46,482 bases of DNA, taken from NCBI GenBank assembly GCA_022823465.1, contig JAJEHX010000004.1:1-46482 (forward strand), read 5' to 3'. This stretch comes from Candidatus Latescibacterota bacterium. Lineage in GTDB: Bacteria; JAAXHH01. The first letter of the stretch is position 1. The number at the start of each line of letters is the position of its first letter. Both the position numbers and the translations under genes were made by a program. The notes beneath the pieces were generated by a model. The model was not told the origin of the DNA and ran no database searches. It saw only the letters and a list, made by a program, of their open reading frames with translations. Positions 1 through 46,482 of the stretch are shown piece by piece.

Positions 1-996
1 TACTCTAAGGCCTTCCGCGCACCCAGCGTCGGTGAAATGTTCCTTGGCCAAAGCGACAGCTTCCCGCTGGTCAGCGATCCCTGCAGCGTCGTGGACGAAG
101 CCGGCAACCCGCGCCAGCTGACCTCGCAGCAGATGAGCAACTGCGCTTCCGCAGGCGTACCGGGTAATTTCGAGGACACCAGGGCACAGCTCAGGGCAAG
201 GATCGGCGGTTCCACGGATCTCGATCCCGAACGGGCCAACACGGTGACGGCCGGCGTGGTGTATCAGCCCGAATTCATGGACAACCTCGATGTCGCGGTC
301 AGTTACTACGCCACCAAGATCGAGGACGAAATCGGAGCACTCGGCGCGGGTCTGATCCTGAGCAACTGCTATTCCCAGGACAACCCGACAGACTGCGACA
401 AAGTCCAGCGCGATTCGAACAATCTGATCACCAATATCTTCTCGACCGCCACCAACATCGGCGAGACGGAGACCAACGGGCTCGATATCGAACTGAATTA
501 CATCAACGATACGCCGCTGGGCCTGCTCTCGGCGCGGCTCGAATCCAATCTCCTCTTCGCCTACGACGTGTACCTGCCCATACCGGGCGGTTTCGAACTG
601 GTGGAGGGCAAGGGTTACTACGACCTCGGCGTGTTCCCCAGCTGGCGGCACAACGCCAACGTCGGGTTGAAGTGGGGCCGGACGTCGGCGGGCGTGACGT
701 GGCAATACACCGGAGGTTTCCAGGAGTGCGAGGACGATGACTGCAAGGGCCTGTACCGGGACGACGTCGAAACGACCCCGACGGTCCGGGATGTCGATGC
801 GAATCACCTCTTTGGCATCCAGGGGTCCTATCGGCTGTTTTCAGGGGTCGGTAGCTCCGTGATCACGGTCGGCATCAATAACGTCTTCGACCAGGCGCCC
901 TCGGTCATCTTCAACGGGTTCCTGGGGACGTCGGACGCATCGACGTACGACTTCCTGGGCAGGTACCTGTACATAAGGCTGTCCCACTACCTGTAG
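1..996 (+). CDS. TonB-dependent receptor, C-terminal part (5' end outside window)
   Basis: The reading frame is open from base 1 and begins inside a beta-barrel segment (YSKAFRAPSVGEMF), so this is the last ~331 residues of a TonB-dependent outer-membrane receptor. The family imports ligands such as siderophores, cobamides, glycans or peptides using energy from TonB-ExbBD. The motif with FRAP followed by EMF, and the terminal strand ending YLYIRLSHYL with a terminal hydrophobic/aromatic residue, are typical of the barrel end. Four cysteines in the loops (SNCYSQ, CEDDDC) recur in the next gene, to which it is strikingly similar over its whole visible length. The internal ATG at 37 is not the start. 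The plug domain is not visible, so the substrate cannot be guessed. The stop lies 33 bp before the start of the paralogue, which suggests co-transcription. Confidence 0.93.
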   Translation, partial: YSKAFRAPSVGEMFLGQSDSFPLVSDPCSVVDEAGNPRQLTSQQMSNCASAGVPGNFEDTRAQLRARIGGSTDLDPERANTVTAGVVYQPEFMDNLDVAVSYYATKIEDEIGALGAGLILSNCYSQDNPTDCDKVQRDSNNLITNIFSTATNIGETETNGLDIELNYINDTPLGLLSARLESNLLFAYDVYLPIPGGFELVEGKGYYDLGVFPSWRHNANVGLKWGRTSAGVTWQYTGGFQECEDDDCKGLYRDDVETTPTVRDVDANHLFGIQGSYRLFSGVGSSVITVGINNVFDQAPSVIFNGFLGTSDASTYDFLGRYLYIRLSHYL

Positions 997-1029
997 CAGG
1001 CGCACCAGCATGAGGGCGAGGTTCCGGTA

Positions 1030-3840
1030 GTGTCCAACCGTGGTATATTGCCCGGCTTGTTGAGTATTTTCGTCGCGGTTGGCACTGCCGAGGCCTGCGC
1101 CCAGGACCCAGCATACCCGGACGACAGGCAGGTCGAATACGTCTTCGACGAGGTAACGGTCACGGGGTCCAGGATAAAAAGTGAAGCGGGACAGTCCACG
1201 GCCCCTGTCGTCGTCCTGTCCCGCGCGCAAATTCAGGCCCGTGGCCTGGCCTCCCTCGGGGACGTACTCCAGACCCTCACCGTTCAATCCAACGCGACCA
1301 ATACGCAGGCCAATTACGGAGGCGACGGGGCCACCCGCATCAGCCTTCGCGGCCTGGGCGCCCAGCGCACGCTGGTCCTGGTCAACGGGCGGAGGTTCGT
1401 GCCGGGCGGGCTCGGCGCGGACGCCGCGGTCGATCTGAATTCCCTTCCATCCACGGTCATCGAACGGATCGAGGTCCTCAAGGACGGGGCCTCGGCGGTC
1501 TACGGCTCGGATGCCGTGGGCGGCGTCGTCAACGTCATCACGCGGACGGACCTGGACGGCATCGAGGTCGAGTCCTACCAGGGGATCTCGGGTCACGGCG
1601 ATGGCGTGGCCACAGATCTCGCTTTCACCACAGGCATAAGGAGTGCGCGCGGAAATATACTCTTCTCCGCGGGATTCCACGACCAGCGGCCGGTCTGGAC
1701 CTATGAGCGGAGCTTCAGCGAATCGGACAAGAACTACAACTGGGCGAAGAACGACGGGTCTTTCACGACGAGCGGCAGTTCCGCGACCCCCGAGGGGCAC
1801 ATCGTCGACCATTCCGGCGAAGCGGGCAATGCCGCGTGGCAGGCCGTCAACGCCGCGGCGGGCGACGGCGCCGGGGACTACCACCTGGATCCGGCCGCGG
1901 GCTGGCGAACCTTCAATTATGCCGGCAATTCCCTGGACGGGACCGGCGACCTGTACAACTACCAGCCCGAAAACTACATCTACACTCCACAAACGCGATA
2001 CACGGCCTTTCTCAGCGGCGATTACGCGTTGAGCGACCGTCTGGGGACCTACTTCGAGGTTTCCTACGCCAACCGGAAGTCCGAGCAGAAGCTGGCGCCG
2101 ACGCCCCTTTTCACCATCGAGGAAGGCATCACGGTATCGGCTGGCAACTGGTACAATGCCTTCGGCAGGGACTTCGCGGACGTTCGCCGCCGCATCGTGG
2201 AGGCCGGCAATCGGATATTCAACCAGGACATCGACACGTACCGCATCGTGCTGGGACTGAAGACGCTTGTGCTGGGCTTCGATTCCGATCTCTTCTTTGC
2301 CTTTGGACGCACGGCGGGCAACACGGTCAACCGGGGCCGGTTCATCCGAAGCCGCCTTATGCGCGCGCTGGGTCCGGACGAGGAATGCAGTGGCGACTGC
2401 GTACCCCTCGACATCCTGCACGGCGCCGGGACCATTACGCCTGAGATGCTGGCCTACATCCAGTATACCGGCGTAGCCCGCGGATACTCACAACAGAAGA
2501 TCCTTCAATGGAACCTGACCGGGAACGTGGCGGAACTGGAGCACGGACCGCTGGCCGTGTCCGCGGGGGTGTCGTCGCGATGGGAGTCGGGCGCCTACAC
2601 GCCGGACCCGATTACCGCCTCGGGGAACACGACCGGGTTCCGGTCCGAAGCCACCGAAGGTCGTTACGCGGTCTCGGCGCTCTACGGGGAGACCAGGCTG
2701 CCGGTCTACCACGGCAAGGGGGTCGGCATCCACCTGACGGCGGCCGGCCGGGCCTTCCACTATGATACCTTTGGTTCCGGCTTTACCTACGAAACGGGGA
2801 CCAGCGTCGAACTGCCGAGGGGGCTGGTCCTTCGCGCCACCTATTCCAATGCCTTCCGGGCACCTAACATCGCCGAGATGTTCCTCGGCGCCAACGACGT
2901 GTTCCCCCTCGTGAGCGATCCATGCAGCGCGGTAGACGAAGGGGGAAATCCCCGGGAATTGACCGGGCAGCAGAAGCAGAACTGCACTGCCGCGGGCATA
3001 CCGGCCGGTTTCAGGGATTCGAGGGCGCAGCTTCGCGCCCGGGAGGGCGGCTCTACCGACCTCGATCCCGAGAAGGCGGCCATGATCACCGGTGGCTTGA
3101 GCTACCGGCCAGATTTCGCAGAGCACCTCAATGTGAGTCTGAACTACTACCACAACAGGATCGAGGATGAAATCGGGTCGCTCCCGGCGGGCGTCATCCT
3201 GAGCAATTGCTATTCGCAGGATGCGCCGTCACATTGCGATCAGATCGTGCGGGACGCCGATACGCGCTTGATCTCCCACATCATTCAGACCAACACCAAC
3301 GTCGGGGAGACCGAGACCGCGGGTCTGGACCTGGAAGTTGATTACACCGGGAGCACACCCGCTGGAATCCTCTCGGCGCGGCTGGAATCCAACATGCTGA
3401 TCCGGTACGACCAGTTCGTGCCGGCGGGTGGCGGCATAGAAGTGATCAAGGCCAGGGGATACTATGACGTGGGCGTGTTCCCCCGGTGGCGGCATGCCGC
3501 CTCGCTGGACCTGAAGTGGCGGCGCGCCTCGGCGGGACTGACCTGGGCGTACGTCGGCGGTTTCGCGGAGTGCGAGGACAACGACTGCAAGGGGCTTTAC
3601 CGGTCCGACGTGATCGAAAAACCCGCGTACCGGGATGTCGAGTCCAATAGCGTTTTAGGTCTGCGAGGGGCGTACAGGCTGTTTACGGGTGCAGGCGGAA
3701 CCGTGCTGGCCCTGGGAGTGAACAACGTACTCGACCAGCCTCCGGCCGTGATCTTCAACGGCCTGCTAGGGACCTCGGATTTCACCGCCTACGATTACAT
3801 GGGCAGGTATCTTTATTTCCGGCTGTCGCACTTCCTGTGA
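1030..3840 (+). CDS. TonB-dependent receptor (complete, paralogue of upstream gene)
   Basis: A 936-residue outer-membrane receptor. It starts with GTG at 1030, preceded by a GAGG-like ribosome binding site. Residues 1-24 look like a signal peptide ending ACA. A plug domain follows at about 40-170, with a TonB-box-like stretch (DEVTVTGSRI), SLRGLGAQRTLVLVNGRR, IERIEVLKDGASAVYGSDA and GGVVNVITR. The rest is a 22-strand barrel ending RYLYFRLSHFL. The plug motifs match the large family of receptors often annotated as import of oligosaccharides, peptides or unknown ligands; no ligand is indicated here. The last ~330 residues align throughout with the partial receptor upstream, so the pair arose by tandem duplication. 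It converges with tatC, whose stop is only 36 bp away, and no strong terminator is seen between them. Confidence 0.95.
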   Translation: MSNRGILPGLLSIFVAVGTAEACAQDPAYPDDRQVEYVFDEVTVTGSRIKSEAGQSTAPVVVLSRAQIQARGLASLGDVLQTLTVQSNATNTQANYGGDGATRISLRGLGAQRTLVLVNGRRFVPGGLGADAAVDLNSLPSTVIERIEVLKDGASAVYGSDAVGGVVNVITRTDLDGIEVESYQGISGHGDGVATDLAFTTGIRSARGNILFSAGFHDQRPVWTYERSFSESDKNYNWAKNDGSFTTSGSSATPEGHIVDHSGEAGNAAWQAVNAAAGDGAGDYHLDPAAGWRTFNYAGNSLDGTGDLYNYQPENYIYTPQTRYTAFLSGDYALSDRLGTYFEVSYANRKSEQKLAPTPLFTIEEGITVSAGNWYNAFGRDFADVRRRIVEAGNRIFNQDIDTYRIVLGLKTLVLGFDSDLFFAFGRTAGNTVNRGRFIRSRLMRALGPDEECSGDCVPLDILHGAGTITPEMLAYIQYTGVARGYSQQKILQWNLTGNVAELEHGPLAVSAGVSSRWESGAYTPDPITASGNTTGFRSEATEGRYAVSALYGETRLPVYHGKGVGIHLTAAGRAFHYDTFGSGFTYETGTSVELPRGLVLRATYSNAFRAPNIAEMFLGANDVFPLVSDPCSAVDEGGNPRELTGQQKQNCTAAGIPAGFRDSRAQLRAREGGSTDLDPEKAAMITGGLSYRPDFAEHLNVSLNYYHNRIEDEIGSLPAGVILSNCYSQDAPSHCDQIVRDADTRLISHIIQTNTNVGETETAGLDLEVDYTGSTPAGILSARLESNMLIRYDQFVPAGGGIEVIKARGYYDVGVFPRWRHAASLDLKWRRASAGLTWAYVGGFAECEDNDCKGLYRSDVIEKPAYRDVESNSVLGLRGAYRLFTGAGGTVLALGVNNVLDQPPAVIFNGLLGTSDFTAYDYMGRYLYFRLSHFL

Positions 3841-3876
3841 AATTGCTTCGGAAGTTCGGACTCCGTTGGCAGACTG

Positions 3877-5142
3877 TCACCCGGAAGTCGGCTTGTCGCC
3901 CCGCTCGCTATTCACATCGCCTGCGGCCGGGGGAGAGTCCTCGTTACTTCCATTCGATCCCTGTTTTCCCGTTCTTTCTGGGTTTTCATCTAACTGATCG
4001 CTGGTGGATTCATCGGAATCTTCAGAGCGGTTCTTGCCTTCTTCAGTTTCCTCCGCCTTACCTGCGTCATCCTCGCCGGTCTCGTCCTCGCTGGATTCCG
4101 TCTTATCTTCCGCCTTATCAGCGCCATCCTCACCGCCGGTCTCGTCCGATTCTTCGGATTTCTCATCCGGCTCCTCCGAGTACCCCATCTCAACGTCGTA
4201 ATCGTAGATGAATTCATCATCGTCGGGCCAGTACTCGCGGCCGGTTCGTTGCTCGGCGCTCGGGGTGGACGAACCACGGGGCAGCGTCGGGGTATCCGGT
4301 TCGCCGGTGGTCAGCGCGGGCTGCTCTTCATCGCCGCCGTCGTCGCCTCCACCGCCTTCTCCGTCGTCGTCGCCGTCATCCTCCTCGTCCTCTTCGGCTT
4401 TCCTGCGGCTTCTGCCGATCAGCGCGGCGATACCCATGCTGATGAAATACAGCACCACGAGCGGAATCGCCACGAGGGTCTGCGTGTAGGGGTCGCCGGT
4501 CGGCGTGATGACGGCGGCGGCGATGAATATGACGACGAAGGCGATGCGCCACACCCGTCTAAGCACGCCGGCGTTCAGGATGCGAAGCCAGGTCAGAAAG
4601 GCCACCACCGCCGGCATCTGGAACACCACGCCCATGATCAGGACCATCTTGTTCACGAGTCCCACATAGAACCCGATATCCCACTGGGGCTTGATGTCCG
4701 GGACATGGAGCTGGACGAAAAACCGGACCATGACCGGGATCAGGACATAGAAAGCGAAGGCGGCGCCGACGAGAAACAGGACGCAGCAGAAGAAGATGAC
4801 GATGGGGACGTACTTCTTCTCCTTGTCGAGCAGGCCGGGCGATACGAATGTCCAGAGGTTGTATAGCACATAGGGCAGTGCGAAGGCGAATCCCAGCAGC
4901 AACGAGATGTTCACTTTGGCCGTGAACATGCCCGCCGGCCGGATGGCCTGGATCTCGATCTCGGTCTTCAGGTTTTCCTGGAATGTCGGGGAGAGCAGGA
5001 AATTGATGATGTAGTCGGCAAAGGTGAAGCAGAGAACCATGCCGACCAGGATGGCGAGCACGGATTTCAGGATGGCCCTGCGAAGCTCTTCGAGATGTTC
5101 GAGGAAGGACATCTCGCCGCTACGGATTTTCGCTGGGGACAT
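3877..5142 (-). CDS. tatC: Sec-independent protein translocase TatC with long acidic C-terminal tail
   Basis: TatC is the multi-spanning core of the twin-arginine translocon, which recognises RR signal peptides and exports folded proteins. Residues 1-247 carry the family signatures: FLEHLEELR (13-21), LWTFVSPGLLDKEKKYV (about 95-112) and ITPTGDPYTQ (212-221), with six hydrophobic segments. Start chosen at 5142: it has GAGAGG upstream and begins MSPAKIRSGEM. An upstream in-frame extension to 5325 has no TatC character. About 173 further residues follow, extremely rich in Glu, Asp, Ser, Gly and Lys (for example EEDEEDDGDDDGEG), making the protein 421 residues against the usual ~250. No tatA/B is adjacent. 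The core is certain; the tail's function is unknown, perhaps a cytoplasmic, disordered, negatively charged extension. Confidence 0.95.
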   Translation of the reverse strand: MSPAKIRSGEMSFLEHLEELRRAILKSVLAILVGMVLCFTFADYIINFLLSPTFQENLKTEIEIQAIRPAGMFTAKVNISLLLGFAFALPYVLYNLWTFVSPGLLDKEKKYVPIVIFFCCVLFLVGAAFAFYVLIPVMVRFFVQLHVPDIKPQWDIGFYVGLVNKMVLIMGVVFQMPAVVAFLTWLRILNAGVLRRVWRIAFVVIFIAAAVITPTGDPYTQTLVAIPLVVLYFISMGIAALIGRSRRKAEEDEEDDGDDDGEGGGGDDGGDEEQPALTTGEPDTPTLPRGSSTPSAEQRTGREYWPDDDEFIYDYDVEMGYSEEPDEKSEESDETGGEDGADKAEDKTESSEDETGEDDAGKAEETEEGKNRSEDSDESTSDQLDENPERTGKQGSNGSNEDSPPAAGDVNSERGDKPTSG

Positions 5143-5370
5143 GATTGATCCTCTCGCCGGCCCTTGCTTCCGATGACGCGCGGTAAGTAAGCCCCGGCAA
5201 CGGTTCCTGTCAAGCAAATCCCCCGTACCCACTGCCTCCAATGACCTTGACGAAGCGGCGCCTGGGGCGTAGTTTAATCGCGTCTTGACGACGGCGGATT
5301 TCGGGTCGCGGCGGCTCGTCCGCATGGGATCCCAACAGGAAATGACGCCTCTTTCGGGAGCCGTTGGCCC

Positions 5371-6366
5371 ATGGGTACAACCGGGGCACTTAAAGGAGTG
5401 ATCCTGACCGAGGATTCCGGTGAAGGCGGCGCCACCGGATGGGGTTTCGGCGCGGGCATGCTCCTGCCTCTGGCCAACGTATCGATGATCGAGCGGATCC
5501 TGGATGAATACGAACGCGCCGGCGTGAAGGAAGCGCTGATCGCGGCCGGTAGCGACACACGCGAAGTCGTTTCAATATGCGGGGACGGCGCACGCTGGCA
5601 CATGACCCTGACCTGCATGGACCAGGCGGAAGCCCGCAATCCGCACGAGATCATGAAGGAAGTCGCGGCGTTCACTGGCGAAGCGGCGTTTCTCGCTACC
5701 CGAGGTCCCGTGCTGCTGCCTGCGGAGGCCTGCCTGCGTGCCGTCCAAATGCATGATGATCAGGATTTGCGCGGCATTCGCCTGTGGGAAAGTAAAGGGG
5801 ATGCTTCCGGTGACGGACACGGACGCGACGGGGTCTATCTCCTGGCGGCGGACATCTGCGGCATCATAGATGAAAGTGACGGCGCCGACGGCCGCGCATG
5901 TTCCTTTGGTTCGATCCTGGATACGCAGGCCAGCCGCGGCGACCGGGTGCTGGACGTGGCACCGTACAACGAGCCGTACAACGAGCCGTACGATGTGGGC
6001 ACGCCCGAAGCATACCTCGAATCGAACGAACGGCTGCTTGAGTCCACCGACCGGGATACCGCGCCGCCGGAGATCATGGCCGACAACTTCTCATCGCCGA
6101 ACCTCGTGCTGCGGCCACCCGTGATCATTGACGATACAGCCGAACTCGAGCGGTGCCGGATCGGCCCAGGGGTCTGTATCGGTCCGGGCGTCCGTATAGG
6201 GCACGGCGCGGCCATCGAACACAGCGTGGTCATGGAAGGCGTGGATATCGGCGACGGCGCGTCGATTTCACGCGCGATCATAGGAAGAAACGCCAGCATA
6301 GAAAACCGGTCCGTGGTGCACGGCCGGGCGGATCGGGTAACCGTCGTATGTCCCATCTCACCATAG
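5371..6366 (+). CDS. Nucleotidyltransferase-like protein with left-handed beta-helix C-terminus, overlapping selB
   Basis: 331 residues. The first ~130 follow the layout of sugar-phosphate nucleotidyltransferases: KGVILTED, MLLPLANVSMIERILDEYERAGV, then GDGARWHMTLTCMDQ. The usual GxGTRL...PK active-site signature is not present: the region reads GEGGATGWGFGAGMLLPL. The C-terminus (about 250-325) is a run of hexapeptides (CRIGPGVCIGPGVRIGHGAAI) that should form a left-handed beta-helix, as in GlmU and related acyltransferases. A short repeat NEPYNEPYD sits in the linker near residue 205. The last 19 bases overlap the start of selB, so translation is probably coupled. The function is not established; loss of the Arg and Lys of the pyrophosphorylase motif suggests altered or absent nucleotidyl transfer. 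The ribosome binding site is weak. Confidence 0.75.
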   Translation: MGTTGALKGVILTEDSGEGGATGWGFGAGMLLPLANVSMIERILDEYERAGVKEALIAAGSDTREVVSICGDGARWHMTLTCMDQAEARNPHEIMKEVAAFTGEAAFLATRGPVLLPAEACLRAVQMHDDQDLRGIRLWESKGDASGDGHGRDGVYLLAADICGIIDESDGADGRACSFGSILDTQASRGDRVLDVAPYNEPYNEPYDVGTPEAYLESNERLLESTDRDTAPPEIMADNFSSPNLVLRPPVIIDDTAELERCRIGPGVCIGPGVRIGHGAAIEHSVVMEGVDIGDGASISRAIIGRNASIENRSVVHGRADRVTVVCPISP

Positions 6367-8300
6367 GTACGGCAGGCCACGTCGACCACGGCAAGAGCGC
6401 CCTGGTTGAAGCGCTGACGGGCGTTCATCCCGATCGCCTCAAGGAGGAACGGGACCGGGGCATGACGATCGATCTCGGGTTCGCGTTCCTGCCGTTAAGC
6501 GACGGACGGGAGATCCCAATCGTCGACGTCCCGGGCCACGAGCGGTTCCTCAAGACCATGGTCGCGGGCGTGAGCGGCATCCACCTCGTCCTCTTCGTCG
6601 TGGCTGCCGACGAAGGCGTCATGCCCCAGACCATCGAACACCTGGGCACGGTGAGATACATGGGGGTCGACGCGGGCATCGTCGTCCTGACGAAATGCGA
6701 CCTGGTCGACGAGGAATGGCTGATGCTCGTCGAAGAGGACGTGAAATCGCTCGTAGCCGGTTCGTTCCTGGAGGACGCGCCCGTCGTGCGGGTTTCGTCG
6801 ATCACGGGCGACGGGATCGACGCGTTGAAGGAAACCATAGAGGCCGGGCTGGCCGGATTGTCGGTCGAAGGCGACGCGGGGTATTTCCGCATGCCCATAG
6901 ACCGGGTGTTCAGCATGAAGGGCTTCGGTACGGTCATCGCCGGCACGGTGCTTTCGGGCAGCCTGGGTGACGATACGGATACCGAACTCCTTCCCGCCCG
7001 GACGCCGTTGCGGATCCGGGGCATGCAGACCCACAACGACTCCGTCGACCGCGCCGTAAAAGGCCAGCGGGTCGCGCTGAACGTGTCCAACGTCAAGACC
7101 ACTGACATACAACGGGGCGACGAGTTGTGTACGCCGGGATACCTGGTACCGACCCCGATGACCGATGCCCGGCTGCAATGCCTGGCCGCCCTGGACGAAC
7201 CCCTGAAGAACCGGCAGCGCGTCCGGCTGCACAAGGGCACGAGCGAGACCATCGGGCGCCTCATCCTGCTCGACCGGGACGAACTGGAACCCGGCGAGAC
7301 CGGATTCGTGCAACTGCGCCTCGAGAGTCCCATCGTGGCGGAACGAAACGAGCGTTTCATCATCCGGGGGTTTTCCTCCATGCGGCTGCTCGGCGGCGGC
7401 CGGTTCGTGGAAGTTTATCCTCAGAAGAACCGCCGGTTCCGGCAATCCGTACTGGACTACCTGGAAGCGGTGACCGACGCCGAACCGGACGTCCTGATCG
7501 AACGGGTCATGCGGCACGCTTTCGGCGAACAGCGGCTGAAATCCATGCAGGACCTGGTGCGCTCCACGAACCTGAAGGGCGACATCCTGGAGCAAGGCGT
7601 AGTCCGGCTGGAGGAAAAGGGCGAACTCGTCCGGTTCGCGGACCGGCGGCTGCTGCACCGCCACTGGTACCTGGGCCTGAAGGACGAGTTGATCAACCTG
7701 CTCGATAAGATGCACCGGGTCCAGCGGCTCAAGGATGCGCTGCCCAAGGACGCTCCCAGGCAGCAGCTCTCCTGGGCGGCGCCGGATACCGTCTACGACG
7801 CGCTGCTGAAAGACCTCGACGAGGAAGCCAGGGTCGTGCTGTCCGGCCGGTCGATCCGGCTGTCCGACCACACGGTCAAACTGACCGGCCAGGAGGAACG
7901 CGTACTCGTGGCTTTCGAGCAACTGGGCGACGCCGAACCGCCCGCCGTTTTCTCCATGAACGATCTGATGCAGGTCATGGAAGACCGGTCGATAACCGTA
8001 CAGGATTTACCGGTTGATCTGAAAGCGAACGCGGATATAATCAGGAGCATGGCCGGGTATGCCCTGGAACAGGAGACCTTCGTCGAGTTCGCGGAACGCC
8101 AGATCATGCACCGCCGGGCGCTCGAGTCGGTCAGGAACAACCTCGTGGCCTACCTGAAAGACCACGGTACCGTACGCGCTTCCGAGTTTCGCAGTCATCT
8201 CGGCGTCTCCCGGGCGCACGCCACCGCGCTACTGGACTACTACTGCGACCTCGGCGTGACCAACCGGGAATCCGGAACGCACAGACTGGCGGAGGGGTAG
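6348..8300 (+). CDS. selB: Selenocysteine-specific translation elongation factor SelB
   Basis: SelB is the GTPase that delivers Sec-tRNA(Sec) to UGA codons marked by a SECIS hairpin. Start at 6348 (MSHLTIGTAGHVDHGKS); an open extension upstream to 6153 is rich in Arg and is only the +1 frame of the preceding gene. GTPase motifs: GHVDHGKS at 10-17, DVPGH at 60-64, TKCD at 115-118, with switch I carrying RGMTIDLGF. EF-Tu-like domains II and III follow (IDRVFSMKGFGTVIAGTVLSG is typical). The C-terminal half (about 380-650) contains winged-helix repeats that bind SECIS RNA, ending with a domain around VRASEFRSHLGVSRAHATALL. At 650 residues it is a normal size. A tRNA-Sec gene follows 150 bp downstream, which strongly supports the call. 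selA and selD are not in the window. Confidence 0.97.
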   Translation: MSHLTIGTAGHVDHGKSALVEALTGVHPDRLKEERDRGMTIDLGFAFLPLSDGREIPIVDVPGHERFLKTMVAGVSGIHLVLFVVAADEGVMPQTIEHLGTVRYMGVDAGIVVLTKCDLVDEEWLMLVEEDVKSLVAGSFLEDAPVVRVSSITGDGIDALKETIEAGLAGLSVEGDAGYFRMPIDRVFSMKGFGTVIAGTVLSGSLGDDTDTELLPARTPLRIRGMQTHNDSVDRAVKGQRVALNVSNVKTTDIQRGDELCTPGYLVPTPMTDARLQCLAALDEPLKNRQRVRLHKGTSETIGRLILLDRDELEPGETGFVQLRLESPIVAERNERFIIRGFSSMRLLGGGRFVEVYPQKNRRFRQSVLDYLEAVTDAEPDVLIERVMRHAFGEQRLKSMQDLVRSTNLKGDILEQGVVRLEEKGELVRFADRRLLHRHWYLGLKDELINLLDKMHRVQRLKDALPKDAPRQQLSWAAPDTVYDALLKDLDEEARVVLSGRSIRLSDHTVKLTGQEERVLVAFEQLGDAEPPAVFSMNDLMQVMEDRSITVQDLPVDLKANADIIRSMAGYALEQETFVEFAERQIMHRRALESVRNNLVAYLKDHGTVRASEFRSHLGVSRAHATALLDYYCDLGVTNRESGTHRLAEG

Positions 8301-8400
8301 GACGGCGGCGATCCGGTGGTGAATGGCGCGGATTAGGCGGTCAGGTGGAGGGCGATCCGGCTGTCAGGCGGAGGCGGCGATCAGAAGCGGTTTTTACCTG
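8301..8400. repeat. Degenerate tandem repeat between selB and tRNA-Sec
   Basis: Imperfect copies of a GC-rich unit of about 23-25 bp (consensus roughly gcggtcaggtggaggcgatccg) run from the 3' end of selB, including its stop codon region, toward the tRNA. They look like slippage copies of the gene end. No coding potential or function is evident. Confidence 0.4.
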
Positions 8401-8450
8401 CCGTCCCAGTGTTTCTGTGGGCCGTAAAGAGGAAAGCGGAGCAGGTTCAG

Positions 8451-8548
8451 GGGAGTGTATGGGTTGCTGGTGCGCCTCACGGACTTCAAATCCGATGGCG
8501 GGCCCTAAACAGGTCCGTGGTGGGTTCGATTCCCACACGCTCCCCCCA
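8451..8548 (+). tRNA. selC: tRNA-Sec (anticodon TCA)
   Basis: A selenocysteine tRNA. The acceptor stem has 8 bp (gggagtgt 8451-8458 with acgctccc 8537-8544, one T-G wobble). The T arm is 5 bp (gtggg 8520-8524 with cccac 8532-8536, loop ttcgatt) and joins the acceptor directly, giving the bacterial 8+5 geometry. The anticodon arm is cgga-cttcaaa-tccg (8480-8494), with anticodon TCA at 8486-8488. The long variable arm is a 6-bp stem, cgggcc/ggtccg, with loop ctaaaca. CCA appears to be encoded at 8546-8548, leaving C at the discriminator position, where bacterial tRNA-Sec usually has G. D-arm pairing is less regular. Proximity to selB confirms the identity. Confidence 0.96.
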
Positions 8549-8619
8549 TTTTGTTTTACTCAAAACGCCCCATCAGTCCTTTGTATTCTCCTAAACTGCC
8601 ATAATTGGAATTTCCGATC

Positions 8620-8645
8620 AAAAACCCCGGGATCCTTCCCCGGGG
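8620..8645 (-). terminator. Rho-independent terminator for the small exported protein gene
   Basis: A perfect 7-bp GC stem (ccccggg 8625-8631 with cccgggg 8639-8645, 7-nt loop) is flanked by five A residues at 8620-8624. On the minus strand it therefore reads as a stem followed by TTTTT. It lies 28 bp after the stop of the reverse-strand gene at 8674. It may also cap tRNA-Sec transcription from the other side as a simple hairpin. Confidence 0.8.
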
Positions 8646-8673
8646 GTGCTTGTAGCGGATCGGTCTTGCTCGA

Positions 8674-8940
8674 TCACCGCGGTTTGTCGGCCGTGGCTTT
8701 GATGCGTTCCCACAGAGCCGGCAGCAGTTCCGGTGTTTCCGGTGCCGGATCAGCCATAACTCTCGGGTCTTCGACGGCTGTGGCCCTGATGTGTTCCCAT
8801 AGAGCCAACCGGTCGCCCATGCGCTCTGCCGGTTGGGCTGACGCATCTTCAGATGCCGTTTCTGTTTCTTGGGAAAACGCCGGCAGTGGACCCGCGGCCA
8901 ATACCAGCACGATTCCCGCGAAGATCACCAATCTGGTCAT
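8674..8940 (-). CDS. Small exported protein with duplicated LWExIxATA motif
   Basis: An 88-residue protein of unknown family. Start at 8940, preceded by an excellent GGAGGTG ribosome binding site at 6-nt spacing; the frame is open to 9018 but without such a site. Residues 1-24 form a signal peptide (MTRLVIFAGIVLVLAAG..PAFSQ). The mature part is acidic and contains LALWEHIRATA and PALWERIKATA, 29 residues apart, with matching DNA around 8689 and 8776, so the repeat arose by duplication. It is probably periplasmic. It has its own terminator downstream. No enzyme motif is present, and no function can be assigned. Confidence 0.75.
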   Translation of the reverse strand: MTRLVIFAGIVLVLAAGPLPAFSQETETASEDASAQPAERMGDRLALWEHIRATAVEDPRVMADPAPETPELLPALWERIKATADKPR

Positions 8941-9412
8941 GATACACCTCCCATAAAGGCATGTGGATTGACTCTGCCTGATTAGACATCGCAGGAGGTT
9001 ATTGGGTTGTATGCTCAATGGCCGTCCGGTAGTGTATCAAATTGAAATCCCAAACCCTCACCGTCCGGCGTTCGATCTCTACTGTTGACTCCTGCTAGTA
9101 GCCGGCCGAATACCCTGGAACCGACAACTGACCAGTCCAAAACGGGTTAGATTTCTCGCAATTTCGAATCCAACTTTTACGGTTTATTCACATAACATAA
9201 CGTGTAAAAACTGTAAAACGACCGCGTTGTACCGGTTTACAGCCTCAAGTGTCCTCCCTCTGAAATAATCCTCCCTCCTAAAACTGTTTTCCATCTGAAC
9301 AGTATCTTCTTTGAACTGTTTTCCTTTTCTTGGGCGGGTTACAAGCTATCATTGAGAGTAACTTCTAAAAACAATGGCGTCATAAAACCTCTAAGCAGCG
9401 GGAGGGGTACAA
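8941..9412. other. Non-coding AT-richer stretch with ACTGTT repeats
   Basis: No convincing gene is seen in these 472 bases. The stretch is clearly lower in GC than its surroundings. It contains an inverted repeat, actgtt (9283-9288) and aacagt (9298-9303), with another gaactgtt at 9313-9320. The longer phrase aactgttttcc occurs twice. These sit about 95-130 bp upstream of the lipoprotein start at 9413 and could be regulator sites; this is inference only. Confidence 0.35.
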
Positions 9413-10465
9413 GTGCGGGTAACGATCTCAATCCTATCTGTAATCATCTTAGCTTGCTCTGGTGATTCAAACCCCATAAACAACTCAGAGCCAGTTATTT
9501 TGGAACGCTCTGTACAAACCATACATCCCGTACTGGGTGTGCGTATCGCCGCGGAAGTGAACGACGGTTCATACGACAGAGACGACTACAAATACTCTAG
9601 TTCAATCGAGGCTGATATTGTGAATCAACAGGGCGGTTTATTCTCTCCCTACTCGCTTATTTGCTTCAATTCTGCTACTGATACGGATATAGAACATATC
9701 GTAGCCGCAGCCGAGGCACATGCAAGTGGCATGCATGCCAGAACCGAAGAGGAACGGGGAGAATTTGGCGAGGACCTGGACAACCTCACCCTTGCGGCCC
9801 CAGGCTTAAACCGAAATCAGAAGTCCGACAATGACCCGGCTGAATGGATGCCCGACAACAACAGATGCTGGTACGTAGGCAAATGGGTGGAGATTAAAAA
9901 GAAGTTCAATCTGACTATGGACCAGGCCGAGGCGGACTCCATAGCCGCAGTCTACCAGGAATGCGATTCCTTCGATATGATCCGGCCTGTCTGCGCTGTA
10001 GGTCTGCCCGAGTCTGAATACTACGATTTCAGATGGAGCAGGTGGGGTGATAGCAAGGAAGAGGTACAATCGACAGAGCAGGATACGCTAGCATATAGCC
10101 AGGTGGATAGCACCAGCGTAACTGGATCGGTCACCGGAGTATTGACCTTCAATGATGAGGTTTCCGATACTGTAACGGTAATGTACTCATTTACGGACAA
10201 CGCTCTGTCGTCAGGATCGTATGTGTTTGCGACGGATGTACCAGTCAGTCGGATGGATACCATTCAGACCGTACTTAGTGAACGATACGGCACTGGCGAG
10301 GAAGAAGAAGGGTATACCCTGTGGAGGCGTAATGAACGGACATGGGTGACCCTGTACCCAGCTACAGAAGAAGAGCCAATGAGCATTGTCTATGTGGAGC
10401 AGCTAACTGCCGGTAACAATGACTATAGCGATCTACCATTGCGCGTGGTGATTCCTACTGAATAA
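9413..10465 (+). CDS. Predicted lipoprotein of unknown function
   Basis: 350 residues, GTG start at 9413 with GGGAGGGG upstream at good spacing. The N-terminus MRVTISILSVIILAC ends in a lipobox, predicting lipid attachment at Cys15. The mature part is acidic, with many Ser/Thr/Asp/Glu and a few cysteines (CFNS, NNRCWYVG, YQECDS, PVCAVG) that could form disulfides. Residues about 60-170 include repeated acidic-aromatic stretches; the C-terminal half has alternating short beta-like segments (GSVTGVLTFNDEVSDTVTVMYSF). I do not recognise the family. Codon use and base composition are more AT-rich than the flanking metabolic genes, so acquisition by transfer is possible. It stands alone, with 139 bp before the next gene. 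Confidence 0.7.
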   Translation: MRVTISILSVIILACSGDSNPINNSEPVILERSVQTIHPVLGVRIAAEVNDGSYDRDDYKYSSSIEADIVNQQGGLFSPYSLICFNSATDTDIEHIVAAAEAHASGMHARTEEERGEFGEDLDNLTLAAPGLNRNQKSDNDPAEWMPDNNRCWYVGKWVEIKKKFNLTMDQAEADSIAAVYQECDSFDMIRPVCAVGLPESEYYDFRWSRWGDSKEEVQSTEQDTLAYSQVDSTSVTGSVTGVLTFNDEVSDTVTVMYSFTDNALSSGSYVFATDVPVSRMDTIQTVLSERYGTGEEEEGYTLWRRNERTWVTLYPATEEEPMSIVYVEQLTAGNNDYSDLPLRVVIPTE

Positions 10466-10604
10466 ACAGACATCCTTCATAGACACTAGTGAAAGGGCGA
10501 GATTTCAAACTGTTGTACTATCGAAATCGCTGACACACCGGAACGGCGTTACCAGAGCCGTAGTAAGAACGGTTCGGGTAGCACGCAAAGAATAAGAGGG
10601 ATTC

Positions 10605-11390
10605 ATGGCAGGAAAGTCATGGGCATTCGCCCTGGTACTCGTTTACCTGATGGCGATCGCGGGCACAACGCAAGTGACATTAGCCCAGGACGGTTCAACC
10701 GGTTGGGGTCAGGCGAAGACCTACGTCGGCGCTTTCTCGGGAATGGGCGCCGTGGACGTTCGAATGACCGACACCGATGGCTTTTCGGGGTCGGACGGCA
10801 TCCCCGGCCAGACATACGACTACGACGACACGGGGCTCGCGGTAGGTGTCGTGGCGGGGCGACACTTTCATTTGGGACGTGTGCAGTTCTTGTTCGAGGC
10901 GGACGGAGCGTTCGGCGGTCTCCCGACCGCTTCCCGGCAGATGGACCCCATTGGACTGGACGAAACGGCTGCGACGGAACTGCATTGGGTCGGGACGGCG
11001 CGTATTGGCGTTCGAAAATCTCTCGGTCGTTTCGGCGTGTTCCTCACCGGCGGCGCGTCGGTTGCCGGAATCTCGAACTCCTTCACCGATCTCGATGCGG
11101 GAACGGACGGGCTCGAGCGCGTGGACCCCGACGATTCCTTCGACGACCGGTTGACACGAGTCGGGTGGGTTGCCGGGACCGGAATAGAAACGCCGGTGGC
11201 CAGCGCCTGGACCCTCCGATTCGAAGGTTTGTACATGGATTTCGGCGAATCCGATCACCAGGCGGAGAACCGGCTTGGCGTCAACACCGGCGTTTGTGGA
11301 CCGAGTGGACTTCCAAGTCCTTGCCGCTACGGCGTTGCTCAACGGTTCGCTGTCCTCCGTCTGATCCTCGTTCGCAGTTTTGGCGGATGA
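10605..11390 (+). CDS. Outer-membrane beta-barrel protein (porin-like)
   Basis: 261 residues with a signal peptide (MAGKSWAFALVLVYLMAIAGTT..TLAQ) and AGAGGG four bases before the ATG. The mature protein alternates polar and hydrophobic residues in strands separated by Gly/Asp turns: TYVGAFSGMG, GLAVGVVAGRHFHLGRVQFLFEADGAF, WVGTARIGVRKSLGRFGVFLTGGASVAG, VGWVAGTGIE and LRFEGLYMDFG. This matches the small barrel family that includes Omp25/31-type and opacity-like proteins. The two cysteines near the end (VCGPSGLPSPC) may form a loop disulfide. The last strand (RFAVLRLILVRSFGG) lacks the usual terminal aromatic residue. A structural or adhesion role is likely; no enzymatic motif is visible. Confidence 0.75.
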   Translation: MAGKSWAFALVLVYLMAIAGTTQVTLAQDGSTGWGQAKTYVGAFSGMGAVDVRMTDTDGFSGSDGIPGQTYDYDDTGLAVGVVAGRHFHLGRVQFLFEADGAFGGLPTASRQMDPIGLDETAATELHWVGTARIGVRKSLGRFGVFLTGGASVAGISNSFTDLDAGTDGLERVDPDDSFDDRLTRVGWVAGTGIETPVASAWTLRFEGLYMDFGESDHQAENRLGVNTGVCGPSGLPSPCRYGVAQRFAVLRLILVRSFGG

Positions 11391-11478
11391 TCGTCGCGCT
11401 AATTGTTATGGCCGGTAAGCAGTATCTTGCGCCGTGACAAAGCCTTGACAAAATCCTGACAAAGTACTGATTCAAATC

Positions 11479-12450
11479 ATGCCTTCCCATCCCACACTAC
11501 CGGATATCGTCAAGGCCCGGCGCTTCCTGAACGAGCACCTGGCGCCGACGCCGATGTACCGTTCCGCAGGGTTCAGCGAGGCGCTGGACCTGGAACTCCA
11601 CGTCAAGTACGAGAACTTCCAGCCCATCCGCTCGTTCAAAGTCAGGGGCGGGTTGTACACCATGTCCCTACTCGACGAGGACCAGTGCGCCCGGGGCGTC
11701 ACGACGGCGTCCACAGGCAACCACGGCCAGGGCATCGCCTACGGGGGCGGCGCGATGGGCGTCCCCGTCACGGTGGTCGTCCCCCATGGAACGCCCGAGG
11801 TGAAAAGCCAGGCCATCCGGCGCCTCGGTGCCGAGTTGGTCGTCCACGGCGAGACGATCGCCGACGGTTTCGCCCGGTCCCGGGAGATCGCGGAAGAAAC
11901 CGGCATGGTGTATATCGAGGACGGGGAAGACTTCGGACTCATGGCAGGCGCAGGCACGATCGGCCTGGAGATCATGGAGGATCTGCCAGACGCGGATGCC
12001 GTGGTGTTGCCCGTGGGCGGCGGCAACCTGATCGCGGGGGTGGGTACGGCCGTCAAGGCCATCAACCCGGACGTGCGCCTCATCGGCGTCCAGGCATCCA
12101 ACGCGCCGTCGGTGTACCGGTCCTGGCAGGCAGGCCGGACCGTGACCACGGCGACCTGCGACACCTTTGCCGGGGGCCTGGCGACGACCTACCCCGGCGG
12201 CCTGGCATTCGAGGCATTGAAGGACCTCGTAGACGAGATGCACCTCGTCACCGAAGAAGAGATGAAACAGGCGATCCCCGTCGTCCTCGAGCACACCGGG
12301 TTCATCGCGGAAGGCGCCGTCGCGGCGGTATTCGCCCTGTGCATGCGCGAGGCTGCCTCGTGGCGGGGACAGCGCATCGCCGCACTGTTCAGCGGCGGCA
12401 ACCTGGGGATGGACGGCGTGCGGGAAATGGTCCATTACCTGAACGAATAA
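11479..12450 (+). CDS. Threonine/serine dehydratase-like PLP enzyme
   Basis: 323 residues of the fold-type II PLP family (threonine dehydratase, serine racemase, related ammonia-lyases). The Schiff-base lysine is in SFKVRGG (K53-54 region), the substrate Ser/Asn loop is STGNHGQG, and the phosphate-binding glycine loop is PVGGGNL at about 176. The end (LFSGGNLGMDG) carries the serine that contacts the pyridine nitrogen. It is shorter than biosynthetic IlvA and has no ACT domain, so a catabolic or serine-racemase-like role is more likely than regulated isoleucine synthesis. Exact substrate unknown: L-threonine, L-serine and 3-hydroxyaspartate are all possible. No clear ribosome binding site is seen before 11479. 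The TPP enzyme follows after 86 bp on the same strand, so the two may be co-transcribed. Confidence 0.88.
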   Translation: MPSHPTLPDIVKARRFLNEHLAPTPMYRSAGFSEALDLELHVKYENFQPIRSFKVRGGLYTMSLLDEDQCARGVTTASTGNHGQGIAYGGGAMGVPVTVVVPHGTPEVKSQAIRRLGAELVVHGETIADGFARSREIAEETGMVYIEDGEDFGLMAGAGTIGLEIMEDLPDADAVVLPVGGGNLIAGVGTAVKAINPDVRLIGVQASNAPSVYRSWQAGRTVTTATCDTFAGGLATTYPGGLAFEALKDLVDEMHLVTEEEMKQAIPVVLEHTGFIAEGAVAAVFALCMREAASWRGQRIAALFSGGNLGMDGVREMVHYLNE

Positions 12451-12536
12451 ACGCCCCACTAACTGGACGATTTAAACTCCACAATTTGATTCAACAATCT
12501 GACGCCACAATCTGAAAGAAGAGAAATGAGGACGAA

Positions 12537-14171
12537 ATGAACGTCGCGCAGGCGGTTGCCCACGTGTTGAAGCAGGAAGGGGTCGAGTACCTCTTCGCGT
12601 ACCCGGTCAATCCGTTGATCGAGACAGCCGCCGAGCTGGACATCCGCACGGTGATCGTCCGGCAGGAGCGGATCGGCCTCCACATGGCGGACGCGATGAG
12701 CCGGATGTCGTCGGGGCGGAAAATCGGCGTGTTCTGCATGCAGAGTGGGCCGGGCACGGAGAACGCCTACGGCGGCGTGGCCCAGGCCTTCGGCGAATCG
12801 GTGCCCATCGTGGTGCTCCCCATGGGATACCGGAGGACGGTCGCCCAGATACCGCCGAATTTCCACGCCTATCTCAACTTCCAGCACATCACCAAGTCCT
12901 GTGAATACCTGGTACAGCCCGAGAACGTTTCGGAAGTCATGCGCCGGGCCTTCACACAGGTCAAAAACGGGCGGCCCGGCCCTGCGCTGGTGGAGTTCCC
13001 GACCGACATCCTAGACGAGGAGGTGCAGGAACCCCTGGATTACCGGCCGACCCCGTCCGTGCGCGTCGGACCGGATCCGGACGCGGTGCGCGACGCGGCC
13101 GAGGCCCTGGTCGCGGCGGAAAGGCCGGTCATCTACGCCGGACAGGGGGTGCATTACGCCCAGGCCTGGCCCGAACTCAAGCAACTGGCCGAGCTGCTTG
13201 AAGCCCCGGTGACCACCAGCCTGGACGGCAAGAGCGCCTTCCCGGAAAACCATCCCCTCTCCCTGGGAAACGGAGGCCGGTCCATGCCGGAGCCCGTTCA
13301 TGTCTTCGTTCAAAACGCCGATGTTATCTTCGGCATCGGGTGCAGCTTCACCCGGACGAACTTCGGACTGACGATGCCCGAGGGCAAGACCTACATCCAC
13401 GCCACGCTGGATCCCGGCGACATCAACAAGGACGTGGCGTGCCACTATCCGATCGTGGGCGACGCCGCGCTCACCCTCCGGGCCCTTATCGACGAGGTTT
13501 CGGACCGGCTCAAGAACAAGCCGCGCGGTCGATACGACGGGGTCGTGCGCGAGATACAAGCGATCCGGCAGCGCTGGATGAAGGCCTGGACGCCGAAACT
13601 CAGGGACGCTTCAACGCCTTTCTCGCCGTACCGGGTCATCAGCGACATGATAGAGACGGTCGACATCGACCGGACGGTCATCACGCATGACGCGGGCAGC
13701 CCGCGGGACCAGTTGACCCCCTTCTGGCCCTCGACCACGCCCCTGAGCTACATTGGCTGGGGCAAGACCACGCAGCTCGGCTACGGCCTCGGCCTGGCCA
13801 TGGGTGCGAAACTCGCCCATCCGGACAGGCTCTGCATCAACGTGTGGGGCGACGCGGCCATCGGGTTCACGGGCATGGACTTCGAAACGGCCGTGCGCGA
13901 GCGCATCCCCATCCTCTCCGTCCTCTTCAACAACCACTCCATGGCTATCGAGATCCCCGTCATGCCCACGTCGCAGGCAAAGTACGGCGCGACCGACATT
14001 TCTGGGAACTACGCCCTGATGGCGGAAGCCTTCGGCGGCTACGGGGAGCGGGTCGAATCTCCCGACGAGATCATCCCGGCGCTGAAGCGGGGCATAAGGA
14101 AAACAGAGGAGGGCGTGCCGGCGCTGCTGGAGTTCATGACCAGCAAGGAAATCGACTTCTCATTCTTCTGA
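12537..14171 (+). CDS. Thiamine-pyrophosphate enzyme of the acetolactate synthase/benzoylformate decarboxylase superfamily
   Basis: 544 residues with the three-domain TPP layout. The N-terminal Pyr domain has the catalytic Glu in VIVRQERIGLHMADAMSR (about 41-58) and the phrase CMQSGPGTENA. A central domain follows (about 190-330). The C-terminal PP domain has the cofactor motif WGDAAIGF...ILSVLFNNHSMA (about 436-466), where GD and NN ligate Mg-TPP. The ribosome binding site is GAGGA before the ATG. No FAD-specific or regulatory subunit gene is adjacent. The family includes acetolactate synthase, sulfopyruvate decarboxylase, oxalyl-CoA decarboxylase and many uncharacterised decarboxylases. The sequence alone does not decide among these, so no gene symbol is given. 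It converges with the ThiO-like gene. Confidence 0.88.
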   Translation: MNVAQAVAHVLKQEGVEYLFAYPVNPLIETAAELDIRTVIVRQERIGLHMADAMSRMSSGRKIGVFCMQSGPGTENAYGGVAQAFGESVPIVVLPMGYRRTVAQIPPNFHAYLNFQHITKSCEYLVQPENVSEVMRRAFTQVKNGRPGPALVEFPTDILDEEVQEPLDYRPTPSVRVGPDPDAVRDAAEALVAAERPVIYAGQGVHYAQAWPELKQLAELLEAPVTTSLDGKSAFPENHPLSLGNGGRSMPEPVHVFVQNADVIFGIGCSFTRTNFGLTMPEGKTYIHATLDPGDINKDVACHYPIVGDAALTLRALIDEVSDRLKNKPRGRYDGVVREIQAIRQRWMKAWTPKLRDASTPFSPYRVISDMIETVDIDRTVITHDAGSPRDQLTPFWPSTTPLSYIGWGKTTQLGYGLGLAMGAKLAHPDRLCINVWGDAAIGFTGMDFETAVRERIPILSVLFNNHSMAIEIPVMPTSQAKYGATDISGNYALMAEAFGGYGERVESPDEIIPALKRGIRKTEEGVPALLEFMTSKEIDFSFF

Positions 14172-14183
14172 TTTGACCGGGGC

Positions 14184-15296
14184 TTACTTTCCTTCAAAAC
14201 GATCCGGCAGGAACGGGGCCATGGCCTCCGGTACCGTACCGGTTGCCAGGTAATCCGCCAACAGTTTACCGGTTATCGGGGCCAGGAGTATGCCATTGCG
14301 GTAGTGCCCGGTGGCGAGGACGAGGTCTTTGAGGCCCGCGGGACCGAGTATGGGCTTACCGTCCTTCGACATGGGACGCAGCCCCGCCCACGTCTCCACG
14401 ACCGGCGCGCCGGCCAGGGCGGGCGCCATGCGGAGTCCGTTCTTCATCACGTCAGACAGTCCGCCAGCCGTCACCCTGGAGTCGAACCCCGTCTTCTCCA
14501 CCGTGGCGCCCAGCAGCACGCGGCCGTCCCGGCGAGGCACGAGATATTGGCCCAGGCCGTTGATGACCCGCGTAATGGCAGTCAGCCCGCTTCCGTCCAC
14601 GCAGACGATCTGGCCCCGTACGGGTTGCACGGGCGGCGCCTGGCCGGGTAGCCAGTTGAGCAGGCCGGACCACGCGCCCGCGGCGATGACCACCCGGTCC
14701 GCGCCGATGCGTTCGCCCGGCAGGACGACCCCGGCCGCCCGGTCTCGCCGAACGATCACGTCGATGGCCGGATCCCCCGTGCGGAAGTCTCCTCCCCGGT
14801 TTTTGACTGCGGCGACCAGGGCCTGCACGAGCCGCCTGTTTTCCACCTGGTGCATCCCTTCGAACAACAGGCCGCATTGGATATCGGTCGAAAGCATGGG
14901 TTCAAGCGTACGGGCCTCTTCCCCGGTGAGTTGCTCGACAGGCAGCCCCAGTTCCAGTTGGTGGCGGTACCGCTGCGCCAGCTTTTCGGATTCCTCGTCG
15001 TCGAAGGCGACCTGTAATCCCCCTTCGGTCCGGTGCTCGATGTCGATACCGGTCTCGTTCAGCAGCCTGGCGGACCAATCCGCGAACAGGTCCCGGCTCG
15101 ACAGGCACAGGTCCAGGTAGGGGCGATGAAAGGGCAGCGCGCCCTGGGGCGCCAGAACGCCCGCCGAAGCCCAGGAGGCGCCCATGCCCGGCTGACGCGA
15201 ATCCACGAGGGTTACGCGCGTCCCCCGGCACAGCAGTTCGTGGGCGATGGAAAGGCCGATAACGCCCGCGCCCACGATGACAACGTCCGTTCGCAT
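14184..15296 (-). CDS. thiO: Glycine oxidase ThiO-like FAD-dependent amino-acid oxidase
   Basis: 370 residues of the DAO/ThiO family, which oxidises glycine or other small amines with FAD and O2, giving iminoglycine for the thiazole ring of thiamine in some bacteria. The FAD dinucleotide motif is VIVGAGVIGLSIA (6-18), followed by the acidic residue of the second strand in VTLVDS. The C-terminal signature ETWAGLRPMSKDGKPILGP and ATGHYRNGILLAPITGK is characteristic of ThiO. GGGA-type bases precede the ATG at 15296. No other thi genes (thiG, thiS, thiH) are in the window, so a role in catabolism of another amine is also possible. The symbol rests on family resemblance only. Confidence 0.82.
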   Translation of the reverse strand: MRTDVVIVGAGVIGLSIAHELLCRGTRVTLVDSRQPGMGASWASAGVLAPQGALPFHRPYLDLCLSSRDLFADWSARLLNETGIDIEHRTEGGLQVAFDDEESEKLAQRYRHQLELGLPVEQLTGEEARTLEPMLSTDIQCGLLFEGMHQVENRRLVQALVAAVKNRGGDFRTGDPAIDVIVRRDRAAGVVLPGERIGADRVVIAAGAWSGLLNWLPGQAPPVQPVRGQIVCVDGSGLTAITRVINGLGQYLVPRRDGRVLLGATVEKTGFDSRVTAGGLSDVMKNGLRMAPALAGAPVVETWAGLRPMSKDGKPILGPAGLKDLVLATGHYRNGILLAPITGKLLADYLATGTVPEAMAPFLPDRFEGK

Positions 15297-15464
15297 GGTT
15301 CCGTTCCCGGTATACTACGCTACAATCAACTTTATATTGATTTTAATAATCAACATTGACGATCTATTCAGGTCTGCGTTTTGCCGCTTACCACGCTGAA
15401 AGGCTTCACTGCTTGCCGCGCCGTAAAATCTCACCTGTTATCTAATCCCGCAGAGAAATTTCAC

Positions 15465-16538
15465 CTACCCGATCTCCGACGGGGCCACGGCACGGTGTTC
15501 CGCCATGGACAGGTAGCCGGCGTTGACCAGTTGCAGCGTCTTGAGGTTATCTCTCCCATTGGTCTCGGGAAGCCGGTCCTGTTCGATGGACGTCATCAGG
15601 TCTCCGATCGGGCCGATGAAGGAGTCGGGTATCCAGCGCTCTTCAAACCTATGGTTTATGGTCTCATTGGGGTCGATCTTCCGGCTGGAATAGGACAACG
15701 TGTCCGGCCGGCCGTGGGGATAGTCGTACAGCAGGCCGAAGGTCCCCGCGGCGTACCCTTCCGTGCCGTCGATGCGCAGCGTCGCGAAGCACTCCTCCGT
15801 CCAGTTGTTGTGATTGACGGAAACCAGGGCGCTGAAGGTGTCCGAGTACTCGAACACCGTGATCGTCCGTGTTTCACCGGTCGCCGCGTGTCCGGGATAG
15901 GACGCCCCGGACGAGAACACGCGCTCGGGTTGTCCGAAAAGGGACCGCATGCTGTCGAAGTAATGGATGCTGTGGAACATCAGGTCGAGGCCCTCGGCAT
16001 CGAGCACCCAGGGCCAGGCCCGCCATTCGGTCAGGATGCTCACGTCGATCACGGCCGAAGCGGGATCGCCCAGCAATCCCCGGTTCAGCAGGGTGCGGGA
16101 CGCCCGGACGGCCTGATCCCACCGCATCTGCTGGTTCACGGCCAGCTTCACGCCGCTTGCTTCCGCCATTTCCACGATCTCGACGGCCTCGGCGTATACG
16201 TTGGATAGCGGTTTCTGACAGAGGAGGTGCTTTCCGGCCGCCGTCACTTTCCTGACGAGTTCCTTCTGGTGCCAGGGCGGGACGGCGATGTCCACGATTT
16301 CCACCGCGGGGTCGTCGAGGAGCGCTTCCACGGAAGGGTACACCCTGGGCACCTCGAAGTCCCGGGCGGTCTGTTCCGCCTTGCCGCCGTCCGCGTCCGT
16401 CAGGCCGACCACGTTGAATCCCGCCTTGCGATAGGCGGGAAGGTGCGCGGCGTTTACGATCCCGCCCGCCCCGATGATGCCGATGCCGTAATCCCGCTTT
16501 TCTCCCAGTTTCGGGCGATAGTCCAGATCCAGATTCAT
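15465..16538 (-). CDS. Gfo/Idh/MocA-family oxidoreductase
   Basis: 357 residues, NAD(P)-dependent dehydrogenase family acting on sugars, inositols or related polyols. The Rossmann N-terminus reads YGIGIIGAGGIVNAAHLPAYRKAGFNVVGLTD, then VDIAVPPWHQKELVRKVTAAGKHLLCQKPLS. The lysine of CQKP and the Met/His-rich region after it (FHSIHYFDSMR) are in the expected places. Start chosen at ATG 16538 because GGAGG lies 8 bases upstream; a GTG three codons earlier (16547) would sit on that site. The leading residues MNLDLDYRPKLGEKRD are an extension seen in some environmental homologues. Substrate cannot be told. It is a single gene, 168 bp from the ThiO-like gene on the same strand. Confidence 0.9.
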   Translation of the reverse strand: MNLDLDYRPKLGEKRDYGIGIIGAGGIVNAAHLPAYRKAGFNVVGLTDADGGKAEQTARDFEVPRVYPSVEALLDDPAVEIVDIAVPPWHQKELVRKVTAAGKHLLCQKPLSNVYAEAVEIVEMAEASGVKLAVNQQMRWDQAVRASRTLLNRGLLGDPASAVIDVSILTEWRAWPWVLDAEGLDLMFHSIHYFDSMRSLFGQPERVFSSGASYPGHAATGETRTITVFEYSDTFSALVSVNHNNWTEECFATLRIDGTEGYAAGTFGLLYDYPHGRPDTLSYSSRKIDPNETINHRFEERWIPDSFIGPIGDLMTSIEQDRLPETNGRDNLKTLQLVNAGYLSMAEHRAVAPSEIG

Positions 16539-16747
16539 CTCATGCACCTCCTCGCTTTAAGCTCAATCTATAGTATCGTTAAACCCCGGTCAGAAGTGCA
16601 GTAATAATACGGCCACGCGGGCAGGCCCGACAGCAAAAACGCTTCGAATCCTCTGGTCCAGAATAGCCCGCCGGTATATTATTCACATCCACGGTGCCGG
16701 GGAACGTCACGACTTCCCGATCCGAGGGACCGGAGTGCACAAATCGT

Positions 16748-16819
16748 GCACGGCCGGCATCCAACGCACGGCCGGCATCCAACGCACGGCCGGCGTCCAA
16801 CGCACGGCCGGCATACGAC
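16748..16819. repeat. Intergenic tandem array, four 18-bp units
   Basis: Four head-to-tail copies of gcacggccggcatccaac at 16748, 16766, 16784 and 16802. The third has one change (gtcc) and the fourth differs at the end (atacgac). The array lies 45 bp upstream of the peptidase start and ends just before its ribosome binding region. The rest of the 316-base gap (16548-16863) shows no gene. Confidence 0.9.
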
Positions 16820-16863
16820 ACAAGTTCGCCACTTTTTAAGTCACTGCGTCTCAAGGTCCTTTC

Positions 16864-19341
16864 ATGAAACTGGATAAGCACTTCATAACGGGCATCCTGC
16901 GCGGCAAGCCGTACCTGGCCGCGACCGTGGTCCTGACGGTAGCGGCGGCGGCGATGACGCAGATGCCCCTCGTGGCTGACCTCGGATTCGAGTTCGCCTT
17001 CCTGACGGCCTTCATCGCCACCTTCGCCGCGGGCCTGATGACCGTCCATCTCGTGGCCGGCTGGCGGTCGGACGGCATGCGGAACCCCCGCATTTCGGTC
17101 CTGCTCGCCCTGCTCTTGGGTCTTTCCCTCTCGACGCTTCTTTTGCCGCTGGCCGTCATGTTCGTCAAAAGCTGGATCAGCGGTTTCTGCAACGTATCCG
17201 AAGGGTTTGCATTCTACCTGCTGCTTCCCGGCATAAGCGTCCTGTGGTCGACCGCCGTCGCGCTGCCCTGCGCGCTGGCGACGAAACGGCGACTGCACGC
17301 CACGCTGCTTTTTCTGGGCGTCATGCTCCTGTCGATCGGCATCAGCCTCTATCGTCTTGCGACCCAGCCGCCCGTCTTCGCCTATAATCCGATCATCGGG
17401 TATTTCCCGGGGCCGATCTACGACGAAGTGGTGGTCATTACCACGACGCTGCTCACCGCCCGGGCCATCGTGCTCGTCAGCGTCCTGGCGATCGCCGCCG
17501 GTCTGAGCGTCTGTTTCGACCCGTCTACCTGGAAGATCCGTCCCGCGCTGTTCCTGAAGATCCGCGGCGGTGGTCCGGACGGTGGCAGCCCGGACGGCGG
17601 CGACCCGAATGGCGGTGGTCCGGACCGCGGCAGCCCGGACGGCGGGCGCGCCACGCCGGCCACGGCCGCCACGCCGGCCACGACGACCATGACAGCTACA
17701 CCGGCCTCGCCAGCCACGTCGATCACGATCGGCATCGTCATGCGGGTGCTGTTCGTGGTGTCCCTTGCTGTGCTGGCGGCGGCCTACGTCTACCGGGCGC
17801 CGCTGGGCATCGTCATCGACCGGGCGCATATCCAGCAGACCCTGGGGGGCCACCGGCAGACAGAACACTTCGACATCTACTACGATCGGAACACCATTAC
17901 GGACTGGAACCTCGAGCTGATCACCCGGGAGCACGAGTATCAGCTCGACCGGGTCATAGGCTACCTCGACGTGCCGCCCCCGTCGACGCGCATCGCGTCG
18001 TACATCTACGCCAGCGCGGACCAGAAGAAAAGGCTCATGGGCGCCCGGCACACGTCCATGGAACGCCCGGGGTCGGATGAAATGCATCTCAACAACGCGT
18101 CCTTTCCCCATCCCGTGCTGAAGCATGAACTGGTGCATGTCGTGTCCGCTTCTTTCGGGAACGCGCTCTATGGCGGCAGCTACTGGATCGGGTTCCACGA
18201 AGGCCTGGCCGAAGCGGTGGACTGGCAGGACGCCCCCATGAACCCGCACGAGTGGAGCCGCGCCATGCGCGAACTAGGCCTCGCACCGCCCCTGGAGAAC
18301 CTGCTGAGCATGACGGGCTTCTGGACGGCCGCGTCCTCGCGCAGCTACACCCTCTGCGGATCTTTCGTCCGCTTCCTGATTGAGCAGTATGGCCTGTCGG
18401 CCTTCAAGCAGGCCTTTCCCGAGGGCGCCGTGGAGGCAGCCTACGGTCGGACGCCCGCGGAATTGATCGCCGAGTGGGAAGCCTTCGTGGATAGCATTCA
18501 ATTACGGGAAGATCAGCTCCGCATCGCCCGCCAGTGGTTCATTCGTCCCGCGATTTTCAGACGGCGCTGTCCCCACGAGGTGGCCGCGCTGAACGACAGG
18601 GCCTGGCAGGCCTACAGGGCGGGCCGGTATTCGGATGCCGTGGGTGATTTCGACCGTGTGCTTGAACTGGAGCCGGAGAACCCCTCGGCCCTGAGAGGTT
18701 TGCTGTACGGGACCTACCGGCTGGAGGACTACGAACGGACCGAATCGGTCGTCGCGCGGATGACCGAACGGGCGGATCAGACTGTCGGGCTGCTGGCGGA
18801 CGCCCACCTGATCCGCGGCGATACGGCCTGGAAGACCGGAAGGACTGACGATGCCAGGCGCAGCTGGGAAACGGTCGTGGACCTGCACGCCTCGGAAGCC
18901 ATGTCGCGCGCCGCGTTCATCCGGCTGGGGGTGCTCGACCGGGAACAGATCCAGGAATCGACCATGGCCTACCTGACGGCCACGCGCGGACAGTGGAGTC
19001 TGGTCGAGGCAGTCCGGGACGCGAGCGATCTCGTGCCCGACTACGGGGCGGGCTACTACCTCACCGGCCGCTGGCTATACCTCTCCAGTTCCTTTGAACA
19101 GGCGTTGACGTATCTGTCGAAAGCCGATGCCCTCGAACTCCCGGGCGAACCCGTTCGGCAGGAAAATCTGCGCCTGGCTGCAATGTCTCATTTCTACTTG
19201 AAGGACTACGAACAGTCAGCCGAGACCTTTGGACGCCTGGCGGCGCTGGCCGGATCAGGCGGCGTGGCCAGGACGTCGGAAGCCTGGATAGACCGATGCC
19301 GTTGGTACCAGGAAACGAAATCGGAAGATCTCACCCGTTAG
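16864..19341 (+). CDS. Membrane-anchored zinc peptidase (peptidase MA-like) with TPR domain
   Basis: 825 residues. The N-terminal ~220 residues contain about six hydrophobic segments. A low-complexity Gly/Asp/Pro linker follows (about 237-262, repeating GGGPDGGSPDGG), then an Ala/Thr/Pro stretch and a further membrane segment (VMRVLFVVSLAVLAAAYVYR, near 300). After it comes a domain with LKHELVHVVSASFG; H421 and H425 form an HExxH zinc site, followed by GFHEGLAEAVDW with the third ligand Glu, as in the gluzincin peptidase MA group. From about 575 on there are tetratricopeptide-like helices (DRAWQAYRAGRYSDAVGDFDRVLELEPENPSALRGLLYG). The catalytic and TPR parts are probably extracytoplasmic. 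AAGG precedes the start at 7-base spacing. The target protein is unknown. Confidence 0.8.
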   Translation: MKLDKHFITGILRGKPYLAATVVLTVAAAAMTQMPLVADLGFEFAFLTAFIATFAAGLMTVHLVAGWRSDGMRNPRISVLLALLLGLSLSTLLLPLAVMFVKSWISGFCNVSEGFAFYLLLPGISVLWSTAVALPCALATKRRLHATLLFLGVMLLSIGISLYRLATQPPVFAYNPIIGYFPGPIYDEVVVITTTLLTARAIVLVSVLAIAAGLSVCFDPSTWKIRPALFLKIRGGGPDGGSPDGGDPNGGGPDRGSPDGGRATPATAATPATTTMTATPASPATSITIGIVMRVLFVVSLAVLAAAYVYRAPLGIVIDRAHIQQTLGGHRQTEHFDIYYDRNTITDWNLELITREHEYQLDRVIGYLDVPPPSTRIASYIYASADQKKRLMGARHTSMERPGSDEMHLNNASFPHPVLKHELVHVVSASFGNALYGGSYWIGFHEGLAEAVDWQDAPMNPHEWSRAMRELGLAPPLENLLSMTGFWTAASSRSYTLCGSFVRFLIEQYGLSAFKQAFPEGAVEAAYGRTPAELIAEWEAFVDSIQLREDQLRIARQWFIRPAIFRRRCPHEVAALNDRAWQAYRAGRYSDAVGDFDRVLELEPENPSALRGLLYGTYRLEDYERTESVVARMTERADQTVGLLADAHLIRGDTAWKTGRTDDARRSWETVVDLHASEAMSRAAFIRLGVLDREQIQESTMAYLTATRGQWSLVEAVRDASDLVPDYGAGYYLTGRWLYLSSSFEQALTYLSKADALELPGEPVRQENLRLAAMSHFYLKDYEQSAETFGRLAALAGSGGVARTSEAWIDRCRWYQETKSEDLTR

Positions 19342-19368
19342 TGTGAAGTGCGGTGCGTTTTGCATCGA

Positions 19369-19437
19369 AAACCCGCAACGGACCCCTCGCAATGAGATGC
19401 CGCGGGGATCATGCGGGTTTGTCGTGCATGCGGGTTT
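19369..19437. repeat. Inverted/direct repeat between convergent genes
   Basis: aaacccgca (19369-19377) is the reverse complement of tgcgggttt, which occurs twice (19412-19420 and 19429-19437). The spacing is long, so this could be a loose bidirectional terminator or a degraded repeat. There is no clear T tract. Confidence 0.35.
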
Positions 19438-19465
19438 GCCAAGTGTCAGGGTGTCGTGACGTCGC

Positions 19466-19984
19466 CTACCATCCCGATATGGACTGGTTCAGGATCTCTT
19501 CGGCCATCTTGTCGATAGCGGCTTCGATGGCCGGCTCCCGGTCGGTTTCCGTACCCGTGTCTATCGCGTAGTCGCCGAAGGTCCGCAGCTGCCTTTCCTC
19601 CCAGATCACTTCCTTCTTGTCCACGGTTTCGAACCGTACGTCCACCACGATCCACAGGCGGACTTCCCGGGCCGTCGTGCCCTCGGAGAACGCCACGGAC
19701 TCCTCCTGTATATCGGTGATCACGCCGATGATCGCCGCGTCCGCCTGCCGTATGCCCACGATCCGGTACTCGCCATTGGTGAGAAACTGCTCAATGACGG
19801 TATCCGTCAGGGTCTCGTGGATCTCCGCCTCCACCGTGGTGTTGTCGAATAAGGGTATGACGATATTTCGAATGTCCCCGGCGCGAGATCCCTGTGAAGT
19901 GGAGTAGTAGCACCCCATGGTCACCATGAGGACGCAAAGAAACGCGATCGGGAAGACGCCCGGGTTATGCCGTAGGCTCATCAT
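19466..19984 (-). CDS. lptE: LptE-family LPS-assembly lipoprotein
   Basis: 172 residues. LptE is the outer-membrane lipoprotein plugged into LptD that helps insert lipopolysaccharide into the outer leaflet. The N-terminus MMSLRHNPGVFPIAFLCVLM ends at VTMGC, a slightly imperfect lipobox with Cys25, followed by YYSTSQG. The body has the expected pattern IRNIVIPLFDNTTVEAEIHETLTDTVIEQF, GEYRIV, ADAAIIGVITDI, WIVVDVRF and a C-terminal helix ending IDKMAEEILNQSISGW. GGAG lies 6 bases before the ATG. It is the third gene of an apparent reverse-strand envelope operon, 28 bp behind the SpoIID-like gene. The match to LptE is by pattern and length. Confidence 0.85.
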   Translation of the reverse strand: MMSLRHNPGVFPIAFLCVLMVTMGCYYSTSQGSRAGDIRNIVIPLFDNTTVEAEIHETLTDTVIEQFLTNGEYRIVGIRQADAAIIGVITDIQEESVAFSEGTTAREVRLWIVVDVRFETVDKKEVIWEERQLRTFGDYAIDTGTETDREPAIEAAIDKMAEEILNQSISGW

Positions 19985-20012
19985 GCCGTTCTCCTGAATG
20001 GGCTGCCGCGCA

Positions 20013-21335
20013 TTAGTACACGCGTTTCAGATCGATGCCGCGATAGTAGTGCTTCAGGATCCTGTCGTACTTGTACCCTTGTCCGGCCATGCCGATGGCG
20101 CCCATCTGGCACATGCCGATGCCATGGCCATATCCGCCGCCTTCCGCCACGATGGTGTTCTGCCTGAACTTCAGGTCGAACTTCGTACTGCGTAGCAGCG
20201 GCTGTCCCCGGACGGGCCGGCGCAAAGCGGAACGTATCTTGTCGCCGCGCAGCGTCGTCGTCCCGTGATTCGATTTGATCTCGAGCAACCGAACGCGCCC
20301 GCTCGGGGATCGTTGTTTTATGCTGATGTCGCGAAGAGAAAACTCGCCCGTCTTGCGTGGGTCCAGGCCTGGCAGCCTCGTCGCCAGGATGTTCTCAAGC
20401 GTATTCTTTTTCCATTCCACGCGCCATGTATATACCGGCGAATGCCTGCAGAAGTCAGCGCTTCCCCGGTCCCGGTCCTGCACGCCGCGTAGATACGGTA
20501 CGGCGGCGCCCCCCCAGGCGTCCTCAATGGATTCGGTTCTGCCCGCGCAGGTCGAGGAGTAATGGGCGGCGATCGGTTTGCCTTTGTAGGTAGCGATCAT
20601 CCCCCGGGTTTCCGCAATCGCCCGGTCGGCGACCGACCATTCCGCGGCGTAGCCGTGATATACCTGGTCGGCGACGGTACCGTACAGATCGAACCCCAGG
20701 TCTTTGCGTCTGCCCAGGTTCGACACCGTGTAGGTCCGGGCTGCTACCGCCTGGGCCTTCAACGCCTCGATGCCGGATTCCTTCAGCTTGCCGATTTCAG
20801 GGGGGACGACCCCGCGGAGGTAATTCTCCAGGTCGAGGATGTTCACGACCGTCAACTTGCCGTTCTTGTTCGAAACCACTTCCATCGAACCGCGGTACGT
20901 CCTGTCCGTAACTTTGATGCGTCCTTCCCGCGCGGTCGGGGTTACCTGGATCGGACCGGTATACAGCCCCTGGGCGCCGCCGCCTGGAGCGGACACGTCG
21001 ATCCACGCGCCTTTCGCCTGCATTTTCCACATCTGGCCGGAAGACGACGTGCCGATCACTTCGCCGCTGGACCGGTCGACGACTTTAAAGCCGCCCGTTC
21101 CGGTGAGGCTGGCCGAGTCCCTGTTCACGAGCAGACCGATCCGGATCACGGGGAGTTGGTCGGGCTGAAAGACCCTTGAAGGCTCGGACGGCACGGGCGG
21201 AGCCGGTCGCCCTGAAGGCGTGGTTGGGAGCGGTCTGGACGGGTCGGTTTGACCTGAAGGCGTGGACGGGAGCGGCCTGCCGGCACAGCCGGACAGGACC
21301 AGGAACAAAGCAAAAACCGGGATCCACGCGAACAT
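20013..21335 (-). CDS. SpoIID/LytB domain lipoprotein
   Basis: About 440 residues. SpoIID-type domains are lytic transglycosylases or activators that cleave peptidoglycan glycan strands lacking stem peptides. Start placed at 21335 so that MFAWIPVFALFLVLSGC forms a short lipoprotein signal with a perfect LSGC lipobox. The frame remains open to an ATG at 21461 that has a better ribosome binding site (GGAG) but would add 42 non-signal residues. After a Pro/Ser linker with a repeated phrase (RPLPSTPSGQ, RPLPTTPSGR), the domain shows VVNILDLENYLRGVVPPEIG, LKAQAVAARTY, AAHYSSTCAGRTESIEDAWGG and the ending GHGIGMCQMGAIGMAGQG. The catalytic-type Glu in PPEIG is present. It lies between anmK and lptE in one operon. 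Confidence 0.9.
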   Translation of the reverse strand: MFAWIPVFALFLVLSGCAGRPLPSTPSGQTDPSRPLPTTPSGRPAPPVPSEPSRVFQPDQLPVIRIGLLVNRDSASLTGTGGFKVVDRSSGEVIGTSSSGQMWKMQAKGAWIDVSAPGGGAQGLYTGPIQVTPTAREGRIKVTDRTYRGSMEVVSNKNGKLTVVNILDLENYLRGVVPPEIGKLKESGIEALKAQAVAARTYTVSNLGRRKDLGFDLYGTVADQVYHGYAAEWSVADRAIAETRGMIATYKGKPIAAHYSSTCAGRTESIEDAWGGAAVPYLRGVQDRDRGSADFCRHSPVYTWRVEWKKNTLENILATRLPGLDPRKTGEFSLRDISIKQRSPSGRVRLLEIKSNHGTTTLRGDKIRSALRRPVRGQPLLRSTKFDLKFRQNTIVAEGGGYGHGIGMCQMGAIGMAGQGYKYDRILKHYYRGIDLKRVY

Positions 21336-21486
21336 CCCGTGGATCCGTAGCGGGGGCCCGGGGGTTCGAACCGGTAGGCCGCAGAGCCGTACCGGGACAC
21401 CGAGGATTCGCAATTCGGTGTTCTCCCTGTCTACCACTTTATCTGTCACGCGCGAGTGCATTGAAGGTTCTCCGCTTCATTCTTTA

Positions 21487-22737
21487 TCAACCGGGCAGGC
21501 ATATCTTCCCCAGTACGGCCGGCCGGTCTGCTCCCGTCGCCCCCGGCAGACTGCCTGGCCGGGCCCGGACGGTCTGGTGGGCGAGTATCGCAAAGGCCAC
21601 GGCTTCCTTGGCGTCCGACGAAAGTCCATGATCATCCGACGTCGTCACCTCGACGGGGGACAGGTCCTGGGCGAGCCGTTCGCGCAGGAAACCGTTTTTT
21701 GCGCCGCCTCCGCTCACGATCACTTCGTCCAGGCGCGTGACCACGGGTTCGACGAACCGGCGGCACGCGTCCTTTATGGAACGAACGGTGATTTCCGTGG
21801 CGGTCGCAAGCAGATCTTCGGCCTTGAGCCCGGCCTCCCGGCCAGCGCGGACCAGGGATTCCGCACAGGGGCCGCCGAACAACTCCCTTCCCGTGGACTT
21901 GGGCGGCGTTCGTCCGAAGTAGGGCATGGACAGCACGTTTTCCACGAGTGCTTCGGAGGTTGTTCCACGCCGGGCGCCCGCGCCGTTCCGATCCATGGTC
22001 TGTCCTGTTTCCATCCAGGCAACGGCGTCGATCAGCATGTTGGCCGGACCGGTATCGAAGGCCATGACATCCCCGGGTTTCGGGTCCGCGGGCAGCACCG
22101 TGAGGTTCGCGATGCCTCCCAGGTTCAGGAGACCCCGCGCCCTGCCAGGATGCTTGAAGAGCAGGTAGTCCACGTAGGGTACGAGCGGGGCGCCCTGACC
22201 GCCCCGTGCCACATCCGCTGTGCGGAAATCGCCGACCGTCACCACGCCGGTGCGCTGTGCGATCACCGAAGGATCGCCGATCTGTAGCGTCGCTCCCGTT
22301 TTCACGCCGAATCGCGCTACCCGTTCGGGGAGATGGTAGACCGTCTGGCCATGGGACCCGATCAGGTCGACCTCCGCCATGGGCAACCCGGCGGATTCCG
22401 CCACGATGGCCGCCGCCCGGGCAAAGAGCTCGCCCAGTTCGAAATGCAGGCGGCTGAGTTCGTCGATTCTGCCAGACTCCGGATCGGAAACCTCCATCAC
22501 CCGGTCGCGCAGGCCGGGCGGAAAGTCGATCGTATCGAAGCCGAGCACGTCCGGGAAAAGTCCATCGTCTTTTTCGTTCTTTTCGTCCTTTTCGCGCAAG
22601 TGTATCAATGCGGCGTCGATCCCATCGGCCGACGTTCCCGACATCAGTCCGATGATCCGGCGGTCCTGGACGGTCTGGAATCCTGATAACACAGTAGTAT
22701 TGCCTCGAGCGTTGCCTCGCGTGGCTGCTTCGGTCAT
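21487..22737 (-). CDS. anmK: Anhydro-N-acetylmuramic acid kinase AnmK
   Basis: AnmK phosphorylates and opens 1,6-anhydro-MurNAc released from peptidoglycan, giving MurNAc-6-phosphate for recycling. Signatures: IIGLMSGTSADGIDAALIHL near the N-terminus (the SGTSxDGID phosphate motif), GSHGQTVYHLPE, GDFRTADVARGGQGAPLVPYVDYLLF, LNLGGIAN and VSGGGAKNGFLRERLAQDL. About 416 residues from ATG 22737, somewhat longer than the usual ~370-390. A later GTG before the motif LSGFQTVQDRR is a possible alternative. The frame is open to 23016, but that part is repeat-derived and unlike the family. It is the first gene of the anmK-spoIID-lptE operon. No murQ is seen in the window. Confidence 0.93.
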   Translation of the reverse strand: MTEAATRGNARGNTTVLSGFQTVQDRRIIGLMSGTSADGIDAALIHLREKDEKNEKDDGLFPDVLGFDTIDFPPGLRDRVMEVSDPESGRIDELSRLHFELGELFARAAAIVAESAGLPMAEVDLIGSHGQTVYHLPERVARFGVKTGATLQIGDPSVIAQRTGVVTVGDFRTADVARGGQGAPLVPYVDYLLFKHPGRARGLLNLGGIANLTVLPADPKPGDVMAFDTGPANMLIDAVAWMETGQTMDRNGAGARRGTTSEALVENVLSMPYFGRTPPKSTGRELFGGPCAESLVRAGREAGLKAEDLLATATEITVRSIKDACRRFVEPVVTRLDEVIVSGGGAKNGFLRERLAQDLSPVEVTTSDDHGLSSDAKEAVAFAILAHQTVRARPGSLPGATGADRPAVLGKICLPG

Positions 22738-22765
22738 TGGCCGTCTACTCGTCTCAGCCGCCGAA

Positions 22766-23053
22766 ATTGTCGCCGAATATGCCCCGGTCACCGAATCGGC
22801 TGAAACGCGGCCCAGTCGCCGAACTCGCTGAAACATGGTCCGAGTCGCCGGATTTGCTGCTGAAATATGGCCCGCTGGCCGCCAGATGTCAAGCCGGTTG
22901 GCGCGGCCCGCGACGGCGTCGGGACGATCCTCCGAACCGGCACCCGGACCACCCCTGGCGGCTCTCGTACAACGCCTAGCCGGCGCCCGTACAACGCCGC
23001 GCCGGTGCACGGACAATGCCGCGCCGGTGCCAGGACAACCCCACTACGGCGTC
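22766..23053. repeat. Two adjacent degenerate tandem arrays in the divergent anmK / NHL-protein gap
   Basis: Array A (22766-22885) contains imperfect units of about 28-32 bp beginning gctgaaa (22799, 22827, 22859). Array B (22966-23053) is exactly four 22-bp units: cgtacaacgcctagccggcg.. at 22966, then 22988, 23010 and 23032, with units 2 and 3 nearly identical. Together they fill most of the 465-base gap 22738-23202. The frames open across them have no recognisable protein content. Promoters for both divergent genes must lie within or beside them. Confidence 0.75.
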
Positions 23054-23202
23054 TGGACTCCCTCCTCGCATTCGAAAATCCGTTGCCAAATGGCGTCTGT
23101 ATCGTATTATAGCCGGATAACGTCACATTGATGATTTTGCTTCCGGTTCTGCCTGCGCAAGGTTGAAACCACGTTCTACTATCACGCAAAGCGAGGATAC
23201 CC

Positions 23203-24243
23203 ATGAAACTTACGACAAGGTTCCGATGGATTGTCTATACGGTCGCCGCCGCGCTGATCACCACGTTCCAAGGCTCCGCGACGGCCCAGAACCACGCACC
23301 GAATCCGTATACCACGGTGGAAGGCATATGGGGCAAGTTAGGGGGGGACAGGACCTGGGGCGCCACGAGCGCGGTCTTCCCCGCCCAGGACGGAAGCGGC
23401 AACATCTGGGTGGCCGAAAGATGCGGCCAGAACCTCTGCGCCGGGCGAGAAGACGTGCCGCCGATCCTCCTCTTCGACAGCGACGGCAATCTGCTGAAGA
23501 GCTTCGGCGCGGGCCTGTTCGTCTGGCCCCACGGCATCTTCGTGGATCCGGAGAACAACGTCTGGGTGACGGACGCCCGGGGCGGTGAGGGCATAGGACA
23601 CCAGGTGCACAAGTTCAGCGAGGACGGGGAACTGCTGATGAGCCTCGGCGTGGCCGGTGTCGCCGGTGAAGGTGAAACCATTTTCAATGCGCCTTCCGAC
23701 GTCCTCGTGGCGCCCGACGGCAACATTTTCGTGGCGGACGGCCACGGGTCCGGCGGAAACAACCGCATCGTCAAGCTGGCGCCGGACGGATCGTTCATCA
23801 AGGCCTGGGGCAAGACAGGCAAGGAGGACGGTGAACTACGGGATCCCCATGCCCTGGCCATGGACTCCCAGGGCCGCCTGTTCGTAGGCGACCGGGGCAA
23901 CGCCCGGCTCCAGATCTTCGATCAGGAGGGCGAGCACATCGCCACCTGGACCCAGTTCGGCCGGCCGAGCGGCCTCTTCATCACCGCGGACGACATGCTC
24001 TACAGCGCCGACTCCGAGTCCAACGCGACGTGGGGCGCCAATCCCGGTTGGAAGCGGGGAATCCGCATCGGCAGCATCAGGGACGGCGGCTTCGTTTCGG
24101 CCTTCATCCCCGATCCCGTGGTGGACGCCGATAACGCCGGAACGACCGGCGCGGAAGGCGTTGCCGTGGATGCCATGGGCAACGTGTACGGCGCGGAAGT
24201 CGGGCCCCGCATGTTAAGAAAATACCTCATAACCGGGGAGTAG
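23203..24243 (+). CDS. Exported NHL-repeat beta-propeller protein
   Basis: 346 residues with a signal peptide (MKLTTRFRWIVYTVAAALIT..GSATAQ) and GAGG 8 bases before the ATG. The mature protein is built from NHL-type blades, each with GxxxVDxxGNxxVaDrgNxRIqkF-like spacing: GIFVDPENNVWVTDARG, PSDVLVAPDGNIFVADGHG, PHALAMDSQGRLFVGDRGNARLQIFDQEGE and AEGVAVDAMGNVYGAEVGP. Similar propellers occur in peptidyl-alpha-hydroxyglycine amidating lyases and in many secreted proteins of unknown role. The amidating-lyase ligand set was not checked, so no enzymatic claim is made. The CGQNLC pair early on could be a disulfide. It is monocistronic with a strong terminator. Confidence 0.85.
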   Translation: MKLTTRFRWIVYTVAAALITTFQGSATAQNHAPNPYTTVEGIWGKLGGDRTWGATSAVFPAQDGSGNIWVAERCGQNLCAGREDVPPILLFDSDGNLLKSFGAGLFVWPHGIFVDPENNVWVTDARGGEGIGHQVHKFSEDGELLMSLGVAGVAGEGETIFNAPSDVLVAPDGNIFVADGHGSGGNNRIVKLAPDGSFIKAWGKTGKEDGELRDPHALAMDSQGRLFVGDRGNARLQIFDQEGEHIATWTQFGRPSGLFITADDMLYSADSESNATWGANPGWKRGIRIGSIRDGGFVSAFIPDPVVDADNAGTTGAEGVAVDAMGNVYGAEVGPRMLRKYLITGE

Positions 24244-24283
24244 CCGCACCGATCTCCGATTCTGTGAATGGATGAGCCGGATA

Positions 24284-24318
24284 GCCGGCCGTGGCCCTGT
24301 GCTGCGGCCGGCATTTTT
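24284..24318 (+). terminator. Rho-independent terminator after the NHL-repeat gene
   Basis: A perfect 8-bp stem, gccggccg (24284-24291) with cggccggc (24305-24312), 13-nt loop, followed by attttt (24313-24318). It lies 41 bp after the stop at 24243. Confidence 0.9.
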
Positions 24319-24351
24319 GTGGAGTGGCCCGCAGTGCTTCGCGGTCGTTCT

Positions 24352-26130
24352 CTACTCTTCCTCGTACAGCGCCTCTCCCCGGCTCAGCCGCAGCGCGATC
24401 TGCGCGGTCTGGTTGAGGGCCCGCTGCGTCGGGGCGTGGGCGGCGAGATACCGGGCCGTGGCGATCAGCACGTGGTCGGCCGCGGCGCTTCCCTGCATTC
24501 CCTGAAGTTCCTCGTACTGGCGAATGCCCGCCTCCAGCATCTGGAAGCTGTGGAACTCGGCGTCCTCCCGCAGCAGCGAGACCGCCAGCGTGCGGAACAG
24601 CCGGTCCACCGGGTGCCCGTCGGCCAGGTAGCGATAGACCAGCCGGGCGGCCGGTTCCACCTGCTGCTGCGTATCCAGTTCGGTCAGAAAGGCGCCGAGT
24701 ATATCGTCGGTCTCCCCGGCCAGATCGGCGGTGGTCTTCTCATCCGGCAACCGCGCGGGCGGCACGTTGAGGAAGCGGTCCAGGTACACGGCCATGGCGC
24801 CGTGAAATACGCCGCGGACCAGTTCGGGCGAACCCGTCCGTTTCAGGGCCTGGTGCAGGGCGTTGGCATAGGTGAAGGTGTGCAGCACCGTGATCCAGTC
24901 GCCGAACTCGTTCTGGGTGTGGAAGCGGGCGATGCGCAGTGCGGCGGCGTAGGTGACCGCCTGGCTGAGCTGCAGCGGCGTCATGCCTTCGCGAAGGCGG
25001 ACCAGCATGGCGTCCACCGTGGCCTGGGGATCATCCCCGAGGATCACTTCGGCCAATGCTTCGGGACCCTCCCAGGCGTGACCGTTCGACGTCGAGGCCA
25101 TGGCGCCGGGCAACGCGTCGTTCGCCCCGCGCAGGATGGCCGCCAGGTCGACGGGGTGGCGCCATGCGTTGGTCTCCTCCCCGCGTTGCGCCGCGCATAG
25201 CTGGCGCACCGTGCTGGGCAGTACTTCCGCCGCGTGCTCCCAGCCGATGTGGTCCAGCAGTTCCGTGGACTTGTTGATGAAATCCGCGACGTGGCCGCCG
25301 TCCAGGAACACGTGGTCCGTGGCGGCGGACATCATCATGTCGACGAGCAGCGCGGGTTCGCTGTCCATGGACACGGCGGTGAGCAGGCACCGCGTGGCGC
25401 CGTCCGTATCGCGCACCTCCACGAAGCGGCGGAACCAGCGCTTCAGCTGCTGGACCGACAGGTTTTCGGTATCCAGCGGTTGCAGGTCGAACCTCGGCGG
25501 CTCACCGTTGCTGTCGCGGGCCACGTGCGTCAGTCCCTGGTAGAGCGGCAGGATCTGCTCGTCCTTCGGCAGGTATCCGCACAGGTTGGTCATGGCGGTC
25601 AGGATGGTCAGGCCAGGCCCCCATCCGGCCGATCGGTACCGCACCCCGTACCGGCCGCCGGTCCCGGCGATATCCTTGTAGGACACGCCGGATTTCAGCA
25701 GGGCGATCACCGCCTTGGCGTTCACCAGCGAGATGTTCTGCTCCAGGCCTTCCCTGAGGCGGTTGCGCCAGTATTCCGCATCTCCGGACCGGTCCCGCGA
25801 ACCCGATACCCACACGTCGCCGTTCCGTATCTCCACCGCGAACACCGGCACGTCGTCGGCAAAGAGGTCGAAGGTGCAGCCGCTCTCCAGGTCGAAGTCC
25901 GCGTGATGCCAGTGACAGGTCAGGATGCCATCCTTGATCGTGCCCCGATGCAGCGGGAAGCCCATGTGGGGGCAGCGATTGTCCACGGCGTGGACCTGTC
26001 CCTCGCCGTGATGGAACACGGCGATCGGCCCGTCGTTGCCGCTGACGACGATGCTGCCCTTTTCCTTGAGTTCGTCCATCGAAGCGACCCGGATCGGATC
26101 GCGCAAGACCGTCTTCGAGGTGCTGTCCAT
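24352..26130 (-). CDS. Rieske [2Fe-2S] protein with large helical C-terminal domain
   Basis: 592 residues. The N-terminal Rieske domain (about 10-110) has both cluster motifs: C53-P-H55 in RCPHMGFPLH and C72-H-W-H75 in LTCHWHHADF, so it binds a [2Fe-2S] cluster with two Cys and two His. The remaining ~450 residues are mostly helical with no recognised catalytic motif. They include His-rich phrases (WEHAAEVLP, NGHAWEG, ARFHTQNEFGDWITVLHTFTYANALHQAL) that could bind metal or substrate. Start at 26130, with GAGGAGA upstream; the frame is open to 26196. It faces a SufR-like regulator across a very AT-rich gap, so Fe-S-linked regulation is plausible. It may be an oxygenase-related or electron-transfer fusion; the reaction is unknown. 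Confidence 0.8.
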   Translation of the reverse strand: MDSTSKTVLRDPIRVASMDELKEKGSIVVSGNDGPIAVFHHGEGQVHAVDNRCPHMGFPLHRGTIKDGILTCHWHHADFDLESGCTFDLFADDVPVFAVEIRNGDVWVSGSRDRSGDAEYWRNRLREGLEQNISLVNAKAVIALLKSGVSYKDIAGTGGRYGVRYRSAGWGPGLTILTAMTNLCGYLPKDEQILPLYQGLTHVARDSNGEPPRFDLQPLDTENLSVQQLKRWFRRFVEVRDTDGATRCLLTAVSMDSEPALLVDMMMSAATDHVFLDGGHVADFINKSTELLDHIGWEHAAEVLPSTVRQLCAAQRGEETNAWRHPVDLAAILRGANDALPGAMASTSNGHAWEGPEALAEVILGDDPQATVDAMLVRLREGMTPLQLSQAVTYAAALRIARFHTQNEFGDWITVLHTFTYANALHQALKRTGSPELVRGVFHGAMAVYLDRFLNVPPARLPDEKTTADLAGETDDILGAFLTELDTQQQVEPAARLVYRYLADGHPVDRLFRTLAVSLLREDAEFHSFQMLEAGIRQYEELQGMQGSAAADHVLIATARYLAAHAPTQRALNQTAQIALRLSRGEALYEEE

Positions 26131-26164
26131 GATGTATCTCCTCGGGCTGCGATGTTTGTGCGTT

Positions 26165-26322
26165 GTATCAATTAAAATATACGCGTTACTATCCAATTTA
26201 AGTACACAAACTAATTTGTCAATATAATTATTTATAATATATATTTAATTTTTATTGTTCCATATTTTGGATAATGCTTTACAATATAGATTAAACAACC
26301 GGTTCATTCGCGGAGCATGATC
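26165..26322. promoter_or_regulatory. AT-rich divergent promoter region between Rieske gene and SufR-like regulator
   Basis: The gap is far more AT-rich than the flanks and must hold both promoters. Short inverted repeats are visible: gtat (26165-26168) with atac (26179-26182), and acaaa-ctaa-tttgt (26206-26219). An aaccggtt palindrome lies about 20 bp before the regulator start. Any of these could be an operator. No -35/-10 pair was assigned with confidence. Confidence 0.45.
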
Positions 26323-26949
26323 ATGCCACAACAGGAAGGCACTACCCGCCGCCAGATCCTGGAGTTGCTCAAACGCCGGGGCGACATGACGGCCGGCCAG
26401 CTCGCCAGCGAAATAGGAATCACTTCCATGGGCGTTCGCCAGCACCTGAGCGGCCTGGAGCGCGACGACCTGGTCGAGACGCGGGTCGTGCGGCAGGACC
26501 GGGGCAGGCCGGCGCACTATTTCGGCCTGACAAAAGAGGCGGAGCACCTGTTCCCGGTGCGGTACGGCCAGCTCGCGGTGGAACTGCTCGAACAGATGGC
26601 CGAAATCGACGGAGAGGAGAAGGTCGGCGCTCTCTTGGCTTTGCGCACGGAGCGTCTCGAACAGGCCTACAACGAAGAGATGGCCGGGCAACCCCTGGCG
26701 GACAAGGTGCGCGTCCTCGGCGAAATCCGGGACCGGGAGGGATACATGGCCGAATCCCACGCGGACGGCGATGAATACGTCCTGGTGGAACACCACTGCC
26801 CGATCTACGAAATAGCCCGCCGCTTTCCCCGGGTCTGCCAGCTCGAGCAGGAGTTGTTCGAACGAACGCTGGATGCCGGAGTGCGCAGGGACGAGCACAA
26901 GATACTCGGTGACGACCGGTGCCGGTACCTGGTCAGAAAGCGCGACTGA
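26323..26949 (+). CDS. SufR-like winged-helix transcriptional regulator with Fe-S cysteines
   Basis: 208 residues. The N-terminal winged helix (about 8-75) reads RRQILELLKRRGDMTAGQLASEIGITSMGVRQHLSGLERDDLVE, the DeoR/ArsR-type domain of SufR. The C-terminal part has C159-x12-C172 in HHCPIYEIARRFPRVCQLEQ and C200 in GDDRCRY, the pattern in which SufR-type repressors hold a [4Fe-4S] cluster and sense iron or redox state. The position between the second and last Cys where some members carry a further Cys is Gly here. Start at 26323, since GGAG lies 7 bases upstream; the ATG at 26317 would be too close. It is divergent from the Rieske gene, its likely target. A 14-bp direct repeat containing the stop region recurs at 26977-26990. 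Confidence 0.85.
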   Translation: MPQQEGTTRRQILELLKRRGDMTAGQLASEIGITSMGVRQHLSGLERDDLVETRVVRQDRGRPAHYFGLTKEAEHLFPVRYGQLAVELLEQMAEIDGEEKVGALLALRTERLEQAYNEEMAGQPLADKVRVLGEIRDREGYMAESHADGDEYVLVEHHCPIYEIARRFPRVCQLEQELFERTLDAGVRRDEHKILGDDRCRYLVRKRD

Positions 26950-27071
26950 CGGACGTTTACCTATATCTGATCTAAGAGCGCGACTGACGGCCGGCTTCCG
27001 GCCTGCGTAGCTGTGACGGTCGGCTGCGGTCCGTGTAGCCGCGCAGATCTGGCGTTCTGGAGACACCTTCC

Positions 27072-28097
27072 ATGAGCAAACCCCGAATCTGGTACCTGCC
27101 GGCGCCGTCCCATACCAGCGGTGTTTTTAAAGAAGAGACCTACCAGCGACTTCTCGGCAGTTTCGAAATAGTAGAAAACGACACGGACCGGGCCGTGACA
27201 CCCGAAGAGGTGGAAGAAGGGATATCCGGATTCGATGGCCTGGTCACCGGCTGGGGCGTCATGCCGCTGAGCGAAGCAGCCCTGGAGCGGGCGGATCGAT
27301 TGAAGATCATAGTCCACTCTGCCGGTTCGGTCAAGTACCTGTTCACCCCGGAGATGGTCGCGGGACACCTGGTGCCCAGGGGGATCCGCGTCATCAGCGC
27401 ACGGGGCGCCATTGCCCTGAACGTGGCGGAACACGCGGTCGGCGCCCTCATTATGATGAGCCGCCGGTGGATCCACCATGCGCTCAACATCCGGGAACGG
27501 GGCATGTGGCGGGATCCCGACCAGACCCGCTCGAACCAGTTTCTGCGCGGCGCCGTGGTGGGAGTCGTCAGCGCCAGCAAGGTGGGACGGGAGGTGATCC
27601 GGCTCCTCCAGCCCTTCAACGTCCGGATACTCGTTTTCGATCCCTACCTGAGCGACTGGGACGCCGGCCGCATGAACGTGGAACGCGTGGCCCTGAACGC
27701 GCTGTTCGAGAGGTCGGACATGGTGACGATACACGCGCCGTCCATCCCGGAGACGGACCGCATGATCGGCGCAGAACAGTTGCGCCTTCTGCGCGACGAC
27801 GCCGTGCTGGTAAATACCTCGCGGGGATCCGTCCTGGACCACGACGCGCTGTACGAGGAAGCGAAGACCGGCAGGATCCAGGTCCAGCTGGACGTGACCA
27901 CGCCCGAACCCCTGCCGCCCGACCACAGACTGCGTCCCCTGCCCAACGTGGTCATCACGCCCCATACCTCGGGAGCCGGAGCCTACGGCCATCTCGAGAT
28001 CGGCGAGATTACACTAAGCGCTCTGGAACACTTTTTCTCGGGACGGGAGCCCGCGCCGGGCGAGGTGGACCTGGCACACTGGGCGCTGATTGCGTAG
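27072..28097 (+). CDS. D-2-hydroxyacid dehydrogenase-family protein
   Basis: 341 residues with the two-domain fold of NAD-dependent D-2-hydroxyacid dehydrogenases (phosphoglycerate, glycerate and lactate types). Recognisable parts are GLVTGWGVMPLSEAAL, LKIIVHSAGSV, RGAIALNVAEHAVGALIMMSRR, VNTSRGSVLDHDAL (catalytic Arg) and NVVITPHTSGA (catalytic His). The cofactor loop is unusual: GVVSASKVG (164-172) replaces the normal GxxGxGxxG, although the acidic residue at the end of the second strand (VFD190) that favours NAD is kept. GGAG lies 9 bases before the ATG. Substrate unknown. It converges with folD, 8 bp apart. Confidence 0.88.
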   Translation: MSKPRIWYLPAPSHTSGVFKEETYQRLLGSFEIVENDTDRAVTPEEVEEGISGFDGLVTGWGVMPLSEAALERADRLKIIVHSAGSVKYLFTPEMVAGHLVPRGIRVISARGAIALNVAEHAVGALIMMSRRWIHHALNIRERGMWRDPDQTRSNQFLRGAVVGVVSASKVGREVIRLLQPFNVRILVFDPYLSDWDAGRMNVERVALNALFERSDMVTIHAPSIPETDRMIGAEQLRLLRDDAVLVNTSRGSVLDHDALYEEAKTGRIQVQLDVTTPEPLPPDHRLRPLPNVVITPHTSGAGAYGHLEIGEITLSALEHFFSGREPAPGEVDLAHWALIA

Positions 28098-28105
28098 GGT
28101 GGGAA

Positions 28106-28972
28106 TCAGGCCCGCCGCCGCGCCGCAAGCACGGTATTCTCCATCAACATAGCCACGGTCATGGGACCGACGCCCCCGATGCGAGGCGTGATCCAGCCGG
28201 CGACTTCCGCCACGTCCTCTTCCACGTCGCTGAGGAGTTTCTTGCCCTTCCGCGTGATGCCCGCGGCCACGACGGCCGCACCGGGTTTCACCATGTCTTT
28301 CTTGATCAGTCCGGGCGATCCCGCCGCGGCGACGATGATATCGGCTTCGCGCAGGTGGGCGGCCATGTCGGGCACGGCCGAATGCAGCACCGTGACCGCC
28401 GCGTTGCAGTTGGGTCTTTTCATGGACATCAGCAGGGCCAGCGGGCGGCCTATGGTGAGTCCGCGGCCGACGATGACCACGTTTTTCCCTTCGATGGGCA
28501 CACCGTAGTGGACCAGCAAGGCGAGGATGCCGTTCGGCGTGCAGGGCAGGGGACCCGGCTTGCCGATCACGAGCCTGCCCAGGTTGATGGGATTGAGCCC
28601 GTCCGCGTCCTTGTCTGGCGCGACGGCGAGCAGCGCCTCGTCCTCGTCGAGCCCATCCGGCAATGGGATCTGTACGAGGATGGCGTCGACCTCGGGGTCT
28701 TCGTTCATCTGGCCGATCGTTGCGAGCAGTTCCTCCTGGGTCGTCGACGCCGACATATGGGTGTGGACGGACCGGATGCCGATTTCCTCGCAGGCCCGGT
28801 GCTTCATGGCGATGTAGGTGGCGCTGGGGCCGTCGTCACCCACCAGGATAGTCGCAAGGCCCGGCGTCACGCCCCGCGCACGCAACGCGGCGACTTCATT
28901 CGCGAGCCTCGCCTGCATCTCGTCGGCCAGCTTGCGGCCGCTCATGATCACAGGACCTTCGCCTGAACTCAT
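28106..28972 (-). CDS. folD: Bifunctional methylenetetrahydrofolate dehydrogenase / methenyl-THF cyclohydrolase FolD
   Basis: 288 residues, normal for the family. FolD interconverts 5,10-methylene-THF and 10-formyl-THF in cytoplasmic one-carbon metabolism. Signatures: the catalytic Tyr/Lys in SATYIAMKHRACEEIGI (Y53, K57), VDAILVQIPLPDGLDEDEAL, DKDADGLNPINLG, PCTPNGILALL, VVIVGRGLTIGRPLALLM (NADP loop) and the end GGVGPMTVAMLMENT. The start at 28972 has AAGGGG upstream. The common VGRS appears as VGRGLTIGRP, a small variation. It is a single gene on this strand, 69 bp after the HpaB-like gene stop; no folate neighbours. Confidence 0.97.
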   Translation of the reverse strand: MSSGEGPVIMSGRKLADEMQARLANEVAALRARGVTPGLATILVGDDGPSATYIAMKHRACEEIGIRSVHTHMSASTTQEELLATIGQMNEDPEVDAILVQIPLPDGLDEDEALLAVAPDKDADGLNPINLGRLVIGKPGPLPCTPNGILALLVHYGVPIEGKNVVIVGRGLTIGRPLALLMSMKRPNCNAAVTVLHSAVPDMAAHLREADIIVAAAGSPGLIKKDMVKPGAAVVAAGITRKGKKLLSDVEEDVAEVAGWITPRIGGVGPMTVAMLMENTVLAARRRA

Positions 28973-29041
28973 CGCGTTCCCCTTTTACGATCTTGCATCA
29001 TATGCCCGCCGATACAATGGATTCGCGCATCGCAATAACCG

Positions 29042-30481
29042 TTACTCGATCCCCGCGGCCTTCTTCGCGACATCCATACACCGCAGCAGGTCGTATCCCC
29101 GGAATATCGTGATCTTCTGCGCCTCGAGCGAACCCTCGGCGTGTATGGCCAGCAGTTCGTGGTACCCGCCGAAATCCGAAGCCGTGAGATCGCGGATGAG
29201 GTTGATGGCCTTCATCCGGTGCATGGTCGGCACGCCCTTGCGGCCGCCCAGGTAGCGCTCCAGGTCGCCGCGTGTCTCCTCGTTGTGCCAGTCCGCTTCC
29301 GACGGCCCCGTGACCAGCAGGGCGCCTGCGATGTCCTGCACGTCCCGCACGGCCTCGTGGTAGTTGTTGGCGAAATGGTACTTGGCGATGTTCGTCGTGA
29401 GCGTGTCCGGCACGGCGATGCCGTCCACCACCTTGCAGTCCATGGCGGCCGCGCGGGTGAGGGCGCGGACGGTCTCGGTGTAGGTGATGAGCCGCGTGGC
29501 CTTGTCGCGGATGTGGCTGGCCTTCTCCACCCCGTTGTACACGGCGATCAGCGAGGCCGCGCCGATGAAGAGGTCGAGGAGCGGCGGCTTGTAGGACACG
29601 GCCGTGAACCGGTGGAACTCCACGAAGGCGTTCGCCAGCACCCCGGCGAAGTCCCATTCGCCGGCCAGGAAGACGCGCTCGTTCGGGACGAACACGTCGT
29701 CGAACACGGTCAGGGTCTCGACCAGGTGGTGCTTCGAGCTGACCGGGTGGTGATAGGCGCTTTCGCCCGAGAATCCGAAGGGACTGGCAATGAGCCGGAC
29801 GCCCGGCGTGTTGACGGGCACGGCGAAGGACACGGCGTAGTCCTGGTCTTCTTCCGAAATCGCCCGGGTGGGCAGCACGACCACTTCATCCACGAAGGCG
29901 GTGCCCGTGGTATGGGCCTTGGCGCCCCGGACCACGATGCCGTCGGGCTGGCGTTCCACGATGCGCACGTAGTAGTCGGGATGGGTCTGTTGGGAGGGCA
30001 GGCGGCTGCGGTCTCCCTTGGCGTCCGTCTGCGCCACGGCCATGCTCAGGTCGCGGTCGCGGCACTCGGCGTGGTAGTTTTTCACGCGGTCCAGGTATCC
30101 GGTGCCGTACTTTTCATCGATCTGCCGCGCGACGAGCCGCAGGGAAAACAGGGCATCCGTGCCGATCTCCTTGATGAGCAGGACCACGCCGCTGCCCTCG
30201 CGGGTGCTCGTCTCGATCATCTCCCGGCGCTGCAGCAGGTCTTCCGTATTGGCGGGCGGGATGAAGTAGCGGCTGACGCGCTCGCCCGTTTCGGGACATA
30301 TCGCCGTGAACAGGTCCCTGTGGGCCTCGTCCTCGGCCAGGTGGTAGTCCAGGGCCGTGTGCTCGGCGCCTGCGCGCAGTTCCGGGTGTTCCATGAGGTC
30401 CGGCACCCGCTCCCCGCGAAAGTAGATCGTCCTGCCGTCCCGCAACCCTTCCAGGTATTCTGCCGCCGTTCTGAGACCCAT
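29042..30481 (-). CDS. 4-hydroxyphenylacetate 3-hydroxylase (HpaB)-family protein
   Basis: 479 residues of the HpaB/acyl-CoA-dehydrogenase-like fold, whose best known members are FADH2-dependent aromatic hydroxylases and 4-hydroxybutyryl-CoA dehydratases. Features: LEGLRDGRTIYFRGERV at the N-terminus, VARQIDEKYGTGYLDRVKNYHAECRDRDLSMAVAQTDAKGDRS, GIVVRGAKAHTTG, FGFSGESAYHHPVSSKHH and a helical C-terminus (RALTRAAAMDC). The cysteines that ligate the [4Fe-4S] cluster in the dehydratase branch are not seen in the expected spacing, so a flavin-dependent monooxygenase is favoured. It needs a partner flavin reductase, which is not in the window. Start at 30481, after GGAGAG; the frame is open to 30634 through a repeat. 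It is third in a PhyH-SDR-HpaB set. Confidence 0.87.
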   Translation of the reverse strand: MGLRTAAEYLEGLRDGRTIYFRGERVPDLMEHPELRAGAEHTALDYHLAEDEAHRDLFTAICPETGERVSRYFIPPANTEDLLQRREMIETSTREGSGVVLLIKEIGTDALFSLRLVARQIDEKYGTGYLDRVKNYHAECRDRDLSMAVAQTDAKGDRSRLPSQQTHPDYYVRIVERQPDGIVVRGAKAHTTGTAFVDEVVVLPTRAISEEDQDYAVSFAVPVNTPGVRLIASPFGFSGESAYHHPVSSKHHLVETLTVFDDVFVPNERVFLAGEWDFAGVLANAFVEFHRFTAVSYKPPLLDLFIGAASLIAVYNGVEKASHIRDKATRLITYTETVRALTRAAAMDCKVVDGIAVPDTLTTNIAKYHFANNYHEAVRDVQDIAGALLVTGPSEADWHNEETRGDLERYLGGRKGVPTMHRMKAINLIRDLTASDFGGYHELLAIHAEGSLEAQKITIFRGYDLLRCMDVAKKAAGIE

Positions 30482-30502
30482 GATGCTCTCCGTATGCTGG
30501 TT

Positions 30503-30560
30503 GGCGATAATGACCCGCATCCGCGGCGCCTGGCAATAATGACTCGCGTTCGCGGCGCCC
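30503..30560. repeat. 29-bp direct duplication upstream of the HpaB-like gene
   Basis: Two adjacent 29-bp copies (30503-30531 and 30532-30560), beginning ggcgataatgacccgcat and ggcaataatgactcgcgt, with about five differences. They lie in the gap between the SDR stop and the HpaB-like start. Confidence 0.85.
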
Positions 30561-30608
30561 CTGGACCTTTCGACACTTCGGCGCCTGTCCATCGGCGAAT
30601 CCCCACCG

Positions 30609-31358
30609 CTATGCCGCCGTCCATCCCCCATCAACCGTCAACACGGCGCCCGTCGTCCAGGCGGCCTCGTCGGAAGCCAGGTGCAGGATAGCGCGGGCTA
30701 TCTCGTCCGGCGTGCCGAACCGGCCCATCGGATGGCGCTCCTTCAACTGTTCGTACCTGGTGGCGTGGTCCCGCACCGATTTGTTCATGGGGGTGTGCAC
30801 CCAGGCCGGGGCCACGGAATTGACCCGTATCCCGCGGTCGGCATACTCGACGGCCAGGACGCGCGTCAACTGGTCGAGGCCTGCCTTGGAGGCACCGTAG
30901 ACAGCCGCCCCTTTCATGCCGGTTTGCCCGAGGACGGAACTGACATTGACGATACTTCCGGTACCCTGTGAAATCATCCCTGGCAGGACCGTCCGGATGA
31001 GACGGAACGCGCCCGACAGATTGGTCCCGATCACCTCGTCCCAGAGTTCGTCGCTGATCTCATCGGCTTTGGCCAGCATCCCCCTGCCCGCGTTGTTCAC
31101 CAGCACGTCGATCCGACCGAAAGCGGTGGTCGTTTCTTCGACCATGCGCTCGCAGTCTTCCGTGATGGACACATCCCCGGAGACGGCTATCGCGCGTCCA
31201 CCGGAGGCCTCTATGGCGGCAACAACATCGTCCAGCGGCGCCTTTCGACGGCCCGTGATGCAGACCGCGGCGCCTTCCCCGGCAAAAAGCCCCGCCGTGG
31301 CGGCCCCGATCCCCGTTCCACCGCCCGTGATGAGCGCAACGCGATCCTGCAATTTCAC
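30609..31358 (-). CDS. Short-chain dehydrogenase/reductase (FabG-like)
   Basis: 249 residues, classical SDR. The cofactor motif TGGGTGIG is at 11-18, NNAG at 88-91, and the catalytic Ser-Tyr-Lys set is in VSSVLGQTGMKGAAVYGASKAG (Y154, K158). The ending GAVLTVDGGWTAA is typical. Arginines after the second strand (TGRRKAP) suggest NADP. The substrate is unknown; 3-oxoacyl-ACP or another alcohol/ketone is possible. Its start overlaps the stop of the PhyH gene by 4 bp (ATGA), so the two are translationally coupled. The HpaB-like gene follows after 127 bp that contain a 29-bp duplication. Confidence 0.93.
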   Translation of the reverse strand: MKLQDRVALITGGGTGIGAATAGLFAGEGAAVCITGRRKAPLDDVVAAIEASGGRAIAVSGDVSITEDCERMVEETTTAFGRIDVLVNNAGRGMLAKADEISDELWDEVIGTNLSGAFRLIRTVLPGMISQGTGSIVNVSSVLGQTGMKGAAVYGASKAGLDQLTRVLAVEYADRGIRVNSVAPAWVHTPMNKSVRDHATRYEQLKERHPMGRFGTPDEIARAILHLASDEAAWTTGAVLTVDGGWTAA

Positions 31359-32230
31359 TGCCGGCTCTCCTTGAATACGTCCACGGTCTGCGCTTCTTCG
31401 GTCTGCGCACCTTCGGCCTGTGCGTTTACGGGCTCGGCCCCATCGATCAGTTCTCCACCGGTCAATGCGCCTTCCCCGAAGATGACGGGAAAAGTCTCTT
31501 CCGTTTTCACCGCCCGGGTGGCCGCGTCCATGTACGCGATACTGAAGGCGCGCCGCGGGTTGCCGGTGGGATTCCGTGCCGACCGGTGCAGGAGGAGGTT
31601 GTTCAGGAGGACGGCCTCGCCCGCCTCGGCCTCGAGGTAGATACAGTCTTCCTCACGCGCGTATCTGGCCTGGTCTGCCTCGGAAGGGAAGTGCATTTCG
31701 TTGATCACGCCGTGCTTGTGGCTGCCGGGCACCACCTGCATGCAGCCGTTTTCCACCGTCGCCGCATCGAGGGCGGTCCAGATCGTCACCTCCGGGTTCG
31801 AATCGAGCCCCCATCCGATGCCGACGTCCTGGTGCCAGGGGAGATGGGTGCCGTGTTCGGCCGGCTTGTTCATGAACATGGCCCGGAAGATGGAGACGTT
31901 CGGACCGATGAGGGCCTCCGTGATCTCCCTGAAAAACGGATGCTGCATGTACCCCAGGTACAGCGGATCCAGCTGCAGATCGTCGACGCGGCGATAGTGG
32001 AGCGTCCCCTCGCTCTCCTCGAACGTCCTGGACGGCACCGCGCTGTAATCTCCCGTGGCCGTGTCGCGCTGCATGGGCATGCCTTCGTAACGAACCTCGC
32101 CCAGCATGATCTCGTCAATGCGGTCGCGCATGGCCTGCAGGTGCCCGTTGGAAGCCACCTGCCCGAGGCGCAGGTAGCCGTCCTCGGCAAACCGCGCCAG
32201 TTCGCTTAAACCGAATTCAAAATTGGACAT
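31355..32230 (-). CDS. Phytanoyl-CoA dioxygenase (PhyH)-family protein
   Basis: 291 residues, Fe(II)/2-oxoglutarate-dependent oxygenase family. The iron ligands are visible as H133-Q-D135 in LPWHQDVGIGWG and H215 in LLNNLLLHRSARN; an Arg pair in NPRRAFSIAYM (about 227) would bind 2-oxoglutarate. The phrase EVTIWTALDAATVENGCMQVVPGSHKHG is a hallmark of the family. The C-terminus has a short repeated, low-complexity stretch (AQAEGAQTEEAQTV) beyond the fold. The ribosome binding site is GAGAGG. It is the first gene of the operon with SDR and HpaB-like enzymes, suggesting hydroxylation followed by dehydrogenation of an unknown compound. Confidence 0.9.
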   Translation of the reverse strand: MSNFEFGLSELARFAEDGYLRLGQVASNGHLQAMRDRIDEIMLGEVRYEGMPMQRDTATGDYSAVPSRTFEESEGTLHYRRVDDLQLDPLYLGYMQHPFFREITEALIGPNVSIFRAMFMNKPAEHGTHLPWHQDVGIGWGLDSNPEVTIWTALDAATVENGCMQVVPGSHKHGVINEMHFPSEADQARYAREEDCIYLEAEAGEAVLLNNLLLHRSARNPTGNPRRAFSIAYMDAATRAVKTEETFPVIFGEGALTGGELIDGAEPVNAQAEGAQTEEAQTVDVFKESRQ

Positions 32231-32291
32231 AAGGGCCTCTCGCCAACGTTGCGTCGGCTGGAATATGCGATACTTCTCAAAAGCGGCGACA

Positions 32292-32984
32292 TTACAATAC
32301 CCCCGCGAACCGGAAAAAGTTCTCCAGGATCTTCCGGCCGTGGGGATAGAGATCGATGTAGTACTCCGGATGGAACTGCGTGCCGTACAGGGGCCGCGAC
32401 CGGTGCCTGATCGCCTGGATGCGGCAGTTTTCGTTCGACGCGATGAGGTCGAAGTCCGGGGGCACGACCTTCATCTCCGCGTAGTGAGACTGCCGGACCA
32501 CGACCGTGTCGGGCAGCGCGTCAAAGAGCGGGTCCGGCTGCAGCACGTCCACCGGGTAGAATCCTTCCTCGGAAAAGAACCCCGCCGCGTCGGGATTCGG
32601 ATCGAGCACGTCCGGTTCGCCGGCCCGCAGCGGCCGCATCATCTCGTCTTCGAGCTTCGTCAGGTTGCGAAAGCCGTGGCTGAACATGAACCCCATGAGC
32701 TGGTGGCTGGCGCACAGTCCCATGGTGGGCACGTCCGCCATCGCGTTGAGCGTGTCCTCGAAACCGTAGAACGTCTCCGGTTTGAAATGCTGGAAGAAAG
32801 TCCCGCATCCGCTGAGCAGCATGGCGAGGGGTTTCAGCGGTTCGACGATCTCGGGCGTCATCTGCGTCTGGTGCAGCATCAGGCAGGGCTGCCCGGATAT
32901 CTCTTCGAGCCGTCTCTTCAGCCAGAAGTCGCGGCCGTCCCTGTTGTAGGAATCCAGCGTTCCTATGCGAATCCAGATGATCAA
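32292..32984 (-). CDS. Stand-alone class I glutamine amidotransferase-like protein
   Basis: About 230 residues resembling the GATase domain of GMP synthase. The nucleophile elbow is MGLCASHQLMG (Cys91 counting from the TTG at 32984), and the catalytic His-Glu pair is in GTQFHPEYY. The common GxCxGxQ is changed to LCASHQ. An oxyanion/substrate region equivalent to SGGP reads LSGCGTFF. No ATG fits the N-terminus: TTG at 32984 has GGAAGG upstream, and TTG at 33002 is an alternative. No synthetase partner is adjacent, so it may hydrolyse another gamma-glutamyl compound, as stand-alone members do. Function not certain. Confidence 0.8.
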   Translation of the reverse strand: MIIWIRIGTLDSYNRDGRDFWLKRRLEEISGQPCLMLHQTQMTPEIVEPLKPLAMLLSGCGTFFQHFKPETFYGFEDTLNAMADVPTMGLCASHQLMGFMFSHGFRNLTKLEDEMMRPLRAGEPDVLDPNPDAAGFFSEEGFYPVDVLQPDPLFDALPDTVVVRQSHYAEMKVVPPDFDLIASNENCRIQAIRHRSRPLYGTQFHPEYYIDLYPHGRKILENFFRFAGVL

Positions 32985-33255
32985 ACGCCGCCAGCCTTCC
33001 AATTACGCGTGAACAATACGACGTGACGCGCCACGCGCAGAACGCGCAAGCCTGGAAATCAACTTCAAGATAAAGCGCGGTCCAGAACCCAACGAACTGA
33101 ATATCACGATAAGGAAACGGGTGAAAATATCAAGGGATATTACCTCTCCAGCCTACTCGTTCCAGACGCTTGATAATAACTCTTTGCATTTCATTTCCTC
33201 CTTGTTACTATGCACTGGAATTCAACCCTTGAACCCTTAAAGTAAGGACTACGCA

Positions 33256-34188
33256 ATGATCGTCATGGCTACGAACAACGGCGACGTGGGCATCCGCCAG
33301 GCGGTGGCCGCGCTCAAGGAAGGCAAGACCGCGGTGGACGCCATCGAAATCGGCATCCGGGAGGTCGAGGTGCACCGCCCCGACCGCAGCGTCGGCCTCC
33401 ACGGCTATCCCAACATCCTCGGCTATCCCCAGCTGGACGCGCTCATCATGGACGGCCGGACCCGCGACGTGGGCGCGGTGGGCGCGGTGACGGGCTACGA
33501 CCATCCGATCTCGATCGCCCGCTGCGTCATGGAGAAGCTGATCCACGTCTTTCTCGTGGGTGACGGCGCGGAGCGGTTCGCCAGCGAAATGGGTTTCGAG
33601 AAGAGCACCTACGTGGATCCCGAGATGCCCGAGATCTACGCGAAGCACGTGCGCGAACAACTGGGGATCGACGACCCGGAGGAACTCCAGCATACCAACG
33701 AGCTCTGGAAGCTGAGCCACCTGGCCGTCGATCCGCAGAAGGCCGGCGGCACGACCAACTTCATCGCGCAGGACGGCAAGGGCGACATCTGCGTGGGCGT
33801 CAGCACGAGCGGCTGGGGATGGAAGTACCCGGGCCGCCTGGGGGATTCGCCCGTCATCAGCGCGGGGGGGTTCGCCGACAACCGGTACGGCGCCGCGGCC
33901 TGCACGGGTACCGGCGAGTTGGCGATTCGGACCGGCGCGGCCCGGAACGTGGTGACCTACATGAAGATGGGCATGTCCCTCGAAGAGGCCACGGCGGAGG
34001 GGCTGCGGGACATGAACGAGCTCGACTCCCAGCGCGTCGGCGGCGTGCAGATCATCTCCCTGGACGCCAGCGGCGCCCACATGGCGGGCACCACCTCCGA
34101 GCGGAAAGGCAGCCACGTCTTCATGACGCCGGACATGGACGAACCCGAATTCGTCGAAGGCATCTCCGTGCCGTACGAGGGCAGTTGA
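33256..34188 (+). CDS. N4-(beta-N-acetylglucosaminyl)-L-asparaginase / isoaspartyl peptidase-family Ntn hydrolase
   Basis: 310 residues of the asparaginase-2 (Ntn-hydrolase) family, which self-cleaves before a Thr to form alpha and beta chains and hydrolyses asparagine-type amides. The N-terminal half has GIRQAVAALKEGKTAVDAIEIGIREVE and MDGRTRDVGAVGAV. The probable cleavage site is GGTTNF, with Thr166 as the N-terminal nucleophile of the beta chain. Family positions follow it: GVSTSGWGWKYPGRLGDSPVISAGGFADN and AACTGTGE. The start at 33256 is supported by AAGGA. No signal peptide is seen, so it is cytoplasmic if the start is correct. It lies upstream of a PhyH gene. Substrate uncertain. Confidence 0.88.
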   Translation: MIVMATNNGDVGIRQAVAALKEGKTAVDAIEIGIREVEVHRPDRSVGLHGYPNILGYPQLDALIMDGRTRDVGAVGAVTGYDHPISIARCVMEKLIHVFLVGDGAERFASEMGFEKSTYVDPEMPEIYAKHVREQLGIDDPEELQHTNELWKLSHLAVDPQKAGGTTNFIAQDGKGDICVGVSTSGWGWKYPGRLGDSPVISAGGFADNRYGAAACTGTGELAIRTGAARNVVTYMKMGMSLEEATAEGLRDMNELDSQRVGGVQIISLDASGAHMAGTTSERKGSHVFMTPDMDEPEFVEGISVPYEGS

Positions 34189-34298
34189 GAGCAGTTAGCG
34201 GAGTCGCCAGGCATCGAGCGTCGCTGAGCATCGCCGGAGCGAGTGAGTTGATCGTACCTTTCCAGGTCATCGGACGCGGTTGAACGGAGCATCGTAAG

Positions 34299-35030
34299 AT
34301 GAAACTCGAACACGCCATCGCCCATCTCGACGAACACGGTTACGTGGTGCTCAAAGAGGCGTTGACCCCGGAGCAGGCCAATGCGCTGCGCGATCGTTCG
34401 GCCGAGCTGGCTGCAGAAGAAAAGGCCGGCGGTGAACACGTGTATTTCGACGGGCAGGCGCAACGGGTATGGAACCTGGTCAACAAGGGCCGTATCTACG
34501 AGGAGATGATCCAGCTGCCGCAGGTGCTCGCGCTCCACGAACACCTGCTGGGCGACGACTGCATATTGAGCAGCTTTACCGTCAACCTCATCGGCCCGGG
34601 CGCGCCGGCCGGCGGTCTGCACGTCGACTTTCCCCTGGGGCGTTACCCGCAGCCGCCTCCACCCTTCGCCTTCTGCTCCAACACGATCTTCGTGCTCGAC
34701 GACTTCACGTCCGAAAACGGGGCCACGCGGCTCGTGCCGGGCAGCTATAGGCGCGGAACCCCGCCCGATCCTGAGAAAGCGTACGACGACGTCATCCAGC
34801 TCGACGCCCGCAAAGGCGATATCGTCATCATCCACGGCGCGACCTGGCACAGCAGCGGCGCCAACCGCACCCGGCAGGAGCGGATGATCCTGCTGGGTTT
34901 TTTCTGCCGGTCGTTCATGAAACCGCAGCAGGACCAGTTCAGGCTCGCGAGCCCAGAGGTCGTGGAGCGGGCGACCCCGACCATGAAGCGATTGCTGGGA
35001 TTCGAGTCGCAGTCGGGCCTGCGAGCATAA
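34299..35030 (+). CDS. Phytanoyl-CoA dioxygenase (PhyH)-family protein, second copy
   Basis: 243 residues. The iron site is H108-V-D110 in GGLHVDFPLG, and the distal ligand is H184 in IIHGATWHSSGANRT, with an Arg for 2-oxoglutarate shortly after (RTRQERMILLGFF). The phrase LDDFTSENGATRLVPGSYRRG matches the family. It is shorter than, and only distantly related to, the copy at 31355. GGAG precedes the ATG. Its stop codon lies inside the first unit of an 18-bp tandem array. It is probably in one transcription unit with the CBM9-like gene downstream. Substrate unknown. Confidence 0.9.
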   Translation: MKLEHAIAHLDEHGYVVLKEALTPEQANALRDRSAELAAEEKAGGEHVYFDGQAQRVWNLVNKGRIYEEMIQLPQVLALHEHLLGDDCILSSFTVNLIGPGAPAGGLHVDFPLGRYPQPPPPFAFCSNTIFVLDDFTSENGATRLVPGSYRRGTPPDPEKAYDDVIQLDARKGDIVIIHGATWHSSGANRTRQERMILLGFFCRSFMKPQQDQFRLASPEVVERATPTMKRLLGFESQSGLRA

Positions 35031-35096
35031 GCCAGCATGCGGGCATAAGCTAGGATGCGCGCATAAGCTAGGATGCGCGCATAAGCCAGTCGACCC
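35025..35096. repeat. Tandem array, four 18-bp units, starting in a stop codon
   Basis: Units at 35025, 35043, 35061 and 35079 with consensus gcataagctaggatgcgc. Units 2 and 3 are identical; 1 and 4 vary. The taa at 35028-35030 is the PhyH stop codon, and each unit repeats an in-frame taa. It has the same unit length and copy number as the array at 16748 but an unrelated sequence. Confidence 0.92.
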
Positions 35097-35130
35097 GAGC
35101 ATACGGGCTTGAGCGAAAGAAAGGATCGAC

Positions 35131-35889
35131 ATGTCTGACTCGCCATCCCCTGACATCGTCCCCAAGACCTACACCTGTTACCGCGCCTGCGGTCCCATCG
35201 CCATCGACGGGAAGCTGAGCGACCCGTCCTGGATCCGGGCGCCCCGCACCGACCTATTCGTCGATATCGAAGGCGATCTCAAGCCCATCCCCCGATTCGG
35301 TACGCGCGCCATGATGCTGTGGGACGACGAGTACTTCTACGTGGCCGCGGACATGGAAGAGCCGGACGTGTGGGGCACGCTGACCAAGCGGGATTCGATC
35401 ATCTGCCACGACAACGACTTCGAGGTATTCGTCGATCCCGACGGGGACACCAACCACTACATGGAGTTCGAGATCAACCCCCTGAACGCCGTCTGGGACC
35501 TGTACCTGCCCAAGCCCTACAGCAAGGGCGGACAGGCGGACCACGACTGGGACTTCGTGGGCGTGCGGCACGCAGTCCACATCGACGGGACCGTCAACTG
35601 TTCGCACGACGTGGACCGGGGCTGGTCCACCGAAATCGCCTTCCCCTGGACCAGCATGGCCGAATACGCCGGCGTCGACTGCCCGCCGAAGCCCGGGGAC
35701 TCCTGGCGGGTCAACTTCTCGCGGGTGGAATGGGAATTCGACCGCTATAAAGACGGCTACCTGCGCAAAGAAGGCGTCCCCTGCGACAACTGGGTCTGGT
35801 CGCCGCAGGGCGTGATCAACATGCACGTCCCCGAGATGTGGGGGCACGTCGTGTTTTCGGATACGGTGGTGGGTACGAAGGAGATGTGA
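35131..35889 (+). CDS. Carbohydrate-binding family 9-like protein
   Basis: 252 residues resembling the CBM9-like domain found in xylanases and in many stand-alone environmental proteins. Signatures: PIAIDGKLSDPSWIRAP at the start, TRAMMLWDDEYFYVAADMEEPDVWG, HDNDFEVFVDPDGDTNHYMEFEINPLNAVWDL and GWSTEIAFPWTSM. No signal peptide is seen from the chosen ATG, which has AAAGGA upstream, so it may be cytoplasmic or the start may be further on. A glycan-binding role is family-based inference. It follows the PhyH gene across the 18-bp array. Confidence 0.87.
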   Translation: MSDSPSPDIVPKTYTCYRACGPIAIDGKLSDPSWIRAPRTDLFVDIEGDLKPIPRFGTRAMMLWDDEYFYVAADMEEPDVWGTLTKRDSIICHDNDFEVFVDPDGDTNHYMEFEINPLNAVWDLYLPKPYSKGGQADHDWDFVGVRHAVHIDGTVNCSHDVDRGWSTEIAFPWTSMAEYAGVDCPPKPGDSWRVNFSRVEWEFDRYKDGYLRKEGVPCDNWVWSPQGVINMHVPEMWGHVVFSDTVVGTKEM

Positions 35890-35898
35890 GGGGTTGGG

Positions 35899-36477
35899 TC
35901 AGGTTAGTTTCAGAATAGTCACGATTACCCCCGCGACCGATACAAGCAACCCGACAGTCCACCGAAACTGTGTATTCGTGTGGGCTATCAAATCCGTTTT
36001 CTGCTGCACCATATCCGTCCTCAATTGCTCCAGGTTCATTCTAAATTGCTCCATCTCCGTGTTCAATTTCGCCATGCCCGTCGCGGTGTCGCTTTTAAAC
36101 TCCTCCATGTCGTCGCGGGTGTCGCCGTTCATCTTTTCCATGTCGTCGCGCATGGTGATTCTCATTTTTTCCATGTCATCACGCATGGCGATTCTCAGCT
36201 TTTCCATATCGTCACGTGTGGCGATTCTCAGCTTTTCCATATCGTCACGTGTGGCGATTTTTAGCCTGTCTATATCTTCACGCGTGGCGATTTTTAGCCT
36301 GTCTATATCTTCACGCGTGGCGACATGCTCCAGTTTCTCCTCGATCCTGGCCAACCGAACTTTGATGTTATCGGCACTGAAATACAGATCATCTTCGATC
36401 CGCCGGATGGACTCGGCAGTTTTGTGCTGATCCATATCTGTACCGTCAGTTTTGCGTTTGCTTTGGGTATCATTCAT
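35899..36477 (-). CDS. Hendecad coiled-coil protein with C-terminal membrane segment (long paralogue)
   Basis: 192 residues. It has a conserved N-terminal part with IRRIEDDLYFSADNIKVRLARIEEKLEHVATREDI, then a run of 11-residue repeats (ATREDIDRLKI twice, ATRDDMEKLRI twice, AMRDDMEKMRI, TMRDDMEKMNG, DTRDDMEEFKS), and a C-terminal membrane segment FRWTVGLLVSVAGVIVTILKL. An 11-residue period is a hendecad, which gives a nearly straight coiled coil. It should be anchored by its C-terminus with a long cytoplasmic or periplasmic rod. The layout recalls the DUF1640/CCDC90-like coiled-coil membrane proteins. The ribosome binding site is poor. Function unknown; paralogues at 36513, 36975 and 40957. 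Confidence 0.85.
   Translation of the reverse strand: MNDTQSKRKTDGTDMDQHKTAESIRRIEDDLYFSADNIKVRLARIEEKLEHVATREDIDRLKIATREDIDRLKIATRDDMEKLRIATRDDMEKLRIAMRDDMEKMRITMRDDMEKMNGDTRDDMEEFKSDTATGMAKLNTEMEQFRMNLEQLRTDMVQQKTDLIAHTNTQFRWTVGLLVSVAGVIVTILKLT
36076..36306 (-). repeat. 33-bp tandem repeats encoding hendecads
   Basis: About seven head-to-tail 33-bp units, with boundaries near 36109, 36142, 36175, 36208, 36241 and 36274. Neighbouring units are very alike at the DNA level, for example those at 36241 and 36274. Each encodes one 11-residue coiled-coil repeat of the 35899 gene, so the length of the rod changes by whole units. Confidence 0.9.
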
Positions 36478-36512
36478 TTGTTCATTCGTTCACTGCGATT
36501 ACGCGGGTTTAC

Positions 36513-36884
36513 TCAGATTAGTTTCAAAGCAGTCACGATTACCCCCGCGACTGATACAAACAACCCGACGGTCCATCGAAACTGCGTATTTGTGTGGGCT
36601 TTCAGTTCCGTTATCTGCCGCTCCACGTCCGTTTTGAGCTTTTCCATGTCGCCGTGCATAGAGGCTTTGAACTTTTCCATGTCTTCGCGCGTGGCGATTT
36701 TCAACCTGTCCATATCTTCGCGCGTGGCGACATGCTCCAGTTTTCCCTCGATCCTGGCCAGACGAACCTTGATGTTGTCCGAACTGTAATACAGATCATC
36801 TTCGATCCGCTTGATTGACGCCTCGATTTCCCGTGAACTCATCCCGGCATCCCCCGCTGGGAGTTTTCTTTCTTGATCATTCAT
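36513..36884 (-). CDS. Hendecad coiled-coil protein with C-terminal membrane segment (middle paralogue)
   Basis: 123 residues, closely similar to the 35899 gene: IKRIEDDLYYSSDNIKVRLARIEGKLEHVATREDMDRLKIATREDM, then AHTNTQFRWTVGLFVSVAGVIVTALKL. It keeps the same N-terminal motif and membrane segment but has only two or three clear hendecads, against about seven in the neighbour. AGGA lies 8 bases before the ATG. It is in the same orientation, 35 bp upstream of the long paralogue, so the two may be co-transcribed. Function unknown. Confidence 0.83.
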   Translation of the reverse strand: MNDQERKLPAGDAGMSSREIEASIKRIEDDLYYSSDNIKVRLARIEGKLEHVATREDMDRLKIATREDMEKFKASMHGDMEKLKTDVERQITELKAHTNTQFRWTVGLFVSVAGVIVTALKLI

Positions 36885-36974
36885 TATGTCTATCCTGTGA
36901 AGAGAAGCTGCGGACCGACAATCGTACCGGCATGAATACGGTAACGGATATCAGATGTGGTCATGATGACCGAT

Positions 36975-37244
36975 CTATGGCAGCAGCCATTTAAACACCG
37001 TAACGACTAACCCTACGAGCGTCAGGCTGCTCCCCAAAAACCACCTTGTCATACTGATTTTCAAATTCGCGATGTCCTCTTTGGTGGCCGTGTTTCTGAG
37101 CCTTTCATTCATTCTGGCTATTACCACCCTTAAACTATCCGGCCCGAAGTATAAATCCGCCTGAACTCGTCTGACGAAACTGTGTACCTCCGCCTGAGTC
37201 GTTTCCGGTTCTCCGGGCACCCTTTTGCTTTCAGATTCACTCAT
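36975..37244 (-). CDS. Short coiled-coil protein with C-terminal membrane segment (third paralogue)
   Basis: 89 residues from ATG 37244 (MSESESKRVPGEPET), the start shared with the frameshifted copy at 41222; an ATG at 37256 is also in frame. Conserved part: VRRVQADLYFGPDSLRVVIARMNERLRNTATKEDIANLK, essentially one hendecad, then the membrane segment WFLGSSLTLVGLVVTVFKWLL. The motif DLYFxxDxxxVxxARxNExL links it to the two larger neighbours. A degenerate copy of a hairpin-containing repeat also found before the 41222 copy lies at 37311-37341. Function unknown. Confidence 0.8.
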   Translation of the reverse strand: MSESESKRVPGEPETTQAEVHSFVRRVQADLYFGPDSLRVVIARMNERLRNTATKEDIANLKISMTRWFLGSSLTLVGLVVTVFKWLLP

Positions 37245-37506
37245 TTTGAAGCCCATCCTCTAAGAAATCCGACACGAACCCCGCACGTTTTAATTCCCTT
37301 TCAAGAACTACAGTAGTCGCGATGCGATTTTTCTCGTGCTAATTCTTCATCGCAAGTGATTGGGGATGGCGGAATATGGGCTGTGATCTGTTCCATCCAG
37401 TGTAAATTGCAAAATTCATCTTGCGAAAATTATAATCATATTTTAACTTATATAAAATTGATTTGAGTTTTGATAAATAACACTTTTGTTTTTGGATGAT
37501 ATTGAA

Positions 37507-37863
37507 ATGAATAGTGAACATCTGATGAACGAAAACACCGATCCAATACAGCCTCCGCGGTTGCCTGCCCATTGCCCGGGCTGTGCCGCGGCCCTGCAGG
37601 TCGTTCGCCTCAACTGTACAGAGTGCGATACGGCCGTGATCGGTGGTTTTTCCCTGCCGCCGCTGGCCCGCCTTGTCCCGGAGGATCAGGACTTTGTGCT
37701 CTGCTTTCTCCAGACCGGCGGCAATCTCAAGGACATGGCCAAACAGTATGGCGTCTCCTACCCCACGTTGCGGAACCGTCTCGACGCCCTCGTCGAGGAG
37801 CTTGTTTCGTCGGCGGAGTCGGAAAGCACGGGGGACGATCTCGGCAAGGCAAGCAATTTGTGA
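37507..37863 (+). CDS. DUF2089-family zinc-ribbon/helix-turn-helix protein
   Basis: About 118 residues. Two zinc-knuckle pairs, C23-x2-C26 (HCPGC) and C37-x2-C40 (LNCTEC), are followed by SLPPLARLVPEDQDFVLCFLQTGGNLKDMAKQYGVSYPTLRNRLDALVEEL. This is the DUF2089 layout: a zinc ribbon plus a helix-turn-helix resembling sigma-factor region 4. Start at ATG 37507; a TTG at 37486 is in frame. The family is often encoded beside membrane proteins and is probably a transcription regulator. Here it is followed by a YIP1-like membrane protein 25 bp downstream and is likely to control that operon. The upstream 100 bases are very AT-rich. Confidence 0.85.
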   Translation: MNSEHLMNENTDPIQPPRLPAHCPGCAAALQVVRLNCTECDTAVIGGFSLPPLARLVPEDQDFVLCFLQTGGNLKDMAKQYGVSYPTLRNRLDALVEELVSSAESESTGDDLGKASNL

Positions 37864-37888
37864 GGTCCATTTCATAGAAGGCGTACCC

Positions 37889-38884
37889 ATGGACGCTCCC
37901 CACACTCACGCGACTTCTGCCTGGCGCACGTGGCTATTTAATCCATTTCACTTCCTGGCCGGCGGCCAGGCCCTGGCCTGGGGCGTGGCATGCATCGTGT
38001 TGACTGCCATGCTCGGTGGTATATACGATTATCGCACTACGGGCGTGATTTCCTTCCAGCTCACGGTCCCGGCTCCGCTCTGGCACGCCGTGGCGCAAGG
38101 CCTCATGGCCTGGGCTATCCTCAGCGTTCTGCTCTACATCGGCGGCCGTCTGATCAGCCAAAGCCGCCCGCGCTCCATCGACGTCTTCGGCACCCAGGCC
38201 CTCGCCCGGGCGCCCGCCCTGCTCATGGCCCTGCTCGTGGTATCGCCGCCTTTACGCGGCCTCATCCCGTCCCTGATCGCCCAGGGCACCTCGCCTCCCT
38301 CCCTCGCACAGCTTGCCCTCCTTGTTTCGTTCGGACTGGCGGCGGTTCTGCTGCTGGTCTGGATGGTCCTCCTGATGTACCGCGCATTTGCCGTTTCATG
38401 CAATGTCGCCGGCGGCCGGGCGATTGCCGTATTCATCGCCGCCATTGCCCTGGGCGAGGTCGCCGCCGGCGAAGCGGGACGGTTGTTGCCGGGAACCGTT
38501 ATCCCGCAGACCGTCGTCAGCATACCCGTAGAGTCCGAGCAACACTTTCTGGCCGCACAACTGGCTACCAGGATACTTCAGGGCCATGAGCAGGGCCGCT
38601 TTGAAGTCCTGGGGCCGGAGGAGGCCACCGAGGGCTTTCGCAATGGTTTCACCGCGGAGGTCCAGCGTCGGAATCACCAGGCCATCCGGCAGCGCTACGG
38701 CGCCTTCGAGGGCCTGGACTACGTCGAGACCCTGTCCTTAGAGGCTCAACCGCACCTGCTGGTCCACCGCTTCAGAGGCCGGTACGGAGCCGCGTCCCGG
38801 GCGCCCGAAGTGCGCGTCGTCCTCGACCGGGAAGGCAGGCTGGCGGGTTTGTGGATCAAGCCCTGGCAGGAGCAGATGCAGTGA
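37889..38884 (+). CDS. YIP1-like multi-pass membrane protein with C-terminal DUF3887-like domain
   Basis: 331 residues. It starts at ATG 37889 with GAAGG upstream; the frame is open earlier but unlike the family. Five hydrophobic segments lie in the first ~210 residues: LAWGVACIVLTAMLGGIY, LMAWAILSVLLYIGGRLI, ALLMALLVVSPPLRGLI, LALLVSFGLAAVLLLVWMVLLMY and AIAVFIAAIALGEVAAG. The arrangement resembles YIP1-type proteins. The last ~115 residues form a soluble alpha/beta domain (HFLAAQLATRILQGHEQGRFEVL...DREGRLAGLWIKPW) like DUF3887, with the typical FxxxT region. Its stop overlaps the next start by 4 bp (GTGA). Function unknown. Confidence 0.75.
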   Translation: MDAPHTHATSAWRTWLFNPFHFLAGGQALAWGVACIVLTAMLGGIYDYRTTGVISFQLTVPAPLWHAVAQGLMAWAILSVLLYIGGRLISQSRPRSIDVFGTQALARAPALLMALLVVSPPLRGLIPSLIAQGTSPPSLAQLALLVSFGLAAVLLLVWMVLLMYRAFAVSCNVAGGRAIAVFIAAIALGEVAAGEAGRLLPGTVIPQTVVSIPVESEQHFLAAQLATRILQGHEQGRFEVLGPEEATEGFRNGFTAEVQRRNHQAIRQRYGAFEGLDYVETLSLEAQPHLLVHRFRGRYGAASRAPEVRVVLDREGRLAGLWIKPWQEQMQ

Positions 38885-39333
38885 GCACCTATCGCCACAC
38901 CCAGTTCGGCACGGTCAACGTCGTCTTCATCATCGCCATCCTGCCACTTGTCTTTTTGCCCGCGTGGCTGGCCGGGGCAGCCCCCCTCGCGTGGCTGATC
39001 CTGGTTTTCCTGCTTGGGGTCCTGGTGGTGTTCTACAACCTGACCGTCGAGATCGATGCCGAGTACCTCCGCATTGCCTTTGGCATCGGCCTGATCCGAA
39101 AGCGCTTCGCCCTCGATCAGATCGACTCCTGCCAGCCGGTCAGAAACTCCTGGCTCTATGGCTGGGGCATCCGCCTGACGCCCCATGGCTGGCTCTACAA
39201 TGTATCGGGTCTGGATGCGGTGGAACTGAAGATGAAGAGCGGCAAGACCTGCCGCGTCGGCACGGACGAGCCCGCGGTCCTGGCCGCCGCGCTGCGAGAG
39301 GCGTTGGACGGTGCAAGGTCAGCACAGGAGTGA
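38881..39333 (+). CDS. Small membrane protein with PH-like domain
   Basis: 150 residues, GTG start overlapping the previous stop. Two closely spaced hydrophobic segments (VVFIIAILPLVFLPAWLAG and LAWLILVFLLGVLVVFYN) are followed by a soluble region: VEIDAEYLRIAFGIGLIRKRFALDQIDSCQPV, then WGIRLTPHGWLYNVSGLDAVELKMKSGKTCRVGTDEPAVLAAAL. This is the pattern of bacterial PH-like domains (the phrases TPHGWLYNVSG and TDEP are common in them). It is the third gene of the DUF2089/YIP1/PH-like operon. The function of such operons is not established. Confidence 0.82.
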   Translation: MSTYRHTQFGTVNVVFIIAILPLVFLPAWLAGAAPLAWLILVFLLGVLVVFYNLTVEIDAEYLRIAFGIGLIRKRFALDQIDSCQPVRNSWLYGWGIRLTPHGWLYNVSGLDAVELKMKSGKTCRVGTDEPAVLAAALREALDGARSAQE

Positions 39334-39442
39334 ATTCCTGCGTATCAGGGTTGCCGTAAACCTTTATGATCGTCTCAATGCATTTCGGCGGGAGTGTACT
39401 TTTTTGAATGTATTACGAGTAGTTTGCCTGGCAATTGTTCAG

Positions 39443-39745
39443 TTACAGTTTATTGGCTTGATTGTAGGCTTCATCATGTTTACCAACGACAAGCGGCCTA
39501 CCTATGGTTTCTTGATCTTTCTCGATCAGTTCGTATACGAAACGGTATTTCCTGTTCAATCTCGCTGAAAACAGATTAGGGCCTATCTTTTCCAAACGGC
39601 GTCCTGGTGTAATAGCACCGTCTCTGAATTCGTTCAACAATCTCTTGTAGTTTTTCTGTAGATGTTTGGGGATTTTTCGGTACTGGCTCAGGAAGGAATT
39701 GTCAGGTTCTTCAAACCTGGAAGGAATCTCGAAAGGAAAATCCAC
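39443..39745 (-). CDS. RelE/ParE-superfamily toxin-like protein
   Basis: 100 residues. The C-terminal half reads SARLNRKYRFVYELI...PLVVGKHDEAYNQ, the pattern of RelE/ParE/HigB-like toxins (a basic R-N-x-x-x-R-F strand followed by a VGxHDxxY end). These toxins cleave mRNA at ribosomes or inhibit gyrase. GTG start at 39745, one base after the TAG of the partner gene, so translation is coupled. The first ~25 residues (MDFPFEIPSRFEEPDNSFLS) are longer than in minimal members. It is probably the toxin of a two-gene module. Confidence 0.75.
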   Translation of the reverse strand: MDFPFEIPSRFEEPDNSFLSQYRKIPKHLQKNYKRLLNEFRDGAITPGRRLEKIGPNLFSARLNRKYRFVYELIEKDQETIGRPLVVGKHDEAYNQANKL

Positions 39746-39746
39746 A

Positions 39747-40229
39747 CTAATCTCTTCGATTTACAATTGCCTCGAATTCATCACCACCGGAAAAGGTTTC
39801 GTTCGAACGTGGAACGATCCTTCCGTTATGAATCAAAACATCCCATCGCAACTCTTGAAATTTCCCTGCATAGGTTTTCAAAGCTGACTTCAATGTATTA
39901 GCGATTTCCGGATACTGAAATGAATCTGAAGGAATCGACTTGTAACTTTCGTAGAATTCCATACAAAACTCTTCAAGGTCGTTTATAACCCTTACCATAG
40001 GATCGTCTACGTCAACGTGGCCATGTTCTTTGGCATGGTTAACATAATCACCTATCATTTCATAACCGATTTCAAGTCTCTCTCTAAAGGATTTGACCGT
40101 GAGATCAAGTTTCCTCAAAACCAGGTCTTCGTCCTGGATATGATCATATATCTCTGACTCGAAATCAGGGAACTTGTCGATCTTACTTAAAATATGGCTG
40201 GCTTTTTCAATTTCCTGTGTTGCCGGCAT
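39747..40229 (-). CDS. Putative antitoxin partner (unrecognised family)
   Basis: 160 residues, ATG at 40229 with GGGG 8 bases upstream; a GTG at 40241 is an alternative. Acidic and mostly helical (EIEKASHILSKIDKFPDFESEIYDHIQDEDLV, VINDLEEFCMEFYESYKSI), ending SGGDEFEAIVNRRD. No DNA-binding motif is obvious. The call rests on position: it is the first gene of a two-gene unit with a RelE-like toxin, stop and start one base apart. It is larger than common antitoxins. Confidence 0.55.
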   Translation of the reverse strand: MPATQEIEKASHILSKIDKFPDFESEIYDHIQDEDLVLRKLDLTVKSFRERLEIGYEMIGDYVNHAKEHGHVDVDDPMVRVINDLEEFCMEFYESYKSIPSDSFQYPEIANTLKSALKTYAGKFQELRWDVLIHNGRIVPRSNETFSGGDEFEAIVNRRD

Positions 40230-40340
40230 AATCAACCCCACAGTCTTTTTCTTTCACTAGCAAAGGGTTATTGTATTCAGCAGACTATTCCAAATGGTGT
40301 GGGCCACATGAGTATCAACTGTAACAAGTAAACTATAATG

Positions 40341-40355
40341 TTGACTTTTCGTCAA
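40341..40355. promoter_or_regulatory. Inverted repeat upstream of the toxin-antitoxin-like pair
   Basis: ttgac-ttttc-gtcaa, a perfect 5-bp inverted repeat about 110 bp before the antitoxin start, in AT-rich DNA without a gene (40230-40425). It could be an operator of the pair; inference from position only. Confidence 0.35.
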
Positions 40356-40425
40356 TACCATTGTGGCACACACAGATTTCAAGCTGGAGCACTATTGGCC
40401 CTTTGCGGATTTCTACCAAGCGTTT

Positions 40426-40656
40426 TCAAAGAGACGTGTCATTCTGTGTAGCATCTGATTTGTATTTGTAATACCCTCTTACCTCGTCAATCTTGGTTTC
40501 TACTCTGTCTAACGAGGCATTGATATTTCTCAGCTCATCTCGGAATTCAGTTCTTAACTCACCTAATGTAACATGTAAGTAAGTTAACAATGCTATCAGA
40601 GCAATGGCCCCGGTGAAGGCAGCCCCGTTACGTTGGTACCAAGTATCCTTAGTCAT
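40426..40656 (-). CDS. Small membrane protein with coiled-coil tail
   Basis: 76 residues from ATG 40656 (MTKDTWYQRNGAAFTG), with AGGGG 7 bases upstream. One membrane segment (AAFTGAIALIALLTYLHVTLG) is followed by a heptad-like helix (LRTEFRDELRNINASLDRVETKIDEVRGYYKYK). Topology is opposite to that of the hendecad family nearby: the membrane segment is N-terminal. Small membrane/coiled-coil proteins of this type often occur near restriction-modification genes. Function unknown. Confidence 0.65.
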   Translation of the reverse strand: MTKDTWYQRNGAAFTGAIALIALLTYLHVTLGELRTEFRDELRNINASLDRVETKIDEVRGYYKYKSDATQNDTSL

Positions 40657-40707
40657 ATCTGACCCCTGACTATCACTACAAGACACAAGCGTCGCAGTCC
40701 ATTACTG

Positions 40708-40890
40708 TCATGCGGAAGGATGAGGGTTTTTCCAGCCGTACCAGACCTTGTCCCGGTATCCATTCTTAAGCCTGATATCGATTTCAATACCAAGAATCTC
40801 GATCTCTTCATCGGTCAAAAGATCCAGAATCTTGCGTTTCAATATCTCGGCCTTTCGTGGATCGATAAGCCGACCTTTCTCATCTACCAT
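40708..40890 (-). CDS. Small hypothetical protein
   Basis: 60 residues (MVDEKGRLIDPRKAEILKRK...), with a strong AGGAAGGAG ribosome binding site 8-9 bases before the ATG. Charged and helical in the middle (ILKRKILDLLTDEEIEILGIEID), ending KVWYGWKNPHPSA. No known domain is recognised. The good initiation site and its position between other small reverse-strand genes support it as real. Confidence 0.6.
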   Translation of the reverse strand: MVDEKGRLIDPRKAEILKRKILDLLTDEEIEILGIEIDIRLKNGYRDKVWYGWKNPHPSA

Positions 40891-40956
40891 AAGAAGACTC
40901 CTTCCTGAACATGCGGACCATGATGCTATCGGAATCGTAATACAAATTTTGAGACT

Positions 40957-41222
40957 TCATAGTGCCCATTTGAAAACCGCAACGATTATTCCTGTCAGCG
41001 TGACGATACTCCCGACATACCACTTGATCAGACTGAACTTCAGGTTTGCAATGTCTTCACGGGTGGCCGTGTTTCCGAGTCTTCATCCATCCGTCTCAAC
41101 ACTATCGTTACGTTTTCTGGTCCGAAGTAAAGATCACCCCGTACTCGCAGAACCAGTCCGCGGATCTCTGCCCGGGTCATTTCCGGTTCTCCGGGTATCC
41201 TGTTGCGTTCAGATTCACTCAT
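40957..41222 (-). pseudogene. Frameshifted paralogue of the short coiled-coil/membrane protein
   Basis: It starts MSESERNRIPGEPEMTRAEIRG, closely matching the protein at 36975-37244, with AAGGA upstream. After VLRRMDE the frame slips into an early stop (60 residues). In another frame the homology resumes at once, RLGNTATREDIANLK, and continues through the membrane segment WYVGSIVTLTGIIVAVFKWAL to a TGA at 40957. Compared with the paralogue, one base is missing near 41086. It may be a pseudogene, a sequencing error or, less likely, a site of frameshifting. Confidence 0.82.
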
Positions 41223-41285
41223 TTAGTCTTTCCTTAAGATAGGCTGCGCGAAATCTGCGGGTTAATGTTGCCCCGTTAAGGAGTA

Positions 41286-41386
41286 CAGTCGTCGAGAAAC
41301 ACGTTTTCTCGTATTTAATCTGAAAGTTGCAGGTTTTGATAGTCTCTTTAGAATTCAGTAGTCAAGAAGCGCGTTTTCTCGTATTT
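41286..41386. repeat. Two 31-bp direct repeats with internal hairpin
   Basis: Copies at 41286-41316 and 41356-41386 match at 27 of 31 positions. The first contains the hairpin cgagaaa-cacgt-tttctcg. A more degenerate third copy is at 37311-37341 (23 of 31). All lie upstream of a gene starting MSESE on the reverse strand. The first two also lie in the 255-base gap before hsdR. Confidence 0.8.
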
Positions 41387-41477
41387 TTCTCCGAATTAAT
41401 TAGAAAATGCTAGCTTAAGGATGTTCGAGAGCGACCCGCTTACATTGGGTAGGCCAAGAGCATAGCGGATAGGCAGA

Positions 41478-44240
41478 ATGCAGAACACCAACCAAACGCC
41501 CGAACAGGCGGCACGTGACATCATCGACGCGAATTTGGAACGCGCTGGCTGGAAGGTGCAATCAAAGAACAAGATCGACTTCAGCGCTGGCCTCGGGATT
41601 GCCGTTCGTGAGTATCCGACGGACGTTGGTCCCGCCGATTACGTTCTTTTTGTAGACAAGCAACCTACTGGTGTGGTTGAAGCTAAATCTGCAATTCAGG
41701 GTCACAATATCACAACGGTCGAGGAGCAGTCCTCGGGGTATGCCAACGCCAACCTCAAGTGGGTAGACAATAAAGAGCCCCTCCCATTTGTCTACGAATC
41801 TACCGGTGAAATCACAAGGTTCACCGACAGTCGCGACCCTAAACCCCGTTCACGAGAGGTGTTCAACTTCCACCACCCAGAGACTATGGCGGAGTGGCTT
41901 AGCCAGGCAGATCCACTACGCGAGCGCCTCCAAGGGCTGCCGGAATTGGATCCCAAAGGGCTTAGGGCATGCCAGATCAACGCCATCGAAAACCTTGAAG
42001 CATCCTTCAAAGAGGACCGCCCGCGCGCCCTCATTCAGATGGCTACCGGCTCTGGTAAAACCTATACCGCTATTACCTCGATCTATCGGCTGCTCAAGCA
42101 CGCTGACGCCAAACGAATCCTCTTCCTCGTAGACACCAAGAATCTGGGCGAACAGGCGGAGCAGGAATTCATGGCCTACGTGCCCAGTGACGACAACCGC
42201 AAGTTCACCGAGCTTTACAACGTCCGGCGCCTCAACTCGTCCCATGTCCCAAACGATAGTCAAGTCTGTATCAGCACCATCCAGCGGATGTATTCGATTC
42301 TAAGGGGTGAGGAGTTAGACGAAGCTGTCGAGCAGATCAACCCGGCGGAAAAGGTACAACTCAAGCCCCAGCCGGTTGTCTACAACGAGAAGATTCCCCC
42401 TGAGTTATTCGACTTCATCATCATCGACGAATGTCACCGCTCGATTTACAACCTGTGGCGACAAGTCCTCGAGTATTTTGATGCCTATCTCATTGGCCTG
42501 ACCGCGACTCCGGATAACCGAACTTATGGGTTCTTCAGGAAGAACGTAGTCAGTGAGTACGATCATGAGCAAGCCGTCGCCGACGGTGTAAATGTCGGCA
42601 ACGAAATCTACGTCATCGATACGGAAAAGACGAAACACGGCGGTCAACTCAAGGCGGACCAGCAAGTTGAAAAACGTGAACGCCTCACACGGCGCAAGCG
42701 CTGGGAAATTCAAGACGAGGACGTCACCTATACCGCCAAGGAACTCGACCGGTCTGTCGTCAACTTTGATCAGATACGCACCGTCATCCGTACTTTTCGC
42801 GATAAATGGCCTGAGATATTCCCTGGCCGCGGCGAAGTCCCGAAGACGCTCGTTTTTGCAAAGACCGACAGCCATGCCGACGATATTATCCAGACCGTGC
42901 GCGAGGAATTCGGCGAAGGAAACGAGTTCTGCAAGAAGGTCACCTACAAGACTGAAGAAGACCCGAAGTCCGTCCTTGCTCAGTTCCGTAACGACTACCA
43001 CCCGCGCATCGCGGTAACCGTGGATATGATCGCCACGGGTACGGATGTAAAACCGCTCGAATGTCTGCTCTTCATGCGGGACGTGAGAAGCCGAAACTAT
43101 TTCGAGCAGATGAAAGGCCGCGGCACCCGCACACTCGACCATGACGATCTCAAAAAGGTCTCGCCCTCCGCCGTCAGTGGGAAGACCCACTACGTGATCG
43201 TCGACGCCGTCGGGGTCACGAAATCACTTAAGACCTCCAGCCAGCCACTCGTCACTAGGCCCTTTGTGCCACTCAGGGATCTCGCCATGGGCGTGATGAT
43301 GGGCGCATACGATGCAGATACGGTGAGTTCGCTTGCCGGGCGCCTCGCCCGGCTTAATCAACAACTCGACCCCGCCGAGAAGGAGCGGATAGAGGAACAA
43401 GCCAGTGGCATTGAACTCACTGAAATCATTAGCAATCTACTGTCCGCCATCGATCCTGATCGCATTGAGGAGAAGGCACGTGTAATCGAACCCGTGGACG
43501 ACGGTGCCGAACCGCCACCTGAGGTATGCGAGAAGGCCCAGAAGCAGTTGGTCCATGACGCAGCCGACGTGTTTAACGGCGAACTGATCGAGTTGATCGA
43601 CTCGATACGTCGTGACAAGGAGCAAACGATCGACCATGACGGGCTAGACACGGTGCTCCGTGCCGAATGGGAAGGTGACGCACACGAGAATGCCGAAGCC
43701 ATAGTGCAGGACTTCCAACAATATCTCAAAGCGAATCGCGATGAGATCGAAGCCTTGACTATCTTCTACACCCAGCCGTACCGTCGTCGAGAGTTGACCT
43801 ACGCCATGATACGCGAAGTGTTCGACAAACTGAAGAAGGACCAGCCTCGACTGATCCCATACCGGGTCTGGCAAGCCTACGCCCTGCTCGACGAATACGA
43901 GGGCAGCCAACCGATCAGCGAACTGACCGCGCTGGTAGCGTTGATTCGCCGTGCCTGCGGCATTGATGAGAAGCTCGCGCCTTATTCTGAAACCGTGCGC
44001 CGGAACTTTCGAGATTGGATCATGCAGCATCACAGCGGCAGCGGAGAGAAGTTCAACGAGGCGCAGGTGGACTGGCTGCACATGATCCGTGACCACATCA
44101 TAACCTCGTTTCATATGGACCGAGACGATTTGAACCTCGCTCCGTTCGATGGCAAGGGTGGCATGGGGCAGATGTACAAGCTGTTCGGCGACCGGATGGA
44201 TGATGTGATTGATGAGTTGAATGAGGTATTGGTGGCTTAA
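41478..44240 (+). CDS. hsdR: Type I restriction endonuclease subunit R (HsdR, EcoEI-like)
   Basis: 920 residues. HsdR provides the ATP-driven DNA translocation and cleavage of a type I system. The N-terminal nuclease domain has D54 and E68-A-K70 in GPADYVLFVDKQPTGVVEAK, the PD-(D/E)xK site. The helicase follows: Walker A ATGSGKT at 189-195, motif II DECH at 317-320, then GLTATPD and ATGTDVKPLECLLFMRDV, and the QMKGRGTR motif VI. The C-terminal ~200 residues resemble the EcoEI HsdR C-terminal domain. Length and motifs are complete, so it is probably active. hsdS begins immediately after the stop (TAA then GTG). Confidence 0.96.
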   Translation: MQNTNQTPEQAARDIIDANLERAGWKVQSKNKIDFSAGLGIAVREYPTDVGPADYVLFVDKQPTGVVEAKSAIQGHNITTVEEQSSGYANANLKWVDNKEPLPFVYESTGEITRFTDSRDPKPRSREVFNFHHPETMAEWLSQADPLRERLQGLPELDPKGLRACQINAIENLEASFKEDRPRALIQMATGSGKTYTAITSIYRLLKHADAKRILFLVDTKNLGEQAEQEFMAYVPSDDNRKFTELYNVRRLNSSHVPNDSQVCISTIQRMYSILRGEELDEAVEQINPAEKVQLKPQPVVYNEKIPPELFDFIIIDECHRSIYNLWRQVLEYFDAYLIGLTATPDNRTYGFFRKNVVSEYDHEQAVADGVNVGNEIYVIDTEKTKHGGQLKADQQVEKRERLTRRKRWEIQDEDVTYTAKELDRSVVNFDQIRTVIRTFRDKWPEIFPGRGEVPKTLVFAKTDSHADDIIQTVREEFGEGNEFCKKVTYKTEEDPKSVLAQFRNDYHPRIAVTVDMIATGTDVKPLECLLFMRDVRSRNYFEQMKGRGTRTLDHDDLKKVSPSAVSGKTHYVIVDAVGVTKSLKTSSQPLVTRPFVPLRDLAMGVMMGAYDADTVSSLAGRLARLNQQLDPAEKERIEEQASGIELTEIISNLLSAIDPDRIEEKARVIEPVDDGAEPPPEVCEKAQKQLVHDAADVFNGELIELIDSIRRDKEQTIDHDGLDTVLRAEWEGDAHENAEAIVQDFQQYLKANRDEIEALTIFYTQPYRRRELTYAMIREVFDKLKKDQPRLIPYRVWQAYALLDEYEGSQPISELTALVALIRRACGIDEKLAPYSETVRRNFRDWIMQHHSGSGEKFNEAQVDWLHMIRDHIITSFHMDRDDLNLAPFDGKGGMGQMYKLFGDRMDDVIDELNEVLVA

Positions 44241-45827
44241 GTGGCACTAGGGCTTCGACCATTAGAAATCGTGACGAAGGAGACTTATCCCCTTCTTACC
44301 AAGGCGGGGCACTGGGAACGTGTGACCTTATCCGATGTCGCGAACGTACAAAACGGCTTCGCCTTTAAGTCTTCTTATTTTGATCCTGATAGGGGCGTTC
44401 CACTCATTCGCATCCGCGACATTTCCAAAGAAAAGACCGAGCACCGCTATTGGGGTGAATTCGATGACCAGTATATAGTAAAGCCAAGCGAGATTCTCAT
44501 CGGGATGGACGGTGATTTCGCTGCTTCCCGATGGACCGGTCAGAAAGCGCTTCTAAACCAACGTGTATGTAAGGTCACGTTAACCAGTGATCTGTTTGAT
44601 GAAGGCTTCCTGTACCTTTGCTTACAGCCTTTTCTGAATGCGATTAACGCTGAGACTTCTTCGGTTACGGTAAAACATCTTTCCTCAAAGACTGTCGAAG
44701 AAATTCCGTTACCACTGCCTCCTTTGATGGAACAGCGCCGTATCGTCACTAAGATTGAGGAACTGTTTTCCGAAATAGACAAGGGTATCGAAAGCCTGAA
44801 GACAGCGCGGGCGAAACTCAGTGTCTATCGCCAAGCCGTGCTCAAGCACGCCTTCGAAGGTAAGCTCACCGCCCAGTGGCGCGAAGAGAACAAAGACAAA
44901 CTGGAGACGCCCGAACAATTACTCGTTCGCATCAAACAGGAACGGGAGGCACGCTACGAGCAGCAACTCAAGGAGTGGAAGGCTGCAGTCGAGACTTGGG
45001 ACGCAGAAGGGAGGTCCGGTAAGAAGCCATCAAAACCCAAGCGATTAGTCCACTCCCCTTCGCTAGTCGCTGAGGACGTGTTAGCTCTCCCCAAACTTTC
45101 AGACGAATGGTCTTGGTTCCCACTCTCCGCAATCGCGAGTAACATCCAGATAGGTCCGTTCGGATCACTTCTACACAGGGCGGACTACATAGTAGGGGGG
45201 ACACCGCTCGTTAATCCTAGCCATATTCGCTTTCAAAGAATCGAACCGGATCTAACTCTGACGGTAAGTGCAGATAAACTTCATCAATTGGGCAAATACG
45301 TTATGCATGAGAACGATATTGTCATTGGACGTAGAGGCGAAATGGGGAGGTGTGCCGTTGTAACCGCTGCGGAAGCAGGATGGTTGTGTGGCACCGGCAG
45401 TCTCTTTGTACGGCTTCTTTCTTCAATGAATGCACATTTCTATTCGTGGGTTCTTGGTTCCCAACGCGTAAAGGACTTCTTGGCAGCATCCAGCATCGGC
45501 ACGACTATGCAGAACCTCAATGAAAGCATACTGCATAATGTTCCGGTTCCTGTCTGTTCGCGTCAAGAGCAGGATGAAGTGTTCAGGGAGGTTGAAAGGC
45601 AGTATTCAATGCTGGATCACATAGAAGCAGCAATTGACTCTGAGATCACTAAACCAGACGCCCTCCGTCAGTCGATCCTAAAGAAAGCCTTCAGCGGCCA
45701 ACTTGTGGAACAGGATCCACACGACGAGCCCGCCTCGATTCTTCTGGACCGAATTAGAGCCGAAAGAGAGCTGGCAGAAAAGAAAAACTACTCCAAGAAA
45801 GCAACGAAGCGAAAGGCGACTGCATGA
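44241..45827 (+). CDS. hsdS: Type I restriction-modification specificity subunit S (HsdS)
   Basis: 528 residues with two target recognition domains. TRD1 is about 20-165 (WERVTLSDVANVQNGFAFKSSYF...LPLPPLMEQRRIVTKIEELF). Then comes a conserved helical spacer (RAKLSVYRQAVLKHAFEGKLTAQWREEN). TRD2 is about 285-445 (WSWFPLSAIASNIQIGPFGSLL...VPVPVCSRQEQDEVF), followed by the second conserved helix (DALRQSILKKAFSGQLV). Each TRD reads half of a bipartite site; the sequence recognised cannot be predicted. GTG start at 44241 directly after the hsdR stop. The stop overlaps hsdM by 4 bp (ATGA). The lysine-rich end (KKNYSKKATKRKATA) is an unusual but small tail. Confidence 0.95.
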   Translation: MALGLRPLEIVTKETYPLLTKAGHWERVTLSDVANVQNGFAFKSSYFDPDRGVPLIRIRDISKEKTEHRYWGEFDDQYIVKPSEILIGMDGDFAASRWTGQKALLNQRVCKVTLTSDLFDEGFLYLCLQPFLNAINAETSSVTVKHLSSKTVEEIPLPLPPLMEQRRIVTKIEELFSEIDKGIESLKTARAKLSVYRQAVLKHAFEGKLTAQWREENKDKLETPEQLLVRIKQEREARYEQQLKEWKAAVETWDAEGRSGKKPSKPKRLVHSPSLVAEDVLALPKLSDEWSWFPLSAIASNIQIGPFGSLLHRADYIVGGTPLVNPSHIRFQRIEPDLTLTVSADKLHQLGKYVMHENDIVIGRRGEMGRCAVVTAAEAGWLCGTGSLFVRLLSSMNAHFYSWVLGSQRVKDFLAASSIGTTMQNLNESILHNVPVPVCSRQEQDEVFREVERQYSMLDHIEAAIDSEITKPDALRQSILKKAFSGQLVEQDPHDEPASILLDRIRAERELAEKKNYSKKATKRKATA

Positions 45828-46482
45828 ACACTGCTCCCATTGTGTCCAGAATCTGGAGCTTCTGCACAACCCTACGCGATGACGGGGTGAGCTATGGCGA
45901 CTACCTGGAACAGCTCACCTATCTGATCTTCCTCAAGATGGCCGACGAGTACGCCAAACCGCCGTACAAGCGCGATGTCGGCATCCCAGCCGAATTCAAC
46001 TGGCAGAGCTTGAAGTCCAAAAAGGGGGCGGAACTCGATATCCACTACGCCATCCTGCTTCGCGAGCTTGGTACCAAAACTGATATGCTGGGGCAGATCT
46101 TTACTAAGGCCCAGAACAAAATCCAGGACCCGGCCAAACTGTTCAGCCTCATCGACCTGGTGGATCACACCGAATGGGTGAGCATGGGTGCCGACGTAAA
46201 GGGGGAGATTTACGAAGGGCTTCTCGAGAAGAACGCCGAAGATACCAAGTCGGGGGCGGGTCAGTATTTCACGCCGCGTGCCCTCATCCGGACCATGGTC
46301 GAGTGCGTACGGCCCGAGCCAGGAATGGTCATCGCCGATCCGGCCTGCGGTACGGGCGGTTTCTTTCTCGCCGCATACGACTTCATCACCAACCCGGCCA
46401 ACTTCAGTTTAGACAAGGATAAGAAGGCGTTCCTGAAGCACGAGGCGTTTCACGGCAACGAAATCGTCGCCAATACACGCCG
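45824..46482 (+). CDS. hsdM: Type I restriction-modification methyltransferase subunit M (HsdM), 3' end outside window
   Basis: The first ~219 residues of an N6-adenine methyltransferase. The N-terminal HsdM domain reads RIWSFCTTLRDDGVSYGDYLEQLTYLIFLKMADEYAKPPY. It is followed by GEIYEGLLEKNAEDTKSGAGQYFTPRALIRTMVECV and the SAM-binding motif VIADPACGTGGFFLAAYDFI. The catalytic NPPF motif would lie beyond the window. Start at ATG 45824, overlapping the hsdS stop. With R and S it completes a three-gene operon in the order R-S-M. Confidence 0.96.
   Translation, partial: MNTAPIVSRIWSFCTTLRDDGVSYGDYLEQLTYLIFLKMADEYAKPPYKRDVGIPAEFNWQSLKSKKGAELDIHYAILLRELGTKTDMLGQIFTKAQNKIQDPAKLFSLIDLVDHTEWVSMGADVKGEIYEGLLEKNAEDTKSGAGQYFTPRALIRTMVECVRPEPGMVIADPACGTGGFFLAAYDFITNPANFSLDKDKKAFLKHEAFHGNEIVANTR

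Follow-up and report, generated by a model that had tools for sequence, protein, structure and literature searches.

The CCDC90/DUF1640 family (PF07798) includes MCUR1, CCDC90B and yeast Put6/Put7. PDB 6H9L, which we take to be a prokaryotic member of this family, reportedly stems from a 2019 study by Adlakha et al. of MCUR1/CCDC90B and their prokaryotic relatives. Variation of the repeat number within a paralogous family that carries a C-terminal hydrophobic segment is known from the plasmid-borne Bdr proteins of Borrelia. As to rods with short repeats, Hartmann et al. 2016 (PMC4786415) described a trimeric fibre with repeating MATKDDIAN nonads, and a beta-layer consensus, [aliphatic]-A-T-K-[polar]-[DE], that is found where the DUF1640 stalk begins.

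In this study we analysed a stretch of 46,482 nucleotides from a Candidatus Latescibacterota bacterium (the window) and describe a gene cluster whose proteins follow a common plan, have defined repeat periods, change their length in quantised steps, exchange heads and anchors and are under purifying selection. The cluster and its surroundings contain the following features:

35899..36477, minus strand: long member, 192 aa, with a charged and probably disordered N-terminal tail, two-helix head, neck (HVAT), coiled-coil rod and C-terminal membrane helix
36129..36323, no strand assigned: 33-bp tandem repeat array encoding hendecads, 5.9 copies, 89% matches, score 208
36513..36884, minus strand: middle member, 123 aa, with the plan of the long member and a rod of 51 aa
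36975..37244, minus strand: short member, 89 aa from the likely start, with a rod of 15 aa, which is one unit
37245..37485, no strand assigned: divergent intergenic region between the cluster and the DUF2089 gene, which can be aligned across seven species
37486..37863, plus strand: DUF2089 gene (zinc ribbon and HTH), divergent to the cluster, candidate regulator
37868..38884, plus strand: gene of a Yip1-like membrane protein, weak Pfam match
40957..41222, minus strand: copy with a frameshift, of the type of the short member (MSES), at a second site
41478-45827: HsdR (EcoEI-type C-terminus) and HsdS of a type I restriction-modification (R-M) system

Plan of the cluster proteins and comparison with solved rods

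A sequence-only reading of this DNA had noted three intact genes and one frameshifted copy with a common motif. This proved correct: the open reading frames are found on the minus strand, the head motif is conserved, and all four follow the plan of a charged and probably disordered N-terminal tail, a DLY head, a rod of ATREDI-type 11-residue units and a C-terminal membrane helix. D30, L31 and Y32 of the head are conserved across alignments, with the D and Y of D-L-Y invariant, and D36 and R44 are additionally invariant in alignment A3. Our searches gave no match of known function for the head. The middle member is ~50-65% identical to its relatives in the corresponding cluster of the sister genomes. 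For the short member a start at 37244 is likelier than one at 37256 (ORF 36975-37256, 93 aa), because AGAGGA lies just upstream and the orthologues begin with MSES. In the frameshifted copy the head is in one reading frame and ATREDIANLKF with the membrane segment in another; at the second site of L047 an intact family member is found at 9258-9554. Over 34000-42000 no RNA families were found, and elsewhere in the window (8451-8548) ARAGORN predicted a selenocysteine tRNA gene (anticodon TCA).

Counted from the head to the RW preceding the membrane segment, the three rods measure 120, 51 and 15 residues, in agreement with the earlier claim that they differ in hendecad number. The long rod comprises seven ATREDI-type hendecads and further coiled coil. 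The spacing of its motif is exactly 11 (six consecutive 11s), as is that in the middle member, the DNA repeats every 33 bp, and the rod hydropathy period of 3.67 residues per turn is the hendecad value. Spectral peaks at ~3.2-3.3 in the nonad rods were rejected as a real period, because they fall at the limit of the range that was scanned. By hydropathy, a C-terminal membrane segment with 0-8 residues beyond it is present in 35 of 35 family members (essentially no tail follows it in the long member), and none of the 35 has an N-terminal hydrophobic segment. AlphaFold, run on monomers with 13 alignment rows, gave for the 192-aa protein helices at 17-30, 35-50 and 55-191, a rod pLDDT of ~90 and a break at HVAT (51-54). 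At this break lies a beta-layer-type neck motif, ahead of the helix 55-191 and the C-terminal hydrophobic segment; in each member the neck is the position of the first motif. The model of the 123-aa protein was poor (pLDDT 62, pTM 0.22), and with it Foldseek found no match in the PDB.

The 11-mer rod matches PDB 6H9L (6.5e-10), the chain of which carries ATKEDIEALRK repeats, and a nonad orthologue from a sister species (9-mers ATRDDLKAF) matches PDB 5APZ (1.5e-5). The rod units fit the beta-layer consensus of PMC4786415. Cluster proteins resemble CCDC90/DUF1640 in the succession of a neck motif, a long stalk of coiled coil and a membrane anchor at the C-terminus and, via 6H9L, in the 11-residue ATREDI/ATKEDI units, whereas their head is unrelated by sequence. 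With 27.2 bits the 192-aa protein does not reach the PF07798 cut-off of 33.5, and the 123-aa protein scores lower; the match spans profile positions 35-156, the rod, and leaves the N-terminal head of the profile (positions 1 to ~35) unmatched. A separate DUF1640/CCDC90-like protein of this genome (L006 1420-1827, contig C26) is a more typical DUF1640 member. It has a head of its own and ATKEDL units of 9 residues, and it matches the profile from position 1 onwards at 29.6 bits, which is under the Pfam cut-off of 33.5; our head profile A1 matches this protein in the repeats only. The alpha/beta coiled coil Tcar0761 (PDB 5APZ) is similar to the sister orthologues, with their ATRDDLKAF nonads close to MATKDDIAN. 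However, the window members have 11-residue units and the head and anchor are the family's own. Nine-residue A-T-[KR]-x-[DE] spacing is absent from the window members (spacing 11) and is found in most sister members, in runs of up to 12. The rod is of a type for which structures have already been solved, and the head was found in this genus only.

The head profile is present in 10 of the 12 genomes of this genus and in 0 of four genomes from elsewhere in the phylum. With a narrower head alignment (A2) a scan of genome contigs gave six loci, and those checked belong to the genus. Named records with the family are Candidatus Latescibacterota MAGs, some of them filed as Gemmatimonadetes; isolate names and the literature on sponge Latescibacterota suggest that the genus is probably sponge-derived. 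No relatives were found in viral contigs, five Bordetella phages gave weak matches over the coiled coil only, and a tblastn search of a plasmid collection with the long member gave no match. Besides the variable cluster there are two lone-gene loci in the genus, both of which retain their neighbours in most genomes compared. The first encodes proteins of the TATKEDIAN type with nearly constant length (92-97 aa; the copy of this genome, on contig C6, has 111 aa from the first start codon), and the second a protein of 80-84 aa without a rod. Lone homologues of constant length, which the sequence-only reading had named as speaking against it, do occur at these two genus-wide loci, with single members of nearly constant length.

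Two other small proteins were noted. In L050 (9146-9385), 24 bases downstream of the constant-length member, lies the gene of a 79-aa coiled-coil protein whose membrane segment is N-terminal, with counterparts in L048, L049, L051 and L052; it is possible that this protein, of opposite topology, is a partner of the constant-length member. The window gene at 40426-40686 has a similar plan. A conserved 83-aa tail-anchored protein at the second site (L041 13249-13500, FFKDENVKSRLFGLEK) that looked by eye like a distant family member was rejected, as the head profile gave no support.

Quantised length changes and exchange of heads and anchors

We found that the rods of orthologues at one locus differ in steps of complete repeats and do not all have the same unit length, and that heads and anchors are exchanged, which is new. 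Their rod lengths span 40 to 76, 29 to 56 and 15 to 103 residues, numbers that short-read assembly of repeats may distort; against an assembly artefact are the divergence of the units (72-89% matches within arrays) and two assemblies with only 7 and 9 contigs. The differences in rod length among orthologues were 0/18/18/27/36 (9s), 0/9 (9s), 0/44/88 (11s) and 0/7/18/25/27 (9s and 7s). Orthologues of the short member, for example, have rods of 59 aa in L040 and 103 aa in L042, compared to 15 in the window.

Exchange of modules is seen in two chimeras. L042_1392 resembles L040_9277 in its head (85%, anchor 58%) and L040_10034 in its anchor (82%, head 61%). L046_9717 shares its head with L041_10007 (93%, anchor 52%), and its anchor is 81-85% identical to those of headless genes. 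Such headless paralogues are found in three species (L039 10156-10425, L041 9675-9971, L043 555-923) and are without the DLY segment, as if it had been deleted between two RIE motifs. In all cross-species pairs tested but one, dN/dS was 0.06-0.5, which argues for selection at the protein level and hence for real proteins. The exception was a headless pair (0.73), in which selection is perhaps relaxed.

The earlier suggestion of a multigene family in which head and anchor are fixed and the rod varies is supported by its recurrence as tandem copies in the congeners. The ruler that had been proposed along with it did not survive the comparison. Such a ruler, in which mixed long and short members would hold a bound partner at defined distances from the membrane, would explain why most congeners have two or three members side by side that are not equally long. 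However, the rods of true orthologues vary widely in length across species, and L046 carries one long gene and a remnant. This drift in length makes a fixed or precise ruler unlikely, and we regard the whole explanation as rather improbable.

A fixed locus and its neighbours

In 9 of the 10 congeners with a readable site (window included) the cluster sits at one fixed position, with a CBM9-like gene on one side and the divergent DUF2089 gene on the other. The gene order (Gatase, asparaginase, PhyH, CBM9, cluster, DUF2089, Yip1-like, PH-like) is shared by all congeners whose contig covers the locus, except for G008, which is without the cluster, DUF2089 and Yip1 and in which CBM9 adjoins PH. 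CBM9 is 92-97% identical among congeners, and CBM9, PhyH, asparaginase and DUF2089 are constant wherever the cluster is present. The number of copies is three in six genomes (window included), two in two, and one with a remnant in one (L046).

This stable locus, with chromosomal metabolic genes as conserved flanks, speaks against holin-like or XhlA-like membrane-active proteins. Small size and a coiled coil followed by a C-terminal membrane helix are features shared with XhlA/phrog_689, and there are weak matches of several members to phrog_689 (holin; 4.2e-5, 3.7e-5, 7.8e-6). However, this match covers the generic coiled coil and membrane helix, a GDLYHG member that was tested had no PHROG match, and XhlA (PF10779) was matched at 17.8 bits (E 0.0038), below its cut-off of 34.7. 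The cluster proteins also differ in having their own N-terminal head and no phage context. We therefore see only a slim chance that they act as holins.

A fast-evolving family of antigen-like proteins or decoys, in which length variation itself is selected, seems very unlikely as well. Tandem paralogues, varying repeat number, recombination among copies and a C-terminal hydrophobic segment do recall Borrelia Bdr, but Bdr is plasmid-borne and of other sequence. Moreover, the low dN/dS, the conserved head and the stable locus are at odds with such a family, as are the cytoplasmic topology to be expected and the lack of an N-terminal signal segment.

The cluster had also been described as lying beside a type I R-M operon, in a defence-type neighbourhood. 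R-M genes are indeed present, but they begin at 41478. The ~4.2 kb that separate them from the cluster hold DUF2089, Yip1-like, membrane PH-like and toxin-like genes. A survey of neighbours in related genomes, which had been proposed as a check, gave multi-copy co-occurrence in the congeners and no recurrent association with defence genes: HsdR is near the cluster in 2 of 9 assembled flanks (window and L040), while the metabolic genes and DUF2089 are constant. A variable spot before xthA (39443-41300 in the window, with equivalents in L039, L040, L041, L044, L045 and L047) holds toxin-like genes in the window, VapBC-type genes in several others and R-M in two; its edge is marked by a conserved 60-aa gene and an 83-aa tail-anchored gene. 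As R-M is found in so few flanks and in a separate variable spot, we find no support for a defence neighbourhood, and the presence of defence genes nearby is a coincidence. That the proteins themselves form a defence system or part of the R-M locus is hardly credible: HsdR and HsdS lie ~4-9 kb away, but in a spot beyond three conserved genes, and PADLOC gave nothing beyond weak coiled-coil matches for the three cluster proteins.

A probable tail-anchored membrane scaffold

In our view the cluster probably encodes tail-anchored coiled-coil proteins with a CCDC90/DUF1640-like plan of head, neck, stalk and anchor, which would form an oligomeric membrane scaffold or tether with unit-wise changes of the rod. 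The C-terminal helix would insert into the inner membrane and leave head and stalk in the cytoplasm, since the N-terminus has no hydrophobic segment and hardly any residues follow the C-terminal one. By analogy with the solved relatives, the proteins probably assemble as parallel trimers, the first V-A-T-R-E-D motif would form a beta-layer neck, and the rod would be a hendecad coiled coil in the window or a nonad alpha/beta coiled coil in sister species. Rod length changes as complete units of 27 or 33 bp are gained or lost. These repeats, together with the tandem layout of the genes, would also allow recombination of heads and anchors, with slippage and unequal crossing-over as plausible drivers. 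The most likely role would be that of a membrane scaffold or tether showing the conserved DLY head at loosely specified distances.

The cluster is possibly controlled by the divergent DUF2089 regulator, the sole PF09862 match in the genome, as the divergence of the genes and their single joint loss in G008 suggest. DUF2089 has been reported in membrane-stress operons with Toastrack proteins (PMC11237479). This link leads us to propose a role of the scaffold in stress or homeostasis, the stress part with low confidence; the regulator might perhaps control the scaffold in a membrane-stress setting. It is conceivable, if unlikely, that these are genus-specific recombining tail-anchored oligomers with heads, rods and anchors as interchangeable modules, in which rods convert in evolution between hendecad alpha-helical and nonad alpha/beta backbones at one locus and mixed assemblies stand under a DUF2089 membrane-stress regulator.

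In conclusion, our results correct the assignment of this cluster to a defence island. They also add a genus-specific head to the tail-anchored stalk proteins of bacteria, a widespread class that is poorly understood. The cluster provides a natural series, at one locus, of related rods from one to ~thirteen units with a period of 9 or 11 residues. This series opens the way to the question of how coiled coils gain and lose length and change between all-helical and alpha/beta backbones while head and anchor are under selection.
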